Both the position numbers and the translations under genes were made by a program. Below, one piece after another: positions 1 through 64,000 of a DNA stretch of 64,000 nt; position 1 is the stretch's first letter; the number at the start of each line of letters is the position of its first letter. The notes beneath the pieces were generated by a model. It saw only the letters and a list, made by a program, of their open reading frames with translations. It ran no database searches and was not told where the DNA came from. Origin of the DNA: Streptosporangium sp. NBC_01756 (lineage in GTDB: Bacteria > Actinomycetota > Actinomycetes > Streptosporangiales > Streptosporangiaceae); contig NZ_CP109130.1 of the NCBI RefSeq assembly GCF_035917975.1, positions 2,046,001-2,110,000 of the forward strand, read 5' to 3'.

Positions 1-1
1 G

Positions 2-2332
2 ACCGCCGCGCATGAGGTTGTCGCGGGCACCTGGGCCGATCAGCCGCGGAGCGCGGACAAGATCGGCCAGGCGTGGGACGGTGCGGCACACGAGGCTTTC
101 GCCGAGCATGTCACCCGGGTCGCGGGCGGGCAGGTGGCCGATCTGGTCAACCGGCTCATCAACGCCGCCATCAGGTTGAACAACGTCGGGGTGCAGATCC
201 AGTACGCCAAGTACATGATCGAGGCCACCGTGTGGCTGCTGATCGTGCAGGTGGGCTACCTGCTGGCCACCGCGGTGGCCAGCGGCGGCGCGAGTCTGGC
301 GTTCATCCCGGCCCGGGTGCGACTGGCCCGGCTGACGGTCGGGCAGATCGCCTTGCGGGTGCGGGACAACATGGTGCTGTTCGCCGCCATCGTCGGCGGG
401 ATGGAGGGCGGGGTCCAGGCCCTGCAGATCGCCCGGGGCCGCCGCGACGACTTCGACGAACGGCAGCTGCTGATCTCCGCGGTGACCGGCGGGGCGATGG
501 GCGCCCTGATGGGCGGGCTGTCGGGTGGACTGACCCATCTGGCCACCCCTGCCCTGCAGGCGGGGTTGTCGCGGGCGGAGATGAGCGTGGCCGAAAAACT
601 GCTGGCCGCCGCCACCAGCTCCCTGTACGGGCAGGCCGCGCAGTACGCGCTGACCGGTGGCCTCACCACCGCCGCCAGCATGCTCATCAGCGGCGACTTC
701 GACTGGGACCTGCTCGCCAAGGCCGTCACCTCCAGCGCGCTGGGCGCCGACGGCCAGCATTTCACCACGACCCTCCCCCACGGCAGCCCCCCACCACCCG
801 GAAGCCCCCCGCCACCCGGCAGCGCTCCGCACGGTGGCCCCCCGCCCGGTGGCGCTCCGCCCGGCAGCCCTCCGCCCGGTGGCAGCACGCCTGGTGGTGG
901 CCCGTCTCCATTCGCCCATCCCGTGCCCCCTGCCCCTGACGCCCCGCCCGGCCCCGGCCCCCTGCCCGGTCTCGAACCGTCCAGGGTTTCCGAACCCCCC
1001 AGGAGGGGCCCCGAACCGTCCAGGGATTCCGAACCGCCCGGGGATTCCGAACCGCCCGGGAGGGGTTTCGACCCCTTCGCGGGCATTGCCCGTGACACCA
1101 CGTTGAGCAACGCCACCACCCCGGAGGCGACGTCCTTCGTCTCTACTGCTCACGACGGCCCGCACCCTGACCGTCCTCATCACGACGGCCCCGCGAGCAC
1201 CAGCGATCCGGTCTCCCTCTCCCGCGCGGCGGACGCTCCACGGGACTTGCCTGCGCCGGTTCCGCCGACATGGGCCGGTGGGGACGCCCCGCCGGTGTCC
1301 CGTCACAGAACCTCCGGTGACGAGGCTCCGGCCGGCCGGATCGAGCGGCTGCTCAACCCCACCGCGGAGCCCCCGGCCACCGCGCTCTCCGACAGTGCCG
1401 GACCGCCCGCGCCCGCTCACCCGCACGTGCCCGGCACATCCGGCGGGGCCGAACCCGCCGGCCCGGTTTCGAAGGGGACTCCACCGGCCGCCGAGACGGC
1501 CATCACGCGCGTATGGAGAGCCGACGGTGTGGTTCCGGAGCAGGTCGTGCGGCAGCTCGCCGATCTACGCCAGACACCGGAGCGCCTGGAGGAGGTGGCC
1601 CACCGGATCGACGCCCAGGCCCACACCGCCGATCCGCACCGGGTCGCCGCACTGATCGACGCACAGCACGCGGCATGGTTCGCCGACTCCCGAGGCCGGG
1701 CCGTCGTCGAGGCCGGAGAGGGACAACTCGGCCACTTCAGCTGGGTGCCGAGCGGACCCGACAGGGCAGATGGACTGATATGGGTAGACAGGCCTGGCTA
1801 TCCGAGAAACGACTTCGCCGCGTGGCTCCGCGGGATCGGGCCCGAGCCGGGGCCGAGGGCCAGGATGAGCTGCTGGGAGGCCGCCATGTTCATCGCCTAC
1901 CTGGCAGGTGGGATCGACAAGGCCTGGCTGGAACGCATTCATGCCGAGGCGGCCGCCGCCAGATGGCCCGATGGCGGCGGAAACTACTACGGCACGCTGA
2001 TGGATCGCCTTGTCCCCGGCTCGCGCGAGCGCTACGTGATCGATCCGATCACCGGGATCGGCGGACCCGACATTCCGGCGGGACATGTGATCTTCCTTGA
2101 TGACATGTTCCATGTCGTGACCAGCGCCGGCACCCGTGATGCGCAGGGCCGGCAGGAGGTCATCAGCCACTGGTTCGGCCCGGAGACGGGCCCGAACCCC
2201 GACGGCATGATGGAGCGGACAACGCTGGAAGAGCTGCTGCCGAAAATGAAAGAGGAAAAAGAGCTGGCGCGGAATTTCACCGAGACCGTCGTTGAATCCG
2301 GGATGCCACCGTGGTTGTTCGAGGGGCGGTAG
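2..2332 (+). CDS. polymorphic-toxin-like protein, 5' end outside window
   Basis: The frame is open from base 2, so the true start lies upstream; 776 residues are visible. A W-D-G motif near residues 25-27 inside a helical N-terminus resembles the WXG100-like leader of type VII-secreted toxins. Hydrophobic stretches follow at about 68-95 and 120-140. Residues 215-480 are a Pro/Gly/Ser-rich low-complexity linker. The last 250 residues form a compact domain with a Cys-Trp-Glu motif (Cys near 624) and a Phe-His-Val-Val motif (His near 704), the order expected of papain-like or protein-deamidase toxin folds. This architecture (secretion module, linker, C-terminal enzyme) is that of actinobacterial polymorphic toxins. 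The enzymatic assignment is inferred from motif order only. The small genes just downstream are candidate immunity or accessory genes, unproven. Confidence 0.6.
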   Translation, partial: TAAHEVVAGTWADQPRSADKIGQAWDGAAHEAFAEHVTRVAGGQVADLVNRLINAAIRLNNVGVQIQYAKYMIEATVWLLIVQVGYLLATAVASGGASLAFIPARVRLARLTVGQIALRVRDNMVLFAAIVGGMEGGVQALQIARGRRDDFDERQLLISAVTGGAMGALMGGLSGGLTHLATPALQAGLSRAEMSVAEKLLAAATSSLYGQAAQYALTGGLTTAASMLISGDFDWDLLAKAVTSSALGADGQHFTTTLPHGSPPPPGSPPPPGSAPHGGPPPGGAPPGSPPPGGSTPGGGPSPFAHPVPPAPDAPPGPGPLPGLEPSRVSEPPRRGPEPSRDSEPPGDSEPPGRGFDPFAGIARDTTLSNATTPEATSFVSTAHDGPHPDRPHHDGPASTSDPVSLSRAADAPRDLPAPVPPTWAGGDAPPVSRHRTSGDEAPAGRIERLLNPTAEPPATALSDSAGPPAPAHPHVPGTSGGAEPAGPVSKGTPPAAETAITRVWRADGVVPEQVVRQLADLRQTPERLEEVAHRIDAQAHTADPHRVAALIDAQHAAWFADSRGRAVVEAGEGQLGHFSWVPSGPDRADGLIWVDRPGYPRNDFAAWLRGIGPEPGPRARMSCWEAAMFIAYLAGGIDKAWLERIHAEAAAARWPDGGGNYYGTLMDRLVPGSRERYVIDPITGIGGPDIPAGHVIFLDDMFHVVTSAGTRDAQGRQEVISHWFGPETGPNPDGMMERTTLEELLPKMKEEKELARNFTETVVESGMPPWLFEGR

Positions 2333-2486
2333 GCCGCGGCACGGACGATGGGCATCCTCACCAGGGCGAGAATCGCGTCGCCCCGCCCGGCTGGACGGCA
2401 CCCGACGCCGACGGGCGACAGCGCCACGACGGCGCGACCGGACCGGCGACGGGAATCGGTGCCCGATGGGCGGGTATGGACCTCGG

Positions 2487-2723
2487 ATGAGCATTCAGCA
2501 GGAACTTCATCAAGTCGAAGAGGATCTGAAGAGGCTCCGGGACGAGGTGGCCGAGCTGCGCGGGCAGGTCGGCGATCTCGGGCCGACGGACCCCGCCGAA
2601 CGGTCTGCACTGATCAACATGGCCGATGAGCAGGAGAATCTGGCCAACGAGCTGGAGGCCCGGCGCGACGGGCTGCTCAAACGGATCGGCGACAGCGATC
2701 GCATCGACTCCCAGAGCCCCTGA
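2487..2723 (+). CDS. small coiled-coil protein
   Basis: This 78-residue protein starts at ATG 2487. It is almost entirely charged heptad-like sequence (residues 3-35 and 45-70), rich in Glu, Leu and Arg, and predicts as a helical hairpin or coiled coil. It has no signal peptide or membrane segment. It lies 154 bases downstream of the toxin-like gene on the same strand, so it could be a toxin partner, chaperone or immunity protein, but nothing in the sequence proves that. No family was recognised. Coding is supported by GC-rich third positions and a clean start and stop. Confidence 0.6.
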   Translation: MSIQQELHQVEEDLKRLRDEVAELRGQVGDLGPTDPAERSALINMADEQENLANELEARRDGLLKRIGDSDRIDSQSP

Positions 2724-2827
2724 CCCCGTCCGTCCGGATTCGATACGGCGGGCAGCTTTTTCGGACATCCGGTTACATGTGACACCGAATGGTAACGATA
2801 AGAACGAACCATCATCGGGGGGATGAA

Positions 2828-3121
2828 ATGATCAACAAGCTTCACAAAATGGGCCTGAGATCCAGCACGATGTACATGGCTGGACTCGTGTCGATCGGCA
2901 TGTCGGTCGCGGCATGGCTGGGCTCGGAGTCGCTCGAGCACGCCGGAAGAGACCGGGCGGACCGGTGGGGAATCTTCATCGGCGAGTGGGCACCGACGTT
3001 CTTCGCGATCGGAGTCGCCCTGCGGATCGAGGAGACGCACGCCGACACCCAGGCGGTGAGCGGGGAGATGATGGAGGAGACCTACAGCGAGGGCCGGATG
3101 CCGTCCCGCGCCGGTGTCTGA
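2828..3121 (+). CDS. small two-helix membrane protein
   Basis: This gene encodes 97 residues from ATG 2828, with a G-rich ribosome-binding site (GGGGGGATGAA) immediately upstream. Two hydrophobic segments (about residues 15-33 and 53-70) suggest a membrane hairpin, followed by an acidic tail with Glu-Glu-Met-Met-Glu-Glu. The 5' flank is comparatively AT-rich, so the gene probably has its own promoter. The family was not recognised. It is unlikely to be an enzyme and could be an orphan membrane protein. Confidence 0.65.
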   Translation: MINKLHKMGLRSSTMYMAGLVSIGMSVAAWLGSESLEHAGRDRADRWGIFIGEWAPTFFAIGVALRIEETHADTQAVSGEMMEETYSEGRMPSRAGV

Positions 3122-3203
3122 CCGGACGAACACGGGCGGGCGGGTCGCGCTCCGGGGGGACGCGGCCCGCTCATCCACACCCACTCCCGGCCGGTGGCCG
3201 GTC

Positions 3204-3842
3204 TCACGGCCTCCTGACGATCGCCGGATGCCTGGGATCGTCGACGCGGACCACGACGTCAGCGGTGCCGACCGGCTCCGCCTCACGCTCATAGCGCGCA
3301 TAGGCGGGCAGCGTCCACCGCTGTTCCGCACCGGTCCGCCGGGCCAGCGCACTCGGCGAGAGCCACAGGTGAACGGTCAGATCGAAGGGCAGCCCCCGCC
3401 CCAGCAACAGCGCCCCGTCCAGTAGCAGCACCCCACCCCGAGGCACGGTGACGTACGGCGCGCGTGTCGCCCTGTCGACGACGCTGTCCCACAACGTGGG
3501 CAGGACCTTGCCGGAGCGGCCCGGTTCGAGCGGGCCGAGCACTTCGCGGACCAGGGCTCCGGAGTCGAGCCAGTCGGTGTAGAAGGCGTCCGGATCGGTC
3601 CGGCCGTACTCGAAGCGCAGCGACGCCGGGCGCAGGAAGTCTCCGGAGGAGACCCGGAGGACCTCGCGACCACGGAGGCGGAGCGGGTCCACCAGCGCGT
3701 CCGCGAACTGCTCCGGCCGCGCCGCCGGTGCACCGTCGAAGGCCACCCGGACCCAGGAGTCCGGAGCCGCCGAGGCGACCCGGTCGGCCAGTTCTTCGAC
3801 CAGCAGAGCGGGGGAGATGGGCCGTATATCCATAAAGCCCAT
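3204..3842 (-). CDS. uridine-kinase-like protein lacking a P-loop
   Basis: This 212-residue protein has the layout of actinobacterial uridine-kinase-like NTPases: an N-terminal beta strand ending in F-D-G, a central acidic D-x-D-A-F-Y segment near residue 85, and a hydrophobic strand (V-L-L-L-D-G) near 140 that would correspond to the Walker B region. The normal Gly-x-x-Gly-x-Gly-Lys-Ser P-loop is replaced by F-D-G-A-P-A-A-R-P, so the phosphate-binding Gly-Lys-Ser is missing. It may be inactive as a kinase or have another role. The start may be Met1 or Met4. The kinase-like gene at 52408 retains the motif and provides a contrast. Confidence 0.6.
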   Translation of the reverse strand: MGFMDIRPISPALLVEELADRVASAAPDSWVRVAFDGAPAARPEQFADALVDPLRLRGREVLRVSSGDFLRPASLRFEYGRTDPDAFYTDWLDSGALVREVLGPLEPGRSGKVLPTLWDSVVDRATRAPYVTVPRGGVLLLDGALLLGRGLPFDLTVHLWLSPSALARRTGAEQRWTLPAYARYEREAEPVGTADVVVRVDDPRHPAIVRRP

Positions 3843-4261
3843 CTTCTACCGACACCTTCGGACATCTCGGCGCCTCGGACGCGGAGCGTCCCCGGCGGGG
3901 TCATAAGAGCCCCTCCGGACGCCTCCCCGCCGACGGCCCGTGCCCCCCATTCCGGTACGGCTCGGCGGAAAGCGGAAGGGAGAAAAAGCTCCGTTCACGC
4001 GATATGGGTCAGTCAATCATCATGATCCAGTCAAAGTCGGGCGTTATCCGGCTCAAAAGTTGGCGCAGCGTGTTGTCAGTCGATTACTGGCGGTAACGAT
4101 CCAAGTGGATCGTACTGGCGTGGCCGCGACGGAACGTCGGCCTTCCGATCGTGGACCGCCTCCAGGGCGCACATTCGGGAAGTCGGCGGAACCTCCGCGC
4201 TCTCTCTTCACAACGATCTCGGCAGGCCACTCATGGAGACAGTGATGTCAGGAGAACTTCA
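3843..4261. other. intergenic stretch, no gene seen
   Basis: About 420 bases lie between the divergent kinase-like gene and the glycogen-binding-like gene. The middle (about 3985-4110) is less GC-rich than its surroundings, as expected for promoter DNA. No convincing coding sequence, repeat or terminator was seen. Confidence 0.4.
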
Positions 4262-4552
4262 ATGATCAAACGCGGTAAACCCACCAAGAACGGGCAGGTC
4301 AAGATCACCTTCACCGTGCCGGCCGAGCAGCCTCTGGGCGGGATCTCGCTCGTCGGCGACTTCAACGACTGGGATCCCTATGCCCACCCGATGCAACGCA
4401 AGAACAACGGCACCTATCAGGTGAGCCTGACCGTCCCGTCGCAGCAGCCCATCCGCTTCCGCTATCTGGCGGACGGCGGTGTGTGGTTCGACGACGCCGA
4501 CGCCGATCAGCACGACGAGCACGGCGGGCACCTGAATCCGGTGGCCCGATAG
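4262..4552 (+). CDS. isoamylase N-terminal/CBM48-like protein
   Basis: This gene encodes 96 residues from ATG 4262, preceded by AGGAGAA. The motif G-D-F-N-D-W-D (about residues 32-38) and the alternating strands around it are the hallmark of the early-set/CBM48 glycogen-binding fold found in AMPK-beta, branching enzymes and isoamylases. Here the domain stands alone. The C-terminus is His/Asp-rich (D-Q-H-D-E-H-G-G-H). Family members bind alpha-glucans; the stand-alone form may target or regulate glycogen enzymes. No signal peptide is visible, so it is cytoplasmic. Confidence 0.8.
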   Translation: MIKRGKPTKNGQVKITFTVPAEQPLGGISLVGDFNDWDPYAHPMQRKNNGTYQVSLTVPSQQPIRFRYLADGGVWFDDADADQHDEHGGHLNPVAR

Positions 4553-4767
4553 GACCAACGGAGGAAGCGTCGCAGCATCCGCCTCGCGAAGATCGCCACC
4601 ACGACCATCCGCGGTTCCGGCGGACCGCGCCGCAGGACAGAGTTCCGCCGTCTCCACGATCGCCATTCGCCGGGACGGCCTCCCCCCTCCTGTCCTGCCC
4701 GACCTGTCCCGTACGTGCCTCCGGCTCGACCTGGAGACGGTCTCCATCACGCGATTCCCGCCCAGTC

Positions 4768-5217
4768 TCACGTCCGGGCGGCGTCGTTGAGGTGGTTCAC
4801 CGCGAGGACGAGCACGGCGCCGTACACCACATGACCGGCCGCCATCACCACGGGACGGCCCGGCCGGTCCGCTGAGATCGGCGGCAGGATGCCCATCCAT
4901 GGCACCCACCCCTGGTAGCTGACAAGCCAGATGGCCAGCCCGTAGCCGACCCCGAGGAGCGCAGGCGGACGTCGTCGCCGGCAGACCAGGGCGAGCAGGG
5001 TGCCGCACGCCGCACCGAAACCGACATGAGTGACCGCGCCCAGCACGCCCTCGCCCGGCTTGGGCCGGTGTTTGCGGCCCGGCAGGAAAGCACGCGCGAT
5101 CCGCTTCGGCGGCTGGTCCGGCATCAGGCCCACCCGGCTTCCGGCGAGCATCACCGCACTCATGGCCGCGGTGGCGAGCGCACCCCCGACGGCCCCGTTC
5201 GTCAGTTCACGCACCAT
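4768..5217 (-). CDS. membrane protein, DUF6789/DUF1440-like
   Basis: This 149-residue protein has four hydrophobic segments (about 8-28, 58-80, 88-108 and 125-143). The conserved N-terminal G-A-V-G-G-A-x-A-T-A-A-M and the P-P-K-R-I-A-R loop near residue 35 resemble small actinobacterial DUF6789-type membrane proteins of unknown function. It lies downstream of acetate kinase on the same strand, 27 bases from its stop codon, so the two may be cotranscribed. Substrate and role are unknown. Confidence 0.65.
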   Translation of the reverse strand: MVRELTNGAVGGALATAAMSAVMLAGSRVGLMPDQPPKRIARAFLPGRKHRPKPGEGVLGAVTHVGFGAACGTLLALVCRRRRPPALLGVGYGLAIWLVSYQGWVPWMGILPPISADRPGRPVVMAAGHVVYGAVLVLAVNHLNDAART

Positions 5218-5244
5218 GACCTCACCCCCGTACAGGTCTTCCCG

Positions 5245-6384
5245 TCACCCGGACACCTCTGCGGACGTCCAGCCGATCGCAGCGGTGGTGTCCCGGGCGA
5301 GCTGCAACTCCTCGCGTGGCCGTACCACCAGCACCGGCACGGCGGCATCCGGCGAGCTCACCGCTCCGTCGGTCTCCGGGTCGGCCCCCGGAGCGGCACG
5401 GGCGGGCGGATCGACGCCGAGAAGTCCGAGCCTGCGGCAGACGGCCTCCCGGACCTCCGGCTGGTCCCAGCCGATCTCCCCGGTGAACACCAGCGCGTCC
5501 AGCCGATCCAGACTGGTCGCGGCGGCGGCGATCTCCCGGCTCACCCGGTGGGCGAACACCTCCAGCGCCAGCGCGGAAGCCCGGTCACCGGCGCTCACCA
5601 GGTCCCGCGTGTCACCGGATCTGCCGTCCGACAGCCCGAGCAGCCCGGACCGGTGCTCCAGCCCGTCGCGCAGTTCCTCAAGGGAGAGCCGGTCGTCGGA
5701 GAGGAGCCACAGCAGCATGCCGGGATCGACACTCCCCGATCGCTTACTCATCGGCACCCCCTCAAGGGGCGTGAAGCCCATGGAGGTGTCCACGCTGCGG
5801 CCCTCCCGGACCGCGCAGACCGAGGCGCCCCCGCCGAGGTGGGTCAGCACGAGGTGCAAGGTGCCGGCGGGTCGTCCCAGCAGTTCCGCCGCCCGCCCCA
5901 GCGACCAGGAGTAGGACAGCCCGTGGAATCCGTAACGGCGCAGGCCGTAGCGGCTCCTCCACTCCGACGGCAGCGCGTAGGTCGCGGCGCTCTCGGGCAG
6001 GGCGGCGTGGAAGGCGGTGTCCGGGCAGAGCACGTGCGGGATCCCGGGCAGCAGGCGCCGGCAGGCCTCGACGAGCGCGAGGGCGGGCGGCACGTGCAGC
6101 GGAGCGAGATCGGCGTACCCGCGCACCGCGGCCAGCACATCGTCGTCGACGACCGTCGGCCGCCGTACGGCGTCGCCACCGTGCACCAGGCGATGACCGA
6201 CCGCCACCGGCTCACAGCCGGGCTCGGCGTCGAGGAATTCCGACACCACCCGTTCGACACCGGCCGGATCGGGACTCTTCTCACTGTGCTCGGTGCGCAG
6301 GACCTGGCCGTTTCGGACCAGGTGGAGCTGGAGGCTCGATGATCCCGCGTTGACGGTGAGCACCGCCGGACCGATGGTTGCCAT
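5245..6384 (-). CDS. ackA: acetate kinase
   Basis: This 379-residue protein belongs to the acetate kinase family and reversibly phosphorylates acetate with ATP to give acetyl phosphate. Visible motifs are the N-terminal V-N-A-G-S-S-S-L phosphate loop, L-G-G-G-A-S-V in the nucleotide site, and D-T-S-M-G-F-T-P-L-E-G followed by K-R-S-G-S-V-D-P, where the catalytic Arg is kept although the usual D-I-D-P is S-V-D-P. F-T-G-E-I-G closes the site. ATG 6384 is chosen because the family motif begins 8 residues later; upstream in-frame sequence is low-complexity. No phosphotransacetylase gene is adjacent. Confidence 0.92.
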   Translation of the reverse strand: MATIGPAVLTVNAGSSSLQLHLVRNGQVLRTEHSEKSPDPAGVERVVSEFLDAEPGCEPVAVGHRLVHGGDAVRRPTVVDDDVLAAVRGYADLAPLHVPPALALVEACRRLLPGIPHVLCPDTAFHAALPESAATYALPSEWRSRYGLRRYGFHGLSYSWSLGRAAELLGRPAGTLHLVLTHLGGGASVCAVREGRSVDTSMGFTPLEGVPMSKRSGSVDPGMLLWLLSDDRLSLEELRDGLEHRSGLLGLSDGRSGDTRDLVSAGDRASALALEVFAHRVSREIAAAATSLDRLDALVFTGEIGWDQPEVREAVCRRLGLLGVDPPARAAPGADPETDGAVSSPDAAVPVLVVRPREELQLARDTTAAIGWTSAEVSG

Positions 6385-6785
6385 GATTTCCGGGTGCCCG
6401 CAACGGCACGAGGCAAACGACCCACCGGATTCGGATGACCGGTCCGGGCCTTCCTCGAGGAGATCGTCTCTCCCGCCGGACACGAGACGTGCGCTCGAAC
6501 GATTACTCAGAGTAACTATTTTCGGCCGGTCATCAGGGCACGGACGCGAGCGCCCGGCTCCCGGCCGCCACCCGGGCCGGCCGCCCCCTCCGGAGAACGC
6601 GCCACCGGCGCCCCGCGGGAAGGATCTCCGAACGGCGGCGGCCACCCCCCGAACAGCCTGGCCGGAGCATTCCCGTCGCCCCGTTGAAGCACCCCGAACC
6701 ATCGGCGTACGGTGGTGACAGTGGTTTCCGTTTCGCGGCTCCCCACAGGGGTGCTGTCTCCAACAGCCGTGGACAGCGGGGCATC
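6385..6785. other. divergent intergenic region
   Basis: About 400 bases separate the divergent acetate kinase and STAS genes. A small AT-rich patch with TTACTCAGAGTAA, an imperfect palindrome near 6505, is the only promoter- or operator-like element seen. No gene is supported. Confidence 0.35.
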
Positions 6786-7157
6786 ATGACTCGACTTTCC
6801 ATCACGGTGAGCGACCACCCGCGGTTCTCGGTGGTGTCGCTCACCGGCGATCTAGACAAACCGGCGGCGCCGCCGCTTGAGGAGGCGCTCACCGCGCTGC
6901 TGACACGCGGACACGTCAGGATCATCATCGACACGACGGAGCTGGGTTTCTGCGACTCCACGGGAGTCTGGGTGCTCCTGGCGACCATGCGCCGCGCCTA
7001 CGAGCAGAACGGCTGGCTCCGCCTTGCCGGGGTCAACGGGTTTCTCGGCCGGATTCTGGAGCTGACCCGGCTGCGCGCGGCGTTCCCCATCGACCGGGAT
7101 GTGGACGAGGCGCTGCGGCGGCTCGCGGAGAAGAGAAACGTCCCGGTCCCCCGATGA
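6786..7157 (+). CDS. STAS-domain anti-anti-sigma factor
   Basis: This 123-residue single-domain STAS protein starts at ATG 6786. The fold is marked by V-V-S-L-T-G-D-L-D (residues 17-25) and by I-D-T-T-E-L-G-F-C-D-S-T-G, where Ser/Thr after the Asp is the usual phosphorylation site of SpoIIAA/RsbV-type antagonists. Unphosphorylated antagonists bind anti-sigma kinases and free a sigma factor. It stands alone here, about 1 kb from an RsbW-like kinase gene and a second STAS gene, which makes it a possible alternative partner of that switch (inference). Confidence 0.85.
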   Translation: MTRLSITVSDHPRFSVVSLTGDLDKPAAPPLEEALTALLTRGHVRIIIDTTELGFCDSTGVWVLLATMRRAYEQNGWLRLAGVNGFLGRILELTRLRAAFPIDRDVDEALRRLAEKRNVPVPR

Positions 7158-7295
7158 CCTCCGGAGCCATCGCAGGCTCCCATCCACCGCGACCACTCGG
7201 ATAACCTACGGAACCGTCACGGCCCCGCACATACCGCGACCACTCGGATTACCCCGGAACCGCCACCGGCTCCCGCACACCGCGACCACTCGTCC
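7155..7295 (+). repeat. intergenic tandem repeat, about 47-bp unit
   Basis: Copies of a unit starting ACCGCGACCACTCGG begin at 7186, 7233 and 7279 (spacing 47 and 46 bases). The partial stretch 7155-7185 resembles the second half of the unit. The array fills the gap just after the STAS gene. Confidence 0.75.
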
Positions 7296-7393
7296 GGCCG
7301 AGCCGGAGACACGTCCCCGCACGGTGCGTGACCAGCGGCTCCGCGCCTCCTAGTCTGATCGCACAGGTATGCCGATCCCGGGGGGAACCGAGG

Positions 7394-7666
7394 ATGTCCC
7401 GCGTCCGTATCACCATGGACAACGCCGCCCTGCGCGACGTGGCCATGCGCGCCGCCACCGGGAAGAGACCGCGGTTCGACGCCCGCACCACCCAGGTGGT
7501 GCAGCGGATCATGGCCTCCCACGGCGGCGCACCGGTCGACGAGGTGGACAGGGCACTGCGGGCGGCACTGCTGCAGCTTCCCGGGATCCAGCAGTTCGAC
7601 GGAGCGCAGATCCGTGGGTGGGCCATCCAGATCAGCCTCCGGCAGGACCCGCTGGCGGAGACCTGA
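7394..7666 (+). CDS. hypothetical protein, 90 residues
   Basis: ATG 7394 follows CCGAGG. The protein is compact and mostly helical, with an R-x-R-I-T-M-D-N-A-A-L start and a C-terminal Q-F-D-G-A-Q-I-R-G-W-A-I segment. No signal peptide, membrane helix or known motif was seen. The gene sits between two intergenic repeat arrays. Function unknown. Confidence 0.6.
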   Translation: MSRVRITMDNAALRDVAMRAATGKRPRFDARTTQVVQRIMASHGGAPVDEVDRALRAALLQLPGIQQFDGAQIRGWAIQISLRQDPLAET

Positions 7667-7741
7667 CCTCCTCCCCGGCCCGAGGTCCGGGGATTCTCCC
7701 GTCGCGTCGCGGTTGGGCAGCGCACGAGGGTGGCCGGGCAT

Positions 7742-7935
7742 CGGCCGCGAAGGAGGGCGGACAGTGCAGGGCTGCCGGCCGCGAAGGAGGACGGGCCGTG
7801 CAGAGCTGCGGCCACGAAAGAGGGCGGACCGGGCAGAGCTGCGGCCACGAAAGAGGGCGGACCGTGGCGACGTCAGCCGGGCAACGCGGCGGACCGTGGC
7901 GACGTCAGCCGGATAAGGCGGCGGACCGGACCGTG
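7742..7935 (+). repeat. intergenic tandem repeat, about 33-bp unit
   Basis: About six degenerate copies of a 32-34 base unit built on GGCCGCGAAGGAGGGCGGAC, each followed by a G/C-rich spacer, run tail to tail. The last copies diverge to GCGGCGGACCGTGGCGACGT. The array lies between convergent genes. Confidence 0.8.
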
Positions 7936-7942
7936 ACGGGAG

Positions 7943-8386
7943 TCACCCGCGCGTGATGGTGAGCCGGACCGTGGAACCGGCCGGATCGCACAGGATCTCC
8001 ACCTCGTCGCACATCTGGCGCATCAGCCAGAGCCCGTAACCGCGACGGGATCCGACCGGCGGCGGGGTCATACCGGCCTTGGTGTCGGTGAGCAGTCCCG
8101 CCTGATCGCTGATCTCCGCGACCACCTGATCGGCGGTGCGGCGCAGGGTGACGGCGCCGGCCGTACCGGCGTGGTCGAGCACGTTGTTGATGGCCTCGCT
8201 GACGGCCAGGAGGAAGTTCATCTCACGCATCTCGTCGAGCCCTGCGGGCTTCAGGAAAACACGCACCTGGCCACGGAGCTCCGCGAGGCCGCCGACGATC
8301 GGGAAGGACAGGGTATGAACGCCCTCCGCATCGGACCGTGCGACCTCCGAAGCCGTCCCGGTGTGCTCCGTATCGGCCTCAGCCAC
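7943..8386 (-). CDS. RsbW-like anti-sigma ATPase (GHKL fold)
   Basis: This 147-residue protein has the GHKL ATPase fold. The N-box is A-V-S-E-A-I-N-N-V-L-D-H-A (about residues 62-74), followed by an E-I-S-D-Q-A-G box and a G-Y-G-L-W-L-M-R-Q-M lid. RsbW/SpoIIAB homologues hold a sigma factor inactive and phosphorylate STAS antagonists on Ser. The start is taken as GTG 8386: it overlaps the end of the upstream STAS gene by 8 bases, a translational-coupling arrangement, whereas longer in-frame starts read back through that gene. The cognate sigma factor is not adjacent. Confidence 0.82.
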   Translation of the reverse strand: MAEADTEHTGTASEVARSDAEGVHTLSFPIVGGLAELRGQVRVFLKPAGLDEMREMNFLLAVSEAINNVLDHAGTAGAVTLRRTADQVVAEISDQAGLLTDTKAGMTPPPVGSRRGYGLWLMRQMCDEVEILCDPAGSTVRLTITRG

Positions 8387-8705
8387 GAGACTCTTCGACA
8401 ATCCGGATGACCTGATCGAGGGCGGAGACCTGAAAGAGCGCCCGCAGATGCGGGCTGACGCCGGAGAGGACGAGCTCCGTGTCCAGGCGCGCCGCGTCGG
8501 CGTGCGCGTCGAGCAGGGCGACGATGCCGGAAGAGTCACAGAACCGCACGTCGGTCAGGTGGATCACCAGTTTGCCGGATGGGGAAGCGAGGCTCTCACC
8601 CACCGCAGCGGCCAGAGCCTCCGTCGCCTCGCGGTCAAGATCTCCGGTCGGGACGAGAACCGGGGAACCGTCGGGATCCGTCCGTCTGTCAAGGCGAATG
8701 CCCAT
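8379..8705 (-). CDS. STAS-domain anti-anti-sigma factor
   Basis: This 108-residue RsbV/SpoIIAA-like STAS protein has V-P-T-G-D-L-D-R-E-A at residues 17-26 and the phospho-acceptor loop V-R-F-C-D-S-S-G-I-V. It is the first gene of a two-gene operon with the RsbW-like ATPase, overlapping by 8 bases. Divergently, 65 bases away, lies a hybrid kinase carrying a PP2C phosphatase, the enzyme class that dephosphorylates such antagonists. The three genes therefore look like one partner-switching circuit (inference from order and family roles). Confidence 0.87.
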   Translation of the reverse strand: MGIRLDRRTDPDGSPVLVPTGDLDREATEALAAAVGESLASPSGKLVIHLTDVRFCDSSGIVALLDAHADAARLDTELVLSGVSPHLRALFQVSALDQVIRIVEESRG

Positions 8706-8770
8706 GTCCTCACCGTTGGATCTCGTTGCGAACCAGGTATCGTCAGATTACCTGATACTCGGGGAGTGAG

Positions 8771-11700
8771 ATGCAGAAGGAGACCCCCTTCGGCGGGGAG
8801 ATGGGCGAGCGGATCCGCGCATACGACTGGGCCGCAACTCCCCTGGGAGCGATGGATCAGTGGTCCACTCCCCTCAGGGGCGCCGTCGACATGGCGCTCT
8901 CCTCCCGCATGCAGATCGTCCTGTTCTGGGGACCGGACTACATCGCCGTCTACAACGACTCCTACATCCCCACCATCGGCGCGAAGCACCCGGCCGCTCT
9001 CGGCCGCCCGGCCGTGGAGAACTGGCAGGAGACCTGGGACGTGCTGCGTCCGCTGCTCGACCGGGTCCGTGAGACGGGCGAACCCTTCTGGCACCAGGAC
9101 CACCCTTTCCTCCTGGTACGGCACGGCTTCCTGGAACAGACCTACTTCGACATCTCCTACGGTCCCATACGGCTGGCCGACGGAACGGTCGGCGGGGTGC
9201 TGTGCCTGGTCAGCGAGACGACCGGCCGGGTTCTCAGCGAGCGCAGGCTGCGCGTACTGAGCCGGGTCGGCGCGGCGACCAGTGGCATGGTCACCCGGCA
9301 GGAGGTGGCGCAGGCCGTCGTCGCGACCCTCGGCGAGGCACCCGACGACGTACCGCTCGCCCTCGTATATCTCCTCGGCGAGGACGGTGAGCTGCGGCTG
9401 GCCGTACCCCATGACACGGCTCCCGCACGGATCGGCCAGGACGACCTCCGGTGGCCCGCCGGCAGCCGGGACACCGGCACGGAGCTCCCCGGTGAGCGCT
9501 TCGGTGTGCCCGGCCAGGTGATCGCCCTGCCCCTCACCTCAGGAACCGACGTTCTGGGCGCGCTCGTGTGCGGCACGAATCCGCTGCTGCAACCGCACGG
9601 GGGCTACCAGGAGTTCTTCGAAGTGCTCGCGACGAGCGTGGCGCGGGCGCTGTCCTCCGCCGAGACCCACGAACAGGGGCGCCACCAGGCGCAGGCGCTC
9701 ACCGAGCTCGACAACGCCAAGACCGCGTTCTTCGCCAACATCAGCCATGAGCTGCGCACTCCGCTGGCGCTGATCCTCGGCCCGCTGCAGGAGCTGCTCG
9801 ACGACTCCTCCCTCTCCGCCGAGCACCACACGGTCCTGCGCGTGGCCCGCCGCAACGCGCTGCGGCTGCTCACACTGGTCAACGACGTGCTCGACTTCAC
9901 CAGCATCGACTCCGGCCGTGCCCGCGCCCGCTACCAGCCGACCGATCTGGCCGAACAGACCGCCGAGCTGACCAGCCTGTTCCGCTCGTCGATGGAGAAG
10001 ATCGGGCTCACTCTGCGTCTGGAGGGCGGACGGCTGCCGGAGCCGGTCCACGTCGACCGGCGCATGTGGGAGAGGATCGTCTTCAACCTGCTCTCCAATG
10101 CGTTGAAGCACACGTTCACCGGCGGCGTCACGGTCGGCGTCCGGTCCGGCGAGGGCCACGCCGTGGTCACGGTCTCCGACACCGGGGTCGGCATACCCGA
10201 CCACGAGCTCCCGCACCTCTTCGAACGCTTCCACCAGGTCGGCAACTCGCCGTCGCGCGACCACGAGGGGACGGGCATCGGCCTGGCCCTCGTACGCGAG
10301 CTGATCACCCTGCACGGGGGGCGGATCGAGGCCGACAGCCGGGTCGGCGGGGGGACGACCTTCACGATCACCCTGCCGTACGGGTCGGCTCACCTCCCTC
10401 ACGACCAGATCGACGACGCGGCGACGCCGTACCGGCCGGGACAGAGCGAGACGGTGTGGCTGCCCGTCCCGGACGAGCCGGCGGTGGTCCGGGGACCGGC
10501 CGCCGCGCCCGAGACGGAGCCCGGCGCCGGCCGTCCCGCCCGTGAGCGGATACTCGTGGCCGACGACAACGCCGACCTGCGCGGATACCTCGTCCGCCTG
10601 CTCAGCCCGCACTGGACGGTGACGGCGGTCGCCGACGGCGCCGCCGCGCTGGACGCGGCCAGGGAGCAGACCCCCGACCTGGTCATCGCCGATGTGATGA
10701 TGCCCGGCATGGACGGGCTGGAGCTGGTGCGCAGGCTGCGCGCCGACCCCGGCACGCGGAGTGTGTCGATCATGCTGCTGTCGGCGCGGGCCGGTCAGGA
10801 GGAGTCCCTGACGGGGCTCACCGCGGGCGCCGACGAATACCTGGTGAAGCCGTTCTCCGCCCGGGAGCTGCTCACCCGGGTGCGCGGCGTCCTACGGCTG
10901 GCCGCCGCACGGTCCCGGCACAACCGCCAGCTGCGCGAGCTGACCGAAGCCGCGCTCGCGATCAACGAGGCGTCGACGGTGCGTGAGGTGCTGGCTCTCA
11001 CGGAGAAGTACAGCCGGCTGCTGACCGACTCCCCCCAGGCGAGGGCGGCACTCGGCGATCTACCGGCCGAACCACCGGGCATCGCCGTCCCAGCCGAGAC
11101 CGCCGATGCCGACGACACGGTCCTCCGGCAGCTCTCCCAGCTCACCACCGCGCGCCTGGAGAATCTGGAGCAGCTGGAGGTGGAGCACCGGATCGCGACC
11201 ACGCTGCAGCACGCTCTGCTGCCCGAGGTTCCCGCCATCCACGGTGCGGAGATCGTCGGCCGCTACCTCCCGGGCAACGACGACTCCAGCGTCGGCGGCG
11301 ACTGGTACGACGTCATCCGTGTCTCCGACGACGAGGTCGTGCTGGTGATCGGCGACATCGTCGGCAAGGGGGTCAAGGCCGCCGCGAGCATGGGTCAGAT
11401 GCGCAACGCGCTGCGCGCCTACGCCCTGGAGGATCCCGACCCCGGCCGGACTCTCGGCCGTCTCAACCGGATGACGACCGGCCGCTACGACCGCATGCAC
11501 GGAACGGTGCTGTGCGTGCAGCTCTGGCTGTCGACCGGGCGTCTGCGGTATTCCAGTGCGGGTCATCCACCCGTCCTGATCTGCAGGGCGAATGGCGAGG
11601 CCGACTACCTCGACGGCGCGCTGGCCCCGCTGATCGGCGCGAAACCGTCCACGGTCTTCTCCACCGCCGAGACCCGCCTGGCCCCCGGCGACCGGCTGCT

Positions 11701-11893
11701 CCTCTACACCGACGGCATCGTCGAGAAGCGGTCCGCGGACATCCTGACCGGCATGGCCAGGCTCCGCGACGAGATGGCGAGAGCGGCCGGCCTCGGCCTC
11801 GACGCCCAACTGGAGTCGCTGCTCGCCCTGATCGACGGCGAGGACCACCGCGACGACGTGGCCCTGCTCGGCCTCGCCCTCGCCCTCGCGTGA
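8771..11893 (+). CDS. PAS/GAF-histidine kinase-receiver-PP2C hybrid
   Basis: This 1040-residue soluble multidomain sensor has no membrane helices. Order: PAS-like (about 15-140), GAF-like (160-300), histidine-kinase dimerisation domain with I-S-H-E-L-R-T-P (His near 326), HATPase with N-box F-N-L-L-S-N-A-L-K-H (about 435-450) and D-T-G-V-G-I-P, then a receiver domain (about 592-710) with acceptor Asp near 641 in I-A-D-V-M-M-P and Lys in V-K-P-F-S. The C-terminus (800-1040) is a SpoIIE-type PP2C with G-G-D-W-Y-D and G-D-I-V-G-K-G. The likely job is to sense a cytoplasmic signal, relay phosphate to the receiver and switch the phosphatase that acts on the divergent STAS protein. Start is ATG 8771 after GGGGAGTGAG. 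Confidence 0.9.
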   Translation: MQKETPFGGEMGERIRAYDWAATPLGAMDQWSTPLRGAVDMALSSRMQIVLFWGPDYIAVYNDSYIPTIGAKHPAALGRPAVENWQETWDVLRPLLDRVRETGEPFWHQDHPFLLVRHGFLEQTYFDISYGPIRLADGTVGGVLCLVSETTGRVLSERRLRVLSRVGAATSGMVTRQEVAQAVVATLGEAPDDVPLALVYLLGEDGELRLAVPHDTAPARIGQDDLRWPAGSRDTGTELPGERFGVPGQVIALPLTSGTDVLGALVCGTNPLLQPHGGYQEFFEVLATSVARALSSAETHEQGRHQAQALTELDNAKTAFFANISHELRTPLALILGPLQELLDDSSLSAEHHTVLRVARRNALRLLTLVNDVLDFTSIDSGRARARYQPTDLAEQTAELTSLFRSSMEKIGLTLRLEGGRLPEPVHVDRRMWERIVFNLLSNALKHTFTGGVTVGVRSGEGHAVVTVSDTGVGIPDHELPHLFERFHQVGNSPSRDHEGTGIGLALVRELITLHGGRIEADSRVGGGTTFTITLPYGSAHLPHDQIDDAATPYRPGQSETVWLPVPDEPAVVRGPAAAPETEPGAGRPARERILVADDNADLRGYLVRLLSPHWTVTAVADGAAALDAAREQTPDLVIADVMMPGMDGLELVRRLRADPGTRSVSIMLLSARAGQEESLTGLTAGADEYLVKPFSARELLTRVRGVLRLAAARSRHNRQLRELTEAALAINEASTVREVLALTEKYSRLLTDSPQARAALGDLPAEPPGIAVPAETADADDTVLRQLSQLTTARLENLEQLEVEHRIATTLQHALLPEVPAIHGAEIVGRYLPGNDDSSVGGDWYDVIRVSDDEVVLVIGDIVGKGVKAAASMGQMRNALRAYALEDPDPGRTLGRLNRMTTGRYDRMHGTVLCVQLWLSTGRLRYSSAGHPPVLICRANGEADYLDGALAPLIGAKPSTVFSTAETRLAPGDRLLLYTDGIVEKRSADILTGMARLRDEMARAAGLGLDAQLESLLALIDGEDHRDDVALLGLALALA

Positions 11894-12051
11894 GAACCTG
11901 CCCGGCGGAACGGCTCTCCCACCGGTGGGAGCCGCGCGGAGTGGTCGTCGAGCAGCAGTCCGGCCGCGTCCTCGCCCGTCCCCCTCCGCTGTCCCCGCCT
12001 GTCCCCACGTCCCCGCTTCTGCCCCGGCCTCGCCGATGCGAACCGCCGAGG

Positions 12052-12270
12052 TCAGTTCTGCGGCACGATCCGGACGAACTCCTCGAAGGAGAGGCGTCCG
12101 TCGCCGTCCGCGTCGACGTCCCGGCTCAGCGCCCCGATCGCCTCGGCCGTCAGGTCGGGGAAGCGGTCGGTGAACTCCTGCTCGGTGATGAAGCCGTCGC
12201 CGTCGGTGTCGATGACGGCGAAAACCTGCCTCAGCTCGGTCAGCCGCTCACCGGTGGGCTCTGTGGACAT
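12052..12270 (-). CDS. two-EF-hand calcium-binding protein
   Basis: This 72-residue protein contains two canonical 12-residue EF-hand loops: D-T-D-G-D-G-F-I-T-E-Q-E (about 21-32) and D-A-D-G-D-G-R-L-S-F-E-E (about 52-63), each with Asp/Asn at positions 1, 3 and 5 and Glu at 12. It should bind two Ca2+ ions and resembles calerythrin/CabD-type actinobacterial proteins. It has no signal peptide. It is divergent from the neighbouring GNAT gene. Confidence 0.93.
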   Translation of the reverse strand: MSTEPTGERLTELRQVFAVIDTDGDGFITEQEFTDRFPDLTAEAIGALSRDVDADGDGRLSFEEFVRIVPQN

Positions 12271-12412
12271 GGGAACCGCCTTCCTCAATGATCTGCGTTC
12301 GCTCGTCAGACAACCTACGGGAGCCCACTCCCACGCGGCCAACCGGTGTTTTCGGTGGTGGTCGGGGCCCATCCGTGCCGGACCGCATACCCCGAAACCA
12401 TAAACTTTCACT

Positions 12413-12898
12413 ATGATCCGCCCCGCAACGCCGGATGACGTCCCCGCCATCATCCACATGATCCGCGAGCTGGCCGAGTACGAGAAGGCACTGGACCAGG
12501 TCGAGACCACCGAGGAGCAGCTCCACGAGGCGCTCTTCGGTCCCGCTCCCGCCGTGTTCTGCCACATCGCCACCGACGGGGACGGCAGGGTGGCGGGGTT
12601 CGCGCTCTGGTTCGTCACCTACTCCACGTGGCTGGGCAGGCACGGGATCCATCTCGAAGATCTCTTCGTCCACCCCGCCCATCGGGGAGCGGGACACGGG
12701 AAGCAGCTCCTGATCGAGCTTGCCCGCGTCTGCGTCGAGCGTGGTTACGGCCGGTTCGAATGGTCGGTCCTCGACTGGAACACCCCGTCCATCGAGTTCT
12801 ACCGGGCTCTCGGTGCGGAGCCGCTCGACGAATGGGACATGTACCGGCTCACCGGATCGGCGCTGGAGAAGCTCGCCGCAACCGAGAGCCCGCGATAG
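12413..12898 (+). CDS. GNAT N-acetyltransferase, diamine/thialysine type
   Basis: This 161-residue protein spans one GNAT domain. It has the spermidine/thialysine acetyltransferase pattern: I-R-P-A-T-P-D-D at the N-terminus, a helix with L-A-E-Y-E-K, H-L-E-D-L-F-V-H-P-A-H-R-G-A-G-H-G-K as the acetyl-CoA pyrophosphate loop (about 80-97), and W-N-T-P-S-I-E-F-Y-R-A-L-G-A near the end. Members acetylate small amines using acetyl-CoA. The exact substrate cannot be read. Confidence 0.88.
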   Translation: MIRPATPDDVPAIIHMIRELAEYEKALDQVETTEEQLHEALFGPAPAVFCHIATDGDGRVAGFALWFVTYSTWLGRHGIHLEDLFVHPAHRGAGHGKQLLIELARVCVERGYGRFEWSVLDWNTPSIEFYRALGAEPLDEWDMYRLTGSALEKLAATESPR

Positions 12899-12977
12899 GA
12901 CCGGTGGCGGGTAGCTCAACCACCGGGCGGTGGCCAGGCGGCTGTCGGGGCCGGCGTCCGTGCAGACTCGGGGCTGG

Positions 12978-13282
12978 TTTCCGGCCGACCGGAGACGCAG
13001 AGACGATGCGAGACCAGCTCCAGCGCTTGATCCGCCTCTCGGAAACGAACCAGGTCATGCCTTTTGCGGCTGCCGTCCATCCCACGATGGACGGCGGATT
13101 CACAATCCTGAGTTTTTCCCAAGCCGCCCGATCCAGACACCGCGTACGTTGAATATTGGCAGGGAAGCGGCTATTTGGAAGACCCGTCGGAAGCAGACGC
13201 ATATGTTCTGCTTTCAAGTATCTGCGCGCGAGTTCTCGGGCCGGCTCTGACGCCGCCGGACGAGCCAGTGGTTCAGTGGCGT
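12978..13282 (+). pseudogene. remnant of DUF5753 HTH regulator, frameshifted
   Basis: Reading from about 12979 gives F-R-P-T-G-D-A-E-T-M-R-D-Q-L-Q-R-L and then H-P-T-M-D-G-G-F-T-I-L-S-F, the signature of the DUF5753 C-terminal domain of Scr1-type HTH regulators. At a run of five T (about 13114) the frame shifts by one. The next frame continues exactly as the family does: P-D-P-D-T-A-Y-V-E-Y-W, then L-E-D-P-S-E-A-D. The N-terminal HTH half is absent. One extra T explains the shift, so it could be mutation or sequencing error, but the missing 5' half makes it a true remnant. Confidence 0.75.
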
Positions 13283-13663
13283 CCACGTCCACCCACGACC
13301 ACCGGTTGCCGCACCTTCGGGGGACCGCTCGTTGGCGAAGGCCTCCATCTGCTTGATCACGAGGTCCACGACCGAGAAGAACGCCGACCATTCACCACTT
13401 CCTGGGACCACAGCCGCCCGGCGGAGTCGGGTCAGAGTTGATGTCACCGTATGACGCCATGCGGCCAACGCGTGTCCGTTCGATAGGGCAGCCGACTCTT
13501 CAAGATCGATGTCGAGGCCATGCCGTACGAGTAGGACGCGCAGACGCCCGCCGTACAGGGGCATGGTGGTGTAAGTAAGTCTCTGTAGATCCTGTTGAGT
13601 AGCCGCGACCGTCTCACGGCGATCATGAGTGGTGGGGATGTGGACCGTGGAGAAACGGCTCAT
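13214..13663 (-). CDS. hypothetical protein, helical
   Basis: This open frame of up to 149 residues has G/C-biased third positions and a protein-like composition: M-P-L-Y-G-G-R-L-R-V-L-L-V-R near residue 33, then two helical stretches ending in W-T-W-T-P-L-N-H-W. The start may be ATG 13663, which would overlap the first bases of the divergent ATPase gene, or ATG 13567. Its 3' end runs into the DUF5753 remnant, so the tail may be altered. No family was recognised. It could be an unrelated gene or an accessory of the ATPase/TOPRIM pair. Confidence 0.5.
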   Translation of the reverse strand: MSRFSTVHIPTTHDRRETVAATQQDLQRLTYTTMPLYGGRLRVLLVRHGLDIDLEESAALSNGHALAAWRHTVTSTLTRLRRAAVVPGSGEWSAFFSVVDLVIKQMEAFANERSPEGAATGGRGWTWTPLNHWLVRRRQSRPENSRADT

Positions 13664-14876
13664 CGAGCTTGAGGTGGAGAATTTTCGGAGCTTGCGGAGC
13701 ATCAAGCTCCCTCTGGGGCCGGTAAACGTGCTCATCGGCCCGAACGGCGCCGGCAAGACAAACGTGCTGAAAGTCTTCCGGTTCCTCGCCGACATGATCC
13801 GCACCGATCTGATTCCGGCGATGGATGAGCACGGCGGCTTCGACGAGATCCTGTTCCGAGGGGGTGGGAGCATCCCTGACCACTTCCGGATCAAGCTGAA
13901 GGCGGCGTGGACTCCACATGCCACCCTTGAGGATCCTGATGAGTATGAACTGGCCGTTACTCTGAACGACCCCGTGCCTCAGGGACAGCTCACCAGATTT
14001 GAGCGATTCAAATTCCCGGGGCCTCAGGGCGGTAACGAGATCCTCGTCAGCAGCGACGCAGTCGAGGTGCGGGCCGTCTCAGTGCGTCACACTCCGTCCG
14101 TCCTTGATGTCGTTCGACCCGACGCGCACATGCGCACCACGGGGATCAGCAGCCTCAGCAGTGGCCTGTCGACCTTGCCGCGGCTTTCGGAAGAAGCCGG
14201 AGCTCGGGAGGTCCGTGCCCTGTCCTCGCGGCTCGGCGAGTTCCGAGTCTTCGATGTGAACGTCGACGCCGCACGGCGACCGTCCAGGCTTCTCCGGAAG
14301 GGTGGTGATCCTCTCGAAGACGACGCAGCCAACCTCGCCGCCTTCCTGCTCATGCTCCGAAAGGATGACAGCGACGCCTGGAGTCGCCTTGAGGAAGATG
14401 CCGTCACAGTGCTTCCCCAGCTTGAGTCCATCGACTTCGAGTATCCGTCGGGCGCGGCACGAGAGGTCGTCGTCGTTCTCCACGAACGCGGGCTCCGCCG
14501 ACCTACCCAACTCGCTGACGCCTCTTACGGCACGATCCGGCTTCTTGGTCTCCTGGCACTGCTCTACGATCCGAGGCCCCCTGCGCTGACCTGCGTGGAG
14601 GAGATCGACCACGGCCTCCATCCGCAAGCACTCGAACTACTCGTGGAGAGGCTCCGCGAGGCAAGCGAGCGGACCCAGTTTCTCATCGCCACCCACTCTC
14701 CGGCCTTCGCCGACCGCCTGAAGCCTGAAGAGCTGGTGATCTGCCAGCGGCAGGACGACGGATCCTCCGCGATCCCGGCACTCTCCGCCCAGCGCATCAT
14801 CGAGATCGTGCAGGCGAGCGAGGGAGAACCGCTGGGCGAGCTGTGGTTCGCCGGAGCGCTGGGGGGCGATCTGTGA
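13638..14876 (+). CDS. AAA ATPase, ABC/SMC-type (AAA_21/AAA_15-like)
   Basis: This 412-residue single-chain ABC-like ATPase opens with L-I-E-L-E-V-E-N-F-R-S-L-R-S, typical of RecF/OLD/AAA_15 proteins. Then come Walker A I-G-P-N-G-A-G-K-T-N (about 34-43), Walker B T-C-V-E-E-I-D-H-G-L-H-P (about 318-329) and the switch L-I-A-T-H-S-P-A-F. Such ATPases act as sensors or motors in DNA repair and anti-phage systems. The next gene overlaps its stop codon by 4 bases (GTGA) and encodes a TOPRIM-like protein, the same partnership as in GajA-, PARIS- and RloAB-type modules. The start may be ATG 13638 or GTG 13629. Base composition is lower in GC than the flanking housekeeping genes. Confidence 0.85.
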   Translation: MWTVEKRLIELEVENFRSLRSIKLPLGPVNVLIGPNGAGKTNVLKVFRFLADMIRTDLIPAMDEHGGFDEILFRGGGSIPDHFRIKLKAAWTPHATLEDPDEYELAVTLNDPVPQGQLTRFERFKFPGPQGGNEILVSSDAVEVRAVSVRHTPSVLDVVRPDAHMRTTGISSLSSGLSTLPRLSEEAGAREVRALSSRLGEFRVFDVNVDAARRPSRLLRKGGDPLEDDAANLAAFLLMLRKDDSDAWSRLEEDAVTVLPQLESIDFEYPSGAAREVVVVLHERGLRRPTQLADASYGTIRLLGLLALLYDPRPPALTCVEEIDHGLHPQALELLVERLREASERTQFLIATHSPAFADRLKPEELVICQRQDDGSSAIPALSAQRIIEIVQASEGEPLGELWFAGALGGDL

Positions 14877-15544
14877 GGCGGAAGGGCGGCACACGGATAG
14901 CGGCGACCAAGCGGCCGATCGTGGTGCTCGCCGGAGAGGACAGCAACGACCGCAAGTGCCTGCGCATTCTCCTGGAGGCGTACTGCCCTGACATGCATGG
15001 CCGCCTCGTGGAGATCAACGGCACGCTGCGACTCTGCGACGCGACAGGCGTCGAACTTGAACGGCGGGTTGAAAGGCTCCGAAGGCTCGTGAACGCGCGA
15101 GCCGCGAGAGACAACGCCGAGGTCGCGTGCGTGTTCATTCACGAAGACCTCGATAGGACAGACGGGACTGATTACCATCCCATCCGAGAGCGTGTGGAAA
15201 AGGCACTCGGGAAGGCGTTCGGCTCCGCTCATCACGTTCTGGCCGTTTGGGAGACAGAGGCGTGGCTCCTGCTGTTTCCCGATGCTCTGGCGGCGCTGGT
15301 AGCGGGATGGAAGCTTCCACAGAAATACTGGGGAAAGGATACCGGCAGGCTCACCGATCCCAAGCAGATTCTGATGGAAGAAATCAGCAGGTCGGGCCGG
15401 AAGTATCGGGAGTCCGACGCGCCTGATGTCCTGGAGAAGGCCATCGCCCTCGGTAAGCTCGGCAATCCTCTGGGCTCGAATCGTTCCTGGAGTCAGCTAC
15501 GGGATGACGTCGAACGTTGCTGCTCAGAGCACATCTCAGTCTGA
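14873..15544 (+). CDS. TOPRIM-like (DUF4276/RloB-type) putative effector
   Basis: This 223-residue protein starts at GTG 14873, overlapping the ATPase stop. Visible motifs are V-V-L-A-G-E-D-S-N-D-R-K (about 18-29), matching the Glu of a TOPRIM core. Next is C-V-F-I-H-E-D-L-D-R-T-D (about 85-96), matching its D-x-D strand, and finally A-V-W-E-T-E-A-W-L-L-L (about 124-134), typical of DUF4276 proteins. TOPRIM enzymes cleave nucleic acid with metal ions. In ATPase-TOPRIM defence pairs this is the toxic effector released or activated by the ATPase. The family placement is from motifs, and the anti-phage role is inferred. Confidence 0.65.
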   Translation: MRRKGGTRIAATKRPIVVLAGEDSNDRKCLRILLEAYCPDMHGRLVEINGTLRLCDATGVELERRVERLRRLVNARAARDNAEVACVFIHEDLDRTDGTDYHPIRERVEKALGKAFGSAHHVLAVWETEAWLLLFPDALAALVAGWKLPQKYWGKDTGRLTDPKQILMEEISRSGRKYRESDAPDVLEKAIALGKLGNPLGSNRSWSQLRDDVERCCSEHISV

Positions 15545-15971
15545 AGGCCCTGCGCCGACGGAGCAGACAGATCACTTGTTCGCCTGGGGCATGGGAAGGC
15601 CGTGCACGGACCTCTGCTCTGATCGACGATCTTCATGGAGGAAACGACGGCCCGCCAGGGCGCTGGGCCATACCTCCGCCTCGCCCCTGGATCCGCCCTG
15701 TCATGAGCGCTCCTCCCCGAGGTGACGGCATCGCACCGAGATCCTTTTCTCCGTCAGGGGCATCTGCCGGCCAGGACCCGGCGGGACTCCTGAATGTTTC
15801 ATGCGCCGTATCCCTTTGGCGCCTTTCTGACCTGCACGGACGCCTTGTGGCCCATCATCGGGAAAGCGTGCCGTTTACACCTCGTTAACAGCGACCTAGA
15901 GTTCGTTTCGCGTGAGCGCCTCACCGCCATTGACCAGTGATTCCTCATCCTCCGAAAGGGAGGGTAGTTCT
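15545..15971. other. intergenic region before the LPMO gene
   Basis: About 430 bases lie between the ATPase/TOPRIM pair and the LPMO gene. No convincing coding sequence was seen. The last 30 bases include the ribosome-binding site GAAAGGGAGGG of the LPMO gene. No terminator hairpin was evident after the TOPRIM gene. Confidence 0.4.
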
Positions 15972-17048
15972 GTGAGTAAATGGCGAAGTATCGCTGTCGC
16001 CACCGCGATCGCGCTCATGTCCACCCTGCTCGCCGTCGTTCTTGTGCCCGGCCCGGCCTCGGCGCACGGCGCCATGATGGTGCCGGGCAGCCGCACCTAC
16101 TTCTGCTGGCAGGACGGCCTGTCGTCGACGGGGCAGATCATCCCCATCAACCCCGCCTGCCAGGCGGCGGTGGCCCAGAGCGGGCCCAACTCGCTCTACA
16201 ACTGGTTCAGCGTCCTGCGGTCCGACGGCGCCGGGCGGACCTCGGGGTTCATCCCCGACGGTCAGGCGTGCAGCGGCGGCAACACCGGCTACAGCGGGTT
16301 CGACCTGCCGAACGCCGACTGGCCGGTGACCCACCTGACCGCCGGATCTCAGATCCAGTTCAAGTACAACAAGTGGGCCGCCCACCCCGGCTGGTTCTAC
16401 CTCTACATCACCAAGGACGGCTGGAACCCCAACCGGGCGCTCACCTGGGGCGACCTTGAGTCGCAGCCCTTCCACACCGCCGACCACCCGGACAGCGTCG
16501 GCTCCCCCGGCACCAACGACGCCCACTACTACTGGAACGCCACGCTGCCCTCGGGCAAGTCCGGCCGCCACATCGTCTACTCGGTCTGGAAGCGCTCCGA
16601 CTCCAACGAAACGTTCTACAACTGCTCCGACGTCGTCTTCGACGGCGGCAACGGAGAGGTGACCGGCGTCGGCCGGCCGGGGCCGACCCCCACCCCCACC
16701 CCCACCGTGACCCCCACGGTGACCCCGACGCCAACGCCGACTCCGGGCGGGAGCGGTTGCTCCGCCACCTATCGGACCGTCGGCTCCTGGCAGGGCGGTT
16801 ACCAGGGCGAGGTGACCGTGGCCAACCAGGGCACGTCCAGCCTCAACGGCTGGACGGTGAAGTGGACGCTCGGTAGCGGCAGCACCATCACCAGCCTGTG
16901 GAACGGCACGTACACCACGTCAGGATCCGCGGTAACCGCCAAGAACGCCGACTGGAACCGCACCATAGCGGGTGGCGGCTCGACCACCTTCGGATTCACC
17001 GGCGGGGGGACCAGCGGTTCCCCCACTCTCACCTGCACCAGCCCCTAG
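15972..17048 (+). CDS. secreted AA10 lytic polysaccharide monooxygenase with CBM2
   Basis: This 358-residue protein starts at GTG 15972. A signal peptide is cleaved after A-S-A so that His32 (H-G-A-M-M) becomes the N-terminal residue of the copper-binding histidine brace. The AA10 domain spans about 32-230, with a second brace His likely in W-A-A-H-P-G-W. A Thr/Pro linker (about 236-258) leads to a CBM2 domain (262-358) with conserved Trp residues for chitin or cellulose binding. AA10 enzymes oxidatively cleave crystalline chitin or cellulose outside the cell. The nearby CBM2 lipoprotein and GH18 chitinase suggest chitin. Confidence 0.93.
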   Translation: MSKWRSIAVATAIALMSTLLAVVLVPGPASAHGAMMVPGSRTYFCWQDGLSSTGQIIPINPACQAAVAQSGPNSLYNWFSVLRSDGAGRTSGFIPDGQACSGGNTGYSGFDLPNADWPVTHLTAGSQIQFKYNKWAAHPGWFYLYITKDGWNPNRALTWGDLESQPFHTADHPDSVGSPGTNDAHYYWNATLPSGKSGRHIVYSVWKRSDSNETFYNCSDVVFDGGNGEVTGVGRPGPTPTPTPTVTPTVTPTPTPTPGGSGCSATYRTVGSWQGGYQGEVTVANQGTSSLNGWTVKWTLGSGSTITSLWNGTYTTSGSAVTAKNADWNRTIAGGGSTTFGFTGGGTSGSPTLTCTSP

Positions 17049-17055
17049 CAAGAGC

Positions 17056-17083
17056 GGGGGCCCGGCCGGTCGGCCGGGCCCCC
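17056..17083 (+). terminator. GC-rich hairpin terminator
   Basis: A perfect 13-bp stem, GGGGGCCCGGCCG and its complement around a 2-base loop, lies 8 bases after the LPMO stop codon. It has no T-run, as is common in actinobacteria. Confidence 0.8.
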
Positions 17084-17107
17084 GGCCTCTCACGGAAGGG
17101 ATCTCCC

Positions 17108-17614
17108 GTGGCGTCCGGAAAGAGGGTCGGGTCAGTGCTGGGGCTCCTGTCGATGGGAGCCGCGGTGGCCCTGGTCGCGGCGGCCTGCCTCGGCGGGACA
17201 CCCGCACCCCGGCACGCCGCCGCGCACCCGGCGGTCCCCGCCTCCGCGCGACCAGCGGTCCCCACCTCCGCGCACCCGGGGGTTCCCACCTCCGCGCGAC
17301 CGACGGTCCCCGCCTCCGGGTGCACCGCCACGGTCACCCTCGTCGAGTCGTGGCCGGGCGGCTACCGGGGCGCCGCGACCATCAGCAACGTCACCGACCG
17401 GCCGATGAACGACTGGTACATCCAGTGGATCCTGCCACCAGAGGTGCGGCTAACCCAGGCCTGGAACGGAACCCTCATGCAGAGCGGCCCCGTCGCGATG
17501 ATCCACGCACCTGTCGAAAAACCCGCGCTTCCCGCGGGCTCCACGGTCTCCGACATCGGCTTCGTGGGCGCCGCCGCATCCCCGCCGGCCTTCACCCAGA
17601 TCACCTGTGGCTGA
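17108..17614 (+). CDS. CBM2-like lipoprotein
   Basis: This 168-residue protein starts at GTG 17108 after ACGGAAGGGA. The signal peptide ends in the lipobox V-A-A-A-C, so it is probably a membrane-anchored lipoprotein. A Pro/Ala/Ser-rich repeat (S-A-R-P-x-V-P-x) forms a spacer to about residue 65. The C-terminal 100 residues match a CBM2 fold (C-T-A-T-V-T-L-V-E-S-W-P-G-G-Y and N-D-W-Y-I-Q-W), with Cys near both ends. No catalytic domain is present. It may hold chitin or cellulose at the cell surface next to the secreted LPMO. Confidence 0.8.
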   Translation: MASGKRVGSVLGLLSMGAAVALVAAACLGGTPAPRHAAAHPAVPASARPAVPTSAHPGVPTSARPTVPASGCTATVTLVESWPGGYRGAATISNVTDRPMNDWYIQWILPPEVRLTQAWNGTLMQSGPVAMIHAPVEKPALPAGSTVSDIGFVGAAASPPAFTQITCG

Positions 17615-17667
17615 GAAGAACCTGTCGACTTTCCGGATACCTCGGTCGTCGGACGGCACCCGGGACG

Positions 17668-17827
17668 CGGCACCGCGAACGGGAACCGTACAACTCCCCA
17701 GCGATGCGGCGCCATGAACGGGGAGACGTACAGCCAGTCCAGAGATGCGGCGCCGTGAACGGAAGCCGTACGGCCGGCCCGAGGACGCGGCGCCGCGAAT
17801 GGGGAGAGGTACGGCTCGCCCGGTGGA
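17668..17827 (+). repeat. intergenic tandem repeat, about 40-bp unit
   Basis: Four imperfect copies of a 39-41 base unit beginning GATGCGGCGCCGTGAACGG or a close variant run in tandem. They lie between the convergent CBM2 lipoprotein and L31 genes. Confidence 0.8.
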
Positions 17828-17862
17828 CCCGTCTCACCGGAGTTGGTCCACCGGACGGGAGG

Positions 17863-18108
17863 TCAGCGCCGACCGTAGCGCTGCTTGAAGCGCTCCACCC
17901 GGCCGGCGGTGTCGAGCACCCTGCCGCGGCCGGTGTAGAAGGGGTGACTCGCGGACGAGACGTCGACGTCGACCACCGGGTAGACGTTGCCGTCCTCCCA
18001 CTCGACGGTCCGGTCACCGGTCACCGTCGAACGGGTGAGGAAGGCGAAGTCCGCACTCGGATCGCGGAAGACGACCGGGTGGTAACCGGGGTGGATTGCC
18101 TGCTTCAT
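17863..18108 (-). CDS. rpmE2: 50S ribosomal protein L31 type B (zinc-independent)
   Basis: This 81-residue protein is the L31 family member beginning M-K-Q-A-I-H-P-x-Y-H-P-V-V-F. The Cys residues that bind zinc in the primary form are absent, and the C-terminus ends F-x-x-R-Y-G-R-R, typical of type B. These paralogues replace the zinc-containing copy during zinc starvation. It lies 2 bases downstream of the L33 gene on the same strand, so the two form an operon, probably under Zur. Confidence 0.95.
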
Positions 18109-18110
18109 GG

Positions 18111-18275
18111 TTATCGGTCCTCTCGGAACGGGACGTGCTCGCGGATGATCGGGTCGTACTTGGTGAGCGTGAGCCGGTCAGGGTCGTTCCGCCGGTTCTT
18201 GCGGGTCACGTAGGTGTAGCCGGTGCCTGCGGTCGACCGGAGCTTGATCACGGGGCGTAGCTCGTTCCTGGCCAT
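18111..18275 (-). CDS. rpmG: 50S ribosomal protein L33 (zinc-independent)
   Basis: This 54-residue L33 protein ([18 protein letters not shown]) lacks the C-x-x-C pairs of zinc-binding L33. ATG 18275 is preceded by a strong ribosome-binding site (AAGGAGGAG). It is the first gene of the operon with L31 type B. A Zur-box-like sequence lies about 40 bases upstream of the start. Confidence 0.94.
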
Positions 18276-18314
18276 CTCTGGCTCCTCCTTGGTTGGCGGA
18301 CCATCTGATGGGGT

Positions 18315-18329
18315 CGATAACCGTTTCCA
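18315..18329 (-). promoter_or_regulatory. putative Zur box
   Basis: Read on the minus strand, TGGAAACGGTTATCG is an imperfect palindrome with the G-x-A-A-A-C/G-T-T-A-T-C spacing of actinobacterial Zur operators. It sits about 40-55 bases upstream of the zinc-independent L33/L31 operon, where Zur repression is expected. Assignment is by context and partial symmetry. Confidence 0.5.
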
Positions 18330-18406
18330 CCCCTGCGGCATTCCCGCCCGGAGGACCCGGGTTCGCTCTTCCGGTGCCTTCCCCGTACCCGTGGCCTCCC
18401 TCTCCT

Positions 18407-19411
18407 TCAAGGTCGCAGGATGAGGCGTCCCCGTACCCCGCCCGACTCGATCCGCCGATGGGCGTCCGCGGTGGCCGACAGCGGCAGCTCCTGCGCGATC
18501 CGTGTGGTGAGGGTGCCGGCCCGGAGCATCCGATTGATCAGCTCGGCGGCCTCGGCGAGGTCGTCGGCACGGGCCCTGCTGATCACGAAGCCGAGCATGC
18601 TCATGTCCCGGACGTAGAACGCGCGGACCGGCAACTCGGTCGTGTCGTCGGTCGCCGCCGACAGCAGGACTTTCCCCCCGGTGGCGACGACCCGTACCGC
18701 CAGATCCAGGTCATGCCGTCCGGAGGTGTTCCAGAACACGTCGACACCGCGCGGCGCCAGCCCGGCGAGCCGGTCCGCGAGACCGGCGTCCCGGTAGTCG
18801 ACGGCGTGTTCGGCCCCGGCGGCGAGGCAGTCTCGGTGATCGGCGGGCCGGGCACCGGCGATGACCCGGGCACCCGCGGCCACGGCCAGCTGGACCGCGG
18901 CCCGGCCGACGTTTCCGGCGGCCCCCGCGACGTACACGGTCTGGCCGGGGCGCAGCCGGGCGTGTACGAACCAGCCGAGGTAGGCGGTGGCGGCCGGGTG
19001 CGCGACCGCCACCGCGGTGACCGGGTCCACCTCCGGCGGCAGCGGGTAGAGACGGTCGGCGGGCACGACGGCGAACCCCGCGAACGATCCCTGCCGGCCG
19101 CCGTGGCCGAGGCTGTTGCACCAGACCCGGTCACCAGGCCGGAAGGGTGACTCCGGCGAGCCGGCGAGGCGTACGGTGCCGACCAGATCCCGGCCGACCA
19201 CGAACGGGAAAGGGGTCGGGGTCGGATAGCGCCCCGACCGGACCAGCGTGTCCACCGGGTTGACCGTGAGGACTTCGACCTCGACCAGCACCTCGCCGGG
19301 GCCCGGAACAGGAACCGGAAGCTCGCCGAATGTGATCAGCTCCGGTCCGCCCAGTGCGGTGACATAGGCCGCCGGCATGACCTCGGGAAGTTGCGACGGG
19401 ACACTCTTCAT
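18407..19411 (-). CDS. zinc-type alcohol dehydrogenase/quinone oxidoreductase
   Basis: This 334-residue protein belongs to the medium-chain dehydrogenase superfamily, quinone oxidoreductase branch. The GroES-like half has [10 protein letters not shown] and G-R-D-L-V-G-T-V. The Rossmann half has [15 protein letters not shown] (about 152-166) for NADPH. The zinc-ligand Cys clusters of alcohol dehydrogenases are absent, so it probably reduces quinones or enones without zinc. Start is ATG 19411; Met12 is an alternative. Confidence 0.85.
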
Positions 19412-19601
19412 CACGATCACCAGTGTGGCAAGCGCCCGGACGCGCCGGGAAACCGACTCGCCACCCGATGAAGGCCCGGCCGTACGGCATCGCCTTCCGG
19501 CCGGAACGGATCGACGCCCTCCGCCTCCGCGCCCGGTACGGACGATGAACGCGGGTTCGATTCCCGCACCCGCCACCGGCTCTCACAGCCCGTAGCCGGG
19601 C

Positions 19602-19640
19602 GCGGCCGGGTCCCTGTGCCTTGCGGCGGGACCCGGCCGC
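19602..19640 (-). terminator. terminator hairpin after the chitinase gene
   Basis: A perfect 13-bp stem (GCGGCCGGGTCCC with its complement, loop 13 bases) begins 7 bases beyond the GH18 stop codon. Confidence 0.75.
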
Positions 19641-19646
19641 CAGGGT

Positions 19647-22214
19647 TTACCTCAGGCCGGCGTCCACGGCGCCGGTCAGGGTGCCGGGGTCACCGGACAT
19701 CTCCCAGATCATCACCCCGAGCAGACCCTTGCTCCGCAGCCACGCGGTCTTCTTGCCGATCGACCAGGTGTCGTCGAAGGTCCACCACTGGCCGCCGTTG
19801 CCGGTGAAGCAGAAGGTCGCCACCGACTGCTCGTCGTGCTTGACGGTGCATCCCGGAACCCCGGCCACCAGGTTGGCGTAGCCGCGGGTGCCCGCCTCGT
19901 CCGGGAACTGCCCCGGCGCCGCGCCGGTGGCCGGCTGCCACTCGCCGGACTTGCCGCCGTCGGCGACACCCTGCCATCCCCGCCCGTAGTAGGCGAGGCC
20001 GACGGTGATCTTGCGCGGGTTCACGCCGGCCTGCAGGTAGACGTCGACCGCGTTCTCGACGCTGAAGTGGAAGGAGTAGGGGTCGTCGGTGTCGGTGTAC
20101 AGGTTGCCCTGGTGACCGGCCCGGTTCGGCTCCCACGAGTTGTCGCTGCCGGCGCCGTGGAAGTCGTAGCCCTGGACGTTGAAGATGTCCAGGGACTTGG
20201 CGACCTCCGGCAGGTCCCAGCCGGCGGCGATCTTCGCCGGGTCGGCCGGGGTGAACGCGGTGAGCTGGTAGCGCTTACCGGTCTCCTGGGTCAGGGCGTC
20301 GAGCTGCCTGCGGAACTCGGCGATCAGCAGCGTGTTGTTCGCCTTGTCGCCTGCGCCGATGTGGTTGCCCGGGTGGCCTTCGGAACCCGGCCACTCCCAG
20401 TCCAGGTCGATGCCGTCGAAGATCCCGGCCGCGCTGCCCGGACCGCCTGCGGCGTTGTAGACCGGCAGGTTTCCCTTGATGTAGGTGTCGATGCAGGAGC
20501 TCACGAACTTCTTCCGGGCGGCGTCGGTGGCCGCCACGTCGGAGAAGTACTTCGAGTAGGTCCAGCCGCCGAGCGAGATCAGCACCTTCAGGTTCGGATA
20601 CTTCGCCTTGAGCTTGCGGAGCTGGTTGTAGTTGCCGCGCAGCTTCTCCCAGCCGGTGTCGGCGACGCCGTCCACCGACTGTCCCGCGCTCATCGGCCTG
20701 CCGTAGTCGGCGTCCGCGTCGCCCGCGCCGTCGCCCTGGTTCGGATCCTGGGGGTTGGCCGTGGTTCCCTTGGTGACGCCGTGCAGGCAGGTCAGATTCA
20801 CCGGGTCGATGTTGCCGAAGGCGTAGTTGAGGTGGGTCAGCTTCGCCGCGACGCCGGTCGTGTCGAGGTTGCGCACGAAGTACTGCCTGCCGTAGATGCC
20901 CCACTGCACGAAGTAGCCGACCCTGGCGTAGCCGCTGCCGACGATGTCGTCGGTGCTCACCTTCAGCGCGCCGCTCGCGGCCGAGAGGTTGTCGTACAGG
21001 TCGCGGGCCTTGACGGTGAAGGTGTACTCGGTGGACGGTGACAGCCCGTTCACCGTAGCCGAGGTGTCGGTGACCGTCGCCGCCAGGGTCGTGCCGGCGT
21101 AGACCTCGTATCCGGCGATGCCCTTGTTGTCGGTCGAGGTACCCCACGCGAGGGAGACGCTCGACGAGCTCTTGCCGGTGCTGCGCAGGCCGGTGGGGGC
21201 GGTGGGCGGCTGGGTGTCGTCACCGGCGTTGTTGGTCGTCACCTTCAACGCCGCACTGACCGGGGAGAGGGTCCCCTTCCGGTCCCTGGCCCTGACGGTG
21301 AAGGTGTATTCGGTGTTCGAGGTCAGGCCGGTGAGGGTCGCGGCCGTCCCGGTGACCGTCGCGGCGAGGGTGGCGCCGTTGTAGACCTGGTAGCCGGTGA
21401 TCGGGAGGCTTCCCGGGGTCGCGGCGTCCCATGCCAGCGAGACGGTCCCGGTGGTCTTGACCGGTGAGCGCAGGTTCCCCGGCGCGGCGGGTGGCGTGTC
21501 GGCCGAACCGTCGCACCGTACGTCGTTGATCCGGCAGTTCGCCGGTTCGGCGGACGCGCTGCTGAGCGTGAACGAGGGGCTGTACGGCTCGGTGGACCCG
21601 TGTGCCGCCACCGTCGTGTTGTAGTGGGCCGGGCTCAGCGTGACCTGGCGCCCGCTCTGGCTGAGTGAGGCGTTCTGGGCTCCGCTCGCGGTGACCCCGG
21701 TGGGCAGGTCGAAGGTGATCGACCAGCCGTTGAGGGCCGTGTCGGTGTTGTTGGCGACGACGAACGTTCCCTGCGTCCCGCTGCCCGAGTAGGTGGCGGT
21801 GACGGGCGCGTCCGGCGGCGGCGGATCGCCGCTGCCGTCGCAGTTGGCGCCGTTGATCGTGCAGTTCGTCGGCTGGGCCGCCGCACTGAGGGTGAACCTG
21901 GGACTGTACGGCTCGGTGGTGCCGTTCGCCCGCACGGTGTTGATGTAGAAGGCGGGAGTCAGCTTGACCCGGGTTCCGCTCTGCGAGGTGGTGGCGTTCT
22001 GGGCCCCGCTGACAGTGATCCCGGGGGGCAGATCGAAGGTGATCGACCACCCGGTGACCGGAGCGGTGCCGGGATTGCTCACCACGAACGTGCCCTGGTT
22101 GCCGGTCAGGGTGAAGGCGGCCGTCAGGCGGGCGGCGGCGTTGGCGGGAGCGCTGATGGCGGCGAGGGCGGTCGCCAGGACGAGAACCAACAGCACAGCG
22201 GCGGTTCGGCGCAT
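19647..22214 (-). CDS. secreted GH18 chitinase with CBM2 and FnIII domains
   Basis: This 855-residue protein starts at ATG 22214. A signal peptide (about 1-32, ending A-N-A) is followed by two CBM2-like domains (about 33-115 and 140-230), two fibronectin type III domains (about 240-330 and 345-430) and a GH18 catalytic barrel (about 445-855). The catalytic signature F-D-G-I-D-L-D-W-E-W-P, with the acid/base Glu near residue 605, is intact. The enzyme should hydrolyse chitin by substrate-assisted catalysis outside the cell. A near-palindromic operator lies just upstream. It works naturally with the LPMO about 3 kb away. Confidence 0.95.
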   Translation of the reverse strand: MRRTAAVLLVLVLATALAAISAPANAAARLTAAFTLTGNQGTFVVSNPGTAPVTGWSITFDLPPGITVSGAQNATTSQSGTRVKLTPAFYINTVRANGTTEPYSPRFTLSAAAQPTNCTINGANCDGSGDPPPPDAPVTATYSGSGTQGTFVVANNTDTALNGWSITFDLPTGVTASGAQNASLSQSGRQVTLSPAHYNTTVAAHGSTEPYSPSFTLSSASAEPANCRINDVRCDGSADTPPAAPGNLRSPVKTTGTVSLAWDAATPGSLPITGYQVYNGATLAATVTGTAATLTGLTSNTEYTFTVRARDRKGTLSPVSAALKVTTNNAGDDTQPPTAPTGLRSTGKSSSSVSLAWGTSTDNKGIAGYEVYAGTTLAATVTDTSATVNGLSPSTEYTFTVKARDLYDNLSAASGALKVSTDDIVGSGYARVGYFVQWGIYGRQYFVRNLDTTGVAAKLTHLNYAFGNIDPVNLTCLHGVTKGTTANPQDPNQGDGAGDADADYGRPMSAGQSVDGVADTGWEKLRGNYNQLRKLKAKYPNLKVLISLGGWTYSKYFSDVAATDAARKKFVSSCIDTYIKGNLPVYNAAGGPGSAAGIFDGIDLDWEWPGSEGHPGNHIGAGDKANNTLLIAEFRRQLDALTQETGKRYQLTAFTPADPAKIAAGWDLPEVAKSLDIFNVQGYDFHGAGSDNSWEPNRAGHQGNLYTDTDDPYSFHFSVENAVDVYLQAGVNPRKITVGLAYYGRGWQGVADGGKSGEWQPATGAAPGQFPDEAGTRGYANLVAGVPGCTVKHDEQSVATFCFTGNGGQWWTFDDTWSIGKKTAWLRSKGLLGVMIWEMSGDPGTLTGAVDAGLR

Positions 22215-22232
22215 GCGGGGACTCTTTCTTAA

Positions 22233-22245
22233 AGGAAAGTTTCCT
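22233..22245 (-). promoter_or_regulatory. AGGAAA-N-TTTCCT palindrome upstream of the chitinase gene
   Basis: A perfect 13-base palindrome (AGGAAAGTTTCCT) within a longer near-palindrome (TTAAAGG..CCTAACAA) lies 19-31 bases upstream of the GH18 start codon. Its position suits a repressor operator controlling a sugar-induced gene. The cognate regulator is unknown. Confidence 0.55.
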
Positions 22246-22358
22246 AACAATTACGCGGATCGTAAACCTGGCATCCCCCACCGGCAAGGCCCAAAACGAC
22301 AGGGGCCAACGGCCGCCGACACACCGGGCGCGGCGTGGCGTGACGCCTTGGACGACCC

Positions 22359-22428
22359 ACTATGACGTCACATGAATTCATCGATGACGTCGTTCAGGGT
22401 TGCACTGACGTCAAAGTGACGTCATAGT
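22359..22428 (+). promoter_or_regulatory. cluster of four TGACGTCA operators
   Basis: TGACGTCA or TGACGTCG octamers start at 22363, 22385, 22406 and 22417, spaced 22, 21 and 11 bases apart (whole helical turns). The outermost copies extend to ACTATGACGTCA and TGACGTCATAGT as an inverted pair. The last site touches the start region of the downstream gene, suggesting autoregulation. Confidence 0.7.
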
Positions 22429-22435
22429 GATGCTT

Positions 22436-22951
22436 ATGGACGTCACGCCCTTCGTCGAGAACCTCCGCCGCGCACTGGCCGCATCGGCGGCGGTCGCCGA
22501 CCCGGAGACCCGAGCCGCCGTGGAGAACCTCACGACGGCACTGGACTCCGCTGTCAGACTCACCCTCATCGACGCGCTCTCCGCAGCCGCCGACGAGGTC
22601 ACCCGCGAGCTCGCCCCGGGCTCCGTCGAGGTACGGATCCGCAGCCGCGAACTCGAGTTCGTGGTGACGCCGCCCCCGGCGGCGGACGTCTTCACCTCAC
22701 CCGTACCGCCCCTGCCCCCCGGCCCGCCGCCGCTTCCCGAACCGCCCTCACCACCCGGCGACGCGGGCACCGCACGCGTCACGCTGCGACTGCCCGAACC
22801 GCTCAAGGGCCGGATCGAGGAGGCCGCGGGCATGGAGGGCGTCTCCGTCAACGCCTGGCTGGTCAGAGCGGTCTCGACGGCCCTGACCGCACCACAGCGC
22901 GAGCCCCGCACGCCCGTCGCGGGAAAGCGCATCAGCGGCTGGGTCCGCTGA
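22436..22951 (+). CDS. HicB-like/ribbon-helix-helix regulator with Pro-rich linker
   Basis: This 171-residue protein starts at ATG 22436; GTG 22427 and ATG 22430 are in-frame alternatives. The N-terminal helical domain (1-80) is followed by a Pro-rich linker (about 85-108). The C-terminal 45 residues (R-V-T-L-R-L-P-E-P-L-K, then S-V-N-A-W-L-V-R-A-V) match the Arc/CopG ribbon-helix-helix DNA-binding fold of HicB-like regulators. The phased TGACGTCA cluster directly upstream is its likely operator. It precedes a DUF4097 gene, a pairing seen elsewhere in actinobacteria. Confidence 0.75.
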   Translation: MDVTPFVENLRRALAASAAVADPETRAAVENLTTALDSAVRLTLIDALSAAADEVTRELAPGSVEVRIRSRELEFVVTPPPAADVFTSPVPPLPPGPPPLPEPPSPPGDAGTARVTLRLPEPLKGRIEEAAGMEGVSVNAWLVRAVSTALTAPQREPRTPVAGKRISGWVR

Positions 22952-23006
22952 CCCACCCTCTCCCACAACCTCGAACACCCCCGCAACCCGCAAGGGAGAT
23001 CTCGTC

Positions 23007-24071
23007 ATGCCCGTATTCCCGGCCGAAGGTCCCGTCACCCTCCACGTGCAGTTCCCCGCAGGCGACCTCGACATCGCGGCCACCCGGCGCGAGGACGCCG
23101 TGGTCGAGGTACGGCCCGCCAACCCCTCCCGGTCCGCCGACGTCCGGTTCGCCGAGAAGACCCACGTCGAATACGTCAACGGCACCATCCACATCGAGGC
23201 CCCCGAGCGCCCCCTGTCGCTGGGCCGCGACCCCAGGCTGAAGATCCTCATCGGCCTGCCGGAGAGGTCGCGGGTCGAGTTCGCCACCTCCTCGGCCAAC
23301 GCCCGGATGACCGGCCCCCTGGGCGATGTCTCCGTCAGAACGTCCTCCGGCGACACGCGGGTCAGTCACTGCGCCGCATTCGACGTCAATACCTCCAGTG
23401 GTGACGTCACCTGTGACGTCATCGAGGGCGACGCCCGGCTGAAGTCCTCGTCCGGAGACATCGAACTGGGCGAGGTGTACGGCACGGCGACGGTCGGCCT
23501 CGCCTCGGGCACCCTTGATCTCGGCATGGTCGGTGGCGCCGCCGGCGTCAAGACGTCCTCGGGGAACGTCCGGATCGGCCAGGCCGACGGATCGGTTGAG
23601 GTCAAGTCCACATCGGCTCGGGTCACCATCGAGACGATCTCCGCTGGGGACGTCTCGGTGACCAGTTCCTCGGGGAACGTCCGCATCGGCCGGGCCAGTG
23701 GGTCCGTCCAGGTCACGTCCACCTCGGCCGGGGTCACCATCGAGACGATGACCGCCGGGGACGTCTCGGTGACCAGTTCCTCGGGGAACGTCCGCATCGG
23801 CCGGGCCAGTGGGTCCGTCCAGGTCAAGTCCACCTCGGCCGGGGTCACCATCGACTCGATCACCGCCGGGGTCGCCTCGGTGACCAGCGACTCGGGGAAT
23901 GTCAGAGTCGGCGTGGCCGAGGGCACCAGCGCCTGGCTGGACGTCTCCTCGACCTCCGGCAAGGTCGCCTCCTCCCTCGAACAGGCCGACAAGCCCGACG
24001 ACGGTGAGCGGGCGGAGATCCACGTCCAGACCGGCTCCGGCTCCGTCGCCATCACCCGCGCCCACGCATAG
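23007..24071 (+). CDS. DUF4097-family beta-strand repeat protein
   Basis: This 354-residue protein is dominated by repeats of about 20-37 residues ending in S-S-S-G-N-V-R-I-G and T-S-A-G-V-T-I (about 105-320), as in DUF4097/beta-helix proteins. Three near-identical 111-base repeats lie at about 23570-23900. There is no signal peptide or membrane helix. Function of the family is unknown; it often accompanies HicB-like regulators and may be an adhesive or scaffold protein. Two intragenic TGACGTCA sites at 23402 and 23414 could bind the upstream gene's product. Confidence 0.82.
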   Translation: MPVFPAEGPVTLHVQFPAGDLDIAATRREDAVVEVRPANPSRSADVRFAEKTHVEYVNGTIHIEAPERPLSLGRDPRLKILIGLPERSRVEFATSSANARMTGPLGDVSVRTSSGDTRVSHCAAFDVNTSSGDVTCDVIEGDARLKSSSGDIELGEVYGTATVGLASGTLDLGMVGGAAGVKTSSGNVRIGQADGSVEVKSTSARVTIETISAGDVSVTSSSGNVRIGRASGSVQVTSTSAGVTIETMTAGDVSVTSSSGNVRIGRASGSVQVKSTSAGVTIDSITAGVASVTSDSGNVRVGVAEGTSAWLDVSSTSGKVASSLEQADKPDDGERAEIHVQTGSGSVAITRAHA

Positions 24072-24147
24072 CGCACCCGCGAAAGCGATCCACGGTGACT
24101 TCCTCCCCAGAGCTGAAGCCCGGGACCTCCACGCGCAAGGAGATTCG

Positions 24148-24357
24148 ATGAACGACTTTCAGACCTACACCTTCTTCCGCTCGCGGCACGCCGAGTTGAT
24201 CGCCGAGGCGGAGATCCGGCGCAACCTGCCGAAACATCCCGGTGCCTCGCGCCGGCGGATGGCCGAGGCCCTCCACGGGCTCGCCGACCGGATCAGCCCG
24301 GCGGCCCCCGGCGGCCATGGCCGCCGCTCCACCCCCCGCATGCCGACGACCGCCTGA
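24148..24357 (+). CDS. hypothetical protein, 69 residues
   Basis: ATG 24148 follows AAGGAGATTCG, a good ribosome-binding site. The protein is basic and helical (F-F-R-S-R-H-A-E-L-I-A-E-A-E-I-R-R-N-L) with a Pro/Gly-rich tail. It follows the DUF4097 gene by 76 bases on the same strand and may be cotranscribed. No known motif; function unknown. Confidence 0.6.
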   Translation: MNDFQTYTFFRSRHAELIAEAEIRRNLPKHPGASRRRMAEALHGLADRISPAAPGGHGRRSTPRMPTTA

Positions 24358-24623
24358 GCGTCGCCCGGTGCCGACCTGCCCTCCGGACTCCCGCACCGTC
24401 CGCGCGGCAGCACGCGAGACCACGAGACCGCGACTGGGGATGCGGTGCCCGGCACGCATTCCCCGTCCCACCTCGCCCGCCGGCCCGCTCGATGTTCCCG
24501 TCCGGATGACAGCCGGGGCTCCCCGTCCATCACGTCGGCCCGATGTCAGGGCGACGCGGTAGCTTGGTCCCTGCTCACCGCGGCTGCCCACCACGGCTGC
24601 CCGACCACATGGGAAGAGAGACA

Positions 24624-26996
24624 GTGACGACGTCTATTCATCAGCGGATCGCCGAAGAGCTGGGCGTGCGCGAGCGGCAGGTGCAGGCGGCCGTGGATCT
24701 GCTCGACGGTGGGGCCACCGTGCCGTTCATCGCCCGCTACCGCAAGGAAGCCACCGAGATGCTCGACGACGCGCAGCTGCGCACGCTCGAGGAGCGGCTG
24801 CGCTACCTGCGGGAGCTGGAGGAGCGGCGGGCCGCGATCCTGGAGTCGATCCGCGGTCAGGGCAAGCTCGACGACGCCCTCCAGGCGCAGATCGCCGCTG
24901 CCGACTCCAAGGCCCGGCTGGAGGACATCTACCTTCCCTACAAGCCCAAGCGGCGGACCAAGGCGCAGATCGCCAGGGAGGCGGGGCTCGAACCCCTCGC
25001 CGACGGCCTGCTCGGCGACCCGTCGGTCGACCCGCAGGCCGCCGCGGCCGCCTTCGTCGGTGAGGGGGTGGCCGACACCGCCGCCGCGCTGGACGGGGCC
25101 CGGGCGATCCTGGTCGAGCGGTTCGGCGAGGACGCCGACCTGGTCGGGGAGCTGCGCGAGCGGATGTGGGGCAAGGGCCGTCTGGTGGCGGCGGTCCGCG
25201 AGGGCAAGGAGGAGGAGGGCGCCAAGTTCTCCGACTACTTCGACTTCGCCGAGCCGTTCACCAAGCTGCCCTCCCACCGGATCCTGGCGATGTTCCGAGG
25301 GGAGAAGGAGGAGATCCTCACCCTCACTCTGGAGCCGGAGGCCGAGCCCACCGGCACCTACGAGGGGCGCATCGCACACCGGTTCGGCATCTCCGACCAG
25401 GGGCGTCCCGCCGACAGATGGCTGGCCGACACCGTCCGGTGGGCCTGGCGCACCCGCATCCTCGTCCACCTCGGCATCGACCTGCGGATGCGCATGTGGC
25501 AGGCCGCGGAGGACGAGGCGGTGCGGGTGTTCGCCGCCAACCTGCGCGACCTGCTGCTCGCCGCCCCCGCGGGCAGCCGCGCGACCATGGGGCTCGACCC
25601 CGGCCTGCGCACCGGGGTGAAGGTCGCCGTGGTCGACGCCACCGGCAAGGTGCTGGCCACCGACACGATCTACCCTCACGAGCCGCGCCGCCAGTGGGAC
25701 CAGTCGCTGGCCACCCTGGCCGCGCTGGCCAAGAAGCACGACGTGGAGCTGGTCTCGATCGGCAACGGCACCGCGTCGCGGGAGACCGACAAGCTCGCCG
25801 GCGAGCTGGTGAAACTGGTCCCCGGACTGACCAAGATCGTGGTTTCGGAGGCGGGGGCGTCGGTCTACTCCGCCTCCGCGTTCGCCTCCCAGGAACTGCC
25901 CGGCATGGACGTGTCGCTACGCGGCGCCGTGTCGATCGCGCGCCGGCTCCAGGACCCGCTGGCCGAGCTCGTCAAGATCGATCCCAAGTCGATCGGCGTC
26001 GGCCAGTACCAGCACGACCTCGCCGAGACCAAGCTGTCGCGCTCACTCGACGCGGTGGTCGAGGACTGCGTGAACGCGGTGGGCGTGGACGTCAACACCG
26101 CCTCGGCGCCGCTGCTGACCCGCGTCTCGGGCATCGGCTCCGGCCTGGCCGAGAACATCGTCCTGCACCGCGACACCAACGGCCCGTTCCGCTCCCGGAA
26201 GGCGCTCAAGGACGTGGCCAGGCTCGGCCCCAAGGCCTTCGAGCAGTGCGCGGGCTTCCTGCGCATCCCCGGCGGCGACGACCCGCTCGACGCCTCCAGC
26301 GTGCACCCGGAGGCCTACCCCGTGGTGCGCCGCATCCTGTCGGCCGCCGGCGGCGACATCAGGAAGGTGATCGGCAACGGCACGGTCCTGCGGACCCTGC
26401 GCCCGCAGGACTTCGTGGACGACACCTTCGGCCTGCCGACCGTCACCGACATCCTGTCCGAGCTGGAGAAACCCGGCCGCGACCCGCGCCCGGCCTTCAA
26501 GACCGCGACCTTCAAGGAGGGCGTGGAGAAGCTCTCCGACCTCCAGCCGGGCATGCTGCTGGAGGGCGTGGTCACCAACGTCGCCGCCTTCGGCGCGTTC
26601 GTCGACGTCGGCGTGCACCAGGACGGTCTCGTCCATGTCTCGGCCCTGTCCCACACCTTCGTCAAGGACCCGCGCGAGGTGGTCAAGCCCGGTGACATCG
26701 TCCGGGTGAAGGTGCTCGACGTCGACATCCCCCGCAAGCGCATCTCGCTCACCCTCCGGCTGGAGGACGAGCCGGCCAAGGGCTCCGGCCGGCGCGACCA
26801 GCCGGACGGCGGGCGGCGTGACGGCGGCGACGGCAGGCGGGGCGGCCGGCAGGACGGCGGCGGTCAGCAGGGACGCGGCGGCCAGCAACGGCAGAACCGC
26901 GGCGGCCAGCAGCAGGGACGCGGCAACTCGCCGAGCGGCGCGATGGCCGACGCGCTGCGCCGCGCCGGCCTCGACGGTTCCGGCGGCAACCGCTAG
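24624..26996 (+). CDS. tex: Tex-family RNA-binding transcriptional accessory protein
   Basis: This 790-residue protein starts at GTG 24624 after GGGAAGAGAGA. It has the full Tex order: an N-terminal helical region, a YqgF-like domain ([16 protein letters not shown], about 325-340), helix-hairpin-helix segments, and an S1 RNA-binding domain (about 640-715; [18 protein letters not shown]). The last 70 residues are Arg/Gly/Gln-rich like an RGG tail, which extends the RNA-binding surface. Tex proteins act in transcription and RNA metabolism. Confidence 0.95.
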
Positions 26997-27005
26997 ACGC
27001 CTCCC

Positions 27006-27035
27006 ACGGCCGCCGCCCTCACCGGCGGCGGCCGT
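27006..27035. terminator. bidirectional hairpin terminator
   Basis: A perfect 12-bp stem (ACGGCCGCCGCC and complement, 6-base loop) lies between the convergent tex and AI-2E-type transporter genes, 10 bases after the tex stop. Confidence 0.85.
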
Positions 27036-27069
27036 ACGATCCCCTGAGCGAGGGCCGGTCCGAGCGGCG

Positions 27070-28170
27070 TCACGGCCCGGCGGGCGCCGTACCCGCCTCC
27101 TCCCTGTGGTGACGGATCAGCGCTACGGCGACCGACGCCACCGGGGCTGCCAGGAAGGCTCCGACGATCCCGCCGAGGACGCTGCCCAGCGCGATGATGA
27201 TCAGAATGACCGCACTGGGCAGTTCCAGCGCCCTGCCATAGATCTGTGGTGCGAGCACATGCCCTTCGAGCTGCTGGACCAGGACGGTGACCGCGACCAC
27301 GATCAACGCCACCCCCCAGCCCTTGGCGACGAAAGCCACGACCGCCGCCAGCAGACCCGCCGCGAACGCGCCCACAACCGGCAGGAACGCTCCGGCGAAC
27401 GTCAGCACCGCCAGCGGCAGCGCGATCGGCACACCCAGGATCCACAGCGCGATACCGATGAAGAAGCCGTCGACCAGGCCGACGACCGCCACTCCGCGGA
27501 TGTAGCGGCTGACGACGTCGAAGATCACTCGGGCGCTCTCCCGCAGGGGACGCCTGATCCGGGCGGGCGCAAGGTCGGTGATCCACCAGACGAGACGGTC
27601 ACCGCCGTGCACGAAGTAGATGGACAGGATCATGGCCAGTATCAGGCCGACCAGCAGCTCCCCCACCGTGCGCGCGCCCGCCAGCGCACCGCTGGCGATC
27701 TGCCCGCCTTGTTTGCTCAGGTACTGCTTCGCCTGCTCGAACAGCTCCGCGGCCTTCTCTTGGCTCAGGCCGAAGGACGTCGCCACCGACTGCAGATCGG
27801 CGGTCGCCTTGCCGAAACTCCGCCCCAGTTCGGCGACGCCGGCGATCGTGGGCGGCACGAGCAGCGCGCCGAACGCCACCAGGAAGAGGAAGCCGCTGAG
27901 GCACACGACGACGGTGGCGAGCATCCGGCTCAGCCCGCGTCTTCTGAGCCATTGGTAGGGCGGCATCAAGAGTGTGGTGATGGCCACCCCGAGGATGATG
28001 GGGATGGCCACCGTCTGAACCAGGTAGAGAACCCACAGAACCACCGCGGCCAGGGCGATGACCCCGAGCATCAGCCAGGCCGCGCTACCCGCTCTCCACA
28101 GCCTGCCGTCGTCCTCGGCGGCTGGGCCGATCCGCTCCCCCATGCTGGGCCTCTTCCCAGCGCGGATCAT
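27070..28170 (-). CDS. AI-2E family transporter
   Basis: This 366-residue membrane protein has about eight hydrophobic segments, including V-A-I-P-I-I-L-G-V near the N-terminus and the C-terminal block L-P-V-V-G-A-F with E-G-H-V-L-A-P, hallmarks of the AI-2E/PerM (UPF0118) exporter family. ATG 28170 overlaps the upstream DUF998 stop by one base (TGATG), supporting this start and coupling. Substrates of actinobacterial members are unproven. Confidence 0.88.
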   Translation of the reverse strand: MIRAGKRPSMGERIGPAAEDDGRLWRAGSAAWLMLGVIALAAVVLWVLYLVQTVAIPIILGVAITTLLMPPYQWLRRRGLSRMLATVVVCLSGFLFLVAFGALLVPPTIAGVAELGRSFGKATADLQSVATSFGLSQEKAAELFEQAKQYLSKQGGQIASGALAGARTVGELLVGLILAMILSIYFVHGGDRLVWWITDLAPARIRRPLRESARVIFDVVSRYIRGVAVVGLVDGFFIGIALWILGVPIALPLAVLTFAGAFLPVVGAFAAGLLAAVVAFVAKGWGVALIVVAVTVLVQQLEGHVLAPQIYGRALELPSAVILIIIALGSVLGGIVGAFLAAPVASVAVALIRHHREEAGTAPAGP

Positions 28171-28835
28171 CAGCAACCGCTTTGAGCTGGGCGGATACGG
28201 CCCTGACGGCGGGTAGGAGCGCAGCCGGTGGCCAGCACCAGGCCGAGCACGACCAGCACCGCCACCTCGAAGACCACCACCAGCCGCTGGGTGACCCCGG
28301 CGGGAATGTCGTCGTTGGTCAGGTCGAGGCCCGCCATCCGCATGACGTACGGCAGGACCACCAGGACCAGCACCCCCAGGGAGGCCATGCTCAGCAGCCG
28401 CACCGTCCGGGCGTAGGGGCTGGTGGCGTAGCGCCGGGCCAGCATCAGGCCCGCCACCGGCATCGTCAGGAAAGCGATGAATGCCGCGTATCGGTGGATG
28501 CCACCGGACATCGACAGCGGCACCCCGGGTTCGTCGGTGGGAAAGGCGCCGATCAGCAGCATGCACAGCCCCCAGACCACGACCAGCAGCGCGGCCTTGC
28601 GGTCCTCGCCGCGCCGGGCCAGCGCGGTCCCGAAGACCGTCGCGCCCACCGCGAAGAACGTGAGCGAGACGGGCAGCAGCCACCCGTCCGGCTCGAACGC
28701 GTACTCACTGATCACGGTGTGCACCGGATCGAGGCCCGCGGCCAGGTGCAGCCCGAGCATCGCGACGGCCCCCGCGCCGATCGCCGCGTAGCCGCCCATG
28801 ATCACCTTGGTTCCTGAAGAAACCCGACTCTCCAT
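28170..28835 (-). CDS. DUF998 membrane protein
   Basis: This 221-residue protein has six hydrophobic segments and the DUF998 pattern: H-T-V-I-S-E-Y-A-F near residue 38, F-P-T-D-E-P-G and S-G-G-I-H-R-Y-A-A-F near 97-117. Family members are predicted integral membrane proteins of unknown role. It is translationally coupled to the downstream AI-2E-type transporter. Confidence 0.85.
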   Translation of the reverse strand: MESRVSSGTKVIMGGYAAIGAGAVAMLGLHLAAGLDPVHTVISEYAFEPDGWLLPVSLTFFAVGATVFGTALARRGEDRKAALLVVVWGLCMLLIGAFPTDEPGVPLSMSGGIHRYAAFIAFLTMPVAGLMLARRYATSPYARTVRLLSMASLGVLVLVVLPYVMRMAGLDLTNDDIPAGVTQRLVVVFEVAVLVVLGLVLATGCAPTRRQGRIRPAQSGC

Positions 28836-29034
28836 GGCTCAACCATGGCGACGGGCCACCTCTCGGAGTACCGGAAATGATCCCCACTCGCCCCTGACTG
28901 ATCCCGGAGAGGTCCCAGGGCCGGGTAGTGCCCGCACCCCCGGGGGACGGCCCGCCACCACGGCCGTGAACTGGGTAAAGGCGGTGGATGGTAGAGCCTG
29001 CCCCCTCAGGGTCGTGGCTTCCGGGGGACCCCGC

Positions 29035-29056
29035 TTGACTTGGAGCGTGCTCTAAG
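29035..29056 (+). promoter_or_regulatory. MerR-type promoter/operator
   Basis: TTGACT at 29035 overlaps an inverted repeat CTTGGAGC-GT-GCTCTAAG (29039-29056, one mismatch), 17 bases upstream of the MerR start codon. This is the usual layout of MerR-family promoters, where the regulator binds between -35 and -10. Confidence 0.75.
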
Positions 29057-29072
29057 GAGCAAGGTGGTGTCC

Positions 29073-29435
29073 ATGGGGATCACCATCCAGGAGGCCTCGC
29101 GCAAGTCGGGGCTGAGCGCGCACACGTTGCGCTACTACGAACGCATCGGACTCATCCACGAGGTGGACCGGCGCCCGAACGGGCACCGCAGCTACGCGGC
29201 ACCCGACCTGAACTGGCTCGACTTCCTCACCAAACTACGCACGACCGGCATGCCGATCGCGGCCATGTGCCGCTACGCCGAGCTGCGCAGGCAGGGCTCG
29301 GAGAGCTTCGCCGAGCGGCGGCGGCTGCTGCAGGCCCATCGTGAGCGGGTCAAGGCGCAGATCGCACAGCTCACCGGGGATCTCGCGGTCCTCGACCACA
29401 AGATCGACTTCTACACCGCACAGGAGAATGAATGA
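29073..29435 (+). CDS. MerR-family transcriptional regulator
   Basis: This 120-residue protein starts at ATG 29073. The N-terminal winged helix has [20 protein letters not shown] (about 4-23), then [10 protein letters not shown] dimerisation helix follows (about 80-115). No Cys effector site is visible, so it probably senses an organic signal rather than a metal. It overlaps the aldo/keto reductase gene by 4 bases (ATGA) and likely controls both. Confidence 0.93.
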
Positions 29436-30412
29436 ACAGGCGTCATCTCGGTCAGGGCGGCCCGGAGGTCTCCGCCGTCGGACTCGGCTGCATGGGGATG
29501 TCGGAGTTCTACGGCGCGGCCGACGAGACCGAGTCGATCGCGGTCATCCACCGGGCACTCGACCTGGGAGTGAACTTCCTCGACACCGCCGACGCGTACG
29601 GCCGGGGCCACAACGAGGAGCTGGTCGGCCGGGCGATCGCCGGCCGCAGGGACGAGGTCGTGCTGGCCACCAAGTTCGGCATCATCAGGAGTGACGACCC
29701 GGCCTTCCGCGGCGTCGACGGCAGCCCCGCCTATGTGAAGCAGGCGGCCGAGGCCTCGCTCAAGCGGCTGGGACTGGACCACATCGACCTCTACTACCTG
29801 CACCGCCGCGACCCGAAGGTGGCCATCGAGGAGACCGTCGGAGCGATGGCGGAACTGGTCGCCGAGGGCAAGGTCGGCCGGATCGGCCTGTCGGAGGTGA
29901 ACGCCGAGACGTTGCGGAAGGCGCACGCCACACACCCGATCTCCGCGCTGCAGAGCGAGTACTCGCTGTTCACCCGGGGGCTGGAGGAGGAGATCCTGCC
30001 GACCGCCCGCGAGCTGGGGATCGCCCTGGTGGCCTACTCACCGATCAGCCGGGGACTGCTCGGCGGCACCATGGCCTCCGCCGAGGAGCTGCCCGACGGC
30101 GACTTCCGCAAGCACCTGCCCCGGTTCACCGGGGAGAGCGGGGCCCGCAACGAGACACTCGTCGGCGAGGTCCGCAGGATCGCCGGGGAGGTGGGCTGCA
30201 CCCCGGCCCAGCTCTCCCTGGCCTGGCTGCTGTCCCGGGGAGAGGACGTCATCCCGATCCCGGGCACCAAGCGGCTGCGCTATCTGGAGGAGAACACGGC
30301 GGCGGCCGACATCACGCTGACCCCCGGCCAGCTCGCCGCGCTCGAAGCCGCCGTACCGGCCGGAGCGGTCATGGGGCAGCGCTACCCGGACATGTCCACC
30401 ATCGAGCGCTGA
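29432..30412 (+). CDS. aldo/keto reductase
   Basis: This 326-residue NADPH-dependent oxidoreductase has the AKR TIM barrel. G-L-G-C-M-G-M-S lies near residue 18. The catalytic tetrad signals are [14 protein letters not shown] (Asp/Tyr near 51-57), L-A-T-K-F-G (Lys) and Y-Y-L-H-R (His). [15 protein letters not shown] near the end binds the NADP phosphate. The substrate is unknown. It is cotranscribed with the MerR regulator. Confidence 0.94.
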
Positions 30413-30428
30413 GCCGTGCGGGGCCGTA

Positions 30429-30469
30429 CCGCACGCCGTACCCGCGGCTCTGACGGGTCCGGCGTGCGG
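30429..30469 (+). terminator. hairpin terminator
   Basis: CCGCACGCCG pairs perfectly with CGGCGTGCGG across 21 bases, with an inner CCCG/CGGG extension, 17 bases after the aldo/keto reductase stop. Confidence 0.75.
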
Positions 30470-30604
30470 GCCGCTCTCCCACTGGGCGCGGCAGACGGGC
30501 GGGCCCGGCAGCAGAAAGTCACAAAACCCATGGAACAGACAGATAAGCGGGCGATAAGGATTCCGTAACCCTAAGGCAACCTCGAATGGTTACTCTGCCG
30601 TCAC

Positions 30605-32362
30605 ATGCACAGTAAGAAGCTCGCCATCGTCGCCATGGCCACCCTGGCGGCCATGGCCGTCCCGGCGGTGGCGTACGCCTCCCCCGATCCGTCGGTGACG
30701 GTGACCGTGATGGGCACCTCGGACCTGCACGGCAACACCCTGAACTGGGACTACTTCAAGAACAGCGAGTTCACCGACGGCAAGGGCAACGTCGTCGGCC
30801 TGGCCAGGGTCTCGACGCTGGTGAACAAGATCCGCGCCGAGCGCGGAGCCGGCCGGACCCTGCTGTTCGACTCCGGCGACACCATCCAGGGCACTCCGCT
30901 GGCCTACTACTACGCCAAGATGGAGCCGGTCAACGAGACGGGCGAGGTCCACCCGATGGCCCGCGCGATGAACGCCATCGGATACGACGCGGTGACTCTG
31001 GGCAACCACGAGTTCAACTACGGTCTGCCGCTGCTGTCCACGTGGGTGAAGCAGATGAAGGCCCCGGTGCTCGGCGCCAATGCGGTGAACGCCAGGACGG
31101 GCCTGCCCGCCTACCAGCCCTTCACCATCAAGACGATGAAGATCAAGGGCGAGAAGCCGGTCCGGGTCGGCGTGCTCGGCCTGACCAACCCGGGCGTGGC
31201 GATCTGGGACAAGGCCAACGTCGAGGGCAGACTCCGCTTCACCGACCTGATCAAGAGCGCCAAGAAGTGGGTGCCGGTCATCCGCGGCCTGGGTGCGGAC
31301 GTGGTCGTGGTCACCGCGCACGCGGGCGACAGCGGGATGTCCTCCTACGGCGGCGATCTGCCCGTCGAGAACGCCTCGGCCATGGTCGCCGAGGAGGTGC
31401 CGGGCGTGGACGCGGTGCTGTTCGGGCACGCGCACAACGAGGTGGCCCAGCGGTTCGTCACCAACAAGGCCACCGGCAAGCAGGTGCTGCTCACCGAGCC
31501 CGGCAAGTGGGGCCAGCGGCTGAGCGTGATGGACTTCCGGCTCACCAGGAAGCACGGCGCCTGGGCGGTCACCGGCGCGTCCTCCGCCACGCTGAACACC
31601 AACACGGTGGCCGAGGACCCGAAGATCGTCGCGCTCATGAAGGAGCAGCACGACACCACGGTCACGTACGTCAACACGGTGGTGGCCCAGTCCAAGGAGG
31701 AGCTGCTGGCGGCCGAGTCGCCCTACAAGGACACCCCGATCCTGGACTACATCCAGAAGGTCCAGACCGAGACGGTGAAGAAGGCCCTGGAGGGTACGGC
31801 GGACGCCGGACTGCCGGTGCTGTCGATCGCCGCGCCGTTCAGCAGGACCGCGACCTTCCCGGCCGGGCCGGTGAGCGTGCGTGACATGGCGGGTCTTTAC
31901 ATCTACGACAACACGCTGATGGCGGTGAAACTCACCGGCGCCCAGCTCAAGGACTACCTGGAGTACTCGGCGAGGTACTACAACCAGCTCGCCGCGGACG
32001 CCCCGGTCGACCTGGCCGCGCTGACCAACGCCGGCAACACCCCCGACTACAACTACGACCAGTTCTCCGGCGTCACCTACGACGTGGATGTGGCCAAGCC
32101 CGCCGGCCAGCGGATCGCCGCCCTGTCCTACCAGGGGCAGCCGGTCGCCGCCGACCAGCAGTTCGTGGTCGCGATCAACAACTACCGCCAGTCGGGCGGA
32201 GGCGGCTTCCCGCACGTCACGACCGCTCCGGTGGTCTACAACGCGCAGGTGGAGATCCGCCAGGCGCTGATCGACTACGCCACGGCGACCGGGACCATCG
32301 ACCCCGCCCAGTTCGCCGAGTCCGGCTGGAAGCTGACCCGCGACGGCAAGCCGCTCTTCTGA
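30605..32362 (+). CDS. secreted 5'-nucleotidase/2',3'-cyclic phosphodiesterase
   Basis: This 585-residue protein has a signal peptide (about 1-23, ending V-A-Y-A). The metallophosphoesterase domain carries G-T-S-D-L-H-G-N, F-D-S-G-D-T-I-Q-G, T-L-G-N-H-E-F and F-G-H-A-H-N-E, the two-metal site of UshA-type enzymes. The C-terminal 5_nucleotid_C domain begins near 365 and includes Y-I-Y-D-N-T-L and N-N-Y-R-Q-S-G-G-G-G-F. It should release phosphate and nucleosides from extracellular nucleotides. Confidence 0.94.
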   Translation: MHSKKLAIVAMATLAAMAVPAVAYASPDPSVTVTVMGTSDLHGNTLNWDYFKNSEFTDGKGNVVGLARVSTLVNKIRAERGAGRTLLFDSGDTIQGTPLAYYYAKMEPVNETGEVHPMARAMNAIGYDAVTLGNHEFNYGLPLLSTWVKQMKAPVLGANAVNARTGLPAYQPFTIKTMKIKGEKPVRVGVLGLTNPGVAIWDKANVEGRLRFTDLIKSAKKWVPVIRGLGADVVVVTAHAGDSGMSSYGGDLPVENASAMVAEEVPGVDAVLFGHAHNEVAQRFVTNKATGKQVLLTEPGKWGQRLSVMDFRLTRKHGAWAVTGASSATLNTNTVAEDPKIVALMKEQHDTTVTYVNTVVAQSKEELLAAESPYKDTPILDYIQKVQTETVKKALEGTADAGLPVLSIAAPFSRTATFPAGPVSVRDMAGLYIYDNTLMAVKLTGAQLKDYLEYSARYYNQLAADAPVDLAALTNAGNTPDYNYDQFSGVTYDVDVAKPAGQRIAALSYQGQPVAADQQFVVAINNYRQSGGGGFPHVTTAPVVYNAQVEIRQALIDYATATGTIDPAQFAESGWKLTRDGKPLF

Positions 32363-32388
32363 CGACGGGCCGCGCCGCAAGCGTCTTC

Positions 32389-32418
32389 GGGGAGCGGCCC
32401 GCAACCCGGCCGCTCCCC
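32389..32418 (+). terminator. hairpin terminator
   Basis: GGGGAGCGGCC pairs perfectly with GGCCGCTCCCC across an 8-base loop, 26 bases after the nucleotidase stop. Confidence 0.85.
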
Positions 32419-32529
32419 GTCTCCGGAAACCGGCTGCTCCCCGTTCCGGATGGCAGGTCACAACCTCGACCAACCCGACCAACCCGATCGAGTCGGGCGG
32501 AAGGTCATCCCCTCCGCCCGGTGCGGTCT

Positions 32530-34740
32530 TCAGCGCGGCTTCGGAACGGCTTTGATGATCTTCGCTGCCTCCGCCGGCGTGATGGTCCTGGAGGCGACCA
32601 GGCGGGCCGTCGCCTTCGCCACCCGGACGACCAGCTCAGCCCCCGAGTACTTCTCGTCCTCGATCACATCCTCGATCGTGCACCCGTCCGGCCGGTACCG
32701 GTTGGGCACCCCGCTGTCGTTGCCCTTGACGATGACGGTGGCCGACAGGTCGGAGCGGGGGCAGGCGTCCGGGGCCGGGGAGTAGCGCAGCAGGTGGGAA
32801 CCGTCCTGGACGGCGCCGTTGGCCGCCTTGACACCGCTGCGGAACCACAGGTTCCCCTGGCCGTCCTGGGACGTGCGGTACGTACCGTCGGCGCGCACGA
32901 CCGTGACCGTCTTGGACAGCGGATCCACCCGCAGCAGTAGTCCGTCCAGCGACGCGTAGACGTGCTCGTCGGGGTTGACGTGGAGTTCGTCCTGGACGCC
33001 GCCGTACCCCGCGGGCAGGGCGATCCGCTGAAGCACCCGGGAGGTGGCCGGGTCGAGGATGAACAGGGTTCCGTCGGCGAGTCCCCAGATCAGGCCGTCG
33101 GGGCCCTCGACCAGTGAGGTGATCGAGCTCGCTCCGGGCACGGGCGTCAGTTCGGCCGTCTTGGTGCCGGTGTCCGGGGCGTAGGTGAAGAGCCTGGCCT
33201 CGGCGGCCTTGGGAGTGGTGCCGCCTCCGCCGTTGACGGTCGTGCCGCCCCACAGTGTGCCGCCCAGCGCCAGCAGGGAGACGACCCCCTGGTCGGCGAC
33301 GGGGGCGCGGAGCACGGTGTGCTCGCCGGTGGCGACGTCGTAGGCGGTGAGCGCCCCGCCCCACAGGCCGTAGTCCGGTGTGCTGCCGATGTAGAGCTTG
33401 CCGTGCGCGGTGGCGAAGGCCTGGGGACGGTTCTGGCCGTCGTCGATCAGCCGGAACAGCTCGCGCGGGTTGGTGCCGGTCTTGAACGGCTGCGCCGGAT
33501 CGTAGACCAGGACGGCACCGTAGGGGTAGGTGCCGAGGTACATCTTGCCCTCGCGCCAGAACCAGCCGTCGGTCTGGGCGACCCGGCCCAGCTCGGTGGC
33601 CTTGCCGGTGGCCGGGTCGAGGGTGGCGACGTTGCCGTTGATGTAGAGGTTGGTGTAGATCTTGCCGTCCTGGCCGGCGCTGACGTTGTTGATGTCGATC
33701 GGCTGGGCGGGCAGGGGCAGTTTGAAGCGTTCGGAGGCGCCGGTGGCCGGGTCGTAGGAGAACGCGTCGCCGTAGTAGTTGCCGATCAGCCCGTAGAGTC
33801 TGCCGTCCACGAAGCCCCAGCCGACGCCCGGCCCTCCCGTCGCGACCGAACCCGGCACGGGCTCCGGTCTGTCGGCGGCAAGGTCATAGCGCCAGAGCGC
33901 GGTGCCGGAGGTGAAGTAGACGTAGCCGCCGACGGCCGCGCGGGTGGTGCCGCGCGAGGTGATCGTGAAGCCGTCCGCGAGCACCGCGCCGGTGTCCGGG
34001 TCGAGCACGAGGGCCTGGAGCTTGGCGCGTTTGACGAACAGCTTGCCCGCCACCAGGTTGATGTCGTAGGGGTGGTTGGGGTCGCCGCGCAGCGCCTCGG
34101 GCCAGATGTCACGCTTGTCGCCGGTGCGCAGGTCCATCCTGATCAGGTGGCCGCCGGTGCCGACAGCCGCCCAGAGCACCTCGCGGTCGGGATCGACGGC
34201 CACGTCGATGACGTACTGCTCACCCCCGTACATGGCGCCGAGGTCGCGCAGTCCCTCGGTGGGCGAGTAGGAGAAGGCGTGCGCGCCGGGGTAGGTGCCC
34301 CCGTAGACCTTGCCGTTCCTGCCCGGCTGGAGCCCGTAGAGGACCGTCTCCCCCGCCACCGGCGCGCCGAGATCACTACCGGGGCCGCTCCCCACACGGT
34401 AGAGGTGGGCGTTGGGGTAACTGCCGGCGTAGACGGCGCCGTCGTCGGCCTGGGTGATGCCCCACCCGCCGGAGGCGCCGGGCAGTTCCGCCGTGCCGAG
34501 GTGCTCGCGTGTCACGGGATCGATGGTGGCCACCACGCCGGGCGTGCCCATCTGGGCGGTGTAGACGACCGGCCGGTCGCCCTCTCCGGTGCCGAAGAAG
34601 CCCTCGTACAGGGTGAGCGCGGTGGACTGGACACCGAAGTCGGTGACCGTACCGGGGGTGGTGGACCGGGCACCGGCATCGGCGACCGCGCCGGGAGTGG
34701 TGAGAAGCGCCGCTGAGAGCAGGAGAGAGATCAGACGCAT
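32530..34740 (-). CDS. secreted beta-propeller protein
   Basis: This 736-residue protein starts at ATG 34740 with a signal peptide (about 1-22). The body consists of repeated 40-50-residue blocks containing Y-x-G-T-Y-P, D-P-x-T-G-x and G-x-L-Y-x-G, the look of a multi-bladed propeller of the PQQ/NHL/YncE type. The last 90 residues (two Cys, then a helical tail) differ and may be a separate domain. No catalytic motif was identified; it may be an extracellular lyase, binding or scaffold protein. The adjacent 34743-34979 gene resembles one more propeller segment. Confidence 0.75.
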   Translation of the reverse strand: MRLISLLLSAALLTTPGAVADAGARSTTPGTVTDFGVQSTALTLYEGFFGTGEGDRPVVYTAQMGTPGVVATIDPVTREHLGTAELPGASGGWGITQADDGAVYAGSYPNAHLYRVGSGPGSDLGAPVAGETVLYGLQPGRNGKVYGGTYPGAHAFSYSPTEGLRDLGAMYGGEQYVIDVAVDPDREVLWAAVGTGGHLIRMDLRTGDKRDIWPEALRGDPNHPYDINLVAGKLFVKRAKLQALVLDPDTGAVLADGFTITSRGTTRAAVGGYVYFTSGTALWRYDLAADRPEPVPGSVATGGPGVGWGFVDGRLYGLIGNYYGDAFSYDPATGASERFKLPLPAQPIDINNVSAGQDGKIYTNLYINGNVATLDPATGKATELGRVAQTDGWFWREGKMYLGTYPYGAVLVYDPAQPFKTGTNPRELFRLIDDGQNRPQAFATAHGKLYIGSTPDYGLWGGALTAYDVATGEHTVLRAPVADQGVVSLLALGGTLWGGTTVNGGGGTTPKAAEARLFTYAPDTGTKTAELTPVPGASSITSLVEGPDGLIWGLADGTLFILDPATSRVLQRIALPAGYGGVQDELHVNPDEHVYASLDGLLLRVDPLSKTVTVVRADGTYRTSQDGQGNLWFRSGVKAANGAVQDGSHLLRYSPAPDACPRSDLSATVIVKGNDSGVPNRYRPDGCTIEDVIEDEKYSGAELVVRVAKATARLVASRTITPAEAAKIIKAVPKPR

Positions 34741-34742
34741 GC

Positions 34743-34979
34743 TCAGTGCCTTCCTGCGGTGATCCGGACGAGATCGCGTCCACGCAGCGTGCAGAGGTCA
34801 CAGCCGCCGGGATCGGCGGTGAACTTGGCCCCGTCGAACCAGTCGCCCGCCGGCCCTTCGGCGGGCAGCGACTCCTTCTTCGCCCCGGTGGCCCGGTCGA
34901 CGGCGACGAGGTGGGTGTGCACGCCACCGCCACGGGCGGGAAGGGCGGACACGGCGGTCCATCGGCGTAACAACGACAT
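34743..34979 (-). CDS. small protein resembling a propeller fragment
   Basis: This 78-residue protein starts at ATG 34979, preceded by CTGGAGG. H-L-V-A-V-D-R-A-T-G-A-K resembles a propeller blade strand, and C-D-L-C lies near residue 60. The gene ends 2 bases before the start of the beta-propeller gene, so they are cotranscribed. It may be a genuine small partner or the truncated end of a larger gene; this cannot be decided from the sequence. Confidence 0.5.
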   Translation of the reverse strand: MSLLRRWTAVSALPARGGGVHTHLVAVDRATGAKKESLPAEGPAGDWFDGAKFTADPGGCDLCTLRGRDLVRITAGRH

Positions 34980-35006
34980 GCACGGCCTCCAGTGGGGATC
35001 CCAGAG

Positions 35007-35080
35007 ATTACGGTCATTGTCGAAAATAAAAAGTCCGCATGCCTGTGCAGAAATGCACTGATAACGGACCTGACCGTAAT
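35007..35080 (-). promoter_or_regulatory. nested inverted repeat with terminator-like hairpin
   Basis: The outer arms ATTACGGTCA (35007) and TGACCGTAAT (35071) are a perfect 10-bp inverted repeat. Inside are GTCCG/CGGAC and GTGCA/TGCAC arms around a 4-base loop. On the minus strand the inner hairpin ends in CGGAC followed by TTTTTATTTT, a classic U-run. It may terminate the upstream gene or act as an attenuator/leader for the 34979-32530 operon. Confidence 0.6.
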
Positions 35081-35205
35081 ATTGGCCTGCCGTACTGTCA
35101 ACGGTTTGCCGCGAACTTCGCGAAGGTCGTCACCCCGCCCCGCCGACGTGTCCCGCGCCGGGCCACGGACCTGGGGGGCGGAGATCCGAGAGTGGTCCGC
35201 GACCG

Positions 35206-35964
35206 CTACCTGAGCAGCCTGGTGGGACGGCTTACGCGCGTCCGCACGGTGCCCGCGCCTCCCGCCTCCGCCTCCGTGAGCAGCCAGTGCACCTCGCCGG
35301 GATGGTGGAGGGTGACCGCCGGGCCGCTCTGGGAGTGATCCGTGATCGGGGCGAGGCCGAGGCGCCTGGCCGCCGTCTCCAGTACCTCGGCCACCATGGA
35401 GGTACCGGTGTGCAGATAGATCATGTTGTGGCTGTTGCCGAGCCCGGAGAGGAGAATGCCCATGCGCCACAGCGCGACGGCCGCCTCGGCGTCCATCTCG
35501 GTGTTCGGATGACGCGGATCGAACTGTCGCCGGGCGTCCCGCCATGCGTTGGCCAGTGCTCGCAGGACCAGGTGGTACAGCCCTCTCGGCACCTCGACGC
35601 GCACGGCCGGCGCCCGGCCAGGGCCGGTCTCGACCGGGGTGACGATGGCCCAGGCCAGCCCCGACAGCAGCCGGGCGATCCGCGCCGCCACCGCCTCACT
35701 GCGCGTCTCCACGACGGGCAGATGGCGCGGCACCGCGGCGCCTGCCCCTTCACCGGTGTTCGCGCGCTCGGCGGGCCGCAGCAGCTGCCAGGCGAGCGCC
35801 GCCTCCAGCATGGCGTGGCCGCCTACGGGAGCCTCCGCGAGCGTGTGGTGGATGGTGGCGCCCCCGCGGCCGGAGCGTCCGGCGTACGGTGACCGCACCG
35901 GCATCGTGGAAGGGCGCGACGCGACCAGACGATGGACACGGTCGGCGGTCGGGGTGGTCGTCAT
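35206..35964 (-). CDS. hypothetical protein, 252 residues
   Basis: The gene has strongly G/C-biased third positions and a clean start at ATG 35964. The protein is Arg/Ala-rich at the N-terminus and then helical (about 45-110), with a C-terminal globular part containing L-S-G-L-G-N-S-H-N-M-I-Y-L-H-T-G. There is no signal peptide or clear membrane segment. It lies 21 bases downstream of the ABC binding-protein gene and is probably cotranscribed with it. Family not recognised. Confidence 0.6.
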   Translation of the reverse strand: MTTTPTADRVHRLVASRPSTMPVRSPYAGRSGRGGATIHHTLAEAPVGGHAMLEAALAWQLLRPAERANTGEGAGAAVPRHLPVVETRSEAVAARIARLLSGLAWAIVTPVETGPGRAPAVRVEVPRGLYHLVLRALANAWRDARRQFDPRHPNTEMDAEAAVALWRMGILLSGLGNSHNMIYLHTGTSMVAEVLETAARRLGLAPITDHSQSGPAVTLHHPGEVHWLLTEAEAGGAGTVRTRVSRPTRLLR

Positions 35965-35985
35965 GGTCTCTGTTCTCCTGCGCGG

Positions 35986-37128
35986 TCAGTTTCTGGGGAT
36001 CGGCTTGTCATCGGCGACGATCTGACCGTTGTGGATTCGATAGGCCCACACCGTGACCGACGGATCGACGAGCTCGCCGTCGTCGTTGAATCGGATCTCT
36101 GCGGTGATGCCGGTACCGGAGTAGTCGTCGACGAACCTCTCCATGTCGGGGCGCCGTGTCCGGCCGGCGTCGATCCCCCGGAGGAAGACGGTCGCGGCGT
36201 CGTAGGCCTCCGCGCTGTAGGTACCCGGATCGTGACCGAAGCGGGTCCGGTACTGCCGGGCGAACTCGGGGTCCTTCTCCGGCGGCCGGCATGGGCAGAT
36301 GAGGACCGCGCCCTCGGCGGCGGCTCCTGCCGTGCGGACGAACCCGTCCTCCTTGACCGCGTCCCCCGAGACGAACGTGGCGGTCACTCCCGCGTCACGC
36401 AGCTCGCGCAGGAGCTGGCCGGCCTGGGCGTAGTAGCCGCCGAAGAACACCACGTCGGGCGCGGCCGACTCGACCTCGGCGGCCAGTCCGTGGAAGTCGA
36501 CCAGATTCAGCTGGATCGAGGAGCTCTGCACCACCAGCGGGCCGAGCTCCTTCATGACCAGCTCGCTGAGGCCGTGCCCGTAGGGACTGGCGTCGTCGAT
36601 GACGAACACCTTCCGCGCGCGCAGTGTCTCTCTGATGTACGAACCGGCGGCCGGTCCCTGCGCGGCGTCACTGCCCATGATGCGGTGGAACACCGACCAC
36701 TCCCGGTCGCTGAGCCTGGGTTCGGTGGCCGCCGGAGTGATGGTGCTGACCCCGCCCTGGTTGAGGATCGGGTTGCCGGCCTGTGACTCGCCGGAGAACG
36801 CCGGCCCGACGACACCGACGATCGTCGGATCGGCGACGACCCGCTGGGCAAGCTCGGGTGCCTGTTTCGGGTCCCCCTGGGAGTCGACGGCGACGAGTCC
36901 GACGGTGCAGGCCGGATTCCCGGCGTTGTGCCGCTCGACGGCGAGCAGCGCGCCCTCGTGCATGTTGCGCCCGAGATTCATGGACTCACCGGTGAGCGGA
37001 CCGAAGAAAGCGATGCGCAGGCCGCAGCGGCCGGGCTCCGGAACGAGAGCTCCGGTGCCGCCGCAGCCTGACGCTGCTGCCAGCAGCGCCGTCACGGCGA
37101 GAGCGGTCAGCCGGCGGACGCCGCGCAT
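35986..37128 (-). CDS. branched-chain amino-acid-type ABC substrate-binding lipoprotein
   Basis: This 380-residue protein has a lipoprotein signal peptide with lipobox A-A-S-G-C (about 18-22). The two-lobed Peripla_BP_6 fold is marked by I-A-F-F-G-P-L-T-G near residue 40, G-V-V-G-P-A-F-S-G-E-S near 110 and Y-S-A-E-A-Y-D-A-A near the end. Homologues bind branched-chain amino acids, amides or urea. No permease or ATPase genes are adjacent, so it is an orphan receptor, possibly signalling to the divergent two-component system. Confidence 0.85.
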   Translation of the reverse strand: MRGVRRLTALAVTALLAAASGCGGTGALVPEPGRCGLRIAFFGPLTGESMNLGRNMHEGALLAVERHNAGNPACTVGLVAVDSQGDPKQAPELAQRVVADPTIVGVVGPAFSGESQAGNPILNQGGVSTITPAATEPRLSDREWSVFHRIMGSDAAQGPAAGSYIRETLRARKVFVIDDASPYGHGLSELVMKELGPLVVQSSSIQLNLVDFHGLAAEVESAAPDVVFFGGYYAQAGQLLRELRDAGVTATFVSGDAVKEDGFVRTAGAAAEGAVLICPCRPPEKDPEFARQYRTRFGHDPGTYSAEAYDAATVFLRGIDAGRTRRPDMERFVDDYSGTGITAEIRFNDDGELVDPSVTVWAYRIHNGQIVADDKPIPRN

Positions 37129-37471
37129 CGATCACCTCCAGGCACCTGACTTGCCCGGCCGCCGGGTGACGGATGCCGCGGCATCGGGATGCGCGCCTTA
37201 CCGCACACCTTCACGACGAATTCTGCAATGATGATCATGAGGATTAGATGAGAAACGAAATAGGAGACATACAGTGATCCCGCCTGGGTCCAGGCTCTAA
37301 ATAAGGAACCCAGGACATGAACCTTTTCGCATGATTTGCGAAATTTCACAATTGATTTATGCAATCAGATATGCGCGAACGGTATCCAGCCGGTGCGCGG
37401 ACACCGGGGTGCCCGCGCGATCGGTTCCGCGGCGGCTGGTTGAGCCTCGTGGAGATCGCTACTCTCACCCC
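37129..37471. promoter_or_regulatory. AT-rich divergent regulatory region
   Basis: This 343-base region is much poorer in GC than its flanks and separates the divergent ABC binding-protein and response-regulator genes. It contains the inverted repeat TTTCGCA-N5-TGCGAAA (37325-37343) and a wider CCTGGGT/ACCCAGG pair (about 37282-37316). These are likely promoters and binding sites for the adjacent response regulator. No gene was seen. Confidence 0.5.
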
Positions 37472-38134
37472 ATGCGTGTACTCGTTGTCGACGACGATCC
37501 CGACGTGCGCGGTGCGGTGGTCACCGCGCTGCGTTCGGCTGGTTTCGCCGTCGACGAGGCAGCCGACTGGAGCCAGGCCGACCTCAGCATGAGTGTCAAC
37601 GACTACGACTGCCTGGTCCTCGACCGGATACTCCCGGAAGGCGATTCCGCCGACCAGCTCTACCGGCGCCGCCAGGCCGGCATGGCCGTACCCGCGATCA
37701 TGTTGACCGCGCTCGACGACATCAGCCACCGGGTGGCGGGCCTGGAAGCCGGTGCCGACGACTACCTGACCAAGCCGTTCTTCACCGACGAGCTGGTCCT
37801 GCGGGTACGCGCCCTGTGCCGGCGCCGCACCACGATGATCCCGCCGATCCTGTGCGTCGACGACGTCGAGCTCGACGTGGCCCGCCGCGAGGTCCGCCGG
37901 GCGGGGGTGCTGCAGACCCTCACGCCCAAGGAGTTCGCGGTCCTTGAGACCCTGCTGGCCCGTCAGCCGGCCGTCGTCACCCGCACCGAGCTCATCGAGC
38001 ACTGCTGGGACGAGCGAGCCGATCCGGCGTCCAACGTGGTGGATGTCGTCGTCAACCAGCTGAGGCGCAAGTTCGGCGAGCCCGCAGTGATCTTCACGGC
38101 GCGGGGCGCCGGCTACTGGGTCGGGTCCCCATAG
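37472..38134 (+). CDS. OmpR/PhoB-family response regulator
   Basis: This 220-residue protein starts at ATG 37472. The receiver domain (1-120) has D-D-D-P-D-V near residue 7, the phospho-acceptor Asp51 in L-V-L-D-R-I-L-P and Lys in T-K-P-F-F. The winged-helix domain (125-220) has L-T-P-K-E-F-A-V-L-E-T-L-L and R-G-A-G-Y-W-V. It is followed 2 bases later by its sensor kinase. The inverted repeats in its upstream region are candidate binding sites. Confidence 0.95.
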   Translation: MRVLVVDDDPDVRGAVVTALRSAGFAVDEAADWSQADLSMSVNDYDCLVLDRILPEGDSADQLYRRRQAGMAVPAIMLTALDDISHRVAGLEAGADDYLTKPFFTDELVLRVRALCRRRTTMIPPILCVDDVELDVARREVRRAGVLQTLTPKEFAVLETLLARQPAVVTRTELIEHCWDERADPASNVVDVVVNQLRRKFGEPAVIFTARGAGYWVGSP

Positions 38135-38136
38135 CC

Positions 38137-39456
38137 GTGAAACCGCTACGCCGGCGAGGCCGCGGGCCCGGCGGGGGCCGGAAGCGCACCCAGCCCGCAC
38201 CGTTGCAGACGGCCAGGCGCCTCAGCACGCTGCGGGGCCGCCTGGCCCTGCTGCTGATAGCCCTCAACATGGTGGGACTGGCCGGCATGGGAGCCGTCGC
38301 GCTGATCGTCGACCAGCGGCAGCGCGACGATCTCGTCGAAATGGAGCTGGACCGCACGGCACGGACGGCAAAAGCTCTGCTGCACTACGAGTCCGGTGTC
38401 CTGCAGTTGGACCGGCTCTTCACCGATCCGGCGTCGGAGGGCCCGACCGGGGTGTACGTGTACGAGGGCACCCGCACCGACATCCGCCTCGTTTTCGGCT
38501 ACCCGTCCAGCCTGCCGGTGATCGCACCGGAGGTCCTGCGCGGTCCCGCCCGGCTCGTGTGGCGGGGCCGCGGCGAGTTCGCCACGACCGTGGCCGCCGG
38601 AGGGCGTCGTGCCCGGCTGCTCGCGGTGCCGTTCTCGCACGCCGTCACCGGAGCCGTGGCGGGCACGGTGGTGGCCGTGGTCGACCTCGGGCCGGTTCAG
38701 CAGGCCCATCAGAAGCTGGGATGGGCCCTGTTCACCGGGGGAACGGTGTTCACGCTCCTCGTCGGCCTGGGCGGATACCTGCTGGTCCGGCGGGGCACCC
38801 AGCCCGCTGTCGAGGCGCTCGGCCAGCAGGAGCAGTTCGTCGCCGACGCGGCGCACGAGCTGCGTACCCCCCTGACGGTCATCCGGGCGCTGTCGGAGGC
38901 CGCGCTCAAGGATCCCGGCCGGCAGCGCCAGGCGTTACGGCAGGTGCTGCGCTCCACCGAGCGGCTGGCCGACTCGGTGGAGGCGCTGCTCATGCGGGCA
39001 CGGCTCGTCGCCGGGCTGCGGGAGCTCCAGCGGCAGCCGTTCCGCCTTGACCAGCTGGCCGAGGATGTGGTGGCCGAGACCGTGCAACCGCCGCACACCG
39101 CGGAGGTGTCGGTCTCACCCACGGTGGCGAGCGGCGACCCGGCCCTGGTCAGCATCGCCATCCGCAATCTCGTCCACAACGCCGTCCGGCACGGCCGGAT
39201 CGGTGCCGAACCCGCGGCGGTCACCCTCATCGTCGAGACCGGCATGATCACGATCAGGGACACCGGTCCGGGCTTGGACGACCGGCCCGCGCAGCGATTC
39301 CGCAGCAGCGTGGCGGACGGCACCGGTCTCGGACTGACCATCGCCCAGTGGGTGGCGGAGCTGCACGGCGGGGCGCTGCGGCTGCACCCGGCGCCCGGCG
39401 GGGGGACCGCCGCGGTCATGACCCTGCCCGACCCGCCGGCGTCGGATGGGCGGTGA
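38137..39456 (+). CDS. membrane sensor histidine kinase
   Basis: This 439-residue protein starts at GTG 38137, 2 bases after the response-regulator stop codon. Two membrane helices (about 35-58 and 195-217) flank an extracytoplasmic sensor of about 135 residues. The HisKA domain has D-A-A-H-E-L-R-T-P with His240. The HATPase has N-L-V-H-N-A-V-R-H-G, D-T-G-P-G-L and G-T-G-L-G-L. A basic N-terminal tail precedes the first helix. It phosphorylates the neighbouring regulator; the signal is unknown. Confidence 0.94.
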   Translation: MKPLRRRGRGPGGGRKRTQPAPLQTARRLSTLRGRLALLLIALNMVGLAGMGAVALIVDQRQRDDLVEMELDRTARTAKALLHYESGVLQLDRLFTDPASEGPTGVYVYEGTRTDIRLVFGYPSSLPVIAPEVLRGPARLVWRGRGEFATTVAAGGRRARLLAVPFSHAVTGAVAGTVVAVVDLGPVQQAHQKLGWALFTGGTVFTLLVGLGGYLLVRRGTQPAVEALGQQEQFVADAAHELRTPLTVIRALSEAALKDPGRQRQALRQVLRSTERLADSVEALLMRARLVAGLRELQRQPFRLDQLAEDVVAETVQPPHTAEVSVSPTVASGDPALVSIAIRNLVHNAVRHGRIGAEPAAVTLIVETGMITIRDTGPGLDDRPAQRFRSSVADGTGLGLTIAQWVAELHGGALRLHPAPGGGTAAVMTLPDPPASDGR

Positions 39457-39458
39457 CG

Positions 39459-39974
39459 TCAGGGGGTGGGGTGACCGGCCTTGGCACCGGCAGGGGAGAT
39501 CACGGACCAGCCGTCCCGGCCGTGCCCGTTGACGTCGCCGGGCATGCGGTCACCGGCGTAGCCGTACAGCGGCCATCCCGCAAGGGTGAGCTGCTCGATG
39601 CCGTCGGGTCTGACGATCTTGCCCACCTTTCCCCGGTCTATACCGACGATCCGCAGTCTCCCGATGTCGCCGGCCGGCATCGGACGCCACATCTTGACGC
39701 ACTCGCCGACGCAGGCCGGACGCGACGGATTCACACCGTCGGCGTCGTTGCGGTAGAGGACATACCCCTGGACGTCGATGACGATGGGGCCGTCGAGTCC
39801 CTGCGAGTTGACGGCGAACAGGCCGGGACCGCGCGCGGGATCGGTGGGGTTCGGCACGCCGGCCGGCTTTCCGCCGGGCTGGAGGACCCCATAGCCGACG
39901 GTGCAGCCCACCGCCGCCACCAAGGCGGCGACGGGCGCCGCCAGAAGTGCCGCCCGTCGTGGCCATCGCTTCAT
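39459..39974 (-). CDS. lipoprotein with secreted-repeat (PF03640-like) domain
   Basis: This 171-residue protein has a signal peptide and lipobox (V-A-A-V-G-C). The mature part contains V-Q-G-Y-V-L-Y-R-N-D-A-D and C-V-G-E-C-V-K-M-W-R-P near residues 68-97, followed by G-W-P-L-Y-G-Y-A-G-D, the pattern of the COG4315/PF03640 family of unknown function. It converges with the sensor kinase gene, with stop codons only 2 bases apart. Confidence 0.82.
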   Translation of the reverse strand: MKRWPRRAALLAAPVAALVAAVGCTVGYGVLQPGGKPAGVPNPTDPARGPGLFAVNSQGLDGPIVIDVQGYVLYRNDADGVNPSRPACVGECVKMWRPMPAGDIGRLRIVGIDRGKVGKIVRPDGIEQLTLAGWPLYGYAGDRMPGDVNGHGRDGWSVISPAGAKAGHPTP

Positions 39975-40133
39975 TGGCACAGTGTGCCCGGTCAGGCTGC
40001 CGGCCGCGATCCCTGACCGGGTGCTCTCTTCGGGGCGCGCTGCGCCGCGCGGGCCTTCCCCGCCGGGTGGCCCCGCGACGGACCGTTCCACGGGTGCACC
40101 ACGTGGATGCCCGCCGCCCCGGTATGAAGATCT

Positions 40134-41039
40134 TTACGGGGAGACGGTGACGGGTTCGGCCATGTACCAGCGGGCGTGTTGCTCGCCCCGAGTGAGGGAG
40201 TCGAGCCTGCGGGGCAGCTCACGGCGGGAGAACGGGTCGGCTCCGGCGTTACGGATGTGGATGCCCACCGCGTACATGTCCCGGACCTCCATGAGGGTGG
40301 AGTAACCGGGCCAGGAGCGCAGATCGCTGCCGTAGGCGTCGGCGAAGGCGTCCACGTCGGCGGCGGTCAGACCGAAACGGCGCTGGCCGTGATAGGTGTG
40401 GACCAGGTCCCACTCGCGGGGGCCGACCGAGACGCCGTCCCAGTCGCAGAGCACCACGTGACCGTCGGCGCAGCGCAGCAGGTTGTCGATCCAGGCGTCA
40501 CCGTGCAGCAGCACCGGGGAGCCGTCCACGTCGAGGTCCGACCAGCGCTCGGTCAGCTCGGCGATGCGGTCACGCAGCCAGGCCCGCTGGCAGGAGGTGA
40601 GCACCGCGGACCGGTCCACCGCGCGGCGGATCTCGGCGAGCGGGTCGGCGAACCGGTTCAGTGCCACCGGCGGCACCGGCAGCAGGTGCAGGCTCCGCAG
40701 GATCTCGCCCAGCTCGGTGGTGGTGGGACGGCCGCTGGCCGGGACGTAGTGCCAGAAGGTCACCACCCTGCCCTCGTGCACCACGGGCTGGTCGGAGATC
40801 TCATCGGCCGGGCGGACCGCGGGGAACCCCTGCTCGGCCAGCCAGCGGGCCACCGCGAGCACCATCGGCAGGCGGGTCAGCGCGTTGGGCGCGGTGGCGA
40901 TCCGCACCACGATCTCGCTGCGCAGCTTGAAGACCGCGTTGCTGCGCACCCGCAGCAGTTCGGCGTCGCGGTGGTCGATCCCGAGGTCGTCGCAGACTTC
41001 ACGCAGGACCGTGAAAGCCTCCTCCGCGAGCGACCCCAT
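40134..41039 (-). CDS. APH-family phosphotransferase
   Basis: This 301-residue protein has the aminoglycoside phosphotransferase/choline kinase fold. It has a Lys/Arg-containing N-lobe strand, the catalytic loop L-L-H-G-D-A-W-I-D-N-L (about 178-188) and the metal-binding L-C-D-W-D-G. The substrate is not evident. ATG 41039 shares one base with the stop codon of the upstream regulator (TGATG), so the pair is translationally coupled. This arrangement is frequent beside DUF5753/Scr1-like or TPR-type HTH regulators in actinobacteria. Confidence 0.88.
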   Translation of the reverse strand: MGSLAEEAFTVLREVCDDLGIDHRDAELLRVRSNAVFKLRSEIVVRIATAPNALTRLPMVLAVARWLAEQGFPAVRPADEISDQPVVHEGRVVTFWHYVPASGRPTTTELGEILRSLHLLPVPPVALNRFADPLAEIRRAVDRSAVLTSCQRAWLRDRIAELTERWSDLDVDGSPVLLHGDAWIDNLLRCADGHVVLCDWDGVSVGPREWDLVHTYHGQRRFGLTAADVDAFADAYGSDLRSWPGYSTLMEVRDMYAVGIHIRNAGADPFSRRELPRRLDSLTRGEQHARWYMAEPVTVSP

Positions 41040-42472
41040 CAGCTGGCCGGCGTGGCGTCGGCGAGTAGCTCGGTCAGGCGACGCACCGCCGCCGCCTTGT
41101 GCCGGGCGGCCGGCACCTCCGACAGCAGCGCCCGGGCCCGGTTGAGCACGATGGAGGTGCGGTGCTCCGGCGGCACCTGGAGCAGGGCCTTCTGCGCCAG
41201 GTCGCAGGCGTCCTCGACCTTGCCGTCCCGGATCAGGTGCGCGGCCTGGTCGAGCAGGATGAGCACCGGGTCGATGGCGTAGGGGCCGGAGGGGCCGGGC
41301 GTCCAGTCGACCTCCTCCCCCAGCTCGATCAGGGTGCCGATCCGGTAGAACTGCAACCGCCGTTCCGAGAAGCGGAACGCCAGATGGTCGTGGCCCTCCG
41401 GCGGCATCCTGGAGAAGATCCGCTCAGCCTCGGCCAGTGCGACCCTGGCGGCCTTGTGCTCGCCCATCCTCGCCAGCGCCCGCGCCTCCGCCGCCGCGCC
41501 GAGCGCCGCCGGAGAACTGGGCGCGCTCCCGGCGAGCATCCGGGCCTCACGCGCGAGCCGTACGGTCTCGGCCAGATCGCCGTAGTAGTACGGGAGCATC
41601 GCCTCCTGCGCCCGGACCAGGGCGCGCAGCCGCAGGTCGCCCATGTCGTCGGAGGCGATGCGTGCGGTGCCGTACCAGGCGTGCGCCTGACGGGTGTCGC
41701 CGAGCTTCATCAGCGCGTCGGCCGACAGCAGGGCGAGCATCACGGTGGCGCTGAGCAGGCGGCGCTGGGCCATCGCGGGCTGCCGGGTCGCCGACAGCGC
41801 CCGCACGTCGGACAGCTCCAGCATCAGCCGGTAGAGCATCGGCAGGGGCGCGCTGGTGATGTACTCACGGCGGTAACGGAGCACCTGCTCGTCGAGCCGA
41901 TCGAGCTGGTCCTCGGAGACGGTGGCCAGGGCGAGCGTGCGGTCCAGATCCTGGCGGGTCCGCTCGACCTCGGCGAGCAGCCGCCCGCTCATCGCGGACC
42001 GCGAGCCGATCAGCGCGTGGTGGAACAGCGCGCGCCGCTCGATGTCGTCGTCGATCCGCTCCTCCGCCTGGTACGGCGAGCGGCCCTCGACGCCGGAGAC
42101 GACCACGACCTTGGTCCCGCCGTCGTCCTCGCAGTAGTCGCCGGAGAGACCGAGCCGCACCGCGTTGGCACGGTAGAGCCGCGCCAGCAGATCGATGGTC
42201 TGCGGCCGGGGCCGGGCCCGGTTGTTCTCCCATGCGTTGAGCAGGTCGATGCTGGCCCGCGCCTCCCCCAGGCCCTGACGCTCGCACAGCTCCTCCAACT
42301 CCTGGACGGACTGCCTGGCCGACCATCCCCGTGCCAGCCGGTGCGCCTTGAGCAGGCTCACCCCGCAGCAGCCGTGGACGGCCTGCGTGGTCTGCCAGAG
42401 CGTCCACTGACGGGCCGCGGCCTGCTCCCGCCAGCCTCGCGCACACGCGGGGGAATGCTCACCTCGGGCCAT
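41039..42472 (-). CDS. HTH regulator with TPR-like helical C-terminus
   Basis: This 477-residue protein starts at ATG 42472. The N-terminal region (about 30-100) carries an HTH of the Xre type, with L-L-N-A-W-E-N-N-R-A-R-P-R-P-Q-T-I-D-L-L typical of actinobacterial developmental regulators. The rest (150-470) is all-helical TPR-like repeats, as in AfsR- or Rap-like sensors. It is divergent from the 42700 gene and coupled to the phosphotransferase gene downstream. Confidence 0.85.
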   Translation of the reverse strand: MARGEHSPACARGWREQAAARQWTLWQTTQAVHGCCGVSLLKAHRLARGWSARQSVQELEELCERQGLGEARASIDLLNAWENNRARPRPQTIDLLARLYRANAVRLGLSGDYCEDDGGTKVVVVSGVEGRSPYQAEERIDDDIERRALFHHALIGSRSAMSGRLLAEVERTRQDLDRTLALATVSEDQLDRLDEQVLRYRREYITSAPLPMLYRLMLELSDVRALSATRQPAMAQRRLLSATVMLALLSADALMKLGDTRQAHAWYGTARIASDDMGDLRLRALVRAQEAMLPYYYGDLAETVRLAREARMLAGSAPSSPAALGAAAEARALARMGEHKAARVALAEAERIFSRMPPEGHDHLAFRFSERRLQFYRIGTLIELGEEVDWTPGPSGPYAIDPVLILLDQAAHLIRDGKVEDACDLAQKALLQVPPEHRTSIVLNRARALLSEVPAARHKAAAVRRLTELLADATPAS

Positions 42473-42699
42473 GCTGCCCTCCCGTCGCTGTTTACACAAG
42501 ATTAATGAGAGCGCACCACAGCGTAAGCGTGCCTGTGCATTGCATTCCCTTTAATCGCGGGTTTTCCACGGAACATCGGTGACTTTCCGGTCTATTCCAC
42601 TGATCCCACCCCCTGGCCGGACGGAGACCGATTGCCTGACCTGCCACGAAACCCCACTCTGCAGAGTGAAAGCATCGTCGTCTTCCAGGAGCAAGCCGG

Positions 42700-42984
42700 A
42701 TGAGGACAGACCACGGCGACGCCGCCGATCACCTACGGCGGCTGGCCGTCCAACTGGAGGCGCACTCCTTCCAGGTGCGCCTCAAAGCACCCGCGGGGCT
42801 GTTCCCGCGTCTCCACGTGATCAATCCGATGGTCCCGGCCATGACAGAGGACGTCCTCGCCGCCCACGAGGCGGACGGCGAGTGGTGGTTCTGGCTGTCA
42901 TGGGCCGGTCGTATAGGACATGCCGAAGATGTCGCCACAGCTGCGGAACGTGTGGCTAGTGTGCTTCATGTGATACGCAGATAG
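42700..42984 (+). CDS. small hypothetical protein beside HTH regulator
   Basis: This 94-residue protein starts at ATG 42700. H-L-R-R-L-A-V-Q-L-E-A-H-S-F at the N-terminus and W-W-F-W-L-S-W-A-G-R-I-G near residue 62 are the notable features. There is no signal peptide. It lies divergent to the HTH regulator, a pairing common in actinomycetes, and may be its accessory or target. Function unknown. Confidence 0.7.
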   Translation: MRTDHGDAADHLRRLAVQLEAHSFQVRLKAPAGLFPRLHVINPMVPAMTEDVLAAHEADGEWWFWLSWAGRIGHAEDVATAAERVASVLHVIRR

Positions 42985-43045
42985 GTGATTCTTGGGCTTC
43001 ACATGGGTAACACCCGATGATCAAGCCCTCGAGAGGAGCAGGATC

Positions 43046-43141
43046 GTGAAAAGGATCCAGGTCATCCAACGCCCGCGTCCACCGCGTGAGCCTGCGCCGC
43101 TCGACCTGCGGAGCCCGTCCGGCAGGCAGTTGCCTTTCTGA
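43046..43141 (+). CDS. short open frame, 31-residue basic Pro-rich peptide
   Basis: GTG 43046 is preceded at good spacing by GAGAGGAG. The product is basic and proline-rich (K-R-I-Q-V-I-Q-R-P-R-P-P-R-E-P-A-P) ending S-G-R-Q-L-P-F. It may be a short regulatory or secreted peptide, or chance. The main argument is the ribosome-binding site and its location in an otherwise empty gap after the 42700 gene. No modification enzymes of a RiPP pathway are adjacent. Confidence 0.35.
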   Translation: MKRIQVIQRPRPPREPAPLDLRSPSGRQLPF

Positions 43142-43189
43142 CGGACGCCACCGCCGGAAAGGCCGTCTGCACAGCGCCGGACGGCTTCT

Positions 43190-43288
43190 TCGGCACGTGT
43201 GCGCCGATCCGTGAATCCGGGTCGCACGTGTTGTGCACCCACCTGGGAATCCGGATCGCACCCGTTGTGCATCGACCCGGGAATCCGG
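43190..43288 (+). repeat. intergenic tandem repeat, 34-bp unit
   Basis: Two complete 34-base copies (43213-43246 and 43247-43280), each starting GAATCCGG and containing TCGCAC-x-x-GTTGTGCA, are flanked by partial copies on both sides. Confidence 0.8.
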
Positions 43289-43340
43289 CTTGTAAGAGCC
43301 CGTCAAGCATCCTGCAGGTGCCCCGGGCGACTTTGTAGCC

Positions 43341-44072
43341 ATGACCGATGCCTCTTTCCCCGTCAGCGTCAGCGTGGTGGTTCCCGCACTCAACGAAGCC
43401 GCCAACCTGCCCCACGTCTTCGCGACTCTGCCCGCCTGGATCGACGAGGTCGTCCTCGTCGACGGCAACTCCGTGGACGACACCGTCGCCGTCGCCAGAG
43501 CCCTCCGCCCCGGGCTGCGTGTCGTCACCCAGACCCGCAGGGGCAAGGGCAACGCTCTCACCGAGGGGTTCGCCGCGGCCACCGGCGACATCATCGTCAT
43601 GATCGACGCCGACGGGTCCACCGACGGCCGGGAGATCATCGCCTTCGTGACCGCACTGGTCGAGGGCGCCGACTTCGCCAAGGGCTCCCGCTACGCCCCC
43701 GGCGGCGGATCCGACGACCTCAGCCCGATCCGCTCGCTCGGCAACAAGGTGCTCACCATGGTGACCAATCGGCTGTACGGCACCCGCTACACCGACCTCT
43801 GCTACGGCTACAACGCCTTCTGGGCCCGTCACCTCGACGTCATGGCCCTCGACTGCGACGGCTTCGAGATCGAGACCCTGATGAACGTCCGCGCCGCCCA
43901 GGCCGGCCTCGTGATCCGCGAGGTCCCCAGCCACGAACGCAGCCGCATCCACGGCGTCAGCAACCTGCACGCCGTACGGGACGGACTGCGCGTGCTGCGG
44001 ACCATCCTGCGCGAGCGCACCCGCCGTGCGGACCGGCCCGTCACCATCCTGCAGGAGCCCGCCACCGCCTGA
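43341..44072 (+). CDS. GT2-family glycosyltransferase
   Basis: This 243-residue protein has a GT-A fold. It opens V-V-V-P-A-L-N-E-A-A-N-L and V-V-L-V-D-G-N-S-V-D-D-T, and carries the DxD-type motif V-M-I-D-A-D-G-S-T-D. K-G-S-R-Y follows near residue 115, typical of dolichol-phosphate-mannose/poly-prenyl-type transferases. It lacks membrane helices, so it acts as a soluble or peripheral sugar transferase. The acceptor is unknown. Confidence 0.9.
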   Translation: MTDASFPVSVSVVVPALNEAANLPHVFATLPAWIDEVVLVDGNSVDDTVAVARALRPGLRVVTQTRRGKGNALTEGFAAATGDIIVMIDADGSTDGREIIAFVTALVEGADFAKGSRYAPGGGSDDLSPIRSLGNKVLTMVTNRLYGTRYTDLCYGYNAFWARHLDVMALDCDGFEIETLMNVRAAQAGLVIREVPSHERSRIHGVSNLHAVRDGLRVLRTILRERTRRADRPVTILQEPATA

Positions 44073-44169
44073 TTCAGGCGGACTGTAACAGCCTCGGGTC
44101 ATGCGATCACGCCGCGAACCAGGCGATCAGGGAGTGGAAAGTACTCGCGCGATCTCACCCTGAGGCTAG

Positions 44170-44190
44170 TCTAGGTCTAGACAGACCAGA
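44170..44190 (+). promoter_or_regulatory. putative toxin-antitoxin operator
   Basis: The inverted repeat GGTCT-AGAC-AGACC (44174-44187) with overlapping CTAG/AGAC half-sites lies 17 bases before the antitoxin start. This suits autorepression by the Phd-type protein. Confidence 0.5.
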
Positions 44191-44203
44191 CAGAAGGTGA
44201 CTC

Positions 44204-44455
44204 ATGAGCGAATGGCAGGTTCAAGAGGCGAAACAGCGCTTCAGCGAGGTCGTACGGCGTGCGGTGAGCGAAGGCCCCCAAGTGGTCACCCGACATGGGG
44301 AGGAGGTGGCCGTCGTCATCGACATCGCCGAATACCACCGCATCAAAGGCGACGCCCCCGACTTCAGGCAGTTCCTTCTCGCCGACCCCGACTGGGATGA
44401 CGACCTCGAATTCCCACGGAACCAGGACCTTCCCCGAGAGATCGACTTCGGCTGA
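44204..44455 (+). CDS. Phd/YefM-family antitoxin
   Basis: This 83-residue protein has the Phd DNA-binding N-terminus (Q-V-Q-E-A-K-Q-R-F-S-E-V-V, then V-V-T-R-H-G-E-E-V-A-V-V-I) and an acidic C-terminal tail that would wrap the toxin. It overlaps the toxin gene by one base (TGATG). It both neutralises the PIN toxin and represses the operon through the upstream inverted repeat. Confidence 0.92.
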   Translation: MSEWQVQEAKQRFSEVVRRAVSEGPQVVTRHGEEVAVVIDIAEYHRIKGDAPDFRQFLLADPDWDDDLEFPRNQDLPREIDFG

Positions 44456-44877
44456 TGGGCATCGGCTATCTGCTCGACACGAACGTGGTCTCCGAAGTAC
44501 GCAAGAGGAACGGCAGCTCCCAGGTCAAGGACTGGATCAGCGCAACGCACGGACCCACTCTCCATCTCAGCACCCTGACGGTCGGCGAGATCCGCTGCGG
44601 AGTCGAACGCTGTAGACGCCGAGACCCCGTACAGGCAACCTCTCTGGAGCGCTGGCTCCACGACCTTCACCGGCAATTCGGTGATCGCATCGTCCCCGTC
44701 ACCTCGGAGGTCGCCGAGGAGTGGGGGCGGCTGAACGCCGTACGCCCGCTCCCGACGGCGGACGCTCTGATCGCCGCGACGGCCCGGGTGAACGGCTGGA
44801 CCCTGGTCAGCCGGAACGTCAAGGACTTCGATGGCACGGGGGTTTCCGTCGTCAACCCGTTCGATGCGCCGAACTGA
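44455..44877 (+). CDS. PIN-domain toxin, VapC/FitB-like
   Basis: This 140-residue PIN ribonuclease has the acidic residues of the active site: Asp8 in Y-L-L-D-T-N, Glu near 43 in L-T-V-G-E-I-R, Asp near 102 in T-A-D-A-L-I-A-A-T-A and a C-terminal N-V-K-D-F. VapC-type toxins cleave tRNA or other RNA when freed from their antitoxin. It ends just before the 3' fragment of the split DUF427 gene, outside the inserted segment. Confidence 0.92.
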   Translation: MGIGYLLDTNVVSEVRKRNGSSQVKDWISATHGPTLHLSTLTVGEIRCGVERCRRRDPVQATSLERWLHDLHRQFGDRIVPVTSEVAEEWGRLNAVRPLPTADALIAATARVNGWTLVSRNVKDFDGTGVSVVNPFDAPN

Positions 44878-45058
44878 TCAGGCGAACTTCGACTTCGGCC
44901 GGTCCTGCAGGACTCCGTCGATGTAGACGTCGACCTTTTCGTCGTAGAAGGAGACCAGCCCGGCGATGCGGCGGCTCTCCTCCAGCGGGGTCCGGTAGGA
45001 CCACGCCAGATCCGCGCGACCGTTCACCGACCAGTATTCGGCCGTCCCCTTGTACGGG
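44878..45058 (-). pseudogene. 3' fragment of a split DUF427 gene
   Basis: This segment encodes the last 57 or so residues of a DUF427 protein (K-G-T-A-E-Y-W-S-V-N-G-R-A-D-L-A onward), almost identical to the C-terminus of the intact copy at 46113. Homology stops abruptly at TACGGG (45053-45058). The missing 5' part is found at 54048-54597 and begins at the same point with the same TACGGG. The gene was therefore broken by insertion. An ATG at 45066 gives a short open frame by chance. Confidence 0.9.
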
Positions 45059-45123
45059 TAAAGCATTCATTGAGGCTGTCATTTCAAACGGTGCTTATTC
45101 CGAGGAGGCGATCAACATCAGAC

Positions 45124-45651
45124 TCAGCCGAACAGGTCGACCAGCACCGCCCATGCTCTGGGGGAAGGCTCCTCCCCGGGGAAAAACTGCGCACACAGGC
45201 GGAGCGCGTCCTCCGCGGAGACGACGTTGGCCAGCTCTGCCAGGTGTCGGAGATCGTCCACATCGCGTGTTCGTGCCGCCATCGCCTTCATCGCGAAGAT
45301 GTGCTCGGGTGAAGCCGCCATCACGCGGAGGCCCGGATGGTCGAAGACTCTTCGCTTCCCCGGATCGTCTTTCCCAGAAATATAGACGCTGGCCTGCTCG
45401 TTCAACCACCATGGAGGCAAGCCGAGGTCCTCAGCGACCCGGCGGGCCTCTTCCAGAACCACTCCGTGCGGTACGAAGAGCGCGTCCACGTCACGGGTGA
45501 CTCGGACCGCGTCGTAGGCGAGCGCCATTGCGGCTCCGCCCACGACGAAGAGATCCGCGACGACGCCCCGGCGCATCAGCCGTTCCCCCAGCGCGGTGAA
45601 AGCCCGCTCAAGCTCCGCCCTGCCAAGCAGTCCGTCATCTGTCCCGCTCAT
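45124..45651 (-). CDS. nucleotidyltransferase-like protein (DUF6036/AbiEii-type)
   Basis: This 175-residue protein has a nucleotidyltransferase core: L-F-V-V-G-G-A-A-M-A-L near residue 36 and V-T-R-D-V-D-A-L-F near 52, where the D-x-D-type acids bind metal. The later part is helical (M-K-A-M-A-A-R-T-R-D-V-D-D-L-R-H-L). Such stand-alone enzymes act as toxins that modify tRNA or as resistance enzymes. Its start overlaps the stop of the upstream gene by 4 bases (ATGA), as in toxin-antitoxin operons. Confidence 0.78.
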   Translation of the reverse strand: MSGTDDGLLGRAELERAFTALGERLMRRGVVADLFVVGGAAMALAYDAVRVTRDVDALFVPHGVVLEEARRVAEDLGLPPWWLNEQASVYISGKDDPGKRRVFDHPGLRVMAASPEHIFAMKAMAARTRDVDDLRHLAELANVVSAEDALRLCAQFFPGEEPSPRAWAVLVDLFG

Positions 45652-46028
45652 GCCGCCTCGAGATCCTTGCTCGAAAGGTAGACACCGTGCTTACGGAAGG
45701 CGGCAGGGGCCCAGACCAGCGCATCCACGCGCTGGCTGGCCAGCTCAGCGGGGAACCAGGGGTGGCGCAACACCCGCAGCGCCGTCCATGGAGGCGGGGC
45801 AAGATCATGCTTCGCGGCGAGATGCTCCGCGAGCGCGGCCAGCAAGGCATCCCACCGTTCGTCGCCCACAGATTCCGGCTCGGATCTGAGCAACGCCGGC
45901 TGGGCATCGGACGTCTCCCAGCGATATTCCTCGAGGAACTCCCACACGAGCTTCCAGCGAATCTTTTCGTTGGAATTCGCTTTCATGCGCGCGGCGAGAT
46001 CGACGAGTGTCATCGGGCGATAAACCAT
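45648..46028 (-). CDS. partner of nucleotidyltransferase, putative antitoxin
   Basis: This 126-residue protein is helical and Trp-rich, with an N-terminal M-T-L-V-D-L-A-A-R-M-K segment, an acidic middle and a W-T-A-L-R-V-L-R-H-P-W-F motif near residue 80. No DNA-binding motif is certain. Translational coupling to the nucleotidyltransferase gene and its first position in the operon suggest an antitoxin or regulator (inference). Confidence 0.6.
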   Translation of the reverse strand: MVYRPMTLVDLAARMKANSNEKIRWKLVWEFLEEYRWETSDAQPALLRSEPESVGDERWDALLAALAEHLAAKHDLAPPPWTALRVLRHPWFPAELASQRVDALVWAPAAFRKHGVYLSSKDLEAA

Positions 46029-46112
46029 GTCATCCCTCCCGTTCGCTCAGACAGAGTTCGATGCTATCGCTACATGCCAGCCCGGTTCAGGCCAGACGCC
46101 GCAGGTCGCGAG

Positions 46113-46841
46113 TCAGGCGAACTTCGACTTCGGCCGGTCCTGCAAGACTCCGTCGATGTAGACGTCGACCTTCTCGTCGTAGAAGGAGACCAGCCCGGCG
46201 ATGCGGCGGCTCTCCTCCAGCGGGGTCCGGTAGGACCACGCCAGATCCGCGCGACCGTTCACCGACCAGTATTCGGCCGTCCCCTTGTAGGGGCAGTGGG
46301 TCACGGTGCCGGTGGGGGTGAGCAGGTCCAGGCGGATGTCGGTCTTGGGCAGGTAGTAACGCGGTGGCAGACCGGTCTCGAACAGGATCCGGGGGCTGCG
46401 GGAGTCGGCGACCGTCACCCCGTCGACCTCGACGCGCACATGGCGGGAGGAGGGCAGCACGTCCACCCGGGTGTAGGGATCACGGGCGTGCACATAGACC
46501 TCCTCGTCCTCCTCGAACCAGGCGTCCACCGCCTCCCACTCGAACCGCACATGATCGCGCAACTCCTCGATCGGAGAGCCGGGATAGGCCAGCGCCGCGT
46601 CGGCCACACCTTCCACGTCGAACAGCACCGCCTCACCACGGCTGGGCGAGTACACGGTCCGGCCGCTGGGCTTCAACTCGACGGCGACATCCTGCCGGGG
46701 GAAGTAGTAGGTCGGGTAGTAGGGCACCTCCCAGACCAGCAACGCCCGGACGGTGTCGGCGATCACCCGACCGCCCAGGAAAACCCGCACCCTCTTGGCG
46801 GCCCGCTCGATGCGGACCCGCCCACGCGTGATCGGCTCCAT
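46113..46841 (-). CDS. DUF427 protein with two tandem domains
   Basis: This protein of 242 residues starts at ATG 46841 (ATG 46865 is an in-frame alternative). It contains two DUF427 domains. The first has Y-Y-F-P-R-Q-D-V near residue 50. The second has Y-Y-L-P-K-T-D-I-R near 170, followed by C-P-Y-K-G-T-A-E-Y-W-S. It is the only intact one of three copies in the window. The other copy is split at the borders of the inserted segment and differs by only a few bases. The family has no assigned function. Confidence 0.88.
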   Translation of the reverse strand: MEPITRGRVRIERAAKRVRVFLGGRVIADTVRALLVWEVPYYPTYYFPRQDVAVELKPSGRTVYSPSRGEAVLFDVEGVADAALAYPGSPIEELRDHVRFEWEAVDAWFEEDEEVYVHARDPYTRVDVLPSSRHVRVEVDGVTVADSRSPRILFETGLPPRYYLPKTDIRLDLLTPTGTVTHCPYKGTAEYWSVNGRADLAWSYRTPLEESRRIAGLVSFYDEKVDVYIDGVLQDRPKSKFA

Positions 46842-46914
46842 GACCGCGCCAACCCAGACCACCATCGAACTATTCCGATAGCCACTCCGAAGTGCCCGTA
46901 CGGCCTGCGGGTCG

Positions 46915-47260
46915 GCTCCCGTTATGCGGTGGGGTACTCAGCTCGACGTCCGACCGGTCTACGTCTCCACCGACCTGGACGGCGGGACATCCCGCTGCGG
47001 CAGTGGGCTCACATGCTCGGCTACCGAGAACACTTCTCCACCAAGAGCCGCCACTACTCCACCACGCTCGGGACACTGCGCCAGGCCCGCGCCGACTACC
47101 GCGCCGAACAGGCCCGGATGACCCTCGGTCTCCCGGCTCCTGACGATCGGAAGACACTCACGGTCTCCGAATGGTGCTACGGCGGAAGCGGCCACCGGTA
47201 CGGCGAACCGTTCTGGGCCGAACTCGCCCGGCAGCGCATCGCCACGCCCGCAGGATCACC
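46915..47260 (+). pseudogene. decayed RepSA-type replication initiator
   Basis: One frame reads R-W-G-T-Q-L-D-V-R-P-V-Y (about 46924). Another, further on, reads R-Q-W-A-H-M-L-G-Y-R-E-H-F-S-T-K-S-R, then Y-S-T-T-L-G-T-L-R-Q-A-R-A and V-S-E-W. Both belong to the C-terminal half of AICE/SLP1-type RepSA initiators. The stretch between is deleted and frame-shifted, and the N-terminal half is missing, so replication function is lost. It marks an AICE origin of this DNA. Confidence 0.75.
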
Positions 47261-47462
47261 CGGGAACGGGAACAGCTCGACTCCGGCTGACGGTGGTCTC
47301 ATCCATGCGCCAAGTGGTGTGACCGGCGGAATGCCGTAGACACCCGAAGGGCTCGCGGAGCGAGTTCGGCCGGCGACATCACGGCGGAAAGCTCATCCTC
47401 TCGCCACGCCGGATGGTCATGATGGGAGCCCTGGATTCCGTGGCTGTCCCTACTGGCCCGGC

Positions 47463-47723
47463 TTACTGAGAAGCACCGGGGTTCGCTGCTCGCTCCTCTG
47501 CGGTGGTCGGGAACGATCCGACGCCTTGCGAGGTCACGATCCAGCCCTCATCGCGGAGGATCTTCATGGCCTTGCGGACGGTTGGCCTGGAGACCTGAAA
47601 CTCCTCTTCCATCGCAACCTCGGAGAGCAGGGTCTCGACGTCGTACTCGCCCGTGTCGATCCGCCTGCGGACCTCCTCGACGATCTGCGACCACTTGGGC
47701 TTGCGTGGGTCGTACCTGAACAT
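47463..47723 (-). CDS. GntR-family winged-helix regulator
   Basis: This 86-residue protein starts at ATG 47723 (in-frame ATG 47774 is possible). It is a single winged helix: W-S-Q-I-V-E-E-V-R-R-R-I, E-V-A-M-E-E-E-F-Q-V-S-R-P-T-V-R-K-A-M-K-I-L and G-W-I-V-T-S-Q-G-V-G-S-F. There is no ligand domain. Short GntR proteins like this regulate excision and replication genes of AICEs. It is divergent from the small genes at 47832 and 48037, with palindromes in between. Confidence 0.85.
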   Translation of the reverse strand: MFRYDPRKPKWSQIVEEVRRRIDTGEYDVETLLSEVAMEEEFQVSRPTVRKAMKILRDEGWIVTSQGVGSFPTTAEERAANPGASQ

Positions 47724-47765
47724 GATCCCAAGGCTAGATATGCCTTGACCTGCAAAGATAGAAGC

Positions 47766-47824
47766 AGACGTCATATGACGTTAACTAACGTCTATTTACA
47801 GGTACTTACATGTGCTCCTATGAT
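47766..47824 (+). promoter_or_regulatory. overlapping palindromes and a leaderless-type promoter
   Basis: ACGTCATATGACGT (47768-47781) is a perfect palindrome. It shares its last ACGT with the near-palindrome ACGTTAACTAACGT (47778-47791). TTTACA (47795) and TATGAT (47819) are spaced 18 bases. Transcription would begin about at the ATG 47832, that is, leaderless. The palindromes overlap the region where the divergent GntR gene's promoter would be. Confidence 0.55.
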
Positions 47825-47831
47825 AATGGTC

Positions 47832-48050
47832 ATGGCCGACTGGAACATCCCCGAGTTCGATGTCACCCGGTGCCCCGACGGCACTTGGGAGGCCCGGTTC
47901 AAAGGAACGCCAGCCGAGGACCCTGCGGACGCGACTGCGGGCACCTTCCGGTACCTGGAACTGCTCTGCTGCGCCAAGCGGATCGGCCGGTCCCTCCGCG
48001 AGGCCTGCGACCGCAACTCCTCATCGGGGACCCGCCGTGATCACGGCTGA
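47832..48050 (+). CDS. AICE-type small conserved protein
   Basis: This 72-residue protein (M-A-D-W-N-I-P-E-F-D-V-T-R) starts at ATG 47832; ATG 47820 and 47826 are in frame. It has two Cys in tandem (L-L-C-C-A-K-R) and a basic C-terminus. Small genes of this kind occur beside GntR regulators in actinobacterial integrative elements. No function is assigned. The next gene overlaps it by 14 bases. Confidence 0.65.
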   Translation: MADWNIPEFDVTRCPDGTWEARFKGTPAEDPADATAGTFRYLELLCCAKRIGRSLREACDRNSSSGTRRDHG

Positions 48051-48324
48051 TCAATGCCTGAGCCCACACGTGGCGATGGCCCAACGCGACCATGTGCGGC
48101 TGGAATGGCGCAAGCCGTACCGGACTCCCGATCGGGTGCGGCCGATGGCATGGACCTGCCTGTGCAGGACGACGATCTACGAACTGTGCTCCGGCGGCGG
48201 CCAGGCGTTCATCCGCCGGACCGTCCAGCTCGACGGCGACGCCACGGTGCACGAGTCCCCGCGCTGGCCGGTCAACGAAGCCCGGACCATCTGGACGGCC
48301 CTGCTGTCCGGAGGGGTCCGATAG
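48037..48324 (+). CDS. AICE-type small conserved protein
   Basis: This 95-residue protein starts at GTG 48037, overlapping the previous gene by 14 bases. It has several Cys (C-L-S-P-H, then W-T-C-L-C-R-T-T) and Y-E-L-C-S-G-G-G-Q-A-F-I-R-R. It may bind a metal or nucleic acid. Its stop codon is followed after 3 bases by one arm of a hairpin that the IS256-family element has split. Confidence 0.65.
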   Translation: MITADQCLSPHVAMAQRDHVRLEWRKPYRTPDRVRPMAWTCLCRTTIYELCSGGGQAFIRRTVQLDGDATVHESPRWPVNEARTIWTALLSGGVR

Positions 48325-48350
48325 ACGGGCGTGGCGGCGTGGGATCTGAA

Positions 48351-49772
48351 GGTCACGTCCAGCGAAGTGGTGTATGAGTTGATCTCCGCGTGATCCTGTT
48401 TCTGCAGGTTAAGCGGTAAGTGTCTGTGGAATGGGTTTCTGCTGCGGTGTGTCGCTCGTGATGACCCGCATTCGAGCTTTCGCCAAGACATCCAGTCCCA
48501 TGTAGCGGCGGGCCTCGGTCCACTCATCGGTCTGCTCGGCCAAAACCGCACCAACGAGACGGACGATCGAGCCGCGGTCGGGGAAGATCCCGACCACGTC
48601 GGTGCGGCGGCGGATCTCCTTGTTCAACCGTTCTTGGGGATTGTTCGACCAGATCTGCTTCCAGATCTCCCGGGGGAAGGCGGCGAAGGCCAGCAACTCT
48701 TCCCGGGCGGCGTCCAAGTGCTCACACGCGGCCGGATACTTGGCCTCCAACGCTTCGATCACCCAGGCGTGCTGGGTGCGCACCTGCTCGGCGGTGGGCT
48801 GGTCGAAGATGGTGCGCACCAAGGTCGCCACCCACGGCTGCGCCGACTTCGGAACCGTGGTGAGCAAGTTCCGCAGGTAGTGGCTGCGACAACGCTGCCA
48901 GGACGCGCCCGGCAGGGTCGCGCCGATCGCCCCGACCAGCCCGGTGTGGGCATCGGAGACGACCAGTTGCACCCCGCTCAGCCCGCGAGTCACCAGGCCA
49001 CGCAGGAACGCCAGCCAGCCGGCGCCGTCCTCGGCCGAGGTGACCTCCAGCCCCAAGATCTCCCTGTTGCCGTTGGCGTTGACCGCGGTGGCGACCAGCA
49101 CGTGCACGTTGATGATCCGGCCGCCTTCGCGCACTTTCTGCGTCAGCGCGTCCAGCCACACGAACGCGTACGGCCCGGCGTCCAACGTCCGGGTGCGGAA
49201 GGCCTCCACCTGGGCGTCCAGGACCTTGGCCATCTCGCTGACCTGGCTTTTGGAGATGTGTTTGATGCCGAGCTGCTCGACCAGTTTGTCCACCCGCCGG
49301 GTGGAGACGCCGAGCAGGTAGGAGGTGGCCACCACGCTGATCAGGGCTTGTTCGGCTCGGCGGCGCCGTTCCAGCAGCCACTCGGGAAAGTAGGAGCCCG
49401 AGCGCAGTTTCGGAATGGACAGCTCGACGGTGCCGGCCCGGGTATCCCAGTCGCGGATGCGGTAGCCGTTGCGCCGGTTGGTCCGCTCGTCGCTACGCGT
49501 GCCGTAGTGCGCTCCGCACAGGCCGTCGGCCTCGGCTGACATCAACGTCTCGGCCATGGTCTTCACCATGGATCGCAACAGATCCGGGTCGCCGTGCTCG
49601 ATCTGCTCCGTCAGCCAGCTTTCGGGGTTCACACTGTTGGGTGCGGCCATCGCTTTCTTCTCCTTCGATCTTGTTACTTCGCACTCGAAGGATCACGCGA
49701 TGGCCGTCCTCATTTCACGGCGCCACGCCCACTACCTGGGGAAACTCGTACACCACCTCCGTGGACGCAACC
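48351..49772 (-). mobile_element. IS256-family insertion sequence, 1422 bp
   Basis: The 30-base terminal inverted repeats (48351-48380 and 49743-49772) match at about 24 positions, with CGTCCA and GTGGTGTA conserved. A perfect 8-base target duplication GATCTGAA flanks it (48343-48350 and 49773-49780). One intact transposase gene lies inside. Everything needed for a recent insertion is present. Confidence 0.95.
48409..49650 (-). CDS. IS256-family (Mutator-type) transposase
   Basis: This 413-residue DDE transposase is intact. It has the IS256 landmarks: D-G-L-C-G-A-H-Y near residue 41, R-N-G-Y-R-x-R-x-W-D-T-R-A-G-T-V-E-L, F-V-W-L-D-A-L-T (first Asp near 167), L-V-V-S-D-A-H-T-G-L (second Asp near 235) and N-P-Q-E-R-L-N-K-E-I-R-R-R-T (catalytic Glu near 340). 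It catalyses transposition of its own element. Confidence 0.96.
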   Translation of the reverse strand: MAAPNSVNPESWLTEQIEHGDPDLLRSMVKTMAETLMSAEADGLCGAHYGTRSDERTNRRNGYRIRDWDTRAGTVELSIPKLRSGSYFPEWLLERRRRAEQALISVVATSYLLGVSTRRVDKLVEQLGIKHISKSQVSEMAKVLDAQVEAFRTRTLDAGPYAFVWLDALTQKVREGGRIINVHVLVATAVNANGNREILGLEVTSAEDGAGWLAFLRGLVTRGLSGVQLVVSDAHTGLVGAIGATLPGASWQRCRSHYLRNLLTTVPKSAQPWVATLVRTIFDQPTAEQVRTQHAWVIEALEAKYPAACEHLDAAREELLAFAAFPREIWKQIWSNNPQERLNKEIRRRTDVVGIFPDRGSIVRLVGAVLAEQTDEWTEARRYMGLDVLAKARMRVITSDTPQQKPIPQTLTA

Positions 49773-49808
49773 GATCTGAAGGGGCGGCGCCGCCACGCCT
49801 TCGAAAGG

Positions 49809-49836
49809 GCCAGGGGTCAACCGGGTGACCCCTGGC
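49809..49836. terminator. hairpin terminator
   Basis: GCCAGGGGTCA pairs perfectly with TGACCCCTGGC over a 6-base loop, just beyond the IS and the split hairpin. Confidence 0.75.
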
Positions 49837-49906
49837 CATGGAGACGTACCTGTTGCAGTTCTGGCCCGTAAGCTCTTGACCTTCTGTTCCATAGCTGTTC
49901 CGTAGG

Positions 49907-50025
49907 CCCCAAACGATGTCGACGGCCGTTCAGACCAGTTCGCCGCGCAGCTCACCGGCGACTCGGCCGTTCAGAACCGTCCAGCTCAGCCCATTCTCGT
50001 CTGACCCGATGGCTCCCAGAGATCG
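49907..50025. repeat. imperfect repeat, copy A
   Basis: About 120 bases beginning CCCCAAACGATGTC resemble 51294-51410, with conserved stretches including GTTCGCCG and TGGCTCCC. It directly abuts the 3' end of the 50027 gene. Confidence 0.55.
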
Positions 50026-50026
50026 C

Positions 50027-50476
50027 TCATTCCCGCCCTAAGATCGGGAAGCTCTTCTCCAATGCTGTAAGGGCATCCACGAGTGGTGGGATGTCCGTCT
50101 GGTCCAAGCCCTCGATCACAAAGTGAAGGGTGTTCCACATCCCAGGGTCGTCAGCTATGGTTCCGAAGATCAACAGAGAACCTGTGGGGCGACATTCAAT
50201 GGTGAGTTCCACCCAATGCTCACGGGAGGAAAGGATGGCCCTCCCCTTGACTTCGGCATAGATCCGCTCCAGGCCCGCGCGGAAGCTATGCAGTTCCTCA
50301 GTGCGAAGACCTGCGGCGATCTCGGCGATGAATCCCCCAACCTGTACTCGGACCGGAGAGATGAGCCGGTTCCCATCCCAGAAGTCGGTACAGCCAGGGT
50401 GCATACGACCAAGAACACGAATCATCACATGATCGGACTGCACGCCTCTACCGATGATGATCTCGGCTCGATTCAT
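50027..50476 (-). CDS. WapI/DUF6228-like immunity-type protein
   Basis: This 149-residue protein is taken from ATG 50476; the longer frame reaches 50566. The fold has alternating strands, with F-R-A-G-L-E-R-I-Y-A-E-V-K-G near residue 70, an E-L-T-I-E-C strand, and a C-terminal block F-V-I-E-G-L-D-Q-T-D-I-P-P-L-V-D-A-L. That block is typical of WapI-like immunity proteins to polymorphic toxins. No toxin gene is adjacent, so it may be an orphan immunity gene. The family call is tentative. Confidence 0.5.
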   Translation of the reverse strand: MNRAEIIIGRGVQSDHVMIRVLGRMHPGCTDFWDGNRLISPVRVQVGGFIAEIAAGLRTEELHSFRAGLERIYAEVKGRAILSSREHWVELTIECRPTGSLLIFGTIADDPGMWNTLHFVIEGLDQTDIPPLVDALTALEKSFPILGRE

Positions 50477-50649
50477 ACACCCATGATCCAGGAGAGGACA
50501 CATGCCCGATCCACAATCACCAGTTTGGAAGGCGTCCCGTCCTGATCGACTGAACTGCCGCGACACTGGTCACGGTGGGTTTCACGCTATCCGCCATCCC
50601 ATGGCTCCCTATGAATGACTGTCCCTACTGGCACGCTTGTGGCACGTGA

Positions 50650-50973
50650 TCAGCCGTCGATTCTCCAGGTTTCCCCATAACAGAGTGGCGGCCCGTATCT
50701 GTAAGTCTTCCCTGTCTTGGTGCTGATCGCAATGAGACCGTCGTCTGCCTTTGGTTGCTGGCACATGGAGTCCGGCGCACCGATGCCGGTGCCTTGTTCT
50801 GGTGCCAAGGTGGCGAAGGGCCCCTTGTTAAGCTTCCACTTCACTGTGACGGTGTCTTGTGTGCCGTTAACGATTTGGAGCTGTTCCTCGTCGCGTGGAG
50901 TACAGGCGACGAGAAGGAACACGACTATGAGCGCTAAACCTGTGGCACGCCGGAGTGTTTGGGAGGCTGTCAT
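50650..50973 (-). CDS. small lipoprotein
   Basis: This 107-residue protein has a signal peptide ending in the lipobox L-L-V-A-C. The mature part is a small beta-rich domain (I-V-N-G-T-Q-D-T-V-T-V-K-W) with two later Cys (S-M-C-Q-Q and P-L-C-Y) that may form a disulphide. Base composition is lower in GC than the flanks. Family not recognised. Confidence 0.65.
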   Translation of the reverse strand: MTASQTLRRATGLALIVVFLLVACTPRDEEQLQIVNGTQDTVTVKWKLNKGPFATLAPEQGTGIGAPDSMCQQPKADDGLIAISTKTGKTYRYGPPLCYGETWRIDG

Positions 50974-51130
50974 GAGGGTCCGCTATGCCCTGATCGCATG
51001 GGGCAATCATACGGATGCGAGGTCGCCGTGCCATACCTCTCCGTTCCCCCTTGCTCTCCGGGAGAGCCTGCAGATCGTACACATGCAAAAAACCAGGACA
51101 GAGTACGAATTGACCTAGCCTTGGCGGATT

Positions 51131-51168
51131 GCCCTGCAGGATTCGAACCCAGAACCTACGGATTAAAA
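51131..51168 (-). pseudogene. tRNA-Lys-like 3' fragment (attachment scar)
   Basis: On the minus strand the sequence reads from an anticodon-loop-like TTTTAATCC through TGGGTTCGAATCC to GCAGGGC, as in a tRNA-Lys(TTT) 3' half. The T-stem is imperfect, as if one base were lost. The 5' half is missing and unrelated sequence begins at the anticodon loop. This is where tyrosine-recombinase att sites end. Confidence 0.5.
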
Positions 51169-51293
51169 TATCAATCTTGCGCCGTTCCGGACAGTTCAAT
51201 GCAGTTCAGAGGATGTGTATGGTCCATTCCGAACGGCCTGGGACGGCCTGGAACTGCAACGAGCGGGCTCTGTTGGCCCTTCCAATCCATAGA

Positions 51294-51410
51294 TCCCCAA
51301 ACGATGTCCAGGACCGTGCAGAACCGTTCGCCGTGCTGCTCATTGGGACTCCGGTCATTCAGATCCGCCCAGCCCAGTTCGTGATTGTCCGCCCAGGTGG
51401 CTCCCGGGAG
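51294..51410. repeat. imperfect repeat, copy B
   Basis: A diverged copy of 49907-50025 starting CCCCAAACGATGTC. It lies near the Lys-like tRNA scar. No gene is supported between 50974 and 51521. Confidence 0.55.
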
Positions 51411-51521
51411 ATGGGTAGGACAGCTACTCGGTCGGCGTGCCTGCAGGCGCGGGGACGACCAACCTTCCATGATCATGGGCCAAGGCTGGCGGTATACGCC
51501 GCGCACCATCATGATCAAGCC

Positions 51522-52100
51522 ATGACGACAAGTGCGCGATTCGATCGGATGGAGACCGAGCGGCTCATCATGCGACGCTGGCAGGAGTCCGACCGGGCAT
51601 CGTTCGCCGAGTTGAACGCCGACCCCGAGACCATGCGGTTCTTCCCGAACACGCTGGACCGCGCGGCCAGCGACGCGATGATCGAAATGATCGAGACGCG
51701 TTTCGACCGGCAAGGGTTTGGATTCTGGGCACTGGAAGTGGCCGCAACCGGCATGTTCATCGGGTTCACCGGCCTCAACCCGCTGCCCGACGGCGTGCCC
51801 GGCGCCGGCGGCATGGAGGTCGGCTGGCGGCTGGCCAAGCACGCCTGGCATCACGGATACGCCACCGAGGCGGCTCGGGCCGCGCTCAGCGTCGCCTTCG
51901 ACGACATGGGCCTGCCCGAGATCTGGTCCATGACCGCGGTCCTCAACGAACCGTCCCAGGCTGTCATGCGGCGGCTGGGGCTGACGGAGACGAACCGGTT
52001 CGACCACCCCCGGATCCCGCCGGGCGATCCGCTCCGGCCCCAAGTGGCCTATCACGGCACCGGCCCGAATGAGCAAGAGCCCGAAGGGTTCTTGGCTTAG
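51522..52100 (+). CDS. GNAT acetyltransferase, RimJ/RimL type
   Basis: This 192-residue protein starts at ATG 51522. It has the RimJ/RimL-like pattern: M-E-T-E-R-L-I-M-R-R-W near residue 8, G-F-W-A-L-E, V-G-W-R-L-A-K-H-A-W-H-H-G-Y-A-T-E-A-A (acetyl-CoA loop) and L-N-E-P-S-Q-A-V-M-R-R-L-G. Members acetylate protein N-termini or small amines. It is cargo in the inserted segment. Confidence 0.9.
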   Translation: MTTSARFDRMETERLIMRRWQESDRASFAELNADPETMRFFPNTLDRAASDAMIEMIETRFDRQGFGFWALEVAATGMFIGFTGLNPLPDGVPGAGGMEVGWRLAKHAWHHGYATEAARAALSVAFDDMGLPEIWSMTAVLNEPSQAVMRRLGLTETNRFDHPRIPPGDPLRPQVAYHGTGPNEQEPEGFLA

Positions 52101-52167
52101 GAAGGTTACTTCAGAAGCTGACGAAGACCCACGGTCGGGAATCCATCCCTGACTTGGGTCTTTGAAG

Positions 52168-52212
52168 TGGAGCGGGTGACGGGAATCGAACCCGCGCTGT
52201 CAGCTTGGGAAG
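52168..52212 (-). pseudogene. tRNA-Gly(CCC) 3' half (attachment scar)
   Basis: On the minus strand this segment is an exact tRNA-Gly 3' half. It runs from CTTCCCAAGCTGA (anticodon CCC loop and 3' stem) through the T-arm GCGGGTTCGATTCCC to acceptor CACCCGCT and CCA. The 5' half is absent, and the break falls in the anticodon loop. This is the expected att site left by a tyrosine-integrase element using this tRNA. It is not a functional tRNA. Confidence 0.85.
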
Positions 52213-52407
52213 TCTCTATTGCATCTGATCGCTGACCTAGCGAAACGCTGACCTGCGGGAGAGGGCTCCGATTACCCGTAGGCCCTCGCGAGTCCCCTCG
52301 CTGACCTTCCGGACGGGCACGCAGCAGGCACGGTTGCGCGCCACGTTCTCGATGTCTCTCTATGCTTTGTGAACTGACATGCGCCGGTACGTCCTGGATG
52401 AGGCCAA

Positions 52408-53115
52408 GTGAATAATTCGACGATCCTTCCGCTCGATGTCCTACTTGACGATCTCGCCAACCTGAAGGCAAACAAGCGCCTTGTTTTGATCGGTGTGGAT
52501 GGAGGGGGAGGTTCAGGAAAGAGCACGCTGGCCCGCGCCCTGGTTGCCCACCTCTCCCAGGCCAGCCTGGTCCACATCGACGACCTGTATCGGCCCTCCT
52601 CCTCGCCTGAACGTCGACCCGATCACCCCTGGTACGGGACGGTTGCGGGATTCTTTGACTGGCGCCGGCTTCAGCATCAGGTCGTCGATCCGTTGCGGGA
52701 TGGGCGCGAAGCAGCTTACGAGCGATACGACTGGCACACCGACTCGCTTGCCGAGACGCTGACCGTACCGGCTCGGGGATACGTCGTCATCGAAGGCATC
52801 TCGGTCACCCGTGAAGAGCTCCGCGAGGCCTACGACCTGCGCGTGTGGGTGGAGACTCCCTATGAGGTGCGACTGGCGCGCGGCATCGAGCGAGACGGCG
52901 AGAGCGCCCGCGATATGTGGGAGAAGGAGTGGATGCCCGCCGACGCTGAGTATGCACAGGCCACGGCCCCACACAAGCACGCCCATCTGGTGCTCGATGG
53001 TGCTGCTGTGCTGGGTGATGTCACAACCGAGATCGCCGTTACTTGGGCAGATCCTCAAGTGCTTCGACTCGTGCACGAAAGGGCGGGAGGAAGCAGCAGC
53101 ACTTATGGTGCGTAA
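52408..53115 (+). CDS. uridine-kinase-like P-loop kinase
   Basis: This 235-residue protein starts at GTG 52408. It has an intact Walker A, G-V-D-G-G-G-G-S-G-K-S-T (about 29-40), V-H-I-D-D-L-Y near 59, and V-V-I-E-G-I-S at the Walker B/lid position. It belongs to the uridine kinase/phosphoribulokinase-like group of small-molecule kinases. The substrate is unknown. It is cargo in the inserted segment, near the tRNA-Gly scar. Confidence 0.82.
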   Translation: MNNSTILPLDVLLDDLANLKANKRLVLIGVDGGGGSGKSTLARALVAHLSQASLVHIDDLYRPSSSPERRPDHPWYGTVAGFFDWRRLQHQVVDPLRDGREAAYERYDWHTDSLAETLTVPARGYVVIEGISVTREELREAYDLRVWVETPYEVRLARGIERDGESARDMWEKEWMPADAEYAQATAPHKHAHLVLDGAAVLGDVTTEIAVTWADPQVLRLVHERAGGSSSTYGA

Positions 53116-53230
53116 TCATGGACACCTCGGTCCCCGAGGGCTCGCTAAGGCAAGATGTCCGCTGTTCGGTGGCTGGTGTCAACGGCGGCTGAATCTTGAC
53201 CTCCTGGCGTCGCGCGGGTTCTAGGGCGGT

Positions 53231-53286
53231 ATTGACTCGTCACCACGTTGCCACCGACATTGACTCGTCACCACGTTGCCACCGGC
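53231..53286 (+). repeat. 28-base direct repeat, two tandem copies
   Basis: ATTGACTCGTCACCACGTTG and 8 further bases occur at 53231-53258 and again at 53259-53286 with a single difference. They may be remains of a transposon end. Confidence 0.85.
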
Positions 53287-53304
53287 GCCCAGGAATCAGG
53301 GTGT

Positions 53305-53538
53305 TCAATCCGCCAGTTTCTTGGCTTCGTGTTCGCGAGCGTGCTGAGCTTCCTGGTCCAGGAGCATGATGCCGTCAGGACGGCCACCCATGCGAGCGAG
53401 ACGTGCACCCCTCAAGAGGCTTGATGGTACGTGCATCCAGATCCGACTGGGCTCGCGTCTGGTCTTCAGTATGTCCCGGATCCAGATCGCGGCCGCCCCA
53501 CCGAACACCACAACAAGGATCCATGTGAATGCATTCAC
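53305..53538 (-). CDS. small membrane-anchored protein
   Basis: This 77-residue protein starts at GTG 53538 with a strong GAGGAGGAG ribosome-binding site. One N-terminal membrane helix (about 3-20) is followed by a basic cytoplasmic tail with H-A-R-E-H-E-A-K-K near the end. No family was recognised. Confidence 0.55.
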   Translation of the reverse strand: MNAFTWILVVVFGGAAAIWIRDILKTRREPSRIWMHVPSSLLRGARLARMGGRPDGIMLLDQEAQHAREHEAKKLAD

Positions 53539-54047
53539 TGTGTTTCTCCTCCTCGACCGTTCTGTGTAGAGGGGCGCGAAACATTCACCCGCTACCGCTG
53601 ACAGTAAAAGACTTGTGGGGCCGGTGCGAATGTCAGACACCAGCAGGGCTGGAAGGAATTGAAGCCGGCGGTCGAAGCTCTCGCCCCTGAGCGGTGGTGT
53701 GGCCCCAATGCGGCGGCCAACAGTTGGGTACGGCGTGGGAGCAGTGCGGCGGGCGGCCCGAGTGCGGCCCCGGCCGTGACCGGCCCCCAGGCCGCATGCG
53801 CGGCCGGGATCCGCGACGCTGGGCCGTGCGGCGCCGCGCCGCGCCGCGCCGCCGCCTTGACTCTGTAGAGAAGATTGTCGCGGTTCAAGATCAAGTTATC
53901 TGGACGAGCACTCGGAACACGAGTCAACCAGGGACAGAGAACGACGTCCGTCCATGTCAGGGCGGGAACAGCGATTCAGCCGAGTGGAGTCGGCGATCAT
54001 AACGCCAGAAGAAGATCTTCGAAGAAAGGTTGCCTGAACGCACCTGC
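53539..54047. other. intergenic region near right junction
   Basis: About 500 bases hold no supported gene. It includes a run of GCGCC iterations (about 53828-53852). From 53861 there is a roughly 50-base stretch resembling the sequence just after the L,D-transpeptidase stop at 57396. Confidence 0.4.
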
Positions 54048-54597
54048 TACGGGCAGTGGGTCACGGTGCCGGTGGGGGTGAGCAGGTCCAGGCGGATGTC
54101 GGTCTTGGGCAAGTAGTAACGCGGTGGCAGACCGGTCTCGAACAGGATCCGGGGGCTGCGGGAGTCGGCGACCGTCACCCCGTCGACCTCGACGCGCACA
54201 TGGCGGGAGGAGGGCAGCACGTCCACCCGGGTGTAGGGATCACGGGCGTGCACGTAGACCTCCTCGTCCTCCTCGAACCAGGCGTCCACCGCCTCCCACT
54301 CGAACCGCACATGATCGCGCAACTCCTCGATCGGGGAGTCGGGATAGGCCAGCGCCGCGTCGGCCACACCTTCCACGTCGAACAGCACCGCCTCACCGCG
54401 GCTGGGCGAGTGCACGGTCCGGCCGCTGGGCTTCAACTCGACGGCGACATCCTGCCGGGGGAAGTAGTAGGTCGGGTAGTAGGGCACCTCCCAGACCAGC
54501 AACGCCCGGACGGTGTCGGCGATCGCCCGCCCAGGAAAACCCGCACCCTCTTGGCGGCCCGCTCGATGCGGACCCGCCCACGCGCGATCGGCTCCAT
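54048..54597 (-). pseudogene. 5' fragment of the split DUF427 gene
   Basis: This segment encodes the N-terminal two thirds of a DUF427 protein, closely matching the intact copy from its Met to T-V-T-H-C-P, where it stops at TACGGG. It complements the 3' fragment at 44878-45058. Near the start (about 54522-54532) 4 bases are missing compared with the intact copy, which also shifts the frame, so decay continued after the split. Confidence 0.9.
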
Positions 54598-54645
54598 GAC
54601 CGCGCCAACCCCCATCACACGCGGCTATTCCGTCGAGCGAAATCG

Positions 54646-55989
54646 TCAGCCCGTCACGGAAAAGTTTCTTCTGACCGGCCTGGGAACGGGCGCCAGCGGG
54701 ATCTCGTGATCACCACGCCAATGGTGCCCGGGGAACGCCGGACGTCCATGGTCGCCATGCCAGTGCTGTCCGGGGAACACGGGACGTCCATGGTCGGCGC
54801 GCCCGTGGTCGGCGCGTCCCTGTCCCTGTTTCGAACGGGGTCTGGTTGGCGTCATTGTCGGACTCACGGTCACCGTCGGACTCACCGTGGGACTCACGGT
54901 CACGGTCGGACTCACCGTCGGACTCACCGTCACCGTCGGGCTCACCGTCACGGTCGGACTCACCGTGGGACTCACCGTCGCCGTCGGACTCATCGTGGGG
55001 CTCACCGTCGCCGTCGGGCTCACCGTCACGGTCGGACTCACCGTGGGACTCACGGTCACGGTCGGACTCACCGTGGGACTCACGGTCACGGTCGGGCTCA
55101 CCGTGGGACTCACGGTCACGGTCGGGCTCACCGTTACGGTCGGGCTCACCGTCGGACTCACCGTCACCGTCGGACCCACCGTCGGACTCACCGTCACCGT
55201 CGGACCCACCGTCGGACTCACCGTCACCGTCGGACTCACCGTCGGCACTGCGCAGTGTGAGGCGGTGATGATGTTGCGATCGAGGCTGACCTGACCGTTA
55301 CGGGCGAGTACCCGGCCGGCGACGGTGGCGCCCGTCGTCACCGAAATCGAGGTCAGGGCAAGGATGTTGCCCACGAAGGTGGAGTTCGTTCCCAGCGTCG
55401 CCGAGCTGCCCACCTGCCAGAAGACGTGGCACGCTTGAGCACCGCCGATCAGGTTGACGCGGCTGGCCGATCCGGTGATGAGTGTGGAGGCGATCTGGAA
55501 GATGAAGACGGCGCTGGGATCGCCCTGAGCATCGAGGGTGAGCGTACCGGTCAACCCGAGTGAAGATGTGGACGCGTACAGGCCGGGGGTGAGCCTCCGG
55601 CCGACGAGGTCGCCCGAAACACTGGTGGCCGGGGTTCGGCCGGCGGCGTCGTCGTACGCGATGGTCAAGTCGGACTGCGCCTGAAGTGCCACGGCATCGG
55701 CCTTGTACTGCACCCCGTTCACCCTGCCGGGAGGGAACCCGGTCACCGCGCTCCCCGGGCTCACCCCCAGGTTCCCGTTGATGATGCTGGGACCGATGTT
55801 GGTGACCGTGGCCCCAGCCAGAACCGCGAAACTGCGGGCGGTTCCGAGACCCACCGGAGCTTCTTGCGCGACACTCACGCTGGACTGCACGACAACGAGC
55901 ACGCCTACCACCGGGATGAGCACCAAACCCACCGCCAGCCGGAAGGATCCAGCCGATCTGGAAAAGGTGCGCTTAAGGATAAATTTCAT
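54646..55989 (-). CDS. DUF3494 ice-binding-like secreted protein with TVSP repeats
   Basis: This 447-residue protein starts at ATG 55989 with a signal peptide or anchor (about 15-42). The DUF3494 beta-solenoid (about 48-240) is marked by F-A-V-L-A-G-A-T-V-T-N, G-D-L-G/N-L-G-V-S-P-G and V-F-W-Q-V-G-S-S-A-T-L-G. Residues 246-380 are a long Thr-Val-Ser-Pro repeat, and the end is basic and His/Gly-rich. DUF3494 members bind ice or act as adhesins. The repeat is probably a cell-wall-spanning or O-glycosylated stalk. Confidence 0.87.
   Translation of the reverse strand: MKFILKRTFSRSAGSFRLAVGLVLIPVVGVLVVVQSSVSVAQEAPVGLGTARSFAVLAGATVTNIGPSIINGNLGVSPGSAVTGFPPGRVNGVQYKADAVALQAQSDLTIAYDDAAGRTPATSVSGDLVGRRLTPGLYASTSSLGLTGTLTLDAQGDPSAVFIFQIASTLITGSASRVNLIGGAQACHVFWQVGSSATLGTNSTFVGNILALTSISVTTGATVAGRVLARNGQVSLDRNIITASHCAVPTVSPTVTVSPTVGPTVTVSPTVGPTVTVSPTVSPTVTVSPTVTVSPTVSPTVTVSPTVSPTVTVSPTVSPTVTVSPTATVSPTMSPTATVSPTVSPTVTVSPTVTVSPTVSPTVTVSPTVSPTVTVSPTMTPTRPRSKQGQGRADHGRADHGRPVFPGQHWHGDHGRPAFPGHHWRGDHEIPLAPVPRPVRRNFSVTG
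54861..55250 (-). repeat. coding tandem repeat (TVSP stalk)
   Basis: About 390 bases of 12- and 18-base units built on CTCACCGTCGGACTCACGGT encode the Ser/Thr/Val/Pro stalk of the DUF3494 protein. Codon choice within units is highly uniform, so slippage may change length between strains. Confidence 0.9.
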
Positions 55990-56470
55990 TTAGCGAATCA
56001 TTCTCCCAAAGAAGGACATCAACTACATCCCGGGGCGTCACATCCACAGAAGGCGAAGACGTCCAATTGCGCGGGTCCCCAACTCATCGGACGTGCTTCG
56101 CGGAGCGATCGGCAGCTCATGAAGCCCGAGAGTCCTCCCATGACCAGGCACGTTACCCGGAGACATCGGCAATAGTGGACACCGACCGTTAAAACGGAAA
56201 ATAAAAATAGCTCAATTATCGACCCTGGCGCGCATATCGGATACTTTTTATGCTTTTCCTGCATTTGGCCATCTTGCTGGCCACAGCCACAGACACCAGC
56301 AGAACCGTTGAAAACGCGCATCGGCGGGCTTCGGACCGCCGGACACGAAGTCCGGCGAGCGACACGAGCCGGAAACCTGGTGATTCTTTGCCTTCATCAA
56401 GGGCAAGTGATACTCATTCACGGTTTTCTACGGTGATATACCTGAAACACTCCCGCGAGCCAGAATCTGC
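55990..56470. other. intergenic region, no gene supported
   Basis: About 480 bases between the divergent DUF3494 and transpeptidase genes. An AT-rich patch near 56190-56250 may hold promoters. An open frame through 56250-56470 lacks coding character. Confidence 0.35.
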
Positions 56471-56549
56471 GATGCCCCGTATCGCGCCGGCTACCCGCGT
56501 TGCCACATCTTCCTCCCGGCATCAGGTATCGAGTCCTCGGAGGTTCTTC

Positions 56550-57401
56550 TTGCGTGATCGCTTCAGGTGCGACCGACCCGGTCGCGTGGCGGCCGGTCCG
56601 GCAAAGGCGATCGTGTGCGGCACCGCATTGACGATCATGCACGTGGCAGCCGCCTGCGGTGCGGACGTGCCGCCGCGGGTGACGTCGTCCTCCGCCACCC
56701 CGCAGCCGGCCACGCCGCCGCCGGTGTCGACAGCCCTCATGGCACGATTGCCGCGTGCCGCGACTTCCACGAGGCTGCGCGGAGCACCGAAGGACTCCGG
56801 CCTGTCCGATCCCGGGAACGGACTCGTGACACATCCCACGGAGCCGCACGTGGTCTACGCCCGTCCCGGTGGCCCTCCGGTGGCGGTGCTGCCCACCACC
56901 GAACTGGGAAGCCCGACGTGGGTCCCGGTGGTGCAGACCCAACCGGGATGGGTGCGGGTTCTGTTGCCGAACCGGCCGAACAGGTCAACGGGATGGATCC
57001 ACAGCGGCGGTGGGAAGCTGCAGAACGCCTACAGCGCCCATCGAGTGGAAATCGACCTGTCCGCCCGCAGGCTCATCCTGTTCGAAGCCGGCCATCGGCC
57101 GCGTTCATGGACGGTGGCCGTGGGCGCCCCGGCCACCCCCACGCCGACAGGGCGCACTTTCCTGCTCGCCTCGCTGTCTCCCCCTGGTTCGGCCTACAGT
57201 CCACTGATCCTTCCGCTGGGCCTGCACTCGACCGCTCTCGACAGCTTCGACGGCGGACCCAGCACGATCGCCCTGCACGGCTGGCCGGACAAGAGCGTGT
57301 TCGGTCGCGCGGTCAGTCACGGGTGTGTACGGGTCCCCGCCACCGCGCTGCGCGTGCTGTCCCGCATCCCATTGGGCAGTCTCGTCATGATCACGCCTTG
57401 A
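56550..57401 (+). CDS. L,D-transpeptidase (YkuD), probable lipoprotein
   Basis: This protein of 283 residues is taken from TTG 56550, which follows CGGAGG; ATG 56472 is possible but has no clear ribosome-binding site. A hydrophobic N-terminus ends in the lipobox H-V-A-A-A-C. The C-terminal YkuD domain has the active site L-H-G-W-P then S-H-G-C-V-R with the catalytic Cys. A linker domain with W-V-P-V and G-W-V-R-V-L-L (SH3-like) precedes it. The enzyme cross-links peptidoglycan 3-3. Confidence 0.87.
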   Translation: MRDRFRCDRPGRVAAGPAKAIVCGTALTIMHVAAACGADVPPRVTSSSATPQPATPPPVSTALMARLPRAATSTRLRGAPKDSGLSDPGNGLVTHPTEPHVVYARPGGPPVAVLPTTELGSPTWVPVVQTQPGWVRVLLPNRPNRSTGWIHSGGGKLQNAYSAHRVEIDLSARRLILFEAGHRPRSWTVAVGAPATPTPTGRTFLLASLSPPGSAYSPLILPLGLHSTALDSFDGGPSTIALHGWPDKSVFGRAVSHGCVRVPATALRVLSRIPLGSLVMITP

Positions 57402-57716
57402 CCGTGGAGAGAAGATCGCCGCAGCTAAAGATCAAAACATCGGACATCTCTCAGAGCTGATCACCCCAGGCGCGAGCCGGCGCCCTGGAGTGTCCGGGCC
57501 TCCCCGGCCATCGGGTTCGGCGGCAAGCGGTTTATACGGCTGCGGACCATTTCCTATGGACGCCGAGCATGGCACGATAAGTGATCGCGTGAAGTTTTCC
57601 GAAGCAAGAGAAAGACCTGCGGTAAACCTGGTCGACCCGGCACACGACGCAACGCACGGCACCTCTGCTATCGATGATCGCATCAGTTCTACGACCTGCG
57701 GAAAGGGGTGCGACCT

Positions 57717-59681
57717 ATGCCACCTGCAATCGTCGGGCGTGAAGGCCCTCTCACCGGACAACGGTTTCCGATCAGCGACATGCCGATCACCTTCGGTCGC
57801 AGGGACGACAACAGTGTGGTGATCGCCAGCGGGAGAGCCTCGCGCTTTCACGCGGAGGTGCGTCACGAAGCCGGCGGTTACGTACTGTACGACCGGGGAA
57901 GCCGTAACGGGACGCTGGTCAACGGGAGCCGGGTGAAATCACACGTGCTCCGGCCGGGTGATCTGATCACGATCGGCGATGAAACATTCTGTTTCGAGGC
58001 ATCCACCGAGATGGAGACGATCGTGGATGCCCTCGTGCTTCAGTCGTTCATCAAATCCGCTGTGTGCGTCGAACCGGGCCAGGTCCTGCATGTCACGATT
58101 TCGGGCGGCGGCCCTGTCGGGCTGAGTTTTGCCCTGCTGCTCGAAAACCTCATGGGCCGGCGAGTGGCCATCACATTGTATGACGGCCGCTGGATTCAGG
58201 ACGGGGCGCGCGTCATATGGAAGAACGAGGCGCAGGGCAACATCCGGCGGCAGCAGGTGGTGACGGTCCAGAGCCGCCAATACCTTAATCTCCCCGAGGA
58301 GGTCCAGGCGCGGCTGTTCAGCCCCGGATCGTACTCCGAGATGTGGCCGACCGGCCCCGATTCCATCCGTGGCTACAGCCCGCGGAACATCCGGGTCGCC
58401 TATATAGAAGACAAGCTGCTTGAAATAGCGAACGAGAAATCCGACTGCATCCGGCTCGTTCCTGCCAACTTCGACCCGACCGAGCACCGTGAGGCTGTGG
58501 TCAAGGACCATGTGCTCGCCATCTGCGAGGGAGGACGCTCGCGAACGCGGGAGTTCTTCACCGACAAGTTCGGCAACGCCGACAAATCGATCTACTCGCT
58601 GAACGGTCAGCACGTGCAGGATGTCGTGCTGGGCCTGCGGGTGAAGTCCGACCTGTCAGACCCCATGACCGTCTTGCTGACGGTGGCCCAGAATCGTTTT
58701 CTCTTGAACGCCTTACGCGGTGAAGGCTTTCTGAACATGCGCCTGACCGATGCCGAGGCTGAGGAGGTCATCGGGATCGACCCCGTCCGGCACGTGTTCG
58801 AAGAGTGTATCGCCTCCCGTCCATGCCTGATGGGACGGACCGACCAAGGCGAGTTTCACTGCTCCACCCACAGCACACTGTTTCTGCCCGCCCTGGTCAA
58901 AAGCTCGGCACTGTGGAAACGGGTGATGGAGGGGTTGGTGTTCTTCGGCGTCACGGAAGAGAATCTGAGCGCCGTCACCGCATTTCGACTGGACATGGTG
59001 CAGCGGCCGCGGTTCAGTGCCCAACTGTATTCCGCGACGTCGACCACCCCGGGCACCTATGGGTTTCTGCTCGGGGACGCCGCCAATTCGATCCACTTCT
59101 GGCCGGGGCGCGGGCTCAACAGCGGGTTGGCGTCGGCCATCTCACTGGCACGGTCTCTCCACCACGGCTGGCGCGGGAGAGCCTTTCGCGATGCGAACTT
59201 CCTCCGCCATGAAGCGGCGATGTCGATGCTTCAATACCGGCATAAGAGCCGCGCCTGGAAATCAATGGTGACCACCGATGAACACGGGGTCACCTGTACG
59301 ATCAAAGACAAAATCGTCCAGGGCATCGAGGAAGGGAGTAAGGGTCCGGACAAGGATGCGGACATCGACGCGCTCATGGAACAGCTGCGACAGATCCGCA
59401 GCCGCCTGTCGCCACGTATTCCCGGCATGCCCGACGACGCGACCCTCGACGATCATCTGCGAAAGCTGCAGGCTGAGACGGTGCGAACCCTGCTGGTGAG
59501 CGGAGCATGGGACACATTGATCGTCGGAGGCGAAGAGGTCGATATCGATATCTTCCACCGGCACGACTCGCCGGACGCACCCGTACTGAAAACACCCCGA
59601 GCCCCGGCGCACGTCGAAGAACTGCACGAACATACCAAGTTCATCCCCAGGGGATCGAGCGATTCAATAGCGCCGGGATGA
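57717..59681 (+). CDS. FHA domain-FAD monooxygenase fusion
   Basis: This 654-residue protein starts at ATG 57717 after GAAAGGGG. An FHA phosphothreonine-binding domain spans residues 1-95, with I-T-F-G-R-R-D-D-N, S-R-F-H-A-E and D-R-G-S-R-N-G-T. A FAD-dependent monooxygenase/MICAL-like domain follows (about 115-500), with the G-G-G-P-V-G-L dinucleotide loop near 124 and G-D-A-A-N-S-I-H-F-W-P-G-R-G near 450. The last 120 residues are helical. It is cytoplasmic. The fusion suggests an oxidase recruited by Ser/Thr-kinase signalling; the substrate is unknown. Confidence 0.82.
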   Translation: MPPAIVGREGPLTGQRFPISDMPITFGRRDDNSVVIASGRASRFHAEVRHEAGGYVLYDRGSRNGTLVNGSRVKSHVLRPGDLITIGDETFCFEASTEMETIVDALVLQSFIKSAVCVEPGQVLHVTISGGGPVGLSFALLLENLMGRRVAITLYDGRWIQDGARVIWKNEAQGNIRRQQVVTVQSRQYLNLPEEVQARLFSPGSYSEMWPTGPDSIRGYSPRNIRVAYIEDKLLEIANEKSDCIRLVPANFDPTEHREAVVKDHVLAICEGGRSRTREFFTDKFGNADKSIYSLNGQHVQDVVLGLRVKSDLSDPMTVLLTVAQNRFLLNALRGEGFLNMRLTDAEAEEVIGIDPVRHVFEECIASRPCLMGRTDQGEFHCSTHSTLFLPALVKSSALWKRVMEGLVFFGVTEENLSAVTAFRLDMVQRPRFSAQLYSATSTTPGTYGFLLGDAANSIHFWPGRGLNSGLASAISLARSLHHGWRGRAFRDANFLRHEAAMSMLQYRHKSRAWKSMVTTDEHGVTCTIKDKIVQGIEEGSKGPDKDADIDALMEQLRQIRSRLSPRIPGMPDDATLDDHLRKLQAETVRTLLVSGAWDTLIVGGEEVDIDIFHRHDSPDAPVLKTPRAPAHVEELHEHTKFIPRGSSDSIAPG

Positions 59682-59726
59682 CACGGACGCCCGCCCGCGC
59701 TCACGACCGCACCAGGGCGACGGACG

Positions 59727-60017
59727 TCACAGACCTTCGACGATCAATCGTCTGCTGTCGGTGTTGCGGCTGCGCAACGGTGCGATCTCCTGGTAGGCCG
59801 CTGACTCGTTCCAGGCATGCGCGGCCTCGACGGTCGGAAACTCGACCACGACAAGCTGTCCGGGCTCCCAGTCGCCCTCGACAACCGTGACCGGCCCGCC
59901 GCGCGCAAGATACTTCCCTCCGTACGGCTCAAGCGTCGCGATCACCTTGGAACGGTACTCGGCCAGTTCGTCCGCATCGCCGGTCAGCCTCACATCTGCG
60001 ATCACATAGGCAGTCAT
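59727..60017 (-). CDS. DUF1330 protein
   Basis: This 96-residue protein of the DUF1330 dimeric alpha-beta barrel family shows A-Y-V-I-A-D-V-R-L-T, Y-G-G-K-Y-L-A-R-G-G and V-V-V-E-F-P-T-V-E-A-A-H-A-W. The role of the family is unknown (possible monooxygenase-like or binding fold). Start is ATG 60017. Confidence 0.92.
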   Translation of the reverse strand: MTAYVIADVRLTGDADELAEYRSKVIATLEPYGGKYLARGGPVTVVEGDWEPGQLVVVEFPTVEAAHAWNESAAYQEIAPLRSRNTDSRRLIVEGL

Positions 60018-60211
60018 GTCAGATGACACTACTCACCATCCTCAGCGCAGCCGGAGACCGTACCCGGTGAACGTTCATGGTCATCACATGGTGACGCGGC
60101 GCCAGGCGGTGCGCGCAACGGCGGGGATGCGACCGTGTGCGGCGAACAGCTGGACAGATCGATCAGAAATCGAGAAGCACAGGTCACGGAGCCGCACCTA
60201 GCCTGATCGTC

Positions 60212-60622
60212 ATGGACATCACCATTCACACGAGCTTCCTCCCGCATGACGACCCGGACGCGTCCCTGGCTTTCTACCGCGACGCCCTCGGCTTCGAGGT
60301 CCGCAGCGACATCGGCCAGGGCAGGATGCGCTGGATCACGGTCGGCCCCGTCGGCCAGCCCGGCACGTCCATCCTCCTGGCGCCACCGGCCGCCGACCCT
60401 GGGATCACCGAGGACGAGCGCCGCACCATCGTCGAGATGATGGCCAAGGGCACCTACGGCTGGATCCTGCTGGCCACCCGGGACCTCGACGGCACTTTCG
60501 AGAAGCTGCAGGCCGGCGACGCCGAGGTCGTCCAGGAGCCGACCGAGCAGCCGTACGGCATCCGCGACTGCGCCTTCCGCGATCCCGCGGGCAACCTGAT
60601 CCGCATCCAGGAGCTTCGCTGA
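60212..60622 (+). CDS. VOC-family (glyoxalase-like) protein
   Basis: This 136-residue protein has two beta-alpha-beta-beta-beta modules: S-L-A-F-Y-R-D-A-L-G-F-E-V and later R-D-C-A-F-R-D-P-A-G-N-L-I-R. It carries the metal-binding positions of the vicinal-oxygen-chelate superfamily. Such proteins act as dioxygenases, glyoxalases or antibiotic-binding proteins. It begins a same-strand run of four related genes. Confidence 0.9.
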   Translation: MDITIHTSFLPHDDPDASLAFYRDALGFEVRSDIGQGRMRWITVGPVGQPGTSILLAPPAADPGITEDERRTIVEMMAKGTYGWILLATRDLDGTFEKLQAGDAEVVQEPTEQPYGIRDCAFRDPAGNLIRIQELR

Positions 60623-60687
60623 GCCGTCCGGTCGTCGGGCGCCTCGCCGCCCGCGTCGGCATACGACCCAGGTGCTCGCGGACATCG

Positions 60688-61170
60688 ATGAAAAGGAGTT
60701 CTCTCATGTGTCACCCTTCGTGGGCGCACGCACGCATCGCGGCGCAGCGCCTGAGCGACCTCGCGCGACTGCGCCGCGTCCGCGACCGGATCGACCGGGA
60801 GTACGCGCAGCCACTGAACGTCGAGGCGCTCGCCCGCGACGCGCACATGTCCGCCGGGCACCTCAGCCGCCGGTTCCGGGTGGCCTACGGCGAGTCGCCG
60901 TACGCGTACCTGATGACGCGTCGCATCGAGCGCGCGGCGGCGCTGCTGCGCCGTGGCGACCTCAGCGTCACCGAGGTCTGCTTCGCGGTCGGCTGCTCGT
61001 CGCTGGGCACCTTCAGCACCCGCTTCACCGAGTTGGTCGGCATGCCGCCCAGCGTCTACCGGCGCCGTACAGCGGGCGCTGCGGCGGGGATGCCGCCGTG
61101 TGTGGCGAAACAGGTGACACGACCGATCAGGAATCAAGAAGCGCCGGTCGCCGAGCCGCAACCAGCGTGA
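60688..61170 (+). CDS. AraC-family regulator without sensor domain
   Basis: This 160-residue protein consists essentially of the two-helix-turn-helix AraC domain (about 30-130): L-N-V-E-A-L-A-R-D-A-H-M-S-A-G-H-L-S-R-R-F and V-G-C-S-S-L-G-T-F-S-T-R-F-T-E-L-V-G-M-P-P. The N-terminus is short, so it acts without an effector domain of its own. It lies between two VOC genes and probably regulates the cluster. Confidence 0.93.
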   Translation: MKRSSLMCHPSWAHARIAAQRLSDLARLRRVRDRIDREYAQPLNVEALARDAHMSAGHLSRRFRVAYGESPYAYLMTRRIERAAALLRRGDLSVTEVCFAVGCSSLGTFSTRFTELVGMPPSVYRRRTAGAAAGMPPCVAKQVTRPIRNQEAPVAEPQPA

Positions 61171-61175
61171 CGACC

Positions 61176-61550
61176 ATGACATCCATCGAATCCGTCACCC
61201 TCGACGTGGCCGACCCCACGGCCGCCAAGCGTTTCTACACCGCCGCCTTCGGTCTGGAAACGCAGATACGCCTGCGGGCCTCGGAGGCACCCACGACCGG
61301 CTTCCGCGGGTTCACGCCGGCGCTCACGGTGTCCCAGCCGGCCGACGTCGGCAGCCTCATCGGCGCCGCCCTCGATGCCGGCGCCACGACGCTGAAGCCT
61401 GCCGCGAAGTCGCTCTGGGGCTACGGCGGGGTCGTACAAACCCCGGACGGAACGATCTGGAAGGTCGCGACCTCGGCGAACCGACCGATGACCGACGGAG
61501 CCCGTCCCCTGGGGGAAGGGCTCTCCACCAAGCGACTGGAGGAAGCATGA
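61176..61550 (+). CDS. VOC-family (glyoxalase-like) protein
   Basis: This 124-residue protein has D-P-T-A-A-K-R-F-Y-T-A-A-F-G-L near the N-terminus and a C-terminal G-G-V-V-Q-T-P-D-G-T-I-W. It starts 6 bases after the AraC-family gene and overlaps the next gene by 4 bases (ATGA), so it is part of that operon. The substrate is unknown. Confidence 0.88.
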   Translation: MTSIESVTLDVADPTAAKRFYTAAFGLETQIRLRASEAPTTGFRGFTPALTVSQPADVGSLIGAALDAGATTLKPAAKSLWGYGGVVQTPDGTIWKVATSANRPMTDGARPLGEGLSTKRLEEA

Positions 61551-61999
61551 CGGGCGCGCCGCCGCGTGGACCCGAGGAGAGGCTGCGGGACACTCGCGCG
61601 AAACTGGAGAGCGACGTCGATCTCTGGGTCGCGACGTCGGGCTCCCCGGGCGGCGTTCACCTCATCCCGCTCTCGTACCTTTGGGACGGGACCGCGTTCC
61701 TCATCTCGACGCCGCGCGCCTCGGTCACCGGCCGCAACCTGCTGGCGGACGGCCGGGTGCGACTCAGCCTCGGGCCGACCCGCGACGTCGTCATCGTCGA
61801 GGGCACCGCCGAGCCGGTGGACCTCGCCGACCTCGCCCCTGAGACGGGCGACGCGTTCGCGACCACGACCGGTTTCGACCCGCGCGAACTCAACGGCTAC
61901 CAGTACTTCCTGATCCGGCCGTGGCACATCCAGGCCTGGCGTGAGGCGAACGAACTGCGGGGACGCGACCTCATGCGCGACGGCCGCTGGCTCGGCTGA
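61547..61999 (+). CDS. pyridoxamine 5'-phosphate oxidase/F420-type flavin protein
   Basis: This 150-residue split-barrel protein shows D-L-W-V-A-T, P-L-S-Y-L-W-D-G, V-R-L-S-L-G and V-I-V-E-G-T-A, the pattern of actinobacterial PNPOx-like, F420- or FMN-dependent reductases. It is translationally coupled to the VOC gene. The reaction is not defined by sequence. Confidence 0.88.
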   Translation: MTGAPPRGPEERLRDTRAKLESDVDLWVATSGSPGGVHLIPLSYLWDGTAFLISTPRASVTGRNLLADGRVRLSLGPTRDVVIVEGTAEPVDLADLAPETGDAFATTTGFDPRELNGYQYFLIRPWHIQAWREANELRGRDLMRDGRWLG

Positions 62000-62009
62000 C
62001 CGCCGCACC

Positions 62010-62199
62010 GTAAGGTCCCGCCGGGCCACCGGGATCAGCCTCGCGGCGCTCTTCGTGCTGCTGCTGCCGGCCAACGTCTACGCCGCCCTCGCCGATGTGC
62101 CGTTCAACGGCGGCGAGGCGTCCCCGCTCTGGTTCAGGATCCCCGAGCAGGCCCTGTACATCGCCGTCGCACTCTGGGGGACCCGCTCGGCGCCGCACG
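62010..62199 (+). pseudogene. DoxX-like membrane protein C-terminal remnant
   Basis: Starting shortly after the PNPOx-like stop, I-S-L-A-A-L-F-V-L-L-L-P-A-N-V-Y-A-A and W-F-R-I-P-E-Q-A-L-Y-I-A-V-A-L-W match the last two helices of DoxX-type membrane proteins. No start or upstream helices remain. Confidence 0.6.
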
Positions 62200-62271
62200 G
62201 ATGGCCGGCTTTCTCAAGGTCACGTCGTACGTGGCCGGAGTCGGCGGGTCTGCGCGGGCCCGAAAGGGACC

Positions 62272-63351
62272 TCACCTCTCGTTGACCTGAGATTCGACCG
62301 GCACAGCGTCCTGCGCGCAGTCGTACGGAGCCGCGGTGGAGCGTCGCTCGACCAGGGTCGGGGCGACGGAGAAGCGCACCGACGACGTACGGCCGCCGAT
62401 GCGTTCCAGCAGCAGGCGTCCGGCGGTACGGCCCATGACGGAGCCGTCCTGGTCGACGCTGGTCAGCGAGACGTTGGGCAGGGCGGCGATCCGGATGTTG
62501 TCGTAGCCGGCGACCGAGACATCACGGGGAACGGACAGGCCGGCCTCATGGACGGCCGCCAGCGCGCCGAAGGCGGCCAGGTCCGCCCCGGCGAAGATCG
62601 CCGTCGGACGTGGTGAGCGGCTCAGCAGCTCACGGGCACCGGCATAGCCGCCGTCCTCGGTGTAGGAGGTCGTGCTGACCGCGATCTCCTCGTCCAGGCC
62701 GTGCTCGCGCATCACGCGCCGGTAGGTCTCGGCCCTGATCGTGTGCAGCAGGTCCGCGGGGTGGCCCCGGCTGGCGTCCTTCTGCCCGATGTGCGCGATG
62801 CGGCGGTGGCCGAGCGCGATCAAGTGCTGAACGACGAGCTCGGCACCCGCTTCGTCGTCGTCGAAGACCGAGTCGTAGACGGCCGATCGCTCATGTCGTC
62901 CGAACACGACCGTGGGCATGTCTTTCGCCACCTCCTCCAGCGCCGTCTTGGAGGTGAGCGGGGCGACCATGAGGATGCCGTCCACCTGCCGGTCCACCAG
63001 GGCATCGATGGCCCGCGCCTCGGCCTTCGGGGTGGACCCGCCATGGATCATGATCGCCTGATAGTCGGTGTCGGCGAACTGCTCCGTGACGCCGTCGAGG
63101 ATGTCGGCGAAGAACGGGTTCCTGATGTGCGGCAGCAGCACGCCGATGGTGAACGTGCGCCCGCGCATCGCCCGGGCCGCGGCCTGGGGCCGGTAGCCGA
63201 GCTCCTCGATGGCCGCCCTCACCCGATCGCGCATGGCCGGGCTGGCCCCGTAGGCGTTGCGCAACACCTTCGACACGGCGGTGGTGGAGACCTGAGCGTG
63301 GTTGGCCACGTCGACGATCGTCACCCGGCGCCGCCGATCGTGCGCACCCAT
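62272..63351 (-). CDS. LacI-family sugar-responsive repressor
   Basis: This 359-residue protein starts at ATG 63351. The N-terminal HTH and hinge are V-T-I-V-D-V-A-N-H-A-Q-V-S-T-T-A-V-S-K-V-L-R-N and L-G-Y-R-P-Q-A-A-A-R-A-M-R-G-R. The periplasmic-binding-like core follows (about 65-340). It lies divergent from a sugar ABC binding-protein gene, with a long palindrome between them, and should repress that transport operon until its sugar binds. Confidence 0.95.
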   Translation of the reverse strand: MGAHDRRRRVTIVDVANHAQVSTTAVSKVLRNAYGASPAMRDRVRAAIEELGYRPQAAARAMRGRTFTIGVLLPHIRNPFFADILDGVTEQFADTDYQAIMIHGGSTPKAEARAIDALVDRQVDGILMVAPLTSKTALEEVAKDMPTVVFGRHERSAVYDSVFDDDEAGAELVVQHLIALGHRRIAHIGQKDASRGHPADLLHTIRAETYRRVMREHGLDEEIAVSTTSYTEDGGYAGARELLSRSPRPTAIFAGADLAAFGALAAVHEAGLSVPRDVSVAGYDNIRIAALPNVSLTSVDQDGSVMGRTAGRLLLERIGGRTSSVRFSVAPTLVERRSTAAPYDCAQDAVPVESQVNER

Positions 63352-63404
63352 CGCTCTCCCTTCGTCGTGACGAGATCCAATTGTACGAGCTTCGAGCATC
63401 GGAA

Positions 63405-63426
63405 AGATGGGTAACGTTACCCATCT
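63405..63426. promoter_or_regulatory. LacI-type operator
   Basis: A perfect 22-base palindrome with half-site AGATGGGTAAC lies between the divergent LacI regulator and the ABC binding-protein gene, centred on the AACGTT core usual for this family. It is placed to control both genes. Confidence 0.85.
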
Positions 63427-63575
63427 GGGCTGGGAAGATCTTGTTATTTCTCCCGCTGACAGCGATAACAATCGAGGACCGTTGCCCAAACCGCCTCTTG
63501 ACGCTCTCCAATGTGACGCCTACGTTAACCCGCATCGGGGGCCCTAAAACGATTCAACGGACCCGGAGGGGCACC

Positions 63576-64000
63576 ATGAGAACCTCTCACCGCATGCTGG
63601 GAACGGCCGTGGCCGTTCTCGCGATGGCGGCCCTGACCTCCTGCGGCTCGGGCTCGGAGCCCGCCGCCGACGGCACGGTCACCCTGTCCTTGCTCGTGGA
63701 CAACAGCCAGGCGAGTGTGGACACGGCCAAGGCGCTCACGGACGCCTTCATGCAGGCCAACCCCACTATCAAGATCGATACGGAGACGCGGCCGGGAGGC
63801 AGCGAGGGCGACAACATCGTCAAGACCCGGCTGTCCACCGGCGACATGTCGGATGTCTTCTGGTACAACTCGGGGTCGCTGCTGCAGGCGCTCAACCCGG
63901 CCCAGACCATGGTCGACCTCACCGGTGACCCGGTGCTGGCCAACGTCCAGAAGGACTACCTGCCGGTGGTGACGCAGGGCGGCAAGGTCTACGGCGTCCC
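63576..64000 (+). CDS. sugar ABC transporter substrate-binding lipoprotein, 3' end outside window
   Basis: This gene starts at ATG 63576 after CGGAGGGG and runs out of the window after about 142 residues. The signal peptide ends in the lipobox L-T-S-C. V-T-L-S-L-L-V-D-N, F-M-Q-A-N-P-T-I-K-I and M-S-D-V-F-W-Y-N-S-G-S-L-L match the extracellular solute-binding family 1 of CUT1 sugar importers. Permease genes probably follow outside. Likely under control of the divergent LacI protein. Confidence 0.92.
   Translation, partial: MRTSHRMLGTAVAVLAMAALTSCGSGSEPAADGTVTLSLLVDNSQASVDTAKALTDAFMQANPTIKIDTETRPGGSEGDNIVKTRLSTGDMSDVFWYNSGSLLQALNPAQTMVDLTGDPVLANVQKDYLPVVTQGGKVYGV

Follow-up and report, generated by a model that had tools for sequence, protein, structure and literature searches.

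Organization of the split DUF427 locus

The window analyzed here is a 64,000-nt stretch from the soil actinomycete Streptosporangium sp. NBC_01756 (NZ_CP109130.1, positions 2,046,001-2,110,000; labelled G000 in genome comparisons). It contains a DUF427 gene in two separated pieces, with an intact copy of the gene in the DNA between them. The features of the locus are as follows.

44204..44877, + strand: vapBC, Phd/YefM-type antitoxin and PIN-domain VapC toxin genes (PF02604, PF01850, TIGR01552)
44878..45058, - strand: left DUF427 piece, 181 bp of 3' end from the stop codon to TACGGG (alignment; junction in G001)
45056..45076, + strand: left end of the insert plus the last GGG of the host gene (16/21 to the motif of the PaaK site, see below)
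45124..45651, - strand: DUF6036/AbiEii-like nucleotidyltransferase, 175 aa, toxin-like (Pfam PF08843, PF09970, and PF19502 above cut-offs)
45648..46028, - strand: partner of 126 aa whose reading frame overlaps the start of the nucleotidyltransferase (the two are neighbors in 27 distinct loci)
46113..46841, - strand: intact DUF427 gene, 242 aa (PF04248, E 4e-51)
46920..47339, + strand: stretch with a C-terminal fragment of a RepSA replication initiator, a pSAM2-like remnant (PF20199, 360-434 of 438; NF041486, 349-432 of 443)
47463..47774, - strand: GntR-type regulator, 103 aa (PF00392)
48409..49650, - strand: IS256-family transposase, inside the block (PF00872, NF033543)
53772..54047, no strand: right end of the block, adjoining the right DUF427 piece in G004 too (L042 49-732 = window 54471-53772)
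54048..54597, - strand: right DUF427 piece, 5' part from TACGGG to ATG, with a 4-bp deletion (alignment)

The first-pass annotation, made from the sequence alone, had described a DUF427 gene cut into complementary halves that meet at one 6-bp TACGGG, with a near-identical complete gene inside the inserted DNA. Both descriptions hold. The two pieces match adjoining parts of the intact copy (98% over 181 nt by alignment for the left piece, nine substitutions in 550 aligned bases for the right), and TACGGG stands at 45053-45058 and again at 54048-54053. The base-by-base alignment of the three DUF427 sequences that it had recommended also brought to light a 4-bp deletion in the right half, absent from the intact copy and from the four other species covering the spot (G006, G007, G014, and G011). 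Its proposal that deleting 45059-54053 restores the gene is therefore correct only in that the halves abut; because of the 4-bp deletion, they no longer code for a whole protein. Full-length DUF427 relatives are widespread across the family, and the intact gene in the window has a further in-frame ATG upstream, at 46865.

The two genes next to the left piece are probably a toxin-antitoxin (TA) cassette. As in AbiE-like/DUF6036 TA systems, a nucleotidyltransferase homologous to AbiEii or DUF6036 lies beside a partner gene. Its Pfam matches are above cut-off (PF08843, 5.5e-7; PF19502, 1.4e-6), and its match to PADLOC AbiEii is weak (E 8e-4). The partner is antitoxin-like by position, and matched no family, including known antitoxin families, in Pfam, PADLOC, or NCBIfam. 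The nucleotidyltransferase had no match in phages, and its matches in plasmids (31 records) were all below 60% identity. Between the repeats (45059-46112, ∼1.05 kb), there are two called open reading frames (ORFs), neither of which matches a recombinase in Pfam, PADLOC, or NCBIfam. The left piece, the gene pair, and the intact copy together form a recurrent unit.

No integrase was found among the block ORFs scanned with Pfam, PADLOC, and NCBIfam profiles, all of which lie outside the stretch 47844-48325. Insertion as an IS256 transposon was rejected, the IS256 gene sitting kilobases away from both insert ends, and so was a tRNA target, ARAGORN having found no tRNA in the window. The same program found two tRNAs in 15 neighboring loci (in L041 and L148). 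Fragments resembling tRNA 3' halves were noticed by eye only. Rfam yielded nothing at gathering level over 44000-56000.

Junctions in relatives and a second host gene

Several relatives carry parts of this structure. In S. carneum (G006, L043), an uninterrupted DUF427 gene lies beside vapBC, L043 9084-9826 continuing through window 45058-44176, and the 181-bp 3' end that is present twice in the window is found once. This agrees with the earlier expectation of an uninterrupted locus in relatives. The TACGGG repeat is not fixed: both the intact copy and G001 read TAGGGG where the two halves have TACGGG. Two other Streptosporangium genomes have one junction each: the left occurs also in G001 (L039 8833-9029) and the right in G004, which retains a shortened left piece; in G005, the cassette is still present and adjoins 39 bp of the DUF427 3' end. 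Because G001 has the left junction and G004 the right one, the split is old, not recent. An assembly fault is unlikely as the source of the structure, since the genome consists of a single contig and other species have the junctions as well. Identity to G000 over the 3-kb flank, on which the grouping of G000, G001, G005, and G004 as a clade rests, is 94, 91, and 90% for G001, G005, and G004, respectively, and 85-88% for G006, G007, G011, and G014. The extreme right end of the block (53862-54047) is present in two of 250 family genomes, G000 and G004. The vapBC genes are an old neighbor of DUF427: they lie tail to tail with it, and the same adjacency is found in S. carneum and three Microbispora loci (L048, L075, L083, L097).

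The same order of fragment, cassette, and full gene was found in two other genera at another host gene, which is phenylacetate-CoA-ligase-like (PaaK-like): there, a 324-325-bp 3' fragment stands on one side of the gene pair and a full copy on the other. The fragment is 325 bp in G072 (89% identity) and 324 bp in G100 (99.7%), and a 57-bp remnant is left in G108. G124 and G058, which have no cassette, contain in one copy the PaaK-like gene end of which 324 bp are present twice in G100. At both DUF427 and PaaK-like genes, the duplicated copies begin to match exactly at the stop codon; in G008, the repeat extends ∼257 bp beyond it. G072 has, upstream of vapBC, a second PaaK-like 3' fragment with CCGGGAGAACCTCAATCGATGC as its end.

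The two sites also share the left end of the insert. A motif built solely from the PaaK site matches the DUF427 site at 16 of 21 positions, the best of 127,960 window positions. A search of 345 genomes of the order for the 21-bp left end, with at most one mismatch, returned six occurrences, each at one of these junctions, from which the pattern had itself been built. In one genome, a VapBC module bears the same left end as the nucleotidyltransferase cassettes. Judged by shuffled local alignment alone, the left-end similarity is modest (reached by 9 of 2000 shuffles), and the other nucleotidyltransferase loci included in that test gave no consistent match. Two possible links to recombinases were dropped. 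An inverted repeat at the PaaK junction that looks by eye like a tyrosine-recombinase site (ATGTTCT-CCGGGT-AGAACAT) is not conserved at DUF427, and a serine recombinase near the G072 PaaK site lies ∼5 kb off, beside a reductase frame judged truncated by eye; no link to the cassette was made.

Flanking direct repeats are in excess around the gene pair. Sorting by genome place reduced 38 listed rows to 27 distinct loci, six of which (5 sites) are flanked, two of them by short repeats of 31 and 49 bp, and 21 of which are not by the same test. Random placements had flanking repeats in 10 of 4160 cases, or in 6 of 3480 when nucleotidyltransferase loci were left out. Automatic sorting by sequence, which merged G072 and G100, gave 26 loci, five flanked. 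Beyond the DUF427 and PaaK-like sites, three further sites share flanking repeats only. The count covers loci with both genes close together (L142, L143, L170, and L177, with one gene missing or the pair too far apart, were excluded). It also omits the second nucleotidyltransferase locus of G001, whose repeat is a dispersed element. A role of vapBC as a general inserter was rejected, as four vapBC loci elsewhere (L199, L202, L209, and L210) have no flanking repeat.

Origin of the split gene

We favor, with a probability of roughly 0.55, a reading in which a TA-like cassette entered DUF427 and duplicated the 3' end of its host gene, with later homogenization of the coding copies, the right piece, next to the pSAM2-like remnants, being the displaced half. 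DNA with the nucleotidyltransferase pair would have entered DUF427 at TAC/GGG in an ancestor shared by several Streptosporangium species, leaving the 181-bp 3' end beside vapBC and a complete DUF427 copy directly adjoining the cassette, so that gene function would have been kept. The cassette would be mobile, carrying or duplicating the gene end, and the 5' piece at 54048 would be the remaining half, moved there by this event rather than by a second one at that site. Gene conversion may later have homogenized the intact copy with the two halves, since the difference is 1-2% in their coding parts and 38% in the flanks upstream of the start (344/351 identical positions in coding sequence, against 28/45 in the flanks of the two copies). 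For the joining, homologous exchange via the gene end would be enough if started by a break or by site-specific cutting at GGG.

This cassette reading is supported by the order of fragment, cassette, and full gene at the PaaK-like gene, by the matching left end, and by the excess of flanking repeats. Against it, no displaced 5' piece accompanies the PaaK-like sites, which makes a further assumption necessary for the right piece at 54048; vapBC adjoins, or in relatives adjoined, both of the cassette sites that share the left end; 21 of the 27 loci are unflanked; and a match starting exactly at the stop codon is unexpected for a random target duplication.

Alternatively, a 9-kb circle (45059-54053) with its own DUF427 could have integrated once, site specifically, with TACGGG as core and subsequent loss of the integrase, which we consider unlikely. 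The two halves share their terminal 6 bp, which differ from the TAGGGG of the intact copy, both junctions are old, and the block contains the RepSA fragment, all of which would fit. However, no integrase was seen among the ORFs scanned, and the weak inverted repeat around GG that is formed by joining the block ends (11/19) is not significant, several centers and spacings having been tried and 11/19 being reached by 0.9% of window positions. This weakness also led us to reject a serine-integrase reading of the junction. Circle integration alone, moreover, does not account for the recurrence of this order and left end at the PaaK-like gene. Two steps are a rather improbable route, in which a cassette with 3'-end duplication was followed by an upstream insertion (represented by the pSAM2-like remnants) in which the 5' part was duplicated and which ended at the same TACGGG by chance. 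Its first step is the structure found at the PaaK-like gene, and in G072 that site seemingly was used twice, but a second random break in a 730-bp gene would be unlikely to hit these 6 bp unless the site is preferred. Very unlikely, in our view, is a chance rearrangement in which the gene was broken first and the intact DUF427 was gained later from another strain by recombination, with the nucleotidyltransferase pair as a bystander. The intact copy differs from the pieces at 2/176 and 9/550 positions, less than G000 from G001 (11/176), as expected of a late arrival, and the region is rich in mobile-DNA debris. Yet G005 already has the gene pair adjoining the 3' end of a DUF427 copy, and the left end is found again at another gene.

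The suggestion of the first-pass annotation that DNA with its own copy entered the native gene thus retains the backing of the 6-bp breakpoint, the S. carneum locus, and the upstream flanks, which diverge. The informative unit, however, is shorter than the 9-kb insert. Nor is a gene entered by its own copy a one-off oddity: with a matching left end, the structure is found at a second host gene too, so that it belongs to a pattern in which insertions come with duplicated gene ends. Since this pattern is repeated in relatives at other genes, the findings suggest that gene pairs of this kind become established in a gene by duplicating its end or by bringing that end with them. A wider and still doubtful extension is that VapBC and the DUF6036 pair are cargo of one integrase-less cassette family, which would have a 21-bp left end (GGGTAgArCATgAgTTGAtGC), a GGG site in the 3' part of the host gene, and a replacement gene end that leaves the host gene unbroken, and would be stackable and reorderable (G100, G072, and G144). 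The window would then hold one such unit with the displaced 5' half kept.

Comparison with known mobile modules

These observations bear on how small TA modules move without a transposase. If the cassette reading is true, a module that duplicates or brings the host gene end could settle in conserved genes at no cost and pass on by homologous exchange, its spread would be testable by searching for gene-end copies, and a form of mobility reported for restriction-modification (RM) genes would extend to TA-like modules. Insertion of RM genes with long target duplication is attributed to Nobusato et al. 2000 in passages of PMC3031569, PMC1643837, and PMC3874152, which give the duplications as long and variable; the last puts them on the order of 100 bp and names plasmids, prophages, and integrons for TA systems. 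As in the RM insertions these passages describe, a selfish two-gene module is flanked here by direct repeats that match part of the host gene, neither a transposase nor an integrase was found between them, and the repeat is single in relatives without the module. Unlike them, the module is a nucleotidyltransferase with its partner, and once VapBC, and the repeat spans the stop codon to GGG at two host genes with a common left end. Similarly, the pdif modules of Acinetobacter plasmids are small, TA-bearing, and change order without a recombinase of their own, but they lie between XerC/D sites on plasmids, whereas the repeats here are chromosomal gene ends and no dif-like site was seen.

The locus can also be compared with integrative elements, some of which restore the 3' end of their target gene. 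The likeness is that one end has an intact gene and the opposite end a displaced 3' fragment of it; the differences are that no integrase was found, ∼1.05 kb separates the repeats, and related cassettes have two target genes. The RepSA fragment recalls the pSAM2-like elements of actinomycetes, which usually target tRNA genes and of which, unlike in complete elements, there are only remnants here, with no integrase seen. The region as a whole has the appearance of a graveyard of mobile DNA.

The split DUF427 gene and its intact copy

The window comes from a 9.0-Mb genome assembled as one contig. The first-pass annotation had proposed that two DUF427 pieces, separated by a block at 45059-54053, together make up one gene and that a complete copy lies between them. 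Both proposals were borne out, and the split-gene observation holds. The features concerned are the following:

44204-44877, vapBC gene pair
44878-45058, left piece of the DUF427 gene
45124-46028, cassette of a DUF6036/AbiEii-like nucleotidyltransferase (profile matches) and a partner gene (no profile match)
46113-46841, complete DUF427 copy (242 aa, PF04248)
upstream of the intact gene, RepSA C-terminal fragment, GntR regulator and IS256 transposase (profile matches)
54048-54597, right piece of the DUF427 gene

Each piece carries TACGGG at the break. By base alignment, 2/176 sites separate the intact copy from the left piece and 9/550 separate it from the right piece. In addition, 4 bp present in the intact copy and in four other species are missing from the right piece. 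An uninterrupted locus, sought in related genomes, was found in S. carneum (G006), where DUF427 runs unbroken into vapBC (L043, 9084-10528); S. saharense (G011) and S. subroseum (G014) were further named Streptosporangium relatives compared. Because the protein is matched in at least 272 of 327 family genomes, the DUF427 gene is old and normally whole. In S. carneum and at three Microbispora loci, vapBC and DUF427 are likewise arranged tail to tail, and in two other genera vapBC has this orientation relative to a phenylacetate-CoA-ligase-like (PaaK-like) gene.

Recurrence of the cassette at a second host gene

The left piece and the intact copy are separated by 1054 bp, within which the two cassette genes overlap. 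In two other genera (G072 and G100), the same pair has on one side vapBC and a 3' fragment of the PaaK-like gene (325 or 324 bp), and on the other a full PaaK-like gene. The label is based on an NCBIfam PaaK match (E 4e-15, far under the model cut-off) and weak PDB matches; the gene has no Pfam match. G072 has an extra gene-end fragment upstream of vapBC, and G108 a 57-bp remnant. The order is altered in G144 (partner-gene remnant, 324-bp gene end, left end, vapBC, full gene), and a single whole PaaK-like gene adjoins vapBC in G124 and G058 (vapBC partly deleted in the latter).

At the left end, where the insert starts after the GGG of the host gene, 45056-45076 matches 16/21 positions of a motif built from the PaaK-like site only, which is the single best score of 127,960 positions on both window strands. 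The junction in another Streptosporangium (G001) scores 15, its final bases being broken by a 1-kb insertion, and the vapBC unit of G144 has an identical, exact left end. When 345 genomes of the order were searched with ≤1 mismatch allowed, the left-end pattern, which was derived from all these same sites, matched their six junctions and no other place; a reversed control pattern matched one place. The left end is therefore rare, and it is known at two host genes only.

Flanking was assessed identically for all loci, as a direct repeat of ≥30 bp with copies ≤250 bp from each side. The gene pair was flanked at 6/27 distinct loci: G000 (the window's genome), G072, G100, G008 (425 bp, 87%), G052 (31 bp) and G193 (49 bp). 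Because one site is common to G072 and G100, the six represent five sites; the other 21 loci, including the G108 remnant, were not flanked by the same test. Random placements, which are not independent because the loci partly overlap, were flanked in 10/4160 cases in 104 loci, and in 6/3480 in loci without the nucleotidyltransferase. Passages of three papers (PMC3031569, PMC1643837, PMC3874152) describe insertion with long target duplication for restriction-modification genes. No report of a toxin-antitoxin module inserting in this way was found in a literature search whose scope excluded most subscription journals. The structure is of interest mainly through its recurrence, and would represent a variation on a type of gene mobility already known.

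Origin and age of the split

The two halves share their terminal 6 bp, TACGGG in each, which favors a single breakpoint and hence one event for the split. Against this, no displaced 5' piece accompanies the fragment, cassette and full gene at the PaaK-like sites; overall, we rank one event somewhat above two. The stretch upstream of the intact gene is mobile-DNA debris, and none of the block ORFs scanned matched an integrase.

The intact copy and the right piece are identical at 344/351 coding sites, and upstream of the start at only 28/45, no higher than between species (22-31/46). The left piece is likewise close to the intact copy, yet G001 and G000 differ at 11/176 sites. The pattern would be accounted for either by gene conversion between the old copies or by a later exchange of the intact gene for that of a near relative. 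Most differences of the intact copy from both pieces are its own changes, G-to-A on the top strand.

Three other Streptosporangium genomes bear on the age of the event. G001 has the left junction and the first ~94 bp of homologous insert, which continues beyond the 1-kb insertion. This insertion element (L039, 9030-10026) lies ~20 bp past the junction, with an apparent 8-bp target duplication. G004 has the right junction and homologous block sequence as far as 53772, with a left piece shortened to ~53 bp and fused to the equivalent of 49843. In G005, the nucleotidyltransferase pair is followed by 39 bp of a DUF427 3' end, with vapB joined on the other side. Among 250 family genomes searched, the right end of the block was present in G000 and G004 only. 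Because junctions or parts are common to G001, G004 and G005, the splitting event is older than the divergence of these species and G000, with different subsequent losses.

Several minor features were observed on the right-hand side. Two stretches (51129-51170 and 52171-52205) resemble by eye the 3' halves of tRNALys and tRNAGly, and may be scars left at attachment sites by integrative elements since lost; ARAGORN detected no tRNA in the window. An exact 26-bp repeat, 28 bp start to start, lies at 53231-53284, and 53690-53860 is a noncoding interspersed repeat found in 16/16 Streptosporangium genomes, mostly in several copies each (66-92% identity). Beyond the right piece, 54646-55989 encodes an ice-binding-like protein (PF11999) with a long TVSPTVTVSPT repeat tail.
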